37,546 nt of DNA, taken from a virus. The notes beneath the pieces were generated by a model. That model was not told the origin of the DNA. It saw only the letters and a list, made by a program, of their open reading frames with translations, and ran no database searches. Where the stretch lies: positions 1-37,546 of the IMG/VR virus record IMGVR_UViG_3300006641_000075, one strand, 5' to 3'. The position numbers and the translations under genes are program-made. Below, piece by piece: positions 1 through 37,546 of this stretch. Each line of letters starts with the position of its first letter. Position 1 is the first letter of the stretch.

Positions 1-16
1 TGAAAGGAGAGAAGGG

Positions 17-523
17 ATGATCTTCTGGGTCGACTTTGAGACAGCCAGCGAGTGCGATCTGCCGGAGAATAAGATGGTGAAAGCTATAGATGATAGATAT
101 TCTGTTACGTCAGATGGCCGTGTGTTCGATCATAAAAGATCGCGCTGGCTAAAAATATCGCGCACAAAAAGCGGTCACTGCACAGTAAAATTGCGCCGCA
201 AGACAAACTACGTCCACACTTTAGTTTTGCGCGCTTTTGCGCCGCCGCCTAATATACTTGGCCGCGTTGAATGTCGTCACTTAAACGGCGTTGCTTCTGA
301 TAACAGAATAGAAAATTTACGGTGGGGCACCGTGAAAGAAAATCGAGCGGATAGACGTGTCTTACACGAAACAGGCGCGTTCTCTTTTGAGGAAGCACAA
401 AACATAAAGCGGTCACTTAAAATAGGTGAATCCGTATGTGATCTAGCACGTAAATATGATGTCGACAGGCACACTATATCAAACATAAAATCAGGGAAAA
501 CCTATGCTCATATTTTGGTGTGA
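17..523 (+). CDS. HNH homing endonuclease fused to the original N-terminus of the DNA polymerase
   Basis: A 168-residue protein. Residues 1-15 copy the exonuclease I motif of a family A polymerase (IFWVDFETASECDL) and match the start of the next gene in protein but hardly in codons. From about residue 20 it is an HNH endonuclease: a NUMOD4-like N-terminal part, an HNH core around residues 66-110 (VHTLVLRAF, then RHLNG, then DNRIENLRW), and a C-terminal helix-turn-helix of NUMOD type near residues 124-160. It uses the strong ribosome-binding site (aaggagagaaggg) that must once have served the polymerase. The body is AT-richer than the neighbouring polymerase sequence, which suggests transfer. 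An internal start at residue 20 (nt 74) is possible. The 3' end overlaps the new polymerase start by 20 nt. It probably nicks or cuts polymerase genes lacking the insert; this role is inferred from the family. Confidence 0.85.
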   Translation: MIFWVDFETASECDLPENKMVKAIDDRYSVTSDGRVFDHKRSRWLKISRTKSGHCTVKLRRKTNYVHTLVLRAFAPPPNILGRVECRHLNGVASDNRIENLRWGTVKENRADRRVLHETGAFSFEEAQNIKRSLKIGESVCDLARKYDVDRHTISNIKSGKTYAHILV

Positions 524-2429
524 TTTTGAATCAAAGTCGGAATGCGACTTGAAAACAGAAGGAGTCTACAATTATTCACGTCATCCGTCGACGCAAGTCT
601 TGTGCATGTCCTACGCTTACGACGACGAGCCTGTCCGCACATGGCGGCCCGGCGAGCCCATGCCGAAGATCGAGGGGCAGATACGCGCGCATAACGCCGC
701 GTTCGAGCGTCTGATCTTCTGGCATGTGCTGAAGATGCCTATCCCACTGGAACAGTTCTACTGCACGGCGGCGCAAGCCCGCGCCAACTGCGCGCCTGGG
801 AGCCTAGAAGATGTTGGACGCTTTGCTGGAACGAGTATGCGCAAGGATCATCGTGGCGCTGCTCTTGTGCGGGCTTGCTGTATCCCGCCTTATAAAGACG
901 ATCTCATCCCCGAACTGATCCAGTATTGCGAGCAGGACGTGCGAACCATGCGCGCTGTCAGTCAGTCCATGCGCGAACTGACGCCGGAGGAACTGGAGGA
1001 CTACCACGTCAACGAACGGATCAACGACCGCGGCGTCATGGTCGACGTGGCGCTCTGTAAAGCTGCGGTCAAATACGCCGCCGCCGAACTGGCCGAGATC
1101 GAGGAGACGGTGCGGACCATCACAAGGGGCGAAATCCTGTCCGTGCGCAGCCCCAGGATGCGGTTGTGGGTGATGGACCGCGTTGGCCCCGAGGCGTTGA
1201 AGCTGATGGAACGGGCGGATAAGTTCTCCATCGACAAGACCGTTCGCGCGAATCTCTTGGCCATTGACGATCCAGAACAGGTGCCCCCCGATGTTAAAGA
1301 AGTTATTCAGTGCGCTGACGATCTTTGGGCTTCTTCTGTCGCTAAGTTTGAGCGTCTTGCTGGCCTCGCTAGTCTGGATGGACGTGTTAGAGGCGCTTTC
1401 GTTTTCGCCGGAGGGTCCGCGACCGGACGCGCCTCCTCTTATGGCGCTCAATTGCACAACGCCCCGCGTAGATGCGCCGAAGACCCTGAAGCCGTGCGAA
1501 CCGCGATGGTTCGGGGCCATAGAATTGTCCCTGAATTTGGTCGCCGCGTTACAGATGTTCTAAAAGGAATGTTGCGCCCGGCGATCATGCCCGCGCGGGG
1601 CCACGTATTTGTAGGTTATGATTGGAGCGCTATAGAAGGCCGCGTCAATCCTTGGCTGGCTGATACAGCGACCAGCGAAGATAAGCTCCAATGTTTCAGG
1701 GATGGTCTTGACCCCTATATTGTGAATGCGGCGGCGACATTTAACCGTGCGTATGCCGACATAGAGCGCGAATACAAAGAAACCAATAAATCCGAACAGC
1801 GCCAAGTAGGGAAAGTCCAAGAATTGGCACTTTCATTCGCCGGGGGTGCCGGCGCGTTTAATGCGATGGCCCGTATTTACGGCGTTCGGCTGTCAGACGC
1901 CGAGGTTAAGCGCGCCATAAATGGCTGGCGTAGCGCAAACCCATGGGCCGCCATTTTCTGGTCTGACCTTGAGACGGCATACACGCGGGCGCTACGGAAC
2001 CGCGGGAAAATATTTACCGCCGGCCGCGTTTCCTACTATTACGACGGCCAGCACCTTTGGTATGCTCTGCCTTCTGGCCGCGTGCTTTGCTATCCTTTTG
2101 CCCGGTTCGAAGATGACGGGATTACCTATTCCAAAGCGTCATGGAAGCCTGCGGCCGACGCCAAAGAGTGGCCCCGCGCGCGTCTCTGGAAAGGAATCGC
2201 GGTAGAAAATGTCACGCAAGCGACGGCGCACGATCTTTTGAGGGAAGCATTGCGCAAGATTCCAAACGTCGTAGCGCACATACACGATGAAATTCTCGTA
2301 GAGTGCGCGGAGGAAGACGCTGATAAAATGCTGTCGCACATGAAAGAAGTCATGACGACACCGCCTGCATGGGGTGAAGGGCTCCCACTTGCTGTTAGTG
2401 GCAAAGTTATGATACGGTTCGGTAAATAA
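504..2429 (+). CDS. Family A DNA polymerase with 3'-5' exonuclease domain
   Basis: Phage replicative DNA polymerase, 641 residues, of the type common in podoviruses. The exonuclease motifs are visible: Exo I D7-x-E9, Exo II around N64-F67-E68 and Exo III Y141-xxx-D145. Polymerase motif A is YDWSAIEGR with the catalytic Asp at 373, motif B is the K-x2-LALSFAGGAGAF stretch, and motif C is HDE with Asp 595. All catalytic residues seem intact. The start at 504 lies inside the end of the preceding HNH gene, and the first roughly 25 codons are AT-rich and recoded compared with the rest, so this 5' end appears to have arrived with the HNH insert. The ribosome-binding site (agggaaaa) is weak, so translation may be coupled to the HNH gene. 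Confidence 0.95.
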   Translation: MLIFWCDFESKSECDLKTEGVYNYSRHPSTQVLCMSYAYDDEPVRTWRPGEPMPKIEGQIRAHNAAFERLIFWHVLKMPIPLEQFYCTAAQARANCAPGSLEDVGRFAGTSMRKDHRGAALVRACCIPPYKDDLIPELIQYCEQDVRTMRAVSQSMRELTPEELEDYHVNERINDRGVMVDVALCKAAVKYAAAELAEIEETVRTITRGEILSVRSPRMRLWVMDRVGPEALKLMERADKFSIDKTVRANLLAIDDPEQVPPDVKEVIQCADDLWASSVAKFERLAGLASLDGRVRGAFVFAGGSATGRASSYGAQLHNAPRRCAEDPEAVRTAMVRGHRIVPEFGRRVTDVLKGMLRPAIMPARGHVFVGYDWSAIEGRVNPWLADTATSEDKLQCFRDGLDPYIVNAAATFNRAYADIEREYKETNKSEQRQVGKVQELALSFAGGAGAFNAMARIYGVRLSDAEVKRAINGWRSANPWAAIFWSDLETAYTRALRNRGKIFTAGRVSYYYDGQHLWYALPSGRVLCYPFARFEDDGITYSKASWKPAADAKEWPRARLWKGIAVENVTQATAHDLLREALRKIPNVVAHIHDEILVECAEEDADKMLSHMKEVMTTPPAWGEGLPLAVSGKVMIRFGK

Positions 2430-2447
2430 CTTTGCCGGGAGGCGTTT

Positions 2448-2930
2448 ATGCTAAGCCAAACACGATTAAAAGAGCTATTGACCTATGACAAGGATACGGG
2501 CGTTTTTACGTGGCGGCGTAGACGCGGTGGTAAAGCGGCGGTCGGCCGTTCTGCCGGGGCCAGAGATTCTTATGGCTATGTTGTTATTCGTCTGGACGGT
2601 GTGCTTTATAAAGCGCATCGTTTGGCGTGGTTTTATTCGCATGGTGCTTGGCCAGAAGAAAACATAGACCACATAAACCGCAATAAAAGCGACAACAGAT
2701 TAAAAAACCTACGCCTCGCCGGCCAGTCGCTTAACATGCACAACGCCAACCGAATCGCGGGGCAAAGCGGCGTTGTAGGCGTCACATGGGACTCACGACG
2801 GCGTAAATGGTGCGCGCGCATAAAAATAGCTTACGTCAGCAAGTTCCTAGGCCGTTTTGACACCAAAAACGCGGCCATAAAGGCCCGCGAAGACGCCGTT
2901 AAAAACATAGTATCTGTTTTGGGGGGCTGA
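2448..2930 (+). CDS. HNH homing endonuclease with AP2-like DNA-binding domain
   Basis: A 160-residue free-standing HNH endonuclease. An N-terminal domain of about 50 residues precedes the HNH core (HRLAWFYSHG at residue 57, then IDHINRNKSDN with D74-H75, then NLRL). The C-terminal third (about 105-150, GVTWDSRRRKWCARI and LGRFDT) resembles the AP2 DNA-binding fold typical of phage HNH genes. It sits between the polymerase and the primase-helicase with 18-nt and 2-nt gaps, so it has inserted into the replication operon without breaking a gene. The ribosome-binding site gggagg precedes the ATG. Its likely role is to spread itself into related phages lacking the insert. Confidence 0.9.
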   Translation: MLSQTRLKELLTYDKDTGVFTWRRRRGGKAAVGRSAGARDSYGYVVIRLDGVLYKAHRLAWFYSHGAWPEENIDHINRNKSDNRLKNLRLAGQSLNMHNANRIAGQSGVVGVTWDSRRRKWCARIKIAYVSKFLGRFDTKNAAIKAREDAVKNIVSVLGG

Positions 2931-2932
2931 TA

Positions 2933-5227
2933 ATGTTTGAATATTTTACTGCGCTTGCGCCGAAAGGCGAGACGGCGCTGATCGTCAAGCAGATCGACAC
3001 GGGCAGGCTGCACAAGGACGGCTCTCCCAAATACACTTGGCCGGCGTTCCTGCCGACGCATCGGCGCAAGGAAGGCGAGAGTTGGTTCCTGAACACGGGC
3101 AGTTTTATCTGCGACCGGCTCGACCTGAAGCGCCCTAGCGCCAGCGTCGCCAACTGCACGCATGTCCTATTCATGATGCTGGACGACATCGGCACGAAAT
3201 CCAAGACGCCTCCGCTGCCGCCGACGGCCATCGTTGAGACAAGCCCCGGCAACTATCAGTATTGGTATGCCTACAGCGAACAGCCGACGGCTGAAGAGCA
3301 TTGCGCCGCGCTGGAGGCTATCGCAGCCGCCGGCTACACGGACCCTGGCGCGACCAACGCCGTGCGTAACTGCCGTCTTCCGGGGTCCGTAAACGTCAAG
3401 CCCGGCCGCGACGCCTTCGTGTGCCGCGAGGTGGAGTTCCACCCCGAGCGCGAATACACGCTTGCCGAGATATGCGCAGCGCTCGAGGTGACGCCATGCG
3501 AAGTCGGTAACGCGCAGCGTATTACGTTCCGCGTAAAAGACACTGGCAACGATAAAGTTCTCGCTTGGCTGAACGAGCATGGGCTTGTTACGTCTAACGT
3601 AAACGCCGAAGGCTGGTGCGGTGTTGTCTGCCCGAACCATGAACATCATTCAGACGGACAGATCGAGGCTCGCTACCGCCCGCTCGACCGTTCGTTCTGT
3701 TGCTATCACGCGCACTGTGACGAACTGGATAGCCGGTTCTTCTGCGACTGGGTTGCGGACCAGGGCGGCCCGCGCGCCATGCCGGGACTGCGCGATGACC
3801 TGATCGCCGACTACACGGACAAAATCAACAAACTGACGCCGACCAAGAGCTTCCCCGACGAGGCGGCGGCGCGGGTCGCCGAGACTGAGGCCAAGCAGGC
3901 CGGCCGCGAGGACCGCGCACGCTGGCATGAGCGCTTTGCCTATATCGTGGACGATGACGCTTACTTCGACAAGGACACTTGCAGCGAGATCAGCCGCCGG
4001 GCCTTCAACGCCATCTTCCGGCATGTCGAATGCACGTCGGTCGGCCCCGCCGGCAAGCCACGCCGCGTCGAGGCGTCCCTGTGGTTTGACGAGCATCGCG
4101 AGGCGAGGCGCGCTTACGCCCTGAAGGGCCTGACCTACGCCGCCGGCGAGTCATGGCTGGTCCACAAGGACGGGCTTGTCTATGGCAACCTCTGGCGCGA
4201 CGCGCGGCCCAAGGTTACGGGTGGCGGCGACGTGACGCCCTGGCTCGACCACTGCCGCCGGCTGGTGCCGGAGGCCGCGGAGTTGGAGCATATCCTCGAC
4301 GTTATGGCGTTCAAGGTCCAGAACCCGCGCGTCAAGATCAACCATGCCGTCCTGCACGGCGGCAAGGGCGGCTGCGGCAAAGACACTATGTGGGCTCCGT
4401 TTATATGGTCCGTGTGCGGCCCGCATGAGAAGAACAAGGGTCTTATCGACAACGATAGCCTGTCAAGCCAGTGGGGTTACCAGCTAGAGGCCGAGATCGT
4501 CGTCCTGAACGAACTGAAGGAGCCCAACGCCGCCGACCGGCGCGTGCTGGCGAATCGTCTCAAGCCGATCATCGCCGCCCCGCCCGAGATGTTATCGATC
4601 AACCGCAAGGGCTTGCACCCCTACGACATGGTGAATCGGATTTTCATGCTGGCGTTCACGAACGAGGACATGCCGATCACGCTCGACTCCGACGACCGGC
4701 GCTGGTTCTGCGTCTGGTCCGACGCCCCCAAAATGACCTATGACGCCGCGGCGGCGCTGTGGGGCTGGTATAAGGCCGGCGGGTTCAAGGCCGTCGCCGG
4801 GTGGTTGCACGCTCGCGACGTGTCAAAGTTCGGCCCCCAGGCCATGCCACCCATGACCGAGTATAAGCAGAAGCTTATTTACGTCGGCATGAGCAGCGCT
4901 GAAGGTTACGTCTACCACGAAATCGAGGCCGGTCGCGCCCCGTTCAATGCCGACGTTATCGCCGGCCCTTGGCATACGCTTTGTAAGACGTTAACCGAGG
5001 CCACGAACAATTCGGTTCGCGTTGTCCAGCCGGCGCTATTTCACGCGCTAAAAGAGGCTGGATGGATCGACAAGGGGCTCTGCCATGCGACCGACTTCCC
5101 CTCAAAGAAACATTGCTTCGTGCGCCCCGCGCTCCGACACTGGTCGCGGTCTGACGTGCGGCGCGAGCTGGCGCGAATCTCGGGTGAAGGTCGGGAGGCC
5201 CCTAATGTCGTTCCCCTCAAAGGTTGA
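2933..5227 (+). CDS. Primase-helicase (RepB-like primase domain plus SF3-type helicase)
   Basis: A 764-residue replication protein. The N-terminal part (to about residue 280) resembles archaeo-eukaryotic-type primase/RepB-like domains, with ETSPGNYQYWY and a downstream Cys/His-containing stretch (CPNHEHHSDGQ, CCYHAHCDE) that may bind zinc. The C-terminal part is a superfamily 3-like helicase of the DUF5906 kind: Walker A GGKGGCGKDT at residues 476-485, a Walker B-like EIVVLNELKE, and a sensor Asn in IFMLAFTNED. It would prime and unwind DNA for the polymerase two genes upstream. It follows the HNH gene by 2 nt and overlaps the next gene by 23 nt. The primase assignment is less sure than the helicase. 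Confidence 0.88.
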   Translation: MFEYFTALAPKGETALIVKQIDTGRLHKDGSPKYTWPAFLPTHRRKEGESWFLNTGSFICDRLDLKRPSASVANCTHVLFMMLDDIGTKSKTPPLPPTAIVETSPGNYQYWYAYSEQPTAEEHCAALEAIAAAGYTDPGATNAVRNCRLPGSVNVKPGRDAFVCREVEFHPEREYTLAEICAALEVTPCEVGNAQRITFRVKDTGNDKVLAWLNEHGLVTSNVNAEGWCGVVCPNHEHHSDGQIEARYRPLDRSFCCYHAHCDELDSRFFCDWVADQGGPRAMPGLRDDLIADYTDKINKLTPTKSFPDEAAARVAETEAKQAGREDRARWHERFAYIVDDDAYFDKDTCSEISRRAFNAIFRHVECTSVGPAGKPRRVEASLWFDEHREARRAYALKGLTYAAGESWLVHKDGLVYGNLWRDARPKVTGGGDVTPWLDHCRRLVPEAAELEHILDVMAFKVQNPRVKINHAVLHGGKGGCGKDTMWAPFIWSVCGPHEKNKGLIDNDSLSSQWGYQLEAEIVVLNELKEPNAADRRVLANRLKPIIAAPPEMLSINRKGLHPYDMVNRIFMLAFTNEDMPITLDSDDRRWFCVWSDAPKMTYDAAAALWGWYKAGGFKAVAGWLHARDVSKFGPQAMPPMTEYKQKLIYVGMSSAEGYVYHEIEAGRAPFNADVIAGPWHTLCKTLTEATNNSVRVVQPALFHALKEAGWIDKGLCHATDFPSKKHCFVRPALRHWSRSDVRRELARISGEGREAPNVVPLKG

Positions 5228-5411
5228 CGCTTTTCCCATCTTCATGGCGACGCTGGCGGAATTGACGGAAGCCGTTGAGGAATACCTGGATTGGGCGGCG
5301 ACGCCAGGCGATGACGATTGCCCGGCGGAGACGGTCGACCGGCTTTGCAAGGCTCACGAAGAGGCCCGGAGCCTAATCGACGGACTTGGCCACGGCCAGA
5401 CGTTCTCTTAG
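5205..5411 (+). CDS. Small hypothetical acidic protein
   Basis: A 68-residue protein starting at ATG 5205, chosen because of the ribosome-binding site gggagg seven bases upstream inside the primase-helicase gene. It overlaps that gene by 23 nt, which suggests translational coupling. The sequence is acidic and helical (LAELTEAVEEYLDWAAT, CKAHEEARSLIDGL). No family recognised. It is the last rightward gene of the replication operon, and its 3' end overlaps the convergent leftward gene 5373-5567 tail to tail by 39 nt. Confidence 0.6.
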   Translation: MSFPSKVDAFPIFMATLAELTEAVEEYLDWAATPGDDDCPAETVDRLCKAHEEARSLIDGLGHGQTFS

Positions 5412-5567
5412 CTCTGCCAGCGCCAGCCGCAAGCGCTCGTTCTCTTCATAGGCGGCCGTGAGGTTCCATTGCGCCCGGTCGCGCGCCTCCGCGTAGCCTT
5501 TCAGATAGGCTTCCGTCACCTCTTGCTGGAGCGCTTTTAGCCGGCGCTTGAACTCTGCTTCCTGCAT
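5373..5567 (-). CDS. Hypothetical coiled-coil protein
   Basis: A 64-residue, strongly helical and charged protein with heptad-like spacing (EFKRRLKALQQEV, ENERLRLALAELRERLAV), so a coiled coil is likely. No family recognised. The only usable start is the ATG at 5567, which directly follows the T-run of an intrinsic-terminator-like hairpin (5577-5592). There is no Shine-Dalgarno sequence next to the start. It is the last gene of the leftward operon and converges with the rightward gene ending at 5411. Confidence 0.55.
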   Translation of the reverse strand: MQEAEFKRRLKALQQEVTEAYLKGYAEARDRAQWNLTAAYEENERLRLALAELRERLAVAKSVD

Positions 5568-5592
5568 AAAAGAAAACCGGGCTTTCGCCCGG
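5568..5592 (-). terminator. Intrinsic terminator or attenuator read leftward
   Basis: On the minus strand a perfect 6-bp stem CCGGGC/GCCCGG with a GAAA loop (5577-5592) is followed by TTTTCTTTT. That is the form of an intrinsic terminator for the leftward operon. Unusually, the next three bases are the ATG of the gene at 5567, so read-through would be needed for that gene. A second small dyad (GACGCC/GGCGTC, 5612-5632) lies just upstream. Confidence 0.6.
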
Positions 5593-5652
5593 CTCCAGTT
5601 TCAAGGGAGGTGACGCCCAAAGGGGTGGCGTCGAAAAGATCTTTACCATTCG

Positions 5653-5865
5653 TCACCCGCTGTTACAAGTCCCGTCTCCGAAATAGATAAGGTCAAGCCG
5701 CCGGACTATTTCCTGTTCTGTCATTATGGGATGCTCCGTCGCGCCAGGCTTCACCCGCCGCCAGAATGCCCACAAGGGCGCGTTGACCTCATAACAGGGC
5801 TGGTCGCGCGGCATGTCCGGCACAATCGCCCCGTATTCCTCGAACTGCGTTTCCCAGTGTGTCAT
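5653..5865 (-). CDS. Hypothetical protein
   Basis: A 70-residue acidic protein with aromatic residues (MTHWETQFEEYGAIVPDMPRD, PLWAFWRRVKPG). No family recognised. It lies 3 nt downstream of the DnaA domain IV gene in the leftward operon and is followed by 85 nt containing two dyads. The ribosome-binding site is weak (ggggc), so translation may depend on the upstream gene. Confidence 0.6.
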   Translation of the reverse strand: MTHWETQFEEYGAIVPDMPRDQPCYEVNAPLWAFWRRVKPGATEHPIMTEQEIVRRLDLIYFGDGTCNSG

Positions 5866-5868
5866 TAT

Positions 5869-6174
5869 TTAAGCCCCAGTAGTATCTCGAGCAGGACGAT
5901 TAGCAAGGTTGCCATGGCTTCGCCAATCTTCATATCTTTTTACTCCGTGCATGATTCCCGTATGGTCGCGGCCGCCTAGAACGCGACCGATCAGCTTGTA
6001 GGACATCCCCAAATCGTGCCGCGCGCGGTGCATAAGCTCGAATCGAGCCCATACGACGCCCGCGCGGCGGTTATGACCGATTAACTGTTCGGTGGAGATG
6101 TTATGCTTTGCCGCTATTTCCCGAATCAGTTCGTGTAGTTCGTGCGCTTGGCGTTCCTGGTGCGGGGTTAACAT
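5869..6174 (-). CDS. Stand-alone DnaA domain IV-like DNA-binding protein
   Basis: A 101-residue protein whose residues about 33-85 match the C-terminal DNA-binding domain of the bacterial initiator DnaA: a helix with VVWARFELMHRARHDLGMS, then YKLIGRVLGGRDHTGIMHGVKRYE. The GGRDHT-x-x-xHG signature is the DnaA-box recognition helix. The AAA+ ATPase domain is absent and the protein starts only about 30 residues before the domain, so it is not a fragment left by decay. It may bind DnaA boxes to control phage transcription or replication, or to interfere with host initiation; this is inferred. It overlaps the upstream leftward gene by 74 nt. A second paralogous domain occurs at 35718-36173. Confidence 0.85.
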   Translation of the reverse strand: MLTPHQERQAHELHELIREIAAKHNISTEQLIGHNRRAGVVWARFELMHRARHDLGMSYKLIGRVLGGRDHTGIMHGVKRYEDWRSHGNLANRPARDTTGA

Positions 6175-6301
6175 GGCGTGCCTCGATTTCCCTTTTGATT
6201 ATTAGCGTCCGGTATTCTTCCGACTCCATGTCCAGCATGATTTGCAAGGCGTCTTCCGACAGCCAGTGCAAGAGTTGCGAAAACTCGAAATAATCTTTCA
6301 T
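6101..6301 (-). CDS. Small hypothetical protein
   Basis: A 66-residue protein. The start MKDYFEF at 6301 is preferred because its ATG overlaps the stop of the upstream gene in the ATGA arrangement used throughout this operon. An ATG at 6310 behind ggag is an alternative that adds three residues. The N-terminal half is acidic and helical (FSQLLHWLSEDALQIMLDMESEEYRTLI). The C-terminal half is low-complexity and overlaps the start of the DnaA domain IV gene by 74 nt. No family recognised. Confidence 0.55.
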   Translation of the reverse strand: MKDYFEFSQLLHWLSEDALQIMLDMESEEYRTLIIKREIEARHVNPAPGTPSARTTRTDSGNSGKA

Positions 6302-6450
6302 CCTGCCCATCTTTCGCTCCAATATTCTTCCGCGGCGTTGTCATACGCCTCCTGAAGGGACGCGCGCAGCGCCTCTTGCGCTGGCGTGCGGTTCACTTGG
6401 TTAAGGGCGGCCAGAACGGCCGCCACCTCTTGCCAGTTCAGGTCAATCAT
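6298..6450 (-). CDS. Small hypothetical protein
   Basis: A 50-residue protein from ATG 6450 (MIDLNWQEVAAVLAAL). This start is chosen over a longer reading because aagagg stands about ten bases upstream. It is helical and contains tryptophans near its C-terminus (EEYWSERWAG). It overlaps the upstream gene by 8 nt and the downstream start by 4 nt (ATGA). No family recognised. Confidence 0.6.
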   Translation of the reverse strand: MIDLNWQEVAAVLAALNQVNRTPAQEALRASLQEAYDNAAEEYWSERWAG

Positions 6451-6727
6451 TTTCCCAATCCTCTTGGCATTTCTGCGCGACATGATCAGACGCCGCAAGC
6501 GCGCGGTCTACAACGTCAAAGAATTGCGTGCCGTAGGGAATGATAAGGGGCTCCTTGTCGCCGCTAATGACCAGGCTTTGCAGCTCGAACCCGCAAACGC
6601 CCCCACGATAGCCGACGCTATGGTCCGGTTTTTCATATTCATATGAAATCACGGCCGTTCCATAGATGTAACAGGCCTGGCCCGGCCACGGCTGGAATTC
6701 GTCCAATTCGTAAACGATATGGTTCAT
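6443..6727 (-). CDS. Hypothetical protein
   Basis: A 94-residue protein, MNHIVYELDEFQPWPGQ and onward. It has a mixed beta-rich N-terminal half with many aromatic residues and an acidic helical C-terminus (DVVDRALAASDHVAQKCQED). No family recognised. Its ATG overlaps the stop of the upstream 52-residue gene (ATGA), showing it is part of the coupled leftward operon. Confidence 0.65.
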   Translation of the reverse strand: MNHIVYELDEFQPWPGQACYIYGTAVISYEYEKPDHSVGYRGGVCGFELQSLVISGDKEPLIIPYGTQFFDVVDRALAASDHVAQKCQEDWEND

Positions 6728-6882
6728 TTTTCTACCCTCACGGCTGTTATTTTTCCGGTTTTGTCGCTCATGACCTCGCAGGTTTGCGAATCAGATATTT
6801 GCGCGCACGCGATTTCCGCCGCGTGTATCGCGTCTTCCGCTTCAACATCTATCGTAAACCGGACAGTATAAACGGCTGTCAT
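6724..6882 (-). CDS. Small hypothetical protein of 52 residues
   Basis: A short gene that fills the gap between its neighbours exactly. Its ATG (6880-6882) overlaps the stop of the upstream gene and its stop overlaps the next ATG, both as ATGA. The protein reads MTAVYTVRFTIDVEAEDAIH, then AAEIACAQISDSQTCEV and a Lys/Val-rich tail: a beta-strand, helix, beta-strand pattern like small ferredoxin-like folds. No family recognised. The double overlap is the main support that it is real. Confidence 0.7.
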   Translation of the reverse strand: MTAVYTVRFTIDVEAEDAIHAAEIACAQISDSQTCEVMSDKTGKITAVRVEK

Positions 6883-7391
6883 AGTGAAGCCCTCAATAGT
6901 TCGCGCGCCATTGTCTCAACGTCGCCTAGGCTGGCGATAGTCGCGGCGGCTGATAGGGTTAGTCCAAAACGGCTTAGGAAGGCCGTCAGTTCGTTTTCGG
7001 GCACTTTGGCTAGGATAGCCGCGGCGGCCTCGATTCGCTTACGGGAGACACGTTTGCGGGGTGCTGCGACGGGCTCGGGCGCTGTATCGGCCTTTGGCCA
7101 CGTGTAGTGCGGGCGCAATTCTACGGTGGCGTCGTCTTTCCACGTCTTAGGTGGAATTTCCATGTTCCGCATTTCCCGCGTCGCCTCGGCGAGGATAATC
7201 TCGCGCAGTTTCGGATTATACATCGCCAGGCCTTTCTGGCGGCGCTTGGTTTCCTTGCTGGTATATTGCCACGTCGCGCCGGCCTTGACCTGCGGCCGGC
7301 CGTCTTCCGACAGTGTGAATACGTTACCATTGGCGGCATGAAAGACGCCCTTGGACTGCCATTGCGCGTCCATCCATTCTTTGATGTTCAT
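6879..7391 (-). CDS. Hypothetical protein
   Basis: A 170-residue protein from ATG 7391, chosen because ggagag stands eight bases upstream and the upstream in-frame part is low-complexity shadow. The N-terminal half has tryptophan-containing strands (GATWQYTSKETKRRQ). The middle is basic and linker-like (APRKRVSRKRIEAAAAIL). The C-terminal half is helical and hydrophobic (ENELTAFLSRFGLTLSAAAT). No family recognised. It sits in the coupled leftward operon. Confidence 0.65.
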   Translation of the reverse strand: MNIKEWMDAQWQSKGVFHAANGNVFTLSEDGRPQVKAGATWQYTSKETKRRQKGLAMYNPKLREIILAEATREMRNMEIPPKTWKDDATVELRPHYTWPKADTAPEPVAAPRKRVSRKRIEAAAAILAKVPENELTAFLSRFGLTLSAAATIASLGDVETMARELLRASL

Positions 7392-7404
7392 TGTCTTCTC
7401 TCCT

Positions 7405-7782
7405 TCAGTAGACCGCGACGCCGCGGGAGTAGTAGCTGTCAACCTCTTTGCCCTCCGGCACGTCGCCGGGGCGTAGCACGTAGACCGCCGCGCCGCGGGG
7501 GTCGCCTTGCACGTAGTAGGCAAGCGGGGCGTAACGGCTCATGAGCGCGGCCAGGCGCTTCAATGCGCCTGTCTCACGGTCGGCTGTCGGCGTGCGGCGG
7601 CCCGTGTAGCTGGAATACCAGTAACAGCGGCCGGTTTCCTGGTCGCGTTCCACGCCCCCGCCGTCTACGCCGCACTCCAATTCATGCCAGCGATGCAACT
7701 GCATGGCGATTCGACGTAACGCCTTAGCGTCGTCGTTCGTGAAACCGAGCGAGATCAATTGAGGTATTGCTGTTTGCTTCAT
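7405..7782 (-). CDS. Hypothetical protein
   Basis: A 125-residue protein with a helical N-terminus (GFTNDDAKALRRIAMQLHRWHELECG), a central segment with paired aromatics (GRCYWYSSYTGRRTPTADRETG), and a C-terminal half with LAYYVQGDPRGAAVYVLRPGD. The pattern resembles small phage proteins of unknown function; no family recognised with confidence. The ribosome-binding site ggagg (7791-7795) abuts the 19-nt repeat at 7795-7813, and a possible promoter lies at 7807-7836, so this may begin a transcription unit. Confidence 0.65.
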   Translation of the reverse strand: MKQTAIPQLISLGFTNDDAKALRRIAMQLHRWHELECGVDGGGVERDQETGRCYWYSSYTGRRTPTADRETGALKRLAALMSRYAPLAYYVQGDPRGAAVYVLRPGDVPEGKEVDSYYSRGVAVY

Positions 7783-7794
7783 TAGTTTAGCCTC

Positions 7795-7813
7795 CGTTGT
7801 GTGTATACGTTAC
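7795..7813 (-). repeat. Control-region repeat copy 1 with near-DnaA box
   Basis: On the minus strand the 19-mer GTAACGTATACACACAACG. It matches copy 2 (8178-8196) at 18 of 19 positions and shares 13 of 14 with copy 3 (8358-8371). It contains GTATACACA, one mismatch from the DnaA-box consensus TTAT(N)CACA. A 13-nt palindrome with a central odd base (7805-7817, ATACGT-T-ACGTAT) overlaps it. It lies directly before the ribosome-binding site of the gene at 7405-7782. Confidence 0.75.
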
Positions 7814-7836
7814 GTATGCGCCTCAGAACGTGTCAA
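7807..7836 (-). promoter_or_regulatory. Possible sigma70-like leftward promoter
   Basis: On the minus strand a perfect TTGACA (7831-7836) is followed 18 bases later by TAACGT (7807-7812), which matches the conserved T-A-T positions of a -10 box. The -10 overlaps repeat copy 1, so binding there could repress. It overlaps the end of the gene at 7823-8065. Confidence 0.4.
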
Positions 7837-8065
7837 GGCGTATCGTGGCGCTTCTATAGTTGTGCGGGAAGTCGCCGCCGCGCGCGCCCCAGTTATGGCG
7901 CACAATGTCGCCGCCGAATCGATTGCGGCCGCGCCGCGCGTGACGCGTCACAATGCGCCACGCCTGCGTCAGAGACAGTCCGTCGAAGTGATGCCACGTC
8001 GCGCGCGCCTGCTCTTCTGCGTCTGGCGCGGTAACAGACTCGAAGATGGTGACCGTGAATCGCAT
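7823..8065 (-). CDS. Hypothetical protein
   Basis: An 80-residue basic protein (MRFTVTIFESVTAPDAEEQA, HARRGRNRFGGDIVRHNWG). No family recognised. The ribosome-binding site aaggagag lies eight bases before the ATG and overlaps the stop of the upstream 28-residue membrane peptide gene, so the two are probably translated from one message. Confidence 0.6.
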   Translation of the reverse strand: MRFTVTIFESVTAPDAEEQARATWHHFDGLSLTQAWRIVTRHARRGRNRFGGDIVRHNWGARGGDFPHNYRSATIRLDTF

Positions 8066-8078
8066 AGCTGTCTCTCCT

Positions 8079-8165
8079 TTAGATCAGTGACGGGATGAGG
8101 TGAGTGAATGCGACGACGGCCAGTAGCGCCGTCGCGAGTAGCTCGAGGATATGTTGTGCGTTCAT
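8079..8165 (-). CDS. 28-residue single-pass membrane peptide
   Basis: First gene after the leftward promoter at 8197-8224. The product is MNAQHILELLATALLAVVAFTHLIPSLI, one hydrophobic segment spanning nearly its whole length. A good ribosome-binding site (aagggg) stands seven bases upstream, and the stop merges with the ribosome-binding site of the next gene. No family recognised. Its position as the first product of the leftward operon suggests an early membrane-acting role or a leader peptide, but nothing proves that. Confidence 0.6.
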   Translation of the reverse strand: MNAQHILELLATALLAVVAFTHLIPSLI

Positions 8166-8177
8166 TGTTAGCCCCTT

Positions 8178-8196
8178 CGTTGTGTGTATATGTTAC
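8178..8196 (-). repeat. Control-region repeat copy 2 with near-DnaA box
   Basis: Minus-strand GTAACATATACACACAACG, 18 of 19 identical to copy 1 at 7795-7813. It contains ATATACACA, one mismatch from a DnaA box. It spans the expected start of transcription of the promoter at 8197-8224 and lies just before the ribosome-binding site of the 28-residue gene. Confidence 0.75.
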
Positions 8197-8224
8197 AGAA
8201 TAGACTTGCCCAACATGTTGTCAA
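8197..8224 (-). promoter_or_regulatory. Main leftward early promoter with overlapping operator
   Basis: Minus-strand TTGACA (8219-8224), 16-nt spacer, TATTCT (8197-8202): a near-consensus sigma70 promoter pointing into the leftward early operon. The spacer and the end of the -35 box hold the perfect 10-bp palindrome CAACATGTTG (8211-8220), flanked by CTTG and CAAG, so a dimeric repressor bound there would block RNA polymerase. Confidence 0.7.
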
Positions 8225-8357
8225 GAACTTTTTTATGTTGGGCGCAATGGTCAGGGGTTGGGCGATTTTTGGGCGGGGCGAGTTGCTTTTATTTCAATCT
8301 GTTGGGTTAGTTGGGTTAGTTGTTATTGAAACGGTTAAAGATTAGAAAATAGAACTA

Positions 8358-8371
8358 TGTGAATACGTTAC
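8358..8371 (-). repeat. Control-region repeat copy 3 with near-DnaA box
   Basis: Minus-strand GTAACGTATTCACA, 13 of 14 positions shared with copy 1. It contains GTATTCACA, one mismatch from TTATNCACA. Unlike copies 1 and 2 it has no nearby ribosome-binding site or gene start, which favours a protein-binding site over a leader element. Confidence 0.65.
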
Positions 8372-8664
8372 AAAAGTTATACGGCGATTTCCCCCCCATG
8401 ACCATTTGACCCAGACTGCCCAGAAATCGCCCCGACATGGTTAAGCCCGCGTTTATTGCGTCGCGCGGGCGCCCGGACAAAAGCTTCGCGCCGACTTCTC
8501 GATTTTTCCAATCGTTCGCACATTGTTCCTTTAGCTTGCGTTTGTCGGGCCTTTTAAAAGTCTATTGATTTGGTATGCTGATAACACCCGCGTCGCCTGG
8601 CGGCAGGCGCATCGGCGCGTCGGCGCCGGCCCGATCGATCGAGGCCGGGCGCATCGGCGCGGGC

Positions 8665-8708
8665 CAATGTAATGTTATATCGTTACGCAATGTTATAATG
8701 TTACATTG
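8665..8708. promoter_or_regulatory. AT-rich operator-like dyad with repeated AATGTTA units
   Basis: A perfect 8-bp inverted repeat, CAATGTAA (8665-8672) and TTACATTG (8701-8708), encloses two exact copies of AATGTTATA (8671-8679, 8689-8697) spaced 18 nt apart, plus a partial third copy at 8697-8705. It stands in an otherwise very GC-rich stretch. The regular spacing suggests a protein-binding array upstream of the late genes. Confidence 0.55.
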
Positions 8709-8833
8709 TCTCGCTTGCCTGGCCGCGCTTGGCGCATTGGCAGGCCGCGCAGGTGGGGGGGGGGGACAGCGCCCGCGACCACCCCTTGTAAAAATACGCA
8801 GCCATCACGAACAATTTTTCTTTTTTTATTTTT

Positions 8834-9373
8834 ATGGTAAAAGACTTTATGTTTACGTCACTTCCATATGAGCCGCGTCAGATCACCGCGACCGAGGCGG
8901 TGCTGGAGCGCATTTACGAAGCCGCGCGGAAGGGCTTGAAAGGCGACTCGCTGGCGTATGCGGCTGGGCTGACGCCGCTGGAGTATCGGCGGCTGGTGCA
9001 GCTTGACCCGATAGCGGAGTATGCTGAACATAAGGGCCGCGCGGAGGGCGAGGCCGAGATGGCGGGCGTGCTGCGCGAGGCGGCGCTGTCGGGCGACACC
9101 AAGGCGGCGCTGGAAATACTGCGTTACGCTCACAAGTGGTCCGCGCCGCAGTCCATACAGGTGCAGGTCGAACAGCGCATCTCGATCCTGGCGGCGCTGG
9201 AGGAGGCGCAGACGCGCGTCATTGAAGGGCAGATACTAGATGCAGACCCCCCTGTATTCGGCGGACGAAGAACAGAAGTTGATGGCGACCATGTGGTCAG
9301 CCAACATCAAGAACGATCCGGTGGCGTTCGTGCGACTGGCGTTTCCGTGGGGGAAGCCGGGGACGCCGCTTGA
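8834..9373 (+). CDS. Terminase small subunit
   Basis: A 179-residue protein upstream of and overlapping the large terminase gene. The N-terminal region has a helix-turn-helix-like stretch (VLERIYEAARKGLKGDSLAYAAGLTPLEYRRLV, about residues 24-56) and the middle is helical (EAALSGDTKAALEILRYAHKWSAP), both typical of small terminase subunits that bind the packaging site. The last about 45 residues are encoded in the 134-nt overlap with the large subunit and look low-complexity. Start is uncertain: ATG 8834 lacks a ribosome-binding site, and ATG 8849 is preceded only by a weak ggtaa. Confidence 0.75.
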   Translation: MVKDFMFTSLPYEPRQITATEAVLERIYEAARKGLKGDSLAYAAGLTPLEYRRLVQLDPIAEYAEHKGRAEGEAEMAGVLREAALSGDTKAALEILRYAHKWSAPQSIQVQVEQRISILAALEEAQTRVIEGQILDADPPVFGGRRTEVDGDHVVSQHQERSGGVRATGVSVGEAGDAA

Positions 9374-10766
9374 GCATTTCACCGGGCCGCGCAAGTGGCA
9401 GCTAGAAGTGCTGCAAGACCTGCGCGACCACATCCGCACCAATAACGGCAGGCTGGACTTCGAGACGTTCCGCATGGCCACGTCCTCTGGCCGCGGCATT
9501 GGCAAGTCGGCCCTCGTAAGCTGGCTGGTGATATGGATGCTGACGACAAGGATCGGCAGCACGACCATCGTGTCGGCTAACTCGGAAGCCCAGCTACGTT
9601 CGGTGACTTGGGCCGAGATCACCAAGTGGCTGTCGATGAGCCTCAACAACCACTGGTTCGAGGTCAGCGCCACCCGTGTCCTGCCGGCCAAGTGGATCGC
9701 GGAACTGGTCGAGCGGGACTTGAAGCTGGGCACGCGCTACTGGGGCGTCGAGGGCCGGCTGTGGTCCGCGGAGAACCCCGACAGTTACGCGGGTGTGCAT
9801 AACTTCGCCGGCGTCATGCTGGTGTTCGATGAGGCGAGTGGCATTGATGACAGCATATGGGCGGTTGCATCCGGCTTTTTTACCGAGAACACTCCTAATC
9901 GTTTTTGGCTTGCTTTTAGCAACCCCCGCCGAAACAGCGGATATTTCTACGAATGCTTCAACGCCAAGCGAGAGTTCTGGCGGAACAAGGTTGTTGACGC
10001 CCGAGGCGTGGAGGGAACTGATAAGGCCGTTTATCAGCAGATCATCGACGAGTATGGACCCGACTCCAGCCAGGCGCATGTCGAGGTCTATGGGGCGTTC
10101 CCGAACGCATCGGATGACCAGTTCATACCGTCGTCACTGGTCTTGGACGCACAGGCGCGCGCGCCATCACAGGACCAGAGCGCACCGATAGTGGTGGGGG
10201 TCGATCCGGCGCGGTTCGGGGCGGACGCGACGGTCATCGCCATCCGGCAGGGGCGCGACATCATCGGCATCCGGCGCTACCGGGGCGACGACACCATGGA
10301 GGTGGTGGGACGGGTCATCGACGTGATCGAGGAGTTCAAGCCGGCGCTGGTGGTCATTGACGAGGGCGGGCTCGGGGCGGGCGTCGTAGACCGGCTCAAG
10401 GAGCAACGCTACAAGATCAGGGGGGTGAACTTCGGGAACAAGAGCGTCAAGCCGCTGATGTATGGGAACAAGCGGGCTGAGATGTGGGGGGCGATGAAGG
10501 AATGGCTGAAGACGGCCAGCATACCCAACGACCGGTTCCTGAAGAGCGATCTGACGGGACCGATGATGAAGCCGGACTCGAAGGGGACGATCTTCCTGGA
10601 GAGCAAGAAGGACATGAAGGCGCGTGGGCTCGCCAGCCCCGACGCCGCGGACGCGATAGCCATTACTTTCGCTTTCCCCGTAGCGCATCGCGAAGCGCGG
10701 GTAGACAATAGACCCCGCAGCGTCTATGCTGGCGGCGCTATTTCCTCTGGCTGGATGGGCCATTAG
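9240..10766 (+). CDS. Terminase large subunit
   Basis: The DNA-packaging motor, 508 residues. The ATPase domain has Walker A GRGIGKS (residues 84-90) and Walker B MLVFDEAS with D197-E198. The nuclease domain has GVDPARFGADAT with the metal-binding Asp 322, VVIDEGGLGAG with Asp 374, and a C-terminal SPDAADAIAI Asp pair. Length and motif order are those of a complete protein. It starts inside the small-subunit gene with gaaggg upstream, and its stop abuts the next ATG. Confidence 0.95.
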   Translation: MQTPLYSADEEQKLMATMWSANIKNDPVAFVRLAFPWGKPGTPLEHFTGPRKWQLEVLQDLRDHIRTNNGRLDFETFRMATSSGRGIGKSALVSWLVIWMLTTRIGSTTIVSANSEAQLRSVTWAEITKWLSMSLNNHWFEVSATRVLPAKWIAELVERDLKLGTRYWGVEGRLWSAENPDSYAGVHNFAGVMLVFDEASGIDDSIWAVASGFFTENTPNRFWLAFSNPRRNSGYFYECFNAKREFWRNKVVDARGVEGTDKAVYQQIIDEYGPDSSQAHVEVYGAFPNASDDQFIPSSLVLDAQARAPSQDQSAPIVVGVDPARFGADATVIAIRQGRDIIGIRRYRGDDTMEVVGRVIDVIEEFKPALVVIDEGGLGAGVVDRLKEQRYKIRGVNFGNKSVKPLMYGNKRAEMWGAMKEWLKTASIPNDRFLKSDLTGPMMKPDSKGTIFLESKKDMKARGLASPDAADAIAITFAFPVAHREARVDNRPRSVYAGGAISSGWMGH

Positions 10767-11030
10767 ATGGCTAAGAAATCTGTCTCTCTCGCAGTCGGCC
10801 GCGGCGAGAAGCTGCCGACCAAGGCGGGCGCGGGCCTCACGGCCAAGGGCCGGGCCAAGTATAACGCCGCGACGGGCAGCAAGCTGAAGGCTCCGGCCCC
10901 TAACCCCAAGACCGAGGCCGACAAGGGGCGTAAAAAGTCATTTTGTGCAAGAATGTCTGCGGTTGCAGCAAAGGCTAAAGACGGCGAACGCGCTAAGGCC
11001 AGTCTGAAAAGGTGGAACTGTGGCAAGTAA
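10767..11030 (+). CDS. Small basic protein, DUF6321-like
   Basis: An 87-residue lysine- and alanine-rich protein containing LTAKGRAKYNAATGS and KKSFCARMSAV, which I recognise as the DUF6321 type found next to terminase genes in many podoviruses. Function unknown. Its basic nature would suit DNA or virion association. The ATG directly follows the terminase stop. Confidence 0.75.
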   Translation: MAKKSVSLAVGRGEKLPTKAGAGLTAKGRAKYNAATGSKLKAPAPNPKTEADKGRKKSFCARMSAVAAKAKDGERAKASLKRWNCGK

Positions 11031-11169
11031 GCCGGGGCTATACGCCAACATTCACGCCAAGAAGGCCCGCATCGCCGCTGGGTCGGGCGAAAAAATGCGC
11101 AAGCCGGGGGCCAAGGGCGCTCCGACGGCCAAGGCGTTCAAGGAATCCGCTAAAACGAGGAAGAAGTAA
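11020..11169 (+). CDS. Small basic conserved phage protein of 49 residues
   Basis: Starts at GTG 11020 behind aaaaggtgg and overlaps the previous gene by 11 nt. The product reads [20 protein letters not shown], followed by [19 protein letters not shown] and a Lys-rich tail. The GLYANIHAK and KPGxKGAPTA stretches are a familiar pattern in short phage proteins between terminase and portal. Function unknown. Confidence 0.75.
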
Positions 11170-11315
11170 TGCCTCTGGTCAAGTCAGCGTCCAAGAACGC
11201 ACTCCGCAAGAATATTGCCGCTGAAGTAAAGGCGGGCAAGCCCGTCAAACAGGCCGCCGCCATCGCCTACGCGACCAAGCGCGCGGCCAAGAAGGGTAAG
11301 TCTTGTGGCAAATGA
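11169..11315 (+). CDS. Small basic protein, DUF6496-like, 48 residues
   Basis: ATG 11169 overlaps the previous stop as TAATG. The product begins [20 protein letters not shown] and continues [18 protein letters not shown], matching the DUF6496 pattern. Function unknown. It is the third lysine/alanine-rich product in a row and overlaps the portal start by 11 nt. Confidence 0.78.
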
Positions 11316-13425
11316 CGTTACGGCCGCAGGCAAAGTCTCCGATAACCCGGACGATGACCGTCTGGCGACGATGCGCCATCGGTTTACGGTGGCGCAGACG
11401 GCTTACAGCGACAGCCGCGAGGACGAGCTAGACGATCTGCGCTTCATGGCGGGCTCGCCGGACAACGCATGGCAGTGGCCGGCGGACGTGCTGGCGACCC
11501 GTGGCGCGGTGCAGGGCCAGACGATCAACGCGCGGCCGTGCCTGACGATCAACAAGCTGCCGCAGCACGTCAGGCTGGTGACCAACGAGCAGCGCCAGAA
11601 CCGCCCGACGGCCCGCGTGATCCCGGCCGACGAGGACGCCGACCCGGAGGTGGCGGAGATATTCGACGGCATCGTGCGGCATATTGAGTATATGTCCGAC
11701 GCCGACGTGGCCTATGACACCGCCTGCGACAACCAGGTGGTCTACGGCGAGGGCTACATCCGCATCCTGACGGAATACACGAAGGAAGACTCTTTCGATC
11801 AGGACATCCGCATTGGCCGCGTCCGCAGCAGCTTCAGCGTCTACATGGACCCGATGATCCAAGACCCGTGCGGGCAGGACGCGAACTACTGTTTTATCAC
11901 CCAGGACGTTCCCAAGGCTGAATACGAGCGCATGTATCCCGACGCGACGCCCGTGACCGGCATGATGTCGCAGGGTGTGGGCGATCAAAACCTCTCCCAG
12001 TGGATCACGCAGGAAACGGTGCGGATTGCCGAGTATTTTTATGTCGATACGCGCAAGGCGACGCTCAACCTCTACCCGGACAACATCACGGCGTTCGACG
12101 GCACGCCGGAGGACAAGCGGCTGAAGGCGGCATATGGCAAGCCGCTGCGCTCGCGAGAGAGCGACCGCCGACAGGTCAAGTGGCTCAAGACCAACGGCTA
12201 TGAGGTGCTGGAGGAACGCGACTGGGCGGGTAAATATATCCCCGTAATCCGCGTCGTCGGCAACGAGTTTGAGGTCGACGGTCAGCTTTACATCAGCGGC
12301 CTTGTGCGCAACGCCAAGGACGCGCAGCGCATGTATAACTATTGGGTCAGCCAAGAGGCCGAGATGCTGGCGCTGGCTCCTAAAGCGCCGTTTATCGGTT
12401 ATGGCGGCCAGTTTGAAGGGTATGAAACGAACTGGAAGACCGCTAACACCAATAATTGGCCCTATCTTGAGGTTAACCCTGATGTTACCGATGGAGCCGG
12501 CAACCCGCTTCCCTTACCTGAACGCGCCCAGCCTCCGATGGCTCAAACGGGCCTTATCCAGGCCAAAATGGGAGCGGGGGAAGACATTAAATCGACCACT
12601 GGCCAATACGATAGTAGCATTGGGGCGACTTCCAACGAACGGACGGGTCGTGCGATCCTCGCTCGGGAGCGGCAAGGCGACACGTCTACTTATCATTATG
12701 TCGACAACCTCTCGCGGGCGGTGAAGTATGTCGCCCGGCAGTTAGTCGATCTGATCCCGAAAATTTACGACACGCAGCGCGTCGCCCGCATCATCAATGT
12801 CGAGGGCGAAGTCGGCATGGCGCGCATCAACCCGTCCCAGCCGGAGGCGGTGCGCAAGATCGTTAATGAGGAAGGCATTGAAATCGCCAAAATCTACAAC
12901 CCCAACGTCGGCACTTACGACGTGCAAGTGTCCTCCGGCCCCAGCTACATGACCCGTAAGCAGGAAGCCATGGACACGATGGGGCAGATTTTGCAGACCA
13001 ATCCGGCGCTCTGGAGCGTGGCGGGCGACCTGTTCGTCAAGAACATGGACTGGCCGGGCTCTGAGACAATGGCCAAGCGGTTTGAGAAGATGCTTGACCC
13101 GAAAGTGCTGGAAGACACCGACGATTCGCCGGAAGCCCAGGTCATGCGTCAGCAGATGGAGCAGATGGCGCAGGCGATGGAACAGACAAACGCTCAGATT
13201 CAGGCGCTTCAGCAGTCCTATGACATGCAGAAGCTGGCCATTGACGAGCAAAACAGCCAGATTAAGGCGTTCGAGGCCGAAACCAAGCGAATGCAGGCGT
13301 TTGCGAACAGTATGTCGCCGGAACAAATCAGTGATATAGTTCAAGGCACCATCGCCGCGGCGCTGGATACGGGTGATTTGGTCGCTGGTAACGCTCCGAT
13401 CCGCGAAACGGGAGAAATGATGTGA
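11305..13425 (+). CDS. Portal protein, P22-like
   Basis: A 706-residue protein beginning at GTG 11305. Sequence blocks such as [42 protein letters not shown] and [18 protein letters not shown] are typical of P22-type portals, which form the dodecameric DNA channel at one vertex. The C-terminal 100 residues are glutamine- and methionine-rich and helical (residues about 610-680), as expected for the barrel. It overlaps the gene before it by 11 nt and the gene after it by 4 nt. Confidence 0.9.
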
Positions 13426-13784
13426 CCTGCGAGGTTTTCATCGGTCATTTATTCTTGGCCCGCGACGTGACGCATTCGGCGCATCTGAACACACGCTCTT
13501 ACGCCAAGCATAAGGCGCTGGGTAAGTTCTATGGCGACATTATCGACCTCGCGGACGCGTTCGCGGAGGCCTACATGGGCCGCCACGGGATTATTGGCCC
13601 GATTGCGCTCCAGTCGGCCAAAAAAACCAGCAATGTCGTTGATTTTCTTGAGGATTCGCTCAAGGATATTGAAGATATGCGGTATAAGGTGTGCAACAAG
13701 GACGAAACTGCGTTGCAGAACATCATCGACGAGATTGTTGCTCTATATCTAGGCACGATCTATAAGCTGAAATTTCTGGCTTAA
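13422..13784 (+). CDS. DUF5856-like protein
   Basis: A 120-residue helical protein (HLFLARDVTHSAHLNTRSYAKHKALGKFY, then DIIDLADAFAEAYMGRHG) with histidines and acidic residues arranged as in DUF5856/ferritin-like four-helix proteins. This family is found beside portal genes in several phages. Function unknown. Its ATG overlaps the portal stop (ATGA). Confidence 0.7.
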   Translation: MTCEVFIGHLFLARDVTHSAHLNTRSYAKHKALGKFYGDIIDLADAFAEAYMGRHGIIGPIALQSAKKTSNVVDFLEDSLKDIEDMRYKVCNKDETALQNIIDEIVALYLGTIYKLKFLA

Positions 13785-13793
13785 GAGGAAATC

Positions 13794-14069
13794 ATGGGCC
13801 TCAAGAACACGACGCAAGCCCTCGGCTATCAGCAGATCACCAACTTGTCGTCTGCGGTTGGCCTGACAGTCCCTACGGGCGCTACTCGCGCGCTGATCGC
13901 GCCGCTCACCAAGGACATTCGTTGGCGAGACGACGGCACAAACCCGACGGCAAGCGTCGGAATGCCTGTCACGGCCGGCACCTATCTGAGCTACGACGGC
14001 GATCTTCAAAACATCAAGTTCATCCAGACGTCTGCGTCGGCGGAACTGAACGTGACGTATTACGCGTAA
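13794..14069 (+). CDS. Hypothetical virion-associated protein
   Basis: A 91-residue beta-rich protein (MGLKNTTQALGYQQITNLSS, then VPTGATRALIAPLTKDIRWRDDGTN, ending SAELNVTYYA). The compact beta-sandwich look and the position between portal and fibre genes suggest a small head-decoration or adaptor protein. No family named with confidence. The ribosome-binding site aagagga precedes the ATG. Confidence 0.65.
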   Translation: MGLKNTTQALGYQQITNLSSAVGLTVPTGATRALIAPLTKDIRWRDDGTNPTASVGMPVTAGTYLSYDGDLQNIKFIQTSASAELNVTYYA

Positions 14070-14081
14070 GGGATCGCCGAC

Positions 14082-15281
14082 ATGACTATCCAGGCAAACC
14101 AGGGTTTTGGCGTCTCGATCTTTGGCGCGACGAGCGCGGGCGGCGGATCGACTTCGCCTGGCGGCTCCAACGGCCAAATCCAGTATAACAACGCCGGTGC
14201 ATTCGGCGGCCTTGATCTGTCGTATTTGTCTTCGACGCTACGGGTTGGCGCAGCGGACGCCGCCTCGCCTGTCGCTCAGACGCTACAGGTGCAGTCGGTT
14301 GTCGCTGGCACGACGAATACGGCGGGCGCAAACTTCACCATCAAGGGCAGCGCAGGCACCGGCACGGGCGCTGGCGGCTCGATTATCTTCCAAGTGTCTC
14401 CTGCGGGTAGCAGCGGCACGGCGCAGAATGCGTATGCGACGGCGCTGACGATTGCGAGCGATAGAACCGTAACAGCGGCCACAACAATCAACGCAGGCAC
14501 GTTTGCGAATAGTGGTGGACAAGGTATCACCGCGACAGCAGCACAACTCGGCCTGTTCAACACGGGATTGTTTGGCTGGACTAACAATGCTGGTTCAGCA
14601 GGCGCGCTAGACACCATCCTCGCCCGCGACGCCGCCAACACGCTCGCGCTGAGAAACGGGACGACCGCGCAGACTTTCCGCGTCTACAACCTTGCTGGCG
14701 CGGCTCCCGCGACCGATTACGATTTTGGCACGTTCGACTTTTCGACCACCGCCAACGTCCTGACCATCGGCACGAAGAACGGCGGCGCGTATGCGACTGC
14801 GCGCAATATGCAGTTCATCATTGGTGGAACGACAAAACTTGATTATGGCATCACTAGCGCAGGCAATTGGGCGTTTACTAGTAGCGTCTTTGCTGGAGTT
14901 ACGAGTTATATAGGGTGGAGTGGTCGTTCTCTGATTAGGGCTACAACGGACGGAAATATCCTTTTCGTAAACAGCACCGCAAGTGACTTCAGCCTCCTCC
15001 AATTCGGTGGCACGACCTCCAGCTTCCCCGCCCTCAAACGCTCCAGCGCCACGCTCGCCGTGCGCCTCGCGGACGATAGCGCAGACGCTGGCATCACCTG
15101 TTCCTATGTGAAGACGGCATCCACAACTGTCGCATCTCTCCCGTCTGCTTCAACTGCTGGCGCAGGCGCACGTTCGTTCGTCACAGACGCCAACGCCACG
15201 ACCTTCCTGTCAACCGTAGCGGGCGGCGGGGGGAACAAAGTGCCTGTGGTTTCAGACGGCACCAACTGGCTGATCGGCTAA
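14082..15281 (+). CDS. Putative virion fibre or appendage protein
   Basis: A 399-residue, glycine-, alanine- and threonine-rich beta protein with repeated strand patterns. It contains GSNGQIQYNNAGAFGG (about residue 28), a module seen in many phage fibres, a long repetitive middle, and a C-terminal ASLPSASTAGAGARSFVTDA, then VPVVSDGTNWLIG module also common in appendages. Its location between portal and scaffold suggests a head fibre rather than the tail fibre (which is at 23450), but this is inference. Confidence 0.65.
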   Translation: MTIQANQGFGVSIFGATSAGGGSTSPGGSNGQIQYNNAGAFGGLDLSYLSSTLRVGAADAASPVAQTLQVQSVVAGTTNTAGANFTIKGSAGTGTGAGGSIIFQVSPAGSSGTAQNAYATALTIASDRTVTAATTINAGTFANSGGQGITATAAQLGLFNTGLFGWTNNAGSAGALDTILARDAANTLALRNGTTAQTFRVYNLAGAAPATDYDFGTFDFSTTANVLTIGTKNGGAYATARNMQFIIGGTTKLDYGITSAGNWAFTSSVFAGVTSYIGWSGRSLIRATTDGNILFVNSTASDFSLLQFGGTTSSFPALKRSSATLAVRLADDSADAGITCSYVKTASTTVASLPSASTAGAGARSFVTDANATTFLSTVAGGGGNKVPVVSDGTNWLIG

Positions 15282-15289
15282 CACAAACA

Positions 15290-15339
15290 CAGCACAGGAG
15301 GACGCCTACCGAGCCTGTGCTGTCTCCAACTCGGTAGGC
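15290..15339 (+). promoter_or_regulatory. Predicted H-type RNA pseudoknot in the fibre/15356 intergenic region
   Basis: Two perfect helices interlock. Stem 1 pairs CAGCACAGG (15290-15298) with CCTGTGCTG (15314-15322). Stem 2 pairs GCCTACCGAG (15304-15313) with CTCGGTAGGC (15330-15339). The order is stem 1, stem 2, stem 1, stem 2, with loops of 5, 0 and 7 nt, the geometry of a compact pseudoknot; as alternatives the two hairpins would exclude each other. It fills most of the 74-nt gap and ends 7 nt before the ggag of the next gene. An AGGAGG lies at 15296-15301. There is no T-run, so a simple terminator is unlikely. Confidence 0.7.
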
Positions 15340-15355
15340 ACCTTTGGAGAACTAC

Positions 15356-15550
15356 ATGAACACCATTTCAGTCACTTTCGATCAGGACGAACTCAACTCG
15401 CTCGGCGGTCTTCTCGACCTCGCCGTGAAGGCATCCGGCATACAGGCCGCGAAACCGGCGCTTGCCATTCTCGCCAAGCTGGAAGCGGCTGTGGCGGCTG
15501 CTAACACCCCTGCGGCTCCGGCTGCTGACGAAACTGAAGGACATGCGTGA
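15356..15550 (+). CDS. Small hypothetical protein
   Basis: A 64-residue protein from ATG 15356 (MNTISVTFDQDELNSLGGLL), preferred over the upstream TTG because ggag lies seven bases before this ATG. It is helical (LGGLLDLAVKASG, KPALAILAKLEAAVAAANT) with a Pro/Ala tail. No family recognised. It follows the predicted pseudoknot and overlaps the next start by one base. Confidence 0.7.
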   Translation: MNTISVTFDQDELNSLGGLLDLAVKASGIQAAKPALAILAKLEAAVAAANTPAAPAADETEGHA

Positions 15551-15885
15551 TGGGTTTTTTCGCTATCTCATCCAAGCGCGACACGGACGCCTCTGCGCTC
15601 GAAAGCCGCGTCCTGATCGCTGACGGCGACATTGATCGCATCACCATCGCCTACGCGCAGCTCTATTTCCCGAACGGCGTGCAGGAAGGCGGCGATCCGA
15701 CTGCCGATCCGCCGATCCCGCCAGACGTTCGCCCGCCGACTGGGCAGGAAGTCTTCGACGCCGTCGCCAATGGCCTCTTGCAGGGCATTCTGGCGAACAC
15801 GATCAACGTCGAGAAGACGAACGCCGCCAAGCAGGCGCAGGACGACGTCCCGCCGATCCCGGTTGCGCCGGGCGCGACGGCATAA
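15550..15885 (+). CDS. Hypothetical virion-module protein
   Basis: A 111-residue protein from ATG 15550 (MGFFAISSKRDTDASALESR); an in-frame GTG one codon upstream is also possible. Proline-rich middle (DPPIPPDVRPPTGQEVF) and a helical C-terminal part (LLQGILANTINVEKTNAAKQ). No family recognised. It lies just upstream of the scaffold gene, so a head-assembly role is possible but unproven. Confidence 0.65.
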   Translation: MGFFAISSKRDTDASALESRVLIADGDIDRITIAYAQLYFPNGVQEGGDPTADPPIPPDVRPPTGQEVFDAVANGLLQGILANTINVEKTNAAKQAQDDVPPIPVAPGATA

Positions 15886-15925
15886 TATAGTAACTTCAAC
15901 CGACTGGCCGGAAAGCTAGGTAGAA

Positions 15926-16708
15926 ATGTCTGACGAAGACCAGGCTGTAGCGGACATCAGCCCCGCGCCGGAACCGGAAGCTACGGCAGCACCGGACATT
16001 CCGCAGGAATCGACGCCGGAGGAACAGCAGCATACAAAGACGTTCTCTCAGGAAGAGTTGGACGCGATTGTAAGCAAGCGCCTTGCAAGAGAACAGCGTA
16101 AGTGGGAACGCGAGCAGGCCCAGCGCCTCGCGGAGTTACAGACTTCACGGTCTGCGACACCTCCCGCTGATCCGAATGATTTCGAGTCTGCCCAGCAATA
16201 TGCAGAAGTGCTTGCTGAGCATAAGGCTCGGGAACTTTTGGCGCAGCGAGACGCCGCGAAGCAACAGGCTGAAATCGTAGAGGCCTACAAGGATCGCGAA
16301 GAGGAAGCGCGCGAGCGATACGAGGACTTCGAGCAAGTCGCGTATAACCCGAACCTTCCTGTCACCGATCACATGGCCCAAGCCATCCAGGCGTCGGATA
16401 TCGGCCCCGAGGTGATCTACTACCTTGGCTCCAATCCGAAAGAAGCCGGGCGCATTTCCCGTTTGCCGCCTATCTTGCAGGCAAAAGAGATCGGAAAGAT
16501 TGAGGCTAATCTAGCTTCAAATCCGCCGGTTAAGAAAACCTCAACCGCGCCCGCACCTCTTGCTCCTGTCACGTCAGCCCGGTCAAACTCAGGCCCGCGA
16601 TACGATACGGCAGACCCCCGGTCTATCAAGTCGATGTCAACGTCGGAATGGATTGAAGCGGAGCGGCAACGGCAGATCAAGAAGTGGGAGGCGCAGAACA
16701 GACGCTAA
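15926..16708 (+). CDS. Scaffolding protein
   Basis: A 260-residue, highly charged, mostly helical protein with an acidic Pro/Ala/Glu-rich N-terminus, a long coiled-coil-like stretch (about residues 40-130: EELDAIVSKRLAREQRKWERE and onward), and a basic C-terminal tail (WIEAERQRQIKKWEAQNRR). This composition and its position immediately upstream of the coat gene identify it as the head scaffold, whose C-terminus normally binds coat protein. Confidence 0.85.
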   Translation: MSDEDQAVADISPAPEPEATAAPDIPQESTPEEQQHTKTFSQEELDAIVSKRLAREQRKWEREQAQRLAELQTSRSATPPADPNDFESAQQYAEVLAEHKARELLAQRDAAKQQAEIVEAYKDREEEARERYEDFEQVAYNPNLPVTDHMAQAIQASDIGPEVIYYLGSNPKEAGRISRLPPILQAKEIGKIEANLASNPPVKKTSTAPAPLAPVTSARSNSGPRYDTADPRSIKSMSTSEWIEAERQRQIKKWEAQNRR

Positions 16709-16728
16709 GTCTTTGAAAGGACGACGCA

Positions 16729-16781
16729 ATGAGCAACAGCATCCTAACTATTGATATGATTACGAGGAAGGCTCTGGAGAT
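16729..16781 (+). CDS. Major capsid protein, exon 1
   Basis: First 17 codons plus two bases of the coat gene (MSNSILTIDMITRKALE). The ATG is preceded by gaaagga. Without splicing the frame would end two codons later at TAG (16786-16788). Joining base 16781 to 17547 makes an Ile codon and gives KALEI-LENNLV, continuous with exon 2 and with the N-terminus expected of P22-like coat proteins. Confidence 0.85.
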
Positions 16782-17546
16782 TAATTAGGTCTCCCCAGTT
16801 AGTGATAACTGGAAAAACAACTGTGTGAATTCGGTGAACGTCATGATAGGGTTATATCATGAAAACACCGAGCCAAGACTCTGACGAGAATAATTCCGAC
16901 CTGACACCGGAAGAACTCGTCCGAAAGAAAAACCGGGAGGCGGCTCGCCGTTACCGGGAACGCGATCCTGAAAGGCAGCGCCGCCGCATGAGAGAGTGGC
17001 GCGCTGCCAATCGGGAGAAAGCCAGAGAACAATCGCGCGAATGGCGCAATCGCAGATTGGCTAACGCCTCTCCCGAAGAGGAAGAACAGCTTCGCCAAAC
17101 CGAGCGCGATAAAACTAAACGAAATCAGGACCGTATTCGCCGCGAAGTCTATCAGGCTTACGGCGGGTTTATTTGCGCGTGTTGCGGCGAGACGGAGCCT
17201 AAGTTTCTGTCCATAGACCACATCAATAATGATGGCGCGACCGAACGCCGCAGCGGCCAATATAACGGTGGCGGCTCTGCTTTTTATCTGTGGCTGCGAA
17301 AAAACGCTTTTCCTGACGGTTATCAAGTGCTATGTATGAACTGTCAGGTCGGTAAACATCGCAATGGCGGTGTTTGTCCTCATCAGTGTAAGGTGTAACG
17401 ACTATCCCGAAAGGGAGTAGGGCCAAGCGGCCCGAAGCGCACAGCCCTCCTTATGGAGGTGAAGAGATAGTCTGCTCTGCATGGTGACATGCAGCGGCCC
17501 CAGAGATGGGGCGGGCCAGAATTAGCGATTCTGGTTGAACATTTGG
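16782..17546 (+). ncRNA. Group I self-splicing intron in the major capsid gene
   Basis: A 765-nt intron. P1: exon bases GGAGAT (16776-16781) pair with GTCTCC (16789-16794), giving the hallmark U.G pair at the 5' splice site. P2: CCAGTTA/TAACTGG with a GTGA loop (16795-16812). After the internal HNH gene come GACTATC (17400-17406) pairing with GATAGTC (17466-17472), probably P7 or P3; CCTCC/GGAGG around 17446-17458; and CTGCATG/CATGCAG with a GTGA loop (17477-17494), P9-like. The intron ends in G (17546) and is preceded by T (16781), as group I rules require. I did not resolve the full core fold or a P10. Confidence 0.88.
16859..17398 (+). CDS. Intron-encoded HNH homing endonuclease
   Basis: A 179-residue protein encoded within the coat-gene intron. 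The N-terminal 95 residues are extremely arginine- and glutamate-rich (repeats such as RRRMREWRAANREKAREQSRE) and likely wrap DNA. The C-terminal half is a zinc-type HNH domain: cysteines near 106-109, SIDHINNDG with D120-H121, and CMNCQVGKHRNG with C159-xx-C162. It would cut intronless coat genes to spread the intron. The ATG is preceded only by weak purines (gataggg), fitting low expression. Confidence 0.88.
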   Translation: MKTPSQDSDENNSDLTPEELVRKKNREAARRYRERDPERQRRRMREWRAANREKAREQSREWRNRRLANASPEEEEQLRQTERDKTKRNQDRIRREVYQAYGGFICACCGETEPKFLSIDHINNDGATERRSGQYNGGGSAFYLWLRKNAFPDGYQVLCMNCQVGKHRNGGVCPHQCKV

Positions 17547-18690
17547 CCTCGAAAACAACCTGGTGCTGACCCGCACCGTCAACCGTCAGTATGACGACTC
17601 TTTCGCCGTCGAAGGCGCGAAGATCGGCTCGACGCTGCGTATCCGTCTGCCTGACCGCGCTCTGGTCACTGACGGCGCGGCGCTTCAGGTTCAGGACGAC
17701 AACGAGCAATACACCACGATTGCTGTGTCCAGCCAGAAGCACATCGGCGTCAACTTCACGACTGCCGAACTCACCATGCAGCTTGACGATTTCGCCGAGC
17801 GCGTGCTGAAGCCTCGTATTTCGCAGCTTGCTGCGTCTATCGACGCCGACGTTGCGAACAGCTTCAAGTATATCGGCAACTCTGTCGGCACGCCCGGCAC
17901 GACTCCGGCCACCTCGCTGGTTCTGTTGCAGGCTCAGCAGAAGCTCAACGAGAATGCCGCGGTCATGTCGCCGCGCTACGCCACCGTCAACCCGGCCGCC
18001 AACGCCGCGCTGATCGAGGGCATGAAGGGCCTGTTCAACCCGGTTTCGGCGATCTCGAAGCAGTTCAAGAACGGCATGTTCGGCGAAGGCATCCTCGGCT
18101 ATGACGAGTTGAATATGTCGCAGTCGATCAAGCAGTTCACGACTGGCTCGCGCACCGGCACTGTGACGGTCAATGCGTCGGTTACGACTGAAGGTTCGAC
18201 CACGGTTGTTCTGACGGGCCTTGGCTCGACGGTCATCAAGGCTGGCGACGTGTTTACCATCGCTGACTGCTATGCCGTCAACCCGCAGACCCGTGAGTCG
18301 ACCGGCTCGCTGTATCAGTTCGTGGCTCTGGCTGACGTTACCGCGTCGACCACCGCTTCGGTCACTGTCCCGGCTATGTATTCGGCCGGTCAGGCGCTCG
18401 CGACGGTTGACGCTCTGCCGGTTTCCGGCAAGGCCGTCACCTTCCTCGGCGCTGCCTCGACGCAGTATCCGCAGAACTTGATCTACCACAAGGACGCTAT
18501 TGCGTTCGCTACGGCCGATCTGCTCATGCCGCAGGGCGTCGACATGGCCTCGCGTCAGGTCCACAACGGCATCTCGCTGCGTATTGTTCGTCAGTATGAC
18601 ATCAATAATGACCGACTGCCTTGCCGTATCGATGTCCTCTACGGTTACAGCGTCATTCGTCCGCAGATGGCCGTGCGCCTTTGGGGCTAA
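17547..18690 (+). CDS. Major capsid protein, exon 2
   Basis: The remaining about 381 codons of the coat gene; the spliced product is 398 residues. It begins LENNLVLTRTVNRQYDDSFA after the Ile formed at the junction. The sequence matches the P22 coat (gp5) type: EGAKIGSTLRIRLPDRALV near the N-terminus, the Ser/Thr-rich strand region around residue 200, and a C-terminal MASRQVHNGISLRIVRQYDI then NDRLPCRIDVLYGYSVIRP. Codon use is regular for a highly expressed gene. A hairpin follows the stop. Confidence 0.92.
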
Positions 18691-18692
18691 CA

Positions 18693-18712
18693 GATGGGGC
18701 TTCGGCCCCATC
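18693..18712 (+). terminator. Stable hairpin after the capsid gene
   Basis: Perfect 8-bp stem GATGGGGC/GCCCCATC with a TTCG tetraloop, two bases after the coat stop. It is followed by tcttcatctc rather than a T-run, so it may slow or partly end transcription, or protect the coat message from decay. Confidence 0.5.
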
Positions 18713-18740
18713 TTCATCTCAATTCAAGGAGTTTTGAACC

Positions 18741-19208
18741 ATGGCTATCACTACGCAGGGCGCTTCATACCCGCTCGAGTCCTTCGGCCCCACCCCGGCG
18801 CTTCCGCAGGGCGCGGGCGGTTATCAGGTCGGCGCTGGCAACGGCGGCGACATGCTGTTCCGCGTCACGCCGGCTCCGGCTACGGCGACTTCGTCGGCCA
18901 CGCTGACTGCCGATCAGGTGATCACCGGCCTCGTCCTCGGCTCGCCGGGCTCGTCGGCTGCGTCCTACCAGTTGCCGACGGTTGCGGCGCTGGAAACGGC
19001 GCTGCCGTCCTCGGCCAAGGTTGGCGCGACGATCGATCTTTCGGTTCTGAACGTCGACGGTTCTGGCTCGGGCGTCATCACGCTCACCACCAACACCGGC
19101 TGGACGCTTTCGGGCCTGATGACTGTCGTGGCCACGGCCGGCACCGCGCAGATGTTCCGCGCCCGCAAGACTGGCTCAGGCACGTGGACGCTTTATCGCG
19201 TCGGCTAA
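18741..19208 (+). CDS. Putative capsid-associated protein
   Basis: A 155-residue beta-rich protein, mostly Ala/Gly/Ser/Thr (ADQVITGLVLGSPGSSAASYQLPT, VLNVDGSGSGVITLTTNTGWT, MFRARKTGSGTWTLYRVG). Strong ribosome-binding site (aaggag). Immediately downstream of the coat gene, where head-decoration proteins are often encoded. The family is common among alphaproteobacterial phages but its function is not established. Confidence 0.7.
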   Translation: MAITTQGASYPLESFGPTPALPQGAGGYQVGAGNGGDMLFRVTPAPATATSSATLTADQVITGLVLGSPGSSAASYQLPTVAALETALPSSAKVGATIDLSVLNVDGSGSGVITLTTNTGWTLSGLMTVVATAGTAQMFRARKTGSGTWTLYRVG

Positions 19209-19223
19209 CACTAGGAGAAGGCA

Positions 19224-19772
19224 ATGCCTAACACGAAACCTGTCGGCGTTGCCTTCTCTGATCCCGAGCTTGTGAGCGGCACTACCGTCACAGGCGCGGC
19301 GATCAGCGGAGGCACCGTTACCGGATCTACTCTGGACTCAACGTCCAAGGTAAATTCCAACATCGCCAGCGGCCTTTCCATGGGCCAGCAGGGCGCTACT
19401 ATCGCGACGACTGGCAACAGCGACGTCTTCATGATCGCGCCTGCTGCCGGCGTCCTGTCCTCGGCGGTGTTTTCCGGCGTTGACGCTCTGGCGGCAAACG
19501 ACACGAACTACATCACCTTCAGCATCACCAACCTCGGCCAGGCTGGCGCGGGATCGGCGGCGATGCTGGCGGCGACTGACGCCAACACGACGAAGGCGAC
19601 GGGCGGCACGGCCATTGCGGCCAATACCGTGCGCACGCTGACGCTCAACGGCACGGCGGCAAACCTTGTCGTCGCGTCCGGCGACCGTATCCGTATCCGC
19701 GCAACAGTCTCGGGCACGCTTGCCAATACCGTGACGTTCCCGGTTTACCGGCTGAACTTTACGGTTTCCTAA
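19224..19772 (+). CDS. Putative structural protein
   Basis: A 182-residue beta-rich protein (MPNTKPVGVAFSDPELVSGT, VTGAAISGGTVTGSTLDSTS). The C-terminal two-thirds look like a jelly-roll or Ig-like domain (NDTNYITFSITNLGQAGAGS, ASGDRIRIRATVSGTLANTV). Likely a virion decoration or appendage protein. The ribosome-binding site taggagaagg precedes the start. Confidence 0.65.
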   Translation: MPNTKPVGVAFSDPELVSGTTVTGAAISGGTVTGSTLDSTSKVNSNIASGLSMGQQGATIATTGNSDVFMIAPAAGVLSSAVFSGVDALAANDTNYITFSITNLGQAGAGSAAMLAATDANTTKATGGTAIAANTVRTLTLNGTAANLVVASGDRIRIRATVSGTLANTVTFPVYRLNFTVS

Positions 19773-19784
19773 TTTACGATTACG

Positions 19785-19802
19785 GGCGGCCTACGGGCCG
19801 CC
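19785..19802 (+). terminator. GC-rich intergenic hairpin
   Basis: Perfect 7-bp stem GGCGGCC/GGCCGCC with a TACG tetraloop, between the structural gene at 19224 and the gene at 19825. No T-run follows, so a processing or stability element is as likely as a terminator. Confidence 0.4.
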
Positions 19803-19824
19803 TGGCCCTTACCATAGGTGAAAA

Positions 19825-20106
19825 ATGGCGGTAATTTATTTGCGGCACCCCAAACATGGGGTGAAAGTTGCGACGATGGACTTGGAAGCCGCTGCCGACG
19901 AAGAGGCCGGCTGGGAAAGGTTTGAGCTAGATGACGACAGCGGGCGATCAGATCAACGGAGCCCTCCGGCTGTTGGGCGTCCTCGCGGAAGGCGAAACGC
20001 CTTCAGCCGAGACATCGCAGGACGCGTTGACGGCGCTGAATCAGATGATCGACAGTTGGAACACGGAGCGTCTGGCGGTATTTTCAACGCAAGATCAAGT
20101 CTTTAA
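19825..20106 (+). CDS. Small virion-module protein overlapping the gp4-like gene
   Basis: A 93-residue product. The first 38 residues (MAVIYLRHPKHGVKVATMDL then EAAADEEAGWERFELDDD) resemble a small protein often encoded just before the gp4-like gene in related phages. The rest is encoded within the first 176 nt of the gp4-like gene in another frame and is arginine-rich and unlike anything known, so the original C-terminus may have been lost. ggtgaa precedes the ATG. Confidence 0.6.
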   Translation: MAVIYLRHPKHGVKVATMDLEAAADEEAGWERFELDDDSGRSDQRSPPAVGRPRGRRNAFSRDIAGRVDGAESDDRQLEHGASGGIFNARSSL

Positions 20107-20641
20107 CTGGCCGTCTGGTGAACTGTCCCGCACGCTCGGGCCGACGGGTGATTTTGTCGGCAACCGTCCGGTATTACTGGATGATTCGACGTATTTTCGT
20201 GATCCGCAGACTAATGTGTCCTACGGCATAAAGTTCATCAACCAGCAACAATATGACGGCATTGCCGTTAAGACCGTGACCAGCACTTATCCACAGGTCA
20301 TGTGGATAAATATGTCTTTCCCCAACATTGAAATGGTTGTTTACCCCAAGCCGCTGCGGCTTCTGGAGTGGCATTTCATTTCTGTTGAGGAACTGACGCA
20401 GCCGGCGACGCTGGCGACTACACTATCCTTTCCGCCCGGCTATCTGCGGGCGTTCCGTTACAATCTGGCCTGCGAAATGGCCCCCGAGTTTGGCGTCGAA
20501 CCATCTACGCAGGTGATGCGCGTCGCCATGTATAGCAAGCGCAACCTGAAGCGCATCAATAACCCCGATGATATCATGGCGTTGCCTTACAGCATTGTGG
20601 GGACTAGACAGCGGTATAATATCTACGCAGGCAATATGTAA
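19931..20641 (+). CDS. Head completion protein, P22 gp4-like
   Basis: A 236-residue protein that would close the portal after DNA packaging. The N-terminal helices DQINGALRLLGVLAEGETPSAE then QDALTALNQMIDSWNTERLAV are the signature of the P22 gp4-like adaptor family; the middle and C-terminus (GYLRAFRYNLACEMAPEFGV) also fit. It carries a perfect inverted pair of DnaA boxes (20287-20309). A convergent HNH gene abuts its stop. Confidence 0.85.
   Translation: MTTAGDQINGALRLLGVLAEGETPSAETSQDALTALNQMIDSWNTERLAVFSTQDQVFNWPSGELSRTLGPTGDFVGNRPVLLDDSTYFRDPQTNVSYGIKFINQQQYDGIAVKTVTSTYPQVMWINMSFPNIEMVVYPKPLRLLEWHFISVEELTQPATLATTLSFPPGYLRAFRYNLACEMAPEFGVEPSTQVMRVAMYSKRNLKRINNPDDIMALPYSIVGTRQRYNIYAGNM
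20287..20309. promoter_or_regulatory. Inverted pair of perfect consensus DnaA boxes
   Basis: TTATCCACA (20287-20295), five bases, then TGTGGATAA (20301-20309): two exact 9-bp DnaA boxes facing each other inside the gp4-like gene. They are encoded by the residues TYPQVMWIN. Whether the pair is bound by host DnaA or by the phage's own DnaA domain IV proteins is unknown. Confidence 0.6.
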
Positions 20642-21178
20642 CTATGTTTTAAAATATTTGCCTCTATAAGACCCTGCCCGGCCTTTGGGCTGCCGACTGT
20701 TAGGGTCTTGCCGGTAAATATTGAGCGCATGTTGCACGTTTTCACGATGCGTCAACAACTCTAGGTTTTCTAGCCGGTTATCGTCTCGTATGAGATTTAT
20801 GTGGTTCACCTCTAATCTGTCAGGGATCGGCCCATTAAACGCTTCCCATACTGCTCTATGGATTCGGTAGTGCTTATACTGCCCATCTTTGCACGGCCTA
20901 AATATGCGGTATTCATGTTTATCCGGCGTCGTTCGCATTGGCCGATAAGTAACGTCGCCCGCCCATGTCTTCCCGTGTTTGATGGCCATAACGGTTGTAA
21001 CACTGGTGTTCAGAAACGCCGCGACATCTTTCAGTTTAGCGCCGTCTGCCAATCGTTTTTTAGCTTCTGCTACTTGTTCCGCCGTAAACAATTTGCCGCG
21101 CGCTACTCGACGCACGTTACCAAAATTGCTAATCTCATAAAGTCCTTCATATCCAAGGACTGCGCGCCACTCTTCCAT
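20642..21178 (-). CDS. NUMOD4-HNH homing endonuclease
   Basis: A 178-residue protein on the strand opposite to the surrounding late genes. Order: NUMOD4 motif (EEWRAVLGYEGLYEISNFGNVRRV, residues 2-25), a helix-turn-helix (FTAEQVAEAKKRLADGAKLK then DVAAFLNTSVTTVMAIKHGKTW), and an HNH_3 domain (HRAVWEAFNGPIPDRLEVNHINLIRDDNRLENLE). Its stop abuts the gp4-like stop. It is AT-richer than its neighbours, which suggests transfer. It would spread into phages lacking the insert between gp4 and gp10. Confidence 0.9.
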   Translation of the reverse strand: MEEWRAVLGYEGLYEISNFGNVRRVARGKLFTAEQVAEAKKRLADGAKLKDVAAFLNTSVTTVMAIKHGKTWAGDVTYRPMRTTPDKHEYRIFRPCKDGQYKHYRIHRAVWEAFNGPIPDRLEVNHINLIRDDNRLENLELLTHRENVQHALNIYRQDPNSRQPKGRAGSYRGKYFKT

Positions 21179-21234
21179 CAGGTTGCTCCTTCAATGCCCA
21201 TGCAGTATACCTACATGTATATTGGAGGTCAAGC

Positions 21235-22860
21235 ATGAAGACGCCAATTCTTGGCTCCACGTATGTGCTGCGTAGCCCTAATGCGGCTGACGCGCGTATG
21301 GTGAACCTCTACCCAGAGGTCATTCCCGAGGGGGGCAAAGAGGCCGCGTGGCTTCAGCGTGCGCCGGGGTTAAGCCAATTGAACATATTCCCCAGCGGCC
21401 CCGTTCGCGGGCTGTGGACCTATAACGGGTATGGTTACGCCGTTTCCGGCACCAAACTTTACCGGGTCGACACGGACTGGTCGTATCACGAACTCGGCAC
21501 CGTTGCGGGCGTTGATAACGTCAATATGGTCGATAACGGCACGCAGTTGTTTATAGCGGCGGGCGCTAATGGCTATATCTACAACGACACGAATGTCACG
21601 CTTAGTTGCACTACGGTCAACGGCGACGCGACGGTGACGACGGCGGACACGTCGCTTATCTGGGTGGGTCTGCCGGTAACGGGCGCGGGCGTCCCTGTTG
21701 GCGCGACGGTCTTGAGCATTACGGACAGCACGACTTTTGAACTGTCTGCTAACGCGACGGCTTCAGCCACGGTTGACCTGACCTTTTCCCCGCTGTTCAG
21801 TCAGATCACGGACCCTGATTTTCCTGGTGCGGTCGGCGTCGGGTTTTTGGACGGCTATTTCGTTTTCAACGAGCCAAACAGCCAACGGTTTTGGGTGACG
21901 GCCGCTTATAACGGCCTGGCGGTTGACGCGCTTGCTTTCGCCAGCGCTGAAGGCTCTCCCGATAATCTGGTCACGCTGATTGTCGACCACCGCGAAGTAT
22001 GGCTGTTCGGGCAGAACTCGGTTGAGGTTTGGTATGACGCCGGAACGCCTGATTTCCCGCTGGCGCGCATCCAAGGCGCGTTCAATGAAATTGGGTGCCT
22101 AGCCGCCTATTCAGTCGCCAAGCTCGATAATGGCCTGTTTTGGCTGGGCGCGGACGCCCGCGGTAACGGCATCGTCTATCGTTCAAAGGGCTATTCCGGC
22201 GAGCGCATTTCGACGCACGCCGTCGAATGGCAAATTCAGCAGTATGCTACTCTGTCCGACGCTGTGGCCTACACCTACCAGCAAGACGGGCATAGCTTCT
22301 ACGTGCTGAATTTCCCAACGGCTAACACCACTTGGGTCTACGACGTGGCGACGGGCGCATGGCATGAACGGGCGGGTTGGGAGAACAACCAGTTCACCCG
22401 GCACCGCGGCAACTGTCAGATGAACTTCAATAACACTATCGTCATCGGCGATTATGTCGGCGGCGGCATTTTTGCGTATGACCAGACGGTTTATACGGAA
22501 GCGGGCTCGACAATGAAATGGCTCCGGTCATGGCGCGCGTTGCCTACCGGGCAGAATGATCTGAAACGCACGACACAGCACAGTCTTCAGCTAGACTGTC
22601 AGACTGGCGTGGGGCTTGCGACTGGGCAGGGCTCAGACCCACAAGTCATGCTCCGCTGGTCCGACGACGGCGGACATACATGGTCCAGTGAGCATTGGAA
22701 GTCGATGGGCAGGATGGGCCAGTTCGGCTACCGCACGATCTGGCGACGGCTCGGGATGACGCTCAAGATACGCGACCGCGTGTATGAGGTGTCAGGGACC
22801 GATCCGGTGCCGATTGCGATTATGGGCGCAGAACTCATTCTGAGCCCGACAAATGCCTGA
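21235..22860 (+). CDS. Packaged-DNA stabilisation/tail protein, P22 gp10-like, with inserted module
   Basis: A 541-residue protein resembling P22 gp10, which continues the tail below gp4. MKTPILGSTYVLRSPNAADA then RMVNLYPEVIPEGGKEAAWL is the characteristic start, and GYLDGYF-like and YDAGTPDFPLARIQGAFNEIG segments fit the beta-propeller-like body. Residues about 119-186 form a Ser/Thr-rich module that interrupts the family between GYIYNDTN and FSQITDPDFPG; the same module occurs twice in the fibre at 23450. Good ribosome-binding site (ttggagg). Confidence 0.85.
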   Translation: MKTPILGSTYVLRSPNAADARMVNLYPEVIPEGGKEAAWLQRAPGLSQLNIFPSGPVRGLWTYNGYGYAVSGTKLYRVDTDWSYHELGTVAGVDNVNMVDNGTQLFIAAGANGYIYNDTNVTLSCTTVNGDATVTTADTSLIWVGLPVTGAGVPVGATVLSITDSTTFELSANATASATVDLTFSPLFSQITDPDFPGAVGVGFLDGYFVFNEPNSQRFWVTAAYNGLAVDALAFASAEGSPDNLVTLIVDHREVWLFGQNSVEVWYDAGTPDFPLARIQGAFNEIGCLAAYSVAKLDNGLFWLGADARGNGIVYRSKGYSGERISTHAVEWQIQQYATLSDAVAYTYQQDGHSFYVLNFPTANTTWVYDVATGAWHERAGWENNQFTRHRGNCQMNFNNTIVIGDYVGGGIFAYDQTVYTEAGSTMKWLRSWRALPTGQNDLKRTTQHSLQLDCQTGVGLATGQGSDPQVMLRWSDDGGHTWSSEHWKSMGRMGQFGYRTIWRRLGMTLKIRDRVYEVSGTDPVPIAIMGAELILSPTNA

Positions 22861-23449
22861 TAACAATACGCAAATCCCCGCTGCGCGTGTCCCCATATGG
22901 GACATGGTGACGAATTATGTCACCCGCGAATGGTATCGATGGTTTTATAATATTTACGCATCAGTGGAGAACGGCCGGCGGTATGCGTCATATTATGACA
23001 CGACGACGCAGACGATACCGGTTATCAATACCGCATACCCGATAACGCTCAACAGCGTGGCGTCCAAAATTAATGACGGCCCGATGCAATACGGCGTCTA
23101 TATTGGGACGCCTACGTCGCGGGTGTATGTAGACATCGCCGCCAACTATAATATCCAGTTCTCGCTCCAGCTTTACAGCACCAGCGCGTCAACAAAGAAT
23201 GTCAGCATCTGGCTCCGCGTAAACGGCGTAGATGTGCCTGATTCGGCGACGATAATAACCACAAGCGGAGCCAGCGCTGGGACTGTCGCGGCATGGAATT
23301 TTGTGGTAAATCTCAGCGCAGGCGACTATTTTGAACTGATCTGGTCGGCGGATAGCACTGCGGTCACAATACAATCTTTGGCGGCGTCTTCGCCTAGACC
23401 CGCTGTTCCAGGGGTCATTTTGACCGTCACAAGTCTTGTAGGTGGATAA
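22853..23449 (+). CDS. Putative tail protein with jelly-roll-like domain
   Basis: A 198-residue protein. The N-terminus (PIWDMVTNYVTREWYRWFYNIY, residues 14-35) resembles short phage tail-attachment segments. The rest is a beta-rich domain like the TNF/C1q-like jelly rolls of phage tail tips (NYNIQFSLQLYSTSASTKNV, FVVNLSAGDYFELIWSADSTAV). Overlaps the previous gene by 8 nt and abuts the fibre gene. Confidence 0.7.
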   Translation: MPDNNTQIPAARVPIWDMVTNYVTREWYRWFYNIYASVENGRRYASYYDTTTQTIPVINTAYPITLNSVASKINDGPMQYGVYIGTPTSRVYVDIAANYNIQFSLQLYSTSASTKNVSIWLRVNGVDVPDSATIITTSGASAGTVAAWNFVVNLSAGDYFELIWSADSTAVTIQSLAASSPRPAVPGVILTVTSLVGG

Positions 23450-25066
23450 ATGGCCGTTATTACTCCGTCCGCTAAAACGCAGTTCATCGGCGCAAACGGC
23501 GAGCCTCTTGTTGGGGGTAAACTTTACACCTACGCCGCCGGCACGACCACGCCGTCGCCGACCTACACGGACAATACCGGCTCGACGCCTAACGCCAATC
23601 CGGTCATTCTGGACGCTCGCGGCGAGGCCGATGTATGGCTTGGTGAGTCTACCTACAAGTTCAAACTGACTGACGCCAACGACGTTGAGATTTGGACGGT
23701 TGATTATATCTCCGCGCCGACGACCGCGCTGTCGCCGGTTCTGACTGGCAACGTCACTATTTCTTCTGACTCATCTGGCCCGGCGCTTAAGATCACGCAG
23801 ACTGGCACCGGCTACGTCATGCGCGTGCAAGATAGCGTGGACCCTGACTCGACGCCTTTTGTCATCAACTCATCCGGCTATGTGGGTCTTGGCACGACTG
23901 CGCCGGCTGAAGCGCTGGACATTGACAACAGCGGCAAACTTCAGTTCTCCTCCGCAGGCACTGCGCTAACGATCATCTCTGCGGACGCGACTAACTCAAC
24001 GATTGACGTTAAAGACGACCGCAATCTGGTCATCAAGGCTAACGCCGCAACGATCTTGACCGCAAATGACGCAGACGTTACGTCAACGGTTCCGGTTGTG
24101 CTGCCGGGCAACCCTTCCAGCAGTTTGCAGGCCGCGCCGAAGCAATATGTCGACACCAGCGCGACGACGACACTGACAACGGCTGCGCCGCCCGGCGCTA
24201 TCACGGCTTTTGCAGCCTCGTCGCCGCCAACCGGCTGGCTGACCTGCGACGGCACCGCCGTCTCGCGCACAAGCTACGCGGCTCTTTTTGCCGTAATTGG
24301 CACCACCTGGGGCATTGGCGACGGCTCAACGACGTTCAACCTGCCTGATCTGCGCGGGCAATTTTTGCGCGGGTTTGACAGCCGAGCGACGGCGACCAGT
24401 AAAGATACGACGCTCATCAGCGGCATTACCACAAACGGTTCCGCAACCGTCTCGGGCATCAATAACACGACGTATCTTTACGCCGGCATGCCGATCAGCG
24501 GCACGGGCATCTCGGCGGGGACGACTATCTCGTCGGTGTCCACCAATTCTATCGTCTTGTCCGCAAACGCCACGGCTTCTTCGCCGACGCTCGGCACGGG
24601 CGCGACGACAAACACCAGCCGCACCGTCACTGTGTCCAGCACCAGCACCTTGTCTGTCGGGCAGGCGATCAGCGGCACGGGCATTCCGACGGGCGCGTAT
24701 ATCACGTCGATCTTCAACAGCACGACGATCATTATCTCGTCGGCTGCGACGGCGACGAATACCGGCCTGACGTTCTCGTTTGGCACGGCGCTCACCGTTG
24801 GCCGCACCTTCGCCAGCGCGCAGGACGACGCTTACGAGACGCACGATCACGGCGTCACTGACGCCGGGCATCTTCATACAGATGGCATTGTGTCTATAAC
24901 CAGCACGGTAGGCGTCCAAGCTGGCGCAAGTTATTCGCTGCCCGCTACTTTTGGCGCAGGCAATACGGGGACATCAACAACCGGCGTCACCGTTAATAAT
25001 TCATACACGGGCAACAGCGAAACCCGTCCGAAGAACTACGCCATCCTTTACATTATCAAGACTTGA
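23450..25066 (+). CDS. Tail fibre with collar domain
   Basis: A 538-residue receptor-binding-type fibre. Residues 1-90 are a virion-attachment domain widespread in podovirus fibres (GANGEPLVGGKLYTYAAG, NPVILDARGEADVWLGE). Residues about 249-310 are a phage tail collar domain (GWLTCDGTAVSRTSYAALFAV, FNLPDLRGQFLRGFD), and the C-terminus ETRPKNYAILYIIKT completes it. Two tandem Ser/Thr modules (residues about 321-445) are inserted inside the collar region. The fibre presumably sets host range. Confidence 0.88.
   Translation: MAVITPSAKTQFIGANGEPLVGGKLYTYAAGTTTPSPTYTDNTGSTPNANPVILDARGEADVWLGESTYKFKLTDANDVEIWTVDYISAPTTALSPVLTGNVTISSDSSGPALKITQTGTGYVMRVQDSVDPDSTPFVINSSGYVGLGTTAPAEALDIDNSGKLQFSSAGTALTIISADATNSTIDVKDDRNLVIKANAATILTANDADVTSTVPVVLPGNPSSSLQAAPKQYVDTSATTTLTTAAPPGAITAFAASSPPTGWLTCDGTAVSRTSYAALFAVIGTTWGIGDGSTTFNLPDLRGQFLRGFDSRATATSKDTTLISGITTNGSATVSGINNTTYLYAGMPISGTGISAGTTISSVSTNSIVLSANATASSPTLGTGATTNTSRTVTVSSTSTLSVGQAISGTGIPTGAYITSIFNSTTIIISSAATATNTGLTFSFGTALTVGRTFASAQDDAYETHDHGVTDAGHLHTDGIVSITSTVGVQAGASYSLPATFGAGNTGTSTTGVTVNNSYTGNSETRPKNYAILYIIKT
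24410..24784 (+). repeat. Tandem Ser/Thr-rich module inside the tail fibre
   Basis: Two copies of about 60 residues, each with a pattern G-x-x-I-SGTGI-x-x-G-x-x-I-x-S, then a Ser/Thr strand and S-A-N-A-T or similar. The nucleotide string cgatcagcggcacgggcat is identical in both copies. A third, diverged copy lies in the gp10-like gene at about 21589-21792. Probable Ig-like or beta-sandwich modules. Confidence 0.75.
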
Positions 25067-25075
25067 GGCCGCGAC

Positions 25076-26101
25076 ATGGACCCCTTCACACTAGCCCTTA
25101 TCGGAGGCGGATCGTCGCTCATAAGCGGTGGTCTTGGCTTCCTCGGCTCACAGGCCGCCGGCAAGGCGCAGGAAAAGGCCGCGCAGACTTCCGGCATGTA
25201 TGGCCTGATCGCGCAGCAGCAGGCGTTGGCGCAGGCCCGAGAGATGGCCGAAAAAGGCGCGGCGGCGGCTGGCCAGTATTACGGCAAGGGCCGCGAGGAC
25301 TTGCTTGCCCAAGCGGGGCTTGGCGAGGCGGCGGGGCGTGAGTTCTATGGCCGCGGCGTTGGCTACCAAGAGCCCTACATGGGCGCAGGCGCAGGTGCGA
25401 CAAACCAGCTTGCCGGTCTGTTTGGCCAGGGTGGCGCATACACCCGTCAGCCAACGCTTGAAGAACTCCAGATGGACCCCGGTTACGCCTTTCGGTTCTC
25501 GGAGGGCCAGAGGGCGTTGAATGCGGGTCTGGGGTCTTCCGGTATGCGGGGTTCTGGCGCGGCGCTGAAGGCTGCCACCCGCTATGGGCAGGAAGCCGGC
25601 AGTCAAGAATATCAGAGCGCCTACAACCGCTTCATGGCGAACCGCGCGGCAGCGACGCAGGGGCTTCAGAATCTGGCCGGCGTCGGCGCGGGCGCGGCCG
25701 GGACGGCCTCGGGGTTGGCGGGCCAGTTTGGCACGAATCTCATGGCGCAACGGTTCGGCGCGGGCAGTAACCTCGGCACGCTGGCGGGCAACGCGGGCGC
25801 GACGACGGCTGGCGCTTATACGGGCGTTGCGCCCACGCTGGCCAATACTGCGGCCATGAACCCGATGGGCCAAGCTGTCGAGAACATGGGCCAGGCGCGG
25901 GCGTCCAGCTACATGGGTGGCGCGTCTGCGCTGTCGGGCGCGCTCGGCGGCATCGGCCAGAACGCAATGCTCTACAGCATGATGAACCGATTCGCGCCGC
26001 AAAGCGCGGCCAGCGGCGCGGGCTATATGTATGGCGCGCCGTCCGCGTCTACTTTTAGTTCTGGGTTTACGCCTGGGTTTATGGGCGCGCCGACGCTTTG
26101 A
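25076..26101 (+). CDS. Putative DNA ejection / internal virion protein 1
   Basis: A 341-residue Gly/Ala/Gln-rich protein starting MDPFTLALIGGGSSLISGGLG with a hydrophobic N-terminal glycine-rich segment, then helical repeats rich in Ala and Gln. The SSGMRGSGAALKAATRYGQEA and YQSAYNRFMANRAAATQGLQ segments are typical of phage internal proteins ejected with the DNA. First of three such genes in a row after the tail fibre. Confidence 0.75.
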   Translation: MDPFTLALIGGGSSLISGGLGFLGSQAAGKAQEKAAQTSGMYGLIAQQQALAQAREMAEKGAAAAGQYYGKGREDLLAQAGLGEAAGREFYGRGVGYQEPYMGAGAGATNQLAGLFGQGGAYTRQPTLEELQMDPGYAFRFSEGQRALNAGLGSSGMRGSGAALKAATRYGQEAGSQEYQSAYNRFMANRAAATQGLQNLAGVGAGAAGTASGLAGQFGTNLMAQRFGAGSNLGTLAGNAGATTAGAYTGVAPTLANTAAMNPMGQAVENMGQARASSYMGGASALSGALGGIGQNAMLYSMMNRFAPQSAASGAGYMYGAPSASTFSSGFTPGFMGAPTL

Positions 26102-26116
26102 GATGAGGATTAGCTA

Positions 26117-27583
26117 ATGCCCGTTCGCTACGACATCGCCGCCGGAGTTCCGCAGCAGCAGGGCGGGTTAGACCCGCTGAACGCTTTTGCCACCATGCAG
26201 GCGATGAGCTATCGCCAGCAGCAGAACGCGCTCGCGCAAATGCAGATGCAGGAATATCAGCGCAAATTGCAGGCTGAGCAGGCATTGCGCGGGATGGCGG
26301 CGGGGCAAAGTTTTAATATCGCTGATCCGGGGCTGGTCGGGCGCACGTTTGCGATTGACCCTGACGAAGCCATTAAGATCGCCAATCTTCAGCGGCAGCT
26401 TGAGGCGCTACAAGCCTCAACAGAAGCGCAGAAAGCGACGGCAGGATACCATACGGGCATGTTGGGGCTTGCGCAGGCCAAGCTCCCAATGGAGCAGCAA
26501 AAGCTTGAGCAGGAAGCGCTTAAGGAACGACGGCTTGCCGAATCGGCAAAGATTTCCGGCGAGAAGACGGCGCTTGAACGCGACGCTGAGATGCTGAAGA
26601 ACGCCGAAAATCAAGCGGCCAAAGTCTATAACGCAAATGGCAAGGGCTACGACACGTTCTATGCCGGTCTGCCTGACCCGCTCAAAGCGATCCTGCCACC
26701 GCAGTATGATGCGGACATGCTGGACAAATTTACGACGCAAATGGCGACAGTGCAGGAGAACCTTAAGCGCCGGAACGAGTTCGAGTTTGTTGACCGGATC
26801 AATCCACAGACCGGGCTAAAAGAAAAGGTCGCTATCCCTAAATACGCGCCCGAGAAAGGCGGTAAGGCTGTCCCCGGAACCGCCGGCGAAGTGCAGGACA
26901 AGTTTGGCTTTATGCCCGGCCCGTCGCCTGAGTTCATTACGCGCACTGACCCGCGCCGCGGCACGGCTGAACTTGTCACGCCGCGCCAGCCGGGCGCTAA
27001 CGTCATGGCCGCGCCGGCCGCGCCAGCCAACGCTATGGTTGAGCCCTCGGCGGCTCCGGCTCCGGCTCCGGCTCCGGCTGCGCCGGGGCGGCTAATTCCA
27101 TCCGAAATTCGCCCAACGGCGGAAGCACCGGTTGGTAGCGAAGCGTATAACAATAAACGGTTTGCTACAGAAGTTCTTGATGTCGCAGGCTTCAACGCCG
27201 AAACCGGTGAAGATGAAGTTAGCAATCTTATCCGCGGATCAACCAGCGGTGGTATGGAAGCCGGGGGCGCAAGTTTCCGTGGGTTTTTTGGTAATGCGTC
27301 GCCGGGAATGCGTAATATCGCACGACTTGAGACTATCAAAAGCGATCTTGTTTTGAAAAAACTGAAGGGTAAACTCGGGCAGGGTATTTCCGAAGGCGAC
27401 CGTCAGTTTATCGAAAAATCAATCGGCGAAATTGCTAACCCAAACATTCCCGCAGACCAACGTCTTGCCGCATGGAATCAAGTTAAAAGCCTGATGGTCA
27501 AATACGCAAACACTGGGCAACCCGCCGCGGCGGCTGCCGGTGCGCCGGCCAACCGACCCTCTCTCGATGAGATTTTCAAGTAA
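26117..27583 (+). CDS. Putative DNA ejection / internal virion protein 2
   Basis: A 488-residue protein. The N-terminal half is helical and Gln-rich (AMSYRQQQNALAQMQMQEYQ and onward) with coiled-coil character. A Pro/Ala linker (PAPAPAPAAPG, about residues 312-322) joins a C-terminal domain (TEVLDVAGFNAETGEDEVSN, ending MVKYANTGQPAA). Composition and position fit an ejection protein. Its stop overlaps the next ATG (TAATG). Confidence 0.7.
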   Translation: MPVRYDIAAGVPQQQGGLDPLNAFATMQAMSYRQQQNALAQMQMQEYQRKLQAEQALRGMAAGQSFNIADPGLVGRTFAIDPDEAIKIANLQRQLEALQASTEAQKATAGYHTGMLGLAQAKLPMEQQKLEQEALKERRLAESAKISGEKTALERDAEMLKNAENQAAKVYNANGKGYDTFYAGLPDPLKAILPPQYDADMLDKFTTQMATVQENLKRRNEFEFVDRINPQTGLKEKVAIPKYAPEKGGKAVPGTAGEVQDKFGFMPGPSPEFITRTDPRRGTAELVTPRQPGANVMAAPAAPANAMVEPSAAPAPAPAPAAPGRLIPSEIRPTAEAPVGSEAYNNKRFATEVLDVAGFNAETGEDEVSNLIRGSTSGGMEAGGASFRGFFGNASPGMRNIARLETIKSDLVLKKLKGKLGQGISEGDRQFIEKSIGEIANPNIPADQRLAAWNQVKSLMVKYANTGQPAAAAAGAPANRPSLDEIFK

Positions 27584-29502
27584 TGAAAGCCAAGATCGAA
27601 ACCGCGCGGAAGGCTGGATATTCTGACGAAGAGATTCGGCAGTTCTTGCTTTCGCAGCCCGCCACGGCAAAGGCTCGCGAAGCTGGATATTCTGACTCCG
27701 AGATCATGGCGCATTTCGGTCTGACCCCCGCAGAGGCGTTACCAGGACCGCGAGAGATTGAGACGCTGCCCGAACAGGCGGCGGGGTTTGTCGGGTCGAT
27801 GATCGGCAATATACCCGAAAGCACGCTAAAGTTTGCCCAAGGCGTCTATGAAACTGCGGCGCATCCTATCCAGACTGCCGAAGCTCTTGGCGCGGCGGCT
27901 CTTAGCCCTGTTCAGACCGCTAAGTCTTTAGCCGGGTACGCTGTCGAGCGCTACGGTTCTCCGGCAAAGGCGCTGGAGACGCTGCGCACGGACCCGGTTG
28001 GTTTGCTGGCGGACATTTCTACCGTTGCGGGCGGCGCGGGCGCGGCGCTTCGCCGGCCGGGCCTACGGCAGATTTCACAGGCTATATCTCCCGCTAACGC
28101 GATGGCCGCCGTTGCGCAGGCTCCGTTCGCGGTCGCTGCGCCGGCGTATGAGTTTGCGCGGAACGCCATGGCCCCTCGTTACGCCACCTATCTTGAGGCG
28201 GTCGAAGGCCGCGGGCCGGAGATCGTCCAAGCGCTCCGTAGCCCGGCCGCGGAACTTGTGCCCGGCTCCCTGCCGACGGCTGCGCAGGCCGCGGTCCCGG
28301 TCGGCTCCGCGCGGTTTGCGCAGCTTGGCGCGAGCGCGGCCGAGGTGCTGCCCACTGAATTTATGGAGCGCGCCAAGGAACAGGCCGCCGCGCGGTTGGC
28401 TCAGATACGAACCGTTGGCGGCACGGAAGCCGGTCTTGAGGCGGCTAAAACGGCGCGCGCTAAAGAGGCGGGTAAGCTCTACAAGGCGGCCGAAGCTGGA
28501 CCGCCAGTTACTGAAGCGCCGGAATTTACCGAACTGTTGTCGCGGCCGTCTATGGACAAGGCGCTATCCCGCGCGGCGGAACTGTCTGCCGAGCGCGGTC
28601 AGACGTTCCAGATCGGCAAGACCGCGCCCGAACAGACTGTTGCGTCTCCTATTCTTGGGCCGTCTGGCGAACCGTTGACAACGACGATTCCGGCTACACA
28701 AGCAAAATATCCTGTTGCCAGCCTGCATAACCTTAAACTGGCGATGGATGACCTCATTCGTAACCCGGAGCGTTTTGGAATCGGCGCGTCTGAAGCCGCT
28801 GCTATAGCCAAAACGCGCGGCGAATTTCTCGGGTTTTTGAAACAAAAGTCGCCGCTGTATGAAGCAGCGCGCGGCGAGTTTGCCAAGCGTTCGGGGCCAA
28901 TTAACCGTATGGAAATTGGCCAGTATCTTGAGTCTAAACTGTTGTCGCCGCTGGCCGAAGACGCGCCGCAACGCGCGGGCGTCTTCTCTACCGCGGTCGA
29001 ACAAGCGCCGACTACGATCAAACGGTCGCTTGAGGGCGCACCGCGGTATGAGAAACTGTCCGACGTGCTGACGCCTGACGAGGTGCGTAAGGTAGACGCT
29101 ATTCGCGCCGATTTGGCGCGCGAGGCGGAAGCCAGCCGTATGGCCCGCGCGGCGGCGACTGCCGGCCCCGAGGCCGGTCGTGCCGTGCAGCTTCCGCGGG
29201 CTAATCTTATGGACCGCGTTTTCAACGTGGCGAATAAGGTCATAAGCTCTCTGGAGCGTAAGATCGACCGCCGGCTCGCCATCCAGATCGCAACCGAGAT
29301 GCTGGACCCGCAACAGGCCGCGCAAGTGATTGAAGACGCTGTTGCTTACGCGGAGAAGAGCAAGGCGACTGGCACAAAGATACGCGAAAAAGGCCGCGAG
29401 GTGCGGGCAGACATCCGCAAATATTCACCTGAAATCTCGGCCGCCGTCACCGTTCAGAATGCGTTGGGGGGCGGCGAAAACAGAAACGCGATGGCCCGAT
29501 GA
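27583..29502 (+). CDS. Putative DNA ejection / internal virion protein 3
   Basis: A 639-residue Ala-rich helical protein, the largest of the three putative ejection proteins. Its N-terminus carries two tandem copies of an A-R-x-A-G-Y-S-D-x-E-I motif (residues about 8-18 and 28-38) like short repeats at the start of other phage internal proteins. The rest is long helices with few aromatic residues. Overlaps the endolysin start by 4 nt (ATGA). No catalytic domain seen. Confidence 0.7.
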   Translation: MKAKIETARKAGYSDEEIRQFLLSQPATAKAREAGYSDSEIMAHFGLTPAEALPGPREIETLPEQAAGFVGSMIGNIPESTLKFAQGVYETAAHPIQTAEALGAAALSPVQTAKSLAGYAVERYGSPAKALETLRTDPVGLLADISTVAGGAGAALRRPGLRQISQAISPANAMAAVAQAPFAVAAPAYEFARNAMAPRYATYLEAVEGRGPEIVQALRSPAAELVPGSLPTAAQAAVPVGSARFAQLGASAAEVLPTEFMERAKEQAAARLAQIRTVGGTEAGLEAAKTARAKEAGKLYKAAEAGPPVTEAPEFTELLSRPSMDKALSRAAELSAERGQTFQIGKTAPEQTVASPILGPSGEPLTTTIPATQAKYPVASLHNLKLAMDDLIRNPERFGIGASEAAAIAKTRGEFLGFLKQKSPLYEAARGEFAKRSGPINRMEIGQYLESKLLSPLAEDAPQRAGVFSTAVEQAPTTIKRSLEGAPRYEKLSDVLTPDEVRKVDAIRADLAREAEASRMARAAATAGPEAGRAVQLPRANLMDRVFNVANKVISSLERKIDRRLAIQIATEMLDPQQAAQVIEDAVAYAEKSKATGTKIREKGREVRADIRKYSPEISAAVTVQNALGGGENRNAMAR

Positions 29503-29867
29503 CCAAGTTCAACACGACCAGCATCCGCCGCATGAGCGGCGTTGACCCCCGCCTCGTAGCGGTGATGAAGGCGGCGCGGGAGACGATCCCGTTCGAGATC
29601 ACGGAGGGGCTCCGCACTCGCGAGCGCCAGCGCTACCTTGTCAGCACGGGCAAGAGCCGCACGATGAACTCATACCATCTGCGCGGCAAGGCCGTAGACG
29701 TGGTGGCTACGCCAGGCGGCAAGGTTTCGTGGAATCTGGCCGATTACCGAGCTATCAATGCGGCCGTGCAAAAGGCCGCCAAAGCCGCCGGCGTCACAGT
29801 CACTTGGGGCGGTTCGTGGAAATCCATTGTGGACGGGCCACATTTCCAATTGGAAAACCAGCCATGA
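29499..29867 (+). CDS. M15-type peptidoglycan endopeptidase endolysin
   Basis: A 122-residue single-domain enzyme of the VanY/CwlK-like M15 family, cutting the peptide stem of peptidoglycan at lysis. Zinc ligands and catalytic residues are visible: SYHLRGKAVDVV gives H60 and D67, and WGGSWKSIVDGPHFQL gives D112 and H115. No signal peptide, so release should depend on a holin. It overlaps both neighbours by 3-4 nt. Confidence 0.92.
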   Translation: MTKFNTTSIRRMSGVDPRLVAVMKAARETIPFEITEGLRTRERQRYLVSTGKSRTMNSYHLRGKAVDVVATPGGKVSWNLADYRAINAAVQKAAKAAGVTVTWGGSWKSIVDGPHFQLENQP

Positions 29868-30112
29868 GCAGCATCAAGATTGTCGGCATTCTCTTCGCCA
29901 GCGTCATTGCGCTGTTCTCGGCGCTGTTCGGCGTCGCCAGCACGATGTCGCTTGGCACGTCTGACCCCAGAGAACGCCGCGACGCCACTGTCTCGGCCTT
30001 CTGGTCGATGCTGACGCTTGCCGTATGCGCCGCTGTTATCGTCTCGCTTGCGGGCTGCTCGACCGTCGCCAAGTGCGTTGTCCTCGACAATACTTCGACC
30101 CCCTGCCGATAG
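29864..30112 (+). CDS. Two-helix membrane protein, holin candidate
   Basis: An 82-residue protein starting at ATG 29864, overlapping the endolysin stop. Two hydrophobic segments: VGILFASVIALFSALFGVAS (residues about 6-25) and WSMLTLAVCAAVIVSLAGC (about 47-65), joined by a charged loop (DPRERRDATVS). The second ends in LAGCS, which resembles a lipobox but is internal. Position right after the endolysin favours a class II holin. Confidence 0.6.
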   Translation: MSSIKIVGILFASVIALFSALFGVASTMSLGTSDPRERRDATVSAFWSMLTLAVCAAVIVSLAGCSTVAKCVVLDNTSTPCR

Positions 30113-30124
30113 GAGAAGCACAAG

Positions 30125-30295
30125 ATGAAGAACTGGATGACGACTGTTCCTGGCGTTCTGGCCCTGCTCGGCGTGCTTTGGAACGCATGGCAGACGAAGA
30201 CGCTCAACTTCGCCGATCTACAGGGCGCGCTCATTGGAATTGGCCTTATAGCGGCCAAGGACTGGAATGTTACCGGCGGCGACAGGCAACAGTGA
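30125..30295 (+). CDS. Small phage protein of 56 residues, possible holin partner
   Basis: ATG 30125 with aggagaag upstream. The product begins MKNWMTTVPGVLALLGVLWN and ends in GLIAAKDWNVTGGDRQQ. The middle is amphipathic or hydrophobic (VLALLGVLW, GALIGIGLIAA), and the AKDxNVTGG ending is frequent in short phage lysis-cassette proteins. Exact role unknown. Overlaps the next ATG by one base. Confidence 0.65.
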   Translation: MKNWMTTVPGVLALLGVLWNAWQTKTLNFADLQGALIGIGLIAAKDWNVTGGDRQQ

Positions 30296-30411
30296 TGATG
30301 CATCCCGATCACTTCGGCATGATCTGCATTATGATCCTTGCAGGTCTGGCGGCGGCGGCCGGGGCGCATTTGGCTAAGCTAGGACTGCACCTATGGTCGC
30401 ATCTCTATTAA
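30295..30411 (+). CDS. 38-residue membrane peptide in the lysis cassette
   Basis: Starts at ATG 30295 (TGATG overlap with the previous stop; a second ATG follows at once). The product has one hydrophobic stretch (MICIMILAGLAAAAGAHLAKLG) and histidines at both ends. No family recognised. Overlaps the spanin gene by 19 nt. Confidence 0.55.
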   Translation: MMHPDHFGMICIMILAGLAAAAGAHLAKLGLHLWSHLY

Positions 30412-30629
30412 GCCTTGTTAGCGGGTTGTTTGCGCTCGCGGGCAAGGTTTTTGAATGGCTTTATGCAAGGCAACTGATCGATGCGGGAAAGACACAACAG
30501 CAACTCAAAGAGTTGTCGGCGCAGGTCAGGGACGCTCGCGTGGCCGTTGCCGCCCGTGAAGCTATTCGCGCTACTCTTGCCACTGATCCTAACAGCGTGT
30601 CAGACGACGACGGATTCCGCCGCGACTAA
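30393..30629 (+). CDS. Inner-membrane spanin (Rz-like)
   Basis: A 78-residue protein with an N-terminal transmembrane segment (ASLLSLVSGLFALAGKVFEWLY) followed by a helical periplasmic part (TQQQLKELSAQVRDARVAVAA) ending in DDDGFRRD, a tail typical of phage i-spanins. With the overlapping lipoprotein gene it would fuse the inner and outer membranes at lysis. Confidence 0.8.
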   Translation: MVASLLSLVSGLFALAGKVFEWLYARQLIDAGKTQQQLKELSAQVRDARVAVAAREAIRATLATDPNSVSDDDGFRRD

Positions 30630-30750
30630 CTCGTTCTGTTCGGCGGCAAGAGCCATCTACTGGTCAAAGCACGACACCAAGCCTACTATTGCTCAGATCA
30701 AGGAACATAATGCGGTCGGCGTTGCGCTGCGCTGTGGATGGGGGAAATAA
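30556..30750 (+). CDS. Outer-membrane spanin lipoprotein (Rz1-like)
   Basis: Read in another frame, with its first 74 nt inside the i-spanin gene, as in Rz/Rz1 pairs. From GTG 30556 the product is a 64-residue lipoprotein: signal segment KLFALLLPLILTA and the lipobox Cys (LTAC) at residue about 15, followed by QTTTDSAATNSFCSAARAIYW. A start further upstream (ATG 30481) is possible but would bury the signal peptide. Confidence 0.78.
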   Translation: MKLFALLLPLILTACQTTTDSAATNSFCSAARAIYWSKHDTKPTIAQIKEHNAVGVALRCGWGK

Positions 30751-31061
30751 TGCCGGACGCTTCAAGAGAGTGCGAGATCATACTGGATCAACTGCGCCAG
30801 ATCAGAGACATGCACATTGAGCATAGCGCGGCGGATAAAGTCGAGATTCAGCATATCAAGTCGTCACTGGCGCGGATCGAAGCAATTGAAGCGGCTATTG
30901 ATGACCTGAAACTGGGCGACGCGCGCCACGCCGGGCAAATTGACGGTGTAAATTGGGCTCTGGCCAAGATCGGCGCTCTTGTTGTGGCGTTGTTCGGGGC
31001 TATTGGTTGGCTGGCCACAGGCGGTCGTTGGGAGTGGGTTAAAGAAAATGTTTTGCGGTGA
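30750..31061 (+). CDS. C-terminal-anchored membrane protein
   Basis: A 103-residue protein from ATG 30750 (TAATG overlap with the o-spanin stop and a G-rich ribosome-binding site). Helical coiled-coil region (ILDQLRQIRDMHIEHSAADK, KSSLARIEAIEAAIDDLKLG) followed by one membrane segment (AKIGALVVALFGAIGWLATGG) near the C-terminus. This layout is like holin-associated or superinfection-exclusion proteins; role unknown. Last late gene. Confidence 0.65.
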   Translation: MPDASRECEIILDQLRQIRDMHIEHSAADKVEIQHIKSSLARIEAIEAAIDDLKLGDARHAGQIDGVNWALAKIGALVVALFGAIGWLATGGRWEWVKENVLR

Positions 31062-31063
31062 CA

Positions 31064-31081
31064 GCGGGGGCTAACCCCCGC
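31064..31081. terminator. Hairpin between convergent operons
   Basis: Perfect 7-bp stem GCGGGGG/CCCCCGC with a CTAA loop, placed between the end of the rightward late operon and the end of the leftward DUF6378 operon. No clear T-run on either side, but its position suits a bidirectional transcription barrier. Confidence 0.55.
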
Positions 31082-31091
31082 CGTTCGCAGA

Positions 31092-31460
31092 TCAAAAAAT
31101 CTCCGCAAGATCGACCAGCTTCTCGGCCATCACCTTCGCGGGCTTACGATCCGCCTTCTTCTTATACTCGATATGTTCCGCGCCAGCCTTCGACGCCATG
31201 TAGTCGTCAGCAAACGTCGCGGCAAACAGTTCGTAGTTCACCGCGTCAATATGGCTATCAAGGTGCGCCGGCGACGCAAAGGCGCGGGCGTTCTTGACGC
31301 AAGCCAGAATGACGGCAATCTCGTATGGATGGAACTCTCGGCCTAGCCGCAGAGACGCAAGATCAGCCGTAAGCTGGAAATTGTTTTCAATTCCGCCGTA
31401 GCCTTCACCCCGCGCGCTAATGATATTGGCGGCTTGGTTAAGCAGTTCATGAGGGTTCAT
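31092..31460 (-). CDS. DUF6378 protein
   Basis: A 122-residue protein with the pattern of DUF6378: GEGYGGIENNFQLTADLASL then EFHPYEIAVILACVKNARAF and SHIDAVNYELFAATFADDYM. The family is common in phages of Alphaproteobacteria. Function unknown; the conserved acidic helices recall nucleotide-pyrophosphatase-like proteins, but I would not assign that. Last gene of the leftward helicase operon, overlapping its upstream neighbour by 14 nt. Confidence 0.8.
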   Translation of the reverse strand: MNPHELLNQAANIISARGEGYGGIENNFQLTADLASLRLGREFHPYEIAVILACVKNARAFASPAHLDSHIDAVNYELFAATFADDYMASKAGAEHIEYKKKADRKPAKVMAEKLVDLAEIF

Positions 31461-31647
31461 TTATAAGCTCCGTAAGTTCCGCGCGTTCGCGTAACATGCG
31501 CAGCACCGTGTAGCGTTGGTGCAGTCGCACTAAGACGGTCGAGCGCCGCGCGTTGCGCTTTTCGTCTTCCAAAAGGTCCAAGACCTCTTGTTCGGTAAGA
31601 TCGGCCAGCCGATCATTAAGCTCAATCCAGGTTAGATAGTTCGGCAA
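31447..31647 (-). CDS. Small hypothetical charged protein
   Basis: A 66-residue helical, highly charged protein (LADLTEQEVLDLLEDEKRNA, LVRLHQRYTVLRMLRERAEL). No family recognised. Overlaps the helicase gene by 26 nt and the DUF6378 gene by 14 nt, so it is translated with them. Confidence 0.6.
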   Translation of the reverse strand: MPNYLTWIELNDRLADLTEQEVLDLLEDEKRNARRSTVLVRLHQRYTVLRMLRERAELTELINEPS

Positions 31648-32905
31648 GTGCCAACTCCGCTAAAGATTTCTTGTCGTGTAACGCGCTGAATATGCGCTCG
31701 TCAATAGTTTTATTACACATCAGGACATAACACCAGACATCTTTGGTCTGTCCGCTGCGATGCAGACGGCCGACCGTTTGCTCGAATAGCTCCAGCGACC
31801 ACGGCAGGGACAGGAACACGATCTTGTTGCCGCCGTATTGGAGGTTCAGCCCGTGACCGGCGCTCTTTGGGTGGATGGCCAACAGTTCTATTTCGCCTTT
31901 GTTCCAGCGCTCAACAGCGTCGGGCTCGTCAATTGTGCTGACGTTAAACTGGCGCTGAAGCTCCGCTAATTCTTCCTTGTAGTTGTAGACGATGATGGTG
32001 TTATCGTGCTGGTTTTCATCGAGGATGTCTTGGAGGGTGTCGAACTTTTGACGCCCGAACCATCTAGCGTTGCCTTCAGGACCATAAGCGAAGCCGGAGG
32101 TAAGCTGCTGAAGTTTGTTTGTAAGAGCAGCCGCCGTCGGAGCGGTGATCTCCTCATGCACGTAGTCCTTCTTCATCGCCTCATAAGGCGCGCGGTCGTC
32201 TAGCTCGCATCGCATCTCAACGACATGCAGCGGCGGCAGCTTGTCCTTATACTCGCCAGGCTCCAGCACATAAGTCGCGGGCTTGATCGCGTCCATGACC
32301 TTGGGTAGCGCGCCCGGCAACGGCGACCACTCGCCGTAGTCACGATTGACGCAGTAGAAGTATTGTTGCAGGAACGCGCCCTTGGACCGCCCAAGTAGTG
32401 TCTGGTCTATGACCTTGCACTGGCCGAATACGTCTTCTAAGCCGTTCGACGTAAACGATCCGGTCAAGCCCCACCTGATTTCAAACTGATCCAGTATCTT
32501 CATCAGATGCTTGAACCGTTTGCCGCTGGGGTTCTTAAGCCGCGTCAGTTCGTCAAAGACAACGCCATCGAAGTCCTTGGTATCTATCGACGGGATGTTG
32601 TCGTAGTTGGTGACGACTATATCGGCGTCGGACTCAAACGCTTTTTTGCGTTGCGCCGGCGTGCCGACTGCAACGGCTATCTTGAACTCAGGGCACCATT
32701 TCTGCGCCTCGACCGGCCAGACGGACAGACAGACGCGCTTGGGCGCGAGGACCAGCCAACGGTCGCAATACCCGCGCACGGTCAATTCAGTCATGGCCGT
32801 AAGCGTGATTGCCGTCTTGCCCGCGCCAACCGGCGCTAGGATCATTGCCCGATCATGGGCGAAGAGGAAATCGGCGGCAATGTGCTGGTATGGGCGCAAA
32901 TCCAT
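31622..32905 (-). CDS. SNF2-type DEAD/DEAH helicase
   Basis: A 427-residue superfamily 2 helicase or translocase. Walker A APVGAGKT (24-31), motif Ia VLAPKRV, motif II VVFDELTRLKN (D118-E119), motif III WGLTGSF, and the SNF2-like end with SAGHGLNLQ, then LELFEQTVGRLHRSGQ. Size and motif set are complete. It probably acts in phage recombination, replication or repair together with the VRR-NUC nuclease whose gene overlaps its start by 64 nt. Confidence 0.9.
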   Translation of the reverse strand: MDLRPYQHIAADFLFAHDRAMILAPVGAGKTAITLTAMTELTVRGYCDRWLVLAPKRVCLSVWPVEAQKWCPEFKIAVAVGTPAQRKKAFESDADIVVTNYDNIPSIDTKDFDGVVFDELTRLKNPSGKRFKHLMKILDQFEIRWGLTGSFTSNGLEDVFGQCKVIDQTLLGRSKGAFLQQYFYCVNRDYGEWSPLPGALPKVMDAIKPATYVLEPGEYKDKLPPLHVVEMRCELDDRAPYEAMKKDYVHEEITAPTAAALTNKLQQLTSGFAYGPEGNARWFGRQKFDTLQDILDENQHDNTIIVYNYKEELAELQRQFNVSTIDEPDAVERWNKGEIELLAIHPKSAGHGLNLQYGGNKIVFLSLPWSLELFEQTVGRLHRSGQTKDVWCYVLMCNKTIDERIFSALHDKKSLAELALAELSNLD

Positions 32906-33165
32906 CTATCAACGTCCTCTTTAGACCATAAGCAGGCGTAGTTCTGGTTCATTTCGCGCATGTCAGACGCAAAGCGTTGTTGCAGCGGCGATAACTTGCC
33001 GCCGGGGCGCTTTAGCTCGACAAAGTGCGTTGACCCGTCCGCGAAGCAGACAACGCGGTCACTCACGCCGCGATTCGACGGCGAGACAAACTTATATGCT
33101 TTGCCGCCAACGGCTTGCACACATTTGACGAAATAACGCTCTATGTCCCGCTCCAGATCACTCAT
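32842..33165 (-). CDS. VRR-NUC nuclease
   Basis: A 107-residue stand-alone VRR-NUC domain from ATG 33165, chosen because the family's first helix begins there (LERDIERYFVKCVQAVGGKA). Core motifs: RGVSDRVVCF (catalytic Asp) and THFVELKRPGGKLSPLQQRF (the E-x-K of the PD-(D/E)XK fold). These nucleases often accompany SNF2 helicases in phages and can resolve branched DNA. The HNH gene overlaps its start by 8 nt. Confidence 0.88.
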   Translation of the reverse strand: MSDLERDIERYFVKCVQAVGGKAYKFVSPSNRGVSDRVVCFADGSTHFVELKRPGGKLSPLQQRFASDMREMNQNYACLWSKEDVDRWICAHTSTLPPISSSPMIGQ

Positions 33166-33634
33166 GGCGCGCAAATTCCCCATGATATTTATCGTGCTGT
33201 TCAGAGGCGACAAATTTGGCTAAGTCTAGGTCGTCAAAAAATCCTATGTGTTGCTGTTTACTGTGTGGCCGGCTTACAATAACGCGCCATTTAGCAGCTT
33301 TCTTATCCCACCGGACATTTTTAGCCCCGCTTATATTATCGCGCCTGACTTTACGATTATGCTGATTTTGTTCTCGCGTTGCAGCGCGTAAATTTTCAAT
33401 TTTGTTGTTAGTTTTATCGCCGTCAATGTGGTCAACAAACGTCGGTGTATGACCGTGAAACATGAGGTAAATCAGTCTGTGGGCCTGATATTTTTTACCG
33501 TTTATGTTGACGCGCCAATAACCAGTATTGGCAAGCCCGCCGGCAAGCGGCTTGTGACCTTTGCGAGTCTGTCGGTATATTAACTGTCCGTCTTCATACG
33601 CAAAAAGATCAATGACTTGTTGTTGAGTCAACAT
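33158..33634 (-). CDS. HNH homing endonuclease with AP2-like domain
   Basis: A 158-residue HNH protein at the head of the leftward helicase-nuclease operon. HNH core: HRLIYLMFHGHTP (H52), FVDHIDGDKTNNKIENL (D68-H69, N77). The C-terminal half (GAKNVRWDKKAAKWRVIVSR then IGFFDD) resembles the AP2 DNA-binding domain, the same architecture as the gene at 2448-2930 though clearly diverged. AT-richer than its neighbours. ggagc precedes the ATG. Confidence 0.9.
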   Translation of the reverse strand: MLTQQQVIDLFAYEDGQLIYRQTRKGHKPLAGGLANTGYWRVNINGKKYQAHRLIYLMFHGHTPTFVDHIDGDKTNNKIENLRAATREQNQHNRKVRRDNISGAKNVRWDKKAAKWRVIVSRPHSKQQHIGFFDDLDLAKFVASEQHDKYHGEFARHE

Positions 33635-33652
33635 GTTTTTGCTCCTGTCGTC

Positions 33653-33698
33653 AAAAAATGTCTAGCATGGCGCGCGAATCAGTGCTAGAAGATTTTTT
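33653..33698. terminator. Symmetric hairpin with A- and T-runs between divergent genes
   Basis: A perfect 7-bp inverted repeat TCTAGCA (33661-33667) and TGCTAGA (33683-33689), with six A before it and six T after it, so each strand shows a stem followed by a T-run. Between divergent genes a bidirectional terminator is odd; it may instead be an operator, or act on read-through transcription. Confidence 0.5.
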
Positions 33699-33719
33699 AT
33701 GCAACGGTGAGGTATAGTC

Positions 33720-34808
33720 ATGTCACATTCCGCCATAGTAGGTGGGTCTACAGCTAAACGGTTAATTCGGTGTCCTGCGTCGCGTAAGCTGGTCGCCGAG
33801 ATGCCGCCGCAACCGACCAGCAAGCACGCTGAAGAGGGCTCGCGCCTCCACAACGCCATGCACATGATCCTGTCGCACGGCGACAGCGTCGAAGACTACG
33901 CAGACAATGAGAAGCTGATCTTTGCGCTTGACGCGCTCGATCAGATAGACCCTGATAAGCGTCTTGAGTTCGCCACAGAGGTTAATGTTCACTTTGATGA
34001 GTTTCTTGCCGGAGTTTACGGTAGTTGCGATCTCGTTGGCCGTGTGGATGGCCGTGCGGTAGTCCTCGACTGGAAGTTCGGGGATGGCGTCGCCGTAGAC
34101 GTAGAAGAAAACGAGCAGCTTATGTTCTACACGGCCGCAGGGATGCGGACGAAGGAACTTGCTTGGGTTTTTGATGGCGTTGATGAGATTGAGCTTATCA
34201 TCGTGCAGCCGCCGTATGTGAAGCGCTGGACGACGACGAAGGCGCGCATCAAGGAGTTTGAACGCACGCTGTATGACGCCGTGCAGGCGTCGTTCAAGTC
34301 TGACCCGCCCTACGCTTCTGGCGACCACTGCCGTTGGTGCGCGGCCAAGCCTGTCTGTCCGCTATTGACCGGCAAGCTGGAGCGCGCCGTTGCGACGAAG
34401 ATCAAGGCGATTGACACAAGGAAACTGTCAGATGCTCTGGAAATGGCGGCGATTGCGGAAGATTGGGCGAAAGGCGTGCGTGAACTGGCCCAAACGATGC
34501 TGGAGAACAATGTCGCCGTCCCAGGATGGAAGCTCGTCCCCAAGCGCGCCACAAGACAATGGGCCGACGAGGGAAAAGCTAAAGACGCTTTTAGACAAAT
34601 GGGACTTAATCCCGCGGAATTGATGGAACTGAAATCCCCGGCGCAGACAGAGAAAGTGTTGAAGAAGCACAAACTCAGACTGCCGGAAGATTTAACAGTC
34701 GCCATCTCGTCAGGTAACACCCTCGCGCCGGAGAGCGATCCCCGGCCGGCGGTGTTGCAAATAGGTGGCGACATCCGTCGCGCCTTCTCTAAACTTGAGG
34801 TGAAGTAA
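33720..34808 (+). CDS. DUF2800 nuclease (PD-(D/E)XK, Cas4/RecB-like)
   Basis: A 362-residue DUF2800 protein. N-terminal SAKR-like box (GGSTAKRLIRCPASRKLV) and SKHAEEGSRLHNAMH, the nuclease core DLVGRVDGRAVVLDWKFGDG, then ENEQLMFYTAAG, and a cysteine cluster CRWCAAKPVCPLL (about residues 203-215) like the Fe-S site of Cas4-type nucleases. Probably a replication or recombination exonuclease. gtgaggt precedes the ATG, and the stop overlaps the next ATG (TAATG). Confidence 0.9.
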   Translation: MSHSAIVGGSTAKRLIRCPASRKLVAEMPPQPTSKHAEEGSRLHNAMHMILSHGDSVEDYADNEKLIFALDALDQIDPDKRLEFATEVNVHFDEFLAGVYGSCDLVGRVDGRAVVLDWKFGDGVAVDVEENEQLMFYTAAGMRTKELAWVFDGVDEIELIIVQPPYVKRWTTTKARIKEFERTLYDAVQASFKSDPPYASGDHCRWCAAKPVCPLLTGKLERAVATKIKAIDTRKLSDALEMAAIAEDWAKGVRELAQTMLENNVAVPGWKLVPKRATRQWADEGKAKDAFRQMGLNPAELMELKSPAQTEKVLKKHKLRLPEDLTVAISSGNTLAPESDPRPAVLQIGGDIRRAFSKLEVK

Positions 34809-35047
34809 TGTCAGATGAACAGGTAGAGGCTAGAAAAAAGCTAGATGCCACATTTGGCAGTTATGATGAAAAGCGCGCGTTCTATATGGCACACGCGCAT
34901 GATTTTATAACTGAAAAACTAGCGCGCACGCTAAAGAGTGTCGATACGCAGCCGCCGCATGAGCATGAACCGCTTGACGATTGGCGGTATCTACTTCTTG
35001 CGAAAGCGGCGGTGTTATATCTCCAGGGCAAAGCTTATTCTCGCTAA
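34808..35047 (+). CDS. Hypothetical protein
   Basis: A 79-residue charged helical protein (VEARKKLDATFGSYDEKRAF then YMAHAHDFITEKLARTLKSV, DDWRYLLLAKAAVLYLQGKA). No family recognised. Placed between the DUF2800 nuclease and the putative ssDNA-binding protein, and coupled to the former by a TAATG overlap. Confidence 0.65.
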   Translation: MSDEQVEARKKLDATFGSYDEKRAFYMAHAHDFITEKLARTLKSVDTQPPHEHEPLDDWRYLLLAKAAVLYLQGKAYSR

Positions 35048-35059
35048 TCGAAAGGTCTA

Positions 35060-35680
35060 ATGATGTCCAATATTGTAAAGTTCGGCAACGCCAACCTGCC
35101 CACCGCTACGTCGCTTGCGGCGTCGCTGCGTAGCCTCGACGTTGACGCCGGTGTCGGCTCGGTCATCTTGAAGATGGACAAGACCGGTCACTGGGTCTAC
35201 GGCGCGGACCAGACTGAGATCGACAAGGAGGGGCGCTGGGCGGTCAATCCGTTCTCGTTCGTCCACGGTTTCATCGCTTGGGGCGAAGGCGAGGTGCTTG
35301 GCGAGAAGATGGTGTCCATTACGGAGCCGCTTCCCGAACTGGACGTGCCGCCGCCTGGCGCTAAGCGTGGGTGGGAGCCGCAGATCGGTATGAGCGTCAA
35401 GTGCCTCTCTGGCGAGGACAAGGGCGTCGAGGCGCGTTACACGGTCACGTCAGTGGGCGGTAAGCGCGCGATGCACCAGCTTGCCATGAAGGTGGCCGAT
35501 CAGGTGGAGCAGAATCAGGATGCGCCGGTGGCGGTCGTGAGGCTGGGCTCGGAATATTATCAGCACAAGAGCTACGGCCGTGTTTACACGCCAGTGTTTG
35601 ACATCATCGAGTGGATTTCGCTGGAAGGCGAACCCGCCGAGGACGCCGCACCGAAAACCGGCCGTCGTCGTCGCGGATAA
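35060..35680 (+). CDS. Putative single-stranded DNA-binding protein
   Basis: A 206-residue protein with a beta-rich core (GVGSVILKMDKTGHWVYGAD, KEGRWAVNPFSFVHGFIAWG) and a low-complexity C-terminal tail (EDAAPKTGRRRRG). Its place beside a DUF2800 nuclease is where many phages encode a ssDNA-binding protein, and the composition fits, but no fold signature is decisive; the tail is basic, unlike acidic-tailed SSBs. Two tandem ATG codons (35060, 35063) follow aaagg. Confidence 0.55.
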   Translation: MMSNIVKFGNANLPTATSLAASLRSLDVDAGVGSVILKMDKTGHWVYGADQTEIDKEGRWAVNPFSFVHGFIAWGEGEVLGEKMVSITEPLPELDVPPPGAKRGWEPQIGMSVKCLSGEDKGVEARYTVTSVGGKRAMHQLAMKVADQVEQNQDAPVAVVRLGSEYYQHKSYGRVYTPVFDIIEWISLEGEPAEDAAPKTGRRRRG

Positions 35681-35688
35681 TAGGGAGA

Positions 35689-35714
35689 GTGGGGGCGAAA
35701 GCCCCCGCTTTTTT
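35689..35714 (+). terminator. Intrinsic terminator before the second DnaA-like gene
   Basis: Stem GGGGGC/GCCCCC with a GAAA loop (35691-35706), extended by a T.G and a G-C pair, then six T (35709-35714). Strong intrinsic terminator. The ATG of the next gene follows only three bases later, so that gene depends on read-through or has an unusual start. Confidence 0.85.
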
Positions 35715-35717
35715 CAG

Positions 35718-36173
35718 ATGAAGATCATTGACATCATACGCGAAGAGGCCGCGCGCGGCGGCTACACGGTTGAACAGCTACTAGCCAAAGATAACACGGC
35801 GCGCGTTCGTAAGTTGCGCCAATACGCCATGTGGCGGGCGCGCAATGAGACTAAACGGTCTTGGACTGCGATAGGGTTTGCATTCAAGCGCGACCACACG
35901 ACGGTTTTACATGGCTGCCGTCGGATAGAGGCAATGAAGCCGGAAGAGCGCCTAGCTTTACCTGACAGACCTCCTGAAGCTAAACCGCCGACTGAATTTT
36001 ATGTCGGCCGTGACTGCGCCAATGGGCATGGCGGTCTGCGGTATGCAAAGACAAATCTGTGCGTTGGATGCAGAAGGTTACACGGTAGAAGGGCTCGCGA
36101 ACGTGCAAAGACTGACATGGACACCCGAGATGGACGCGCGGTTGGCGTTTCTGGCTGCGTCGCAGTTGAGTAG
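35718..36173 (+). CDS. Second DnaA domain IV-like protein with zinc-finger-like tail
   Basis: A 151-residue protein from ATG 35718. Residues about 30-73 match the DnaA C-terminal DNA-binding domain (RKLRQYAMWRARNETKRSWT then AIGFAFKRDHTTVLHGCRRIE), with the RDHTTVLHG recognition signature. The C-terminal part has a C-x2-GH and C-x2-C pattern (CANGHGGLRYAKTNLCVGC) that may bind zinc. No ATPase domain. It is diverged from the leftward paralogue at 5869-6174. The start lies directly after a terminator T-run, with no ribosome-binding site. Confidence 0.8.
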   Translation: MKIIDIIREEAARGGYTVEQLLAKDNTARVRKLRQYAMWRARNETKRSWTAIGFAFKRDHTTVLHGCRRIEAMKPEERLALPDRPPEAKPPTEFYVGRDCANGHGGLRYAKTNLCVGCRRLHGRRARERAKTDMDTRDGRAVGVSGCVAVE

Positions 36174-36348
36174 CACACAGGCCGCCGCGCTCATGGGCGT
36201 GTCGAAGGAGTGCGTCAAGAAACGAGCGGCGCGGATCGGCGTGCGATTCGGACGTTACCCAGTCAACTTGCGCGGGTGCGGTAGCGGTCACCGCGCCGCA
36301 GACGAACGCAGCGCCGAGCTACTGAGACAAGCGGGGGTGAGGATATGA
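36103..36348 (+). CDS. GcrA/SANT-like helix-turn-helix protein
   Basis: An 81-residue protein from GTG 36103, preferred because agaaggg lies about ten bases upstream. LTWTPEMDARLAFLAASQLS then STQAAALMGVSKECVKKRAA and RIGVRFGR form a tri-helical HTH resembling the N-terminus of GcrA, an alphaproteobacterial cell-cycle regulator, or a SANT/Myb-like domain. Possibly a transcription regulator. Overlaps the DnaA-like gene by 71 nt. Confidence 0.6.
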   Translation: MQRLTWTPEMDARLAFLAASQLSSTQAAALMGVSKECVKKRAARIGVRFGRYPVNLRGCGSGHRAADERSAELLRQAGVRI

Positions 36349-36440
36349 ACGACGAATTTATAGCCGCCGTAGTCGTGTTTGGTTTTGTAGCCGCGTTTGT
36401 TGCGTATCTTGTGTGGATCATCCGGGAGGACTTACGTTGA
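36345..36440 (+). CDS. 31-residue membrane peptide
   Basis: ATG 36345 overlaps the previous stop (ATGA), with gaggat upstream. The product has one transmembrane segment (AAVVVFGFVAAFVAYLVWII) and a charged C-terminus (REDLR). No family recognised. Its 3' end carries the gggagg ribosome-binding site of the next gene. Confidence 0.6.
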   Translation: MNDEFIAAVVVFGFVAAFVAYLVWIIREDLR

Positions 36441-36895
36441 CTGACGACATCGTAGCGCGGCTGCGCGACGCCGCGCAATTGGAAGACAAATGCATCTGCA
36501 TGGCGGAACTTCACGTTTCAGCCGCCGCCGAAATCGAACGCCTCCGCGCCGAACTTGCCGCTACACGGGAAGAACGCGACAGGGCGCGGGCTCAGATGGA
36601 GCCAGACGAAAATAAATTTTTGGCGCTATACGCCGAGCAAGATGCGTTGCGGGACGAACTTGCCGCCGCCGAGTCCATCTTGGTTGAAATAGCTGACGCT
36701 CTAACTACCGCGATCCGCAAAGAACGATGGGACATTGTGATTCACGTTCGCGACGCGGAACTGGAGGCGCTTGTTGAGGACGCATACCGCGAGGGTTGGA
36801 GTGACGGGCATTGCAGCGATGGTTCAAATAGAAATGTCCGAGATGAAGATTGGAAGGGAAGCATGACCCGCGCCGCGCTGAAGGGAGAGAAGTGA
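36437..36895 (+). CDS. Phage accessory coiled-coil protein
   Basis: A 152-residue protein, most likely from TTG 36437 because gggagg lies about ten bases upstream (TTGA overlap with the previous stop). It begins TDDIVARLRDAAQ and has a coiled coil (AAEIERLRAELAATREERDR). A C-terminal tryptophan-rich part (YREGWSDGHCSDG) recurs in related phage accessory proteins. Function unknown. The partial gene at the window end shares the coiled-coil type. Confidence 0.65.
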   Translation: MTDDIVARLRDAAQLEDKCICMAELHVSAAAEIERLRAELAATREERDRARAQMEPDENKFLALYAEQDALRDELAAAESILVEIADALTTAIRKERWDIVIHVRDAELEALVEDAYREGWSDGHCSDGSNRNVRDEDWKGSMTRAALKGEK

Positions 36896-37083
36896 TGAGT
36901 GACCGATACGAATTAGTCGAAACTAATTACGTGACCGACAAACGTATAGTCCATATCTCCAACGTAAGTTGGGCTTTTGCCGATGCATTGCGGGACATTC
37001 TGGAGCCCAAATTCGTAGGCCGCCTGACTATTGAAAATATGATGGAGCCCATTGAAGAGATGATGGAGCCCAGCGATGACTGA
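36895..37083 (+). CDS. Hypothetical protein
   Basis: A 62-residue acidic protein from ATG 36895 (MSDRYELVETNYVTDKRIVH), preferred because it overlaps the previous stop and has gggagagaag upstream. The tail has two EEMMEP-like repeats. No family recognised. Confidence 0.6.
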   Translation: MSDRYELVETNYVTDKRIVHISNVSWAFADALRDILEPKFVGRLTIENMMEPIEEMMEPSDD

Positions 37084-37444
37084 AGAAGAACGCGAGAAGC
37101 TCATTGAGGACATGGCGCGTGCAATTCATGCGACAGAGTGGGACGCGGACCATTATGAGTTTTCAGATCAACCGCTACATATTCAGAACGAGTATCGGAC
37201 GGAAGCCCGCGCCGCTCTCGTCATTGCAGAAGAAGCAATCAGCAAGGATTACCGCGCCCGCATCGCGGAACTGGAGGCGGTGCTGAAAGACGCTACCGTC
37301 AACCTTATCGCAGCCGTGTCGCTTCTTGAAAGCGGAGGCAAGAAAGGTGCGCCAAGTAATAAGATGTTTGAGCAGATGCTTGTTGATTACAAAAACGGCG
37401 TCGAGCGCGCCCGCGCCGCGCTGAATGGAGGCAGGGGTGAGTGA
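37076..37444 (+). CDS. Hypothetical coiled-coil protein
   Basis: A 122-residue charged helical protein (MTEEEREKLIEDMARAIHAT, ARIAELEAVLKDATVNLIAA). The first 20 residues resemble a motif frequent in phage accessory proteins. No function assigned. Overlaps both neighbours by 8 nt. Confidence 0.65.
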   Translation: MTEEEREKLIEDMARAIHATEWDADHYEFSDQPLHIQNEYRTEARAALVIAEEAISKDYRARIAELEAVLKDATVNLIAAVSLLESGGKKGAPSNKMFEQMLVDYKNGVERARAALNGGRGE

Positions 37445-37546
37445 CATTCGATTAGGATTGATGAACGCAGTCGCGGAGATTGAACAGCTTCGCATACAAC
37501 TCGCCGCCGCAGAAACCGAGCGTGACGAACTGCGCGCCGAACTCGC
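37437..37546 (+). CDS. Partial coiled-coil protein cut by the window end
   Basis: Begins at GTG 37437 behind ggaggcagg, overlapping the previous gene by 8 nt, and runs off the window. The visible part (SDIRLGLMNAVAEIEQLRIQ then LAAAETERDELRAEL) is a coiled coil like that of the protein at 36437. If the contig is circular, its continuation should lead to the DNA polymerase locus. Confidence 0.6.
   Translation, partial: MSDIRLGLMNAVAEIEQLRIQLAAAETERDELRAEL

Follow-up and report, generated by a model that had tools for sequence, protein, structure and literature searches.

An HNH gene fused to the start of a DNA polymerase

The stretch of DNA analysed here (the window) is a 37.5-kb virus record, and its first open reading frame, at 17-523 on the plus strand, encodes 168 amino acids that begin as one protein and continue as another. 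The first residues, MIFWVDFETASECDLPE, are a peptide of family-A phage DNA polymerases; 17 polymerase codons are fused to a NUMOD4 module, an HNH_3 catalytic domain (212-346, +; ORF residues 66-110, CRHLNG..SDNRIENLRWGT) and a helix-turn-helix tail. In Pfam, HNH_3 scores 32.6 bits against a cut-off of 24.8 and NUMOD4 25.8 bits against 23.4; HTH_38 reaches 21.8 bits, under its cut-off of 27. The product has both the catalytic domain of the homing-family HNH endonucleases and DNA-binding modules of the homing type (NUMOD, helix-turn-helix). An earlier note on this DNA had read the frame as opening with a polymerase motif and turning into an HNH endonuclease, and this is borne out by the Pfam matches and by the uninterrupted homologues described below.

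The polymerase-derived portion (17-67, +) consists of the original start and first 17 codons of the polymerase, with a ribosome-binding site at about 6-14 (GGAGAGAAG). Together with its upstream flank, as read in contig L002, it is 95% identical to the uninterrupted allele L089 over 234 nt, with the identity stopping exactly at codon 17, so that the resemblance to polymerase is not due to chance; the remnant is also matched by L009, L090 and L003. The earlier note had placed the break after codon 15. The native front end is indeed there, but the remnant extends over 17 codons, to position 67, since uninterrupted alleles also read ...CTGCCGGAG before they diverge. The claim that the HNH gene took over the original start and ribosome-binding site agrees with what the remnant retains. 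A probable second HNH start, ATG at 74, is preceded by GGAG at 64-67 with a spacing of 6 nt and would define a frame of 74-523 (+); relatives of this HNH gene in the four other lineages (L084, L098, L101 and L048) begin at an ATG of their own, and an upstream polymerase remnant is absent from them.

Two further observations concern the surroundings of this frame. A repeated gene boundary (CGCGCCGCGCTGAA[GT]GGAGAGAAG) is found ahead of several small genes and of the polymerase (window 1-20 and 37400-37546; L002:1900-2520; L009:2498-3000). Position 37440 of the window is joined to position 1 in L002, which points to a probably circular or permuted genome in which a variable small gene occupies the join. 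There are also two more HNH-like frames on the minus strand, at 20705-20923 and 33218-33634, with stretches 32-43% identical to the HNH genes at 17-523 and 2448-2930.

A complete polymerase with an AT-rich start

A complete ORF of the DNA_pol_A family (Pfam; 641 amino acids) follows at 504-2429 (+) and begins MLIFWCDFESKSECDLKT / MLIFWCDFESKSECDL. It overlaps the HNH ORF by 20 nt (504-523, +), with the polymerase start codon lying within the HNH C-terminal helix-turn-helix codons (GKTYA..). Its probable ribosome-binding site, AGGGA at 493-497 (+), is within HNH coding sequence, and a similarly spaced AGGA is present in L084. The ORF aligns over its full length with uninterrupted polymerases, rather than forming one of two functional parts of a split gene.

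The two polymerase starts, at 17 and at 504, share 11 of 16 residues and only 25 of 48 nucleotides. GC content (with GC3 in brackets) is 0.57 (0.82) in the remnant at 17-67, 0.44 (0.39) at 68-503, 0.39 (0.41) at 504-590 and 0.57 (0.62) at 591-2429; the first 87 nt of the polymerase rank second for AT-richness among 613 windows of the gene. The replacement for the polymerase 5' end, recoded and AT-rich, occupies 504-595 (+), its right edge falling at about 561 in comparison with L089 and at about 600 in comparison with L050. The earlier note had described a polymerase that restarts at 504 with nearly the same peptide in AT-rich codons up to about 595, and had suggested comparing codon use and GC across the segments; the figures above uphold that description.

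The rest of the polymerase is a mosaic: from about 600 to 1490 it is 74-95% like L050/L004, and the later part resembles L089/L003 (1728-1967 is 75% like L089 and only 42-57% like L050/L004). Among GenBank phages, the closest polymerase relative is only 59% identical, and the HNH matches are distant, with less than 40% identity among the matches listed.

Group I introns of phage polymerase genes frequently harbour HNH genes (PMC3428280; PMC6083498 cites DNA polymerase introns), and the HNH gene might likewise sit in an intron or other spliced element, the polymerase being restored once 68-503 or more had been spliced out of the RNA. This is very improbable. The ORF that opens at 504 encodes a whole polymerase and has a start and ribosome-binding site of its own; four relatives carry the upstream HNH gene with no 5' exon at all; and an Rfam search over 1-3000 at E <= 1 gave no group I or other intron, with one weak unrelated sRNA match only. 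We therefore rejected an intron or intein. The earlier note had itself named splicing of 63-503 as the outcome that would count against its reading; the region matches no catalogued intron, and the polymerase is complete unspliced.

Uninterrupted alleles and the direction of change

In seven relatives (L089, L009, L003, L087, L090, L091 and L093) the HNH gene is absent and the remnant codons (…CTGCCGGAG or close variants) run straight into GCGGGCGTNTAYAA…. Homology between L089 and the window stops at 67 and picks up at 561. The prediction that HNH-less homologues would pass directly from the codons at 17-67 to about 561 is thus borne out in L089, L009, L003, L090 and others, and an HNH-less homologue with an identical AT-rich 5' end, the finding that would have spoken against the earlier note, was not encountered, the nearest being L005/L024 and L008, which match at 77-80% across about 100 nt. 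Since the remnant is the start of the uninterrupted polymerase, the direction of change is gain of the HNH gene. The left flank is 95% like L089, and the right side is only 73% like L089 and becomes L050-like from about 600; the transferred tract is therefore unbounded on the right, and insertion and one-sided recombination are not separable in the window.

Two versions of one gene start side by side in a metagenomic contig are what an assembly artefact joining two phage strains could also produce. The same junctions, however, are found in L002 (99.98% over 5,426 nt) and L083 (100% over 4,015 nt), samples that may be related, and the join of HNH gene and polymerase recurs in four further lineages, which leaves an artefact highly unlikely.

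The same HNH family in five lineages

The HNH signature WGTVKENRADR was found in eight viral stretches that represent five lineages (window/L002/L083; L084; L098/L099; L101; L048/L102/L103), and had no match in the bacterial genome contigs scanned. In all eight stretches the gene lies directly 5' of the same polymerase and overlaps its start. The polymerase ATG is located in the last HNH codons, in the helix-turn-helix tail, in 5/5 lineages, with overlaps of 8-20 nt, which places the ribosome-binding region of the polymerase within the HNH gene.

A different HNH subfamily lies directly upstream of the polymerase in L025 (2542-3001), with an 8-nt overlap with its start; there the divergent polymerase tract is longer (to about nt 295) and AT-rich recoding is absent.

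Exchange of the HNH gene together with the polymerase 5' end

The presence or absence of the HNH gene at a single site can be seen in the window against L089 and others, and also in L103 (HNH-bearing) against L041 (HNH-less). In the latter pair the left flanks are 91% and the right flanks 94% identical, and 707 nt stand in L103 in place of 76 nt in L041, the replaced segment beginning about 13 nt ahead of the L041 polymerase start and ending at polymerase nt 65. L048, which carries the L103 allele, has a polymerase body 94% identical to that of L041, whereas the first 24 codons from the DFE motif are only 60% identical; the share of identical synonymous codons falls from 85% in the body to 33% in the 5' end. 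L084 and L126 are 92.7% identical to the end of the HNH NUMOD4 part and 92% again from polymerase nt 64, the differing block being the HNH body plus about 20 polymerase codons. Both blocks have the form expected of co-transfer of flanking target-gene sequence. Pairs with other HNH types (L118/L120, L111/L136, L126/L131) have exchanged the HNH body along with about 245-275 nt of polymerase. All these pairs indicate that, at this locus, the HNH body is exchanged as one unit with the polymerase 5' end.

The comparison of L084 and L126 (about L084:3486-3563) also looks like domain swapping, with an identical NUMOD4 front and a catalytic and DNA-binding body that was swapped along with the polymerase 5' end.

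The left edge of the exchanged block varies: in L103 it lies upstream of the gene, in L084 it falls inside the HNH gene, and in the window it is within polymerase codon 17. Such variation is consistent with polymerase homology determining the right side and any homology that happened to be available, or none, determining the left. In the tree of polymerase bodies, the HNH label needs at least 3 changes on well-supported branches, with L048 placed next to L041, for example, and the window next to L089/L003.

Directly downstream of the polymerase lies a second HNH gene (2448-2930, +), with an HNH_3 domain and an AP2 domain under the Pfam cut-off. Close copies of it occur in L089 and L003 only (68-69%), and the last 33 polymerase codons are also closest in these two (0.80/0.76, against <=0.66 elsewhere), suggesting co-transfer of the polymerase 3' end too.

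Much of this could arise by passive mosaic recombination, in which the HNH-bearing polymerase of one lineage was joined to the 5' flank of another, the nuclease playing no active part and the recoding being mere divergence. The polymerase is strongly mosaic; the left-hand 234 nt and the right side differ in their likeness to L089 as noted above; and other HNH types exchange blocks here as well. Yet passive mosaicism does not predict that the replaced polymerase stretch should stop close to a shared set of codons (about nt 55-65) in four signature-HNH alleles, nor that three codons should change jointly and only in signature-HNH alleles, as detailed in the next section. We consider it an unlikely account, albeit the least unlikely of the alternatives.

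Recoding of the polymerase 5' end

We measured the AT shift of an allele by subtracting the GC of the polymerase body from that of the 66 nt starting at the DFE motif. It is about -0.17 to -0.28 in 5/5 alleles with the signature HNH gene, and -0.12 or higher in HNH-less alleles; in a permutation over 86 alleles (the unrelated HNH allele L025 counted as positive) the result was 0/200,000. The notion that AT-richness is a chance trait of gene starts was rejected, as about 80 HNH-less alleles do not go that far; the nearest, L005, L022 and L024, are at -0.12. Scans of up to 2.5 kb upstream in L005 and L022 gave no match to the signature HNH family.

The two groups also differ at a conserved site in the exonuclease region, GGC GTN TAY AAC TAC GCN, which encodes GVYNYA. 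HNH-less alleles have GGC in 69/80, AAC in 73/80 and TAC in 72/80; in alleles with the signature HNH gene each of these is found in 0/5. All three are lost in 5/5 of the latter and in 0/80 of the former (Fisher P about 1e-4 to 2e-5 per site, a value in which ancestry is not corrected for). The window reads GGA GTC TAC AAT TAT TCA, for GVYNYS, at 561-578 (+), the proposed former target. Codons beyond this site mostly have no such contrast, and among other HNH types at the locus the full codon change together with the AT shift was not seen; a strongly AT-rich polymerase end is absent from L025, L118, L137 and L138.

Protection of the HNH-bearing allele by recoding fits this loss of codons. The five alleles are not five independent recodings, as the HNH-bearing 5' ends may share ancestry via the cassette, and the AT-rich character could reflect ancestry or a translation requirement instead of resistance. 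If initiation is coupled, weak RNA structure might be selected around a polymerase start that lies inside the HNH ORF, as it does in 5/5 alleles, and the AT-rich zone does run on from the HNH gene into the polymerase. However, loci with other HNH types and a 4-nt overlap with the polymerase start (L118, L124, L137, L138) lack a strong AT shift, and selection on initiation alone would not favour changes of the GVYNYA codons, some 55-75 nt downstream. Such translational adaptation is in our estimate improbable, a shade more so than passive mosaicism.

A structured RNA near related loci

An RNA of about 100 nt precedes many of the related HNH-polymerase loci (L084:3366-3486; L098:3245-3367; L048:2362-2486; also L110-L138, L140-L189 and L196). 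It has two pseudoknots, in one of which the hairpin loop UUGGCG pairs with CGCCAA and in the other AAGGU with ACCUU, a long terminator stem, and a TATAAT-like -10 box upstream; it covaries strongly, with 41 double-change cells against 0/500 shuffles. With a relaxed pattern it was found in 82 viral stretches, before HNH/polymerase pairs and before other replication genes (DUF1376-like and RecT-like, named by eye). The L084, L048 and L098 members have no Rfam match, and this is possibly an undescribed phage RNA family. The RNA is absent from the window. It had been suspected of being part of the cassette, as it lies within the L103/L041 block and ahead of nearly every HNH gene in the loci with the RNA pattern; this was rejected, because it also stands before an HNH-less polymerase (L148) and before unrelated phage replication genes, and is thus not specific to the cassette.

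Comparison with known systems

The closest parallels are endonuclease ORFs with duplicated gene ends in fungal mitochondria (Allomyces atp6; Glomus atp6, atp9, cox2 and nad3; PMC3630166). There, as here, an endonuclease ORF stands beside a foreign end of a host gene, the native end is sometimes left as a remnant, and the copies diverge more in DNA than in protein. In the fungal elements, however, the 3' end is replaced and the endonuclease is LAGLIDADG or GIY-YIG; here it is the 5' end and a phage HNH, with the start codon inside the endonuclease gene. In its anatomy the locus is a 5' mirror of the fungal hybrids, as the earlier note had proposed for the Allomyces atp6 element. Mitochondrial introns of Tremella fuciformis with N-terminal host-gene duplications (PMC7315562), which have been proposed to swap gene fragments between species, likewise combine mobility with a replacement copy of host-gene sequence; these elements are introns, whereas at the present locus no intron was found and the replacement uses its own start for expression.

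Among phages, free-standing homing endonuclease genes (HEGs) of the T4 type (Seg, Mob; PMC2988022) and HEGs at exchange boundaries (PMC10448857) are likewise neighbours of an essential replication gene, vary in their presence at a single site, co-convert their flanks and show HEG domain swapping. Several T4 HEGs overlap the gene upstream of them (PMC2988022), whereas here the essential gene comes after the HEG and has its start within it, and a specific recoded 5' segment travels with the phage HNH gene. In Aeh1 nrdA/mobE and T4 gene 60/mobA a homing endonuclease gene is also inserted into an essential gene, but that gene is split into two working pieces (PMC2988022); here the polymerase is rebuilt whole, with a remnant in front. 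Synthetic Cleave-and-Rescue (PMC7951863) follows the same logic, in that a nuclease is directed against an essential gene and accompanied by a recoded, resistant rescue copy. It is an engineered gene drive, whereas the locus described here is natural, has a replacement of the 5' end only and would spread through homing. Our search of the open-access literature (subscription papers lay outside it) found no phage 5'-end version of such elements.

Proposed mechanism and implications

We conclude that the locus probably represents a free-standing HNH homing endonuclease gene joined to, and co-mobile with, a recoded polymerase 5' end; cutting, resistance and homing are deduced from the arrangement of the alleles. 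The remnant, the uninterrupted alleles, the block exchange in relatives and the allele-specific recoding all support it at the level of sequence. In a mixed infection, the HNH enzyme would cut polymerase alleles that lack the HNH gene, close to the conserved GVYNYA codons. Repair templated by the HNH-bearing genome would then copy the HNH gene and the altered, presumably resistant 5' end, restoring an intact polymerase. In the ancestor of the window the left join would have formed without obvious homology, inside recipient codon 17, which would have left the old start and 17 codons as the new front end of the HNH ORF.

More tentatively, and with rather less confidence, we put forward that the locus may be a natural cleave-and-rescue element: the HNH enzyme would destroy naive alleles, its own allele would be shielded by recoding, and, with the polymerase start and ribosome-binding site captured, loss of the nuclease gene would silence the polymerase.

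The prospective target, GGC GTN TAY AAC TAC in the polymerase exonuclease region, is a specific prediction, for which matched pairs of genomes with and without the HNH gene are at hand. If the proposal is true, a selfish nuclease is able to invade an essential gene and leave it intact, by supplying a start for that gene and a spelling that its own enzyme should spare; its capture of the polymerase start and ribosome-binding site would make the selfish gene hard to lose; and the locus would be a natural counterpart to engineered cleave-and-rescue drives.
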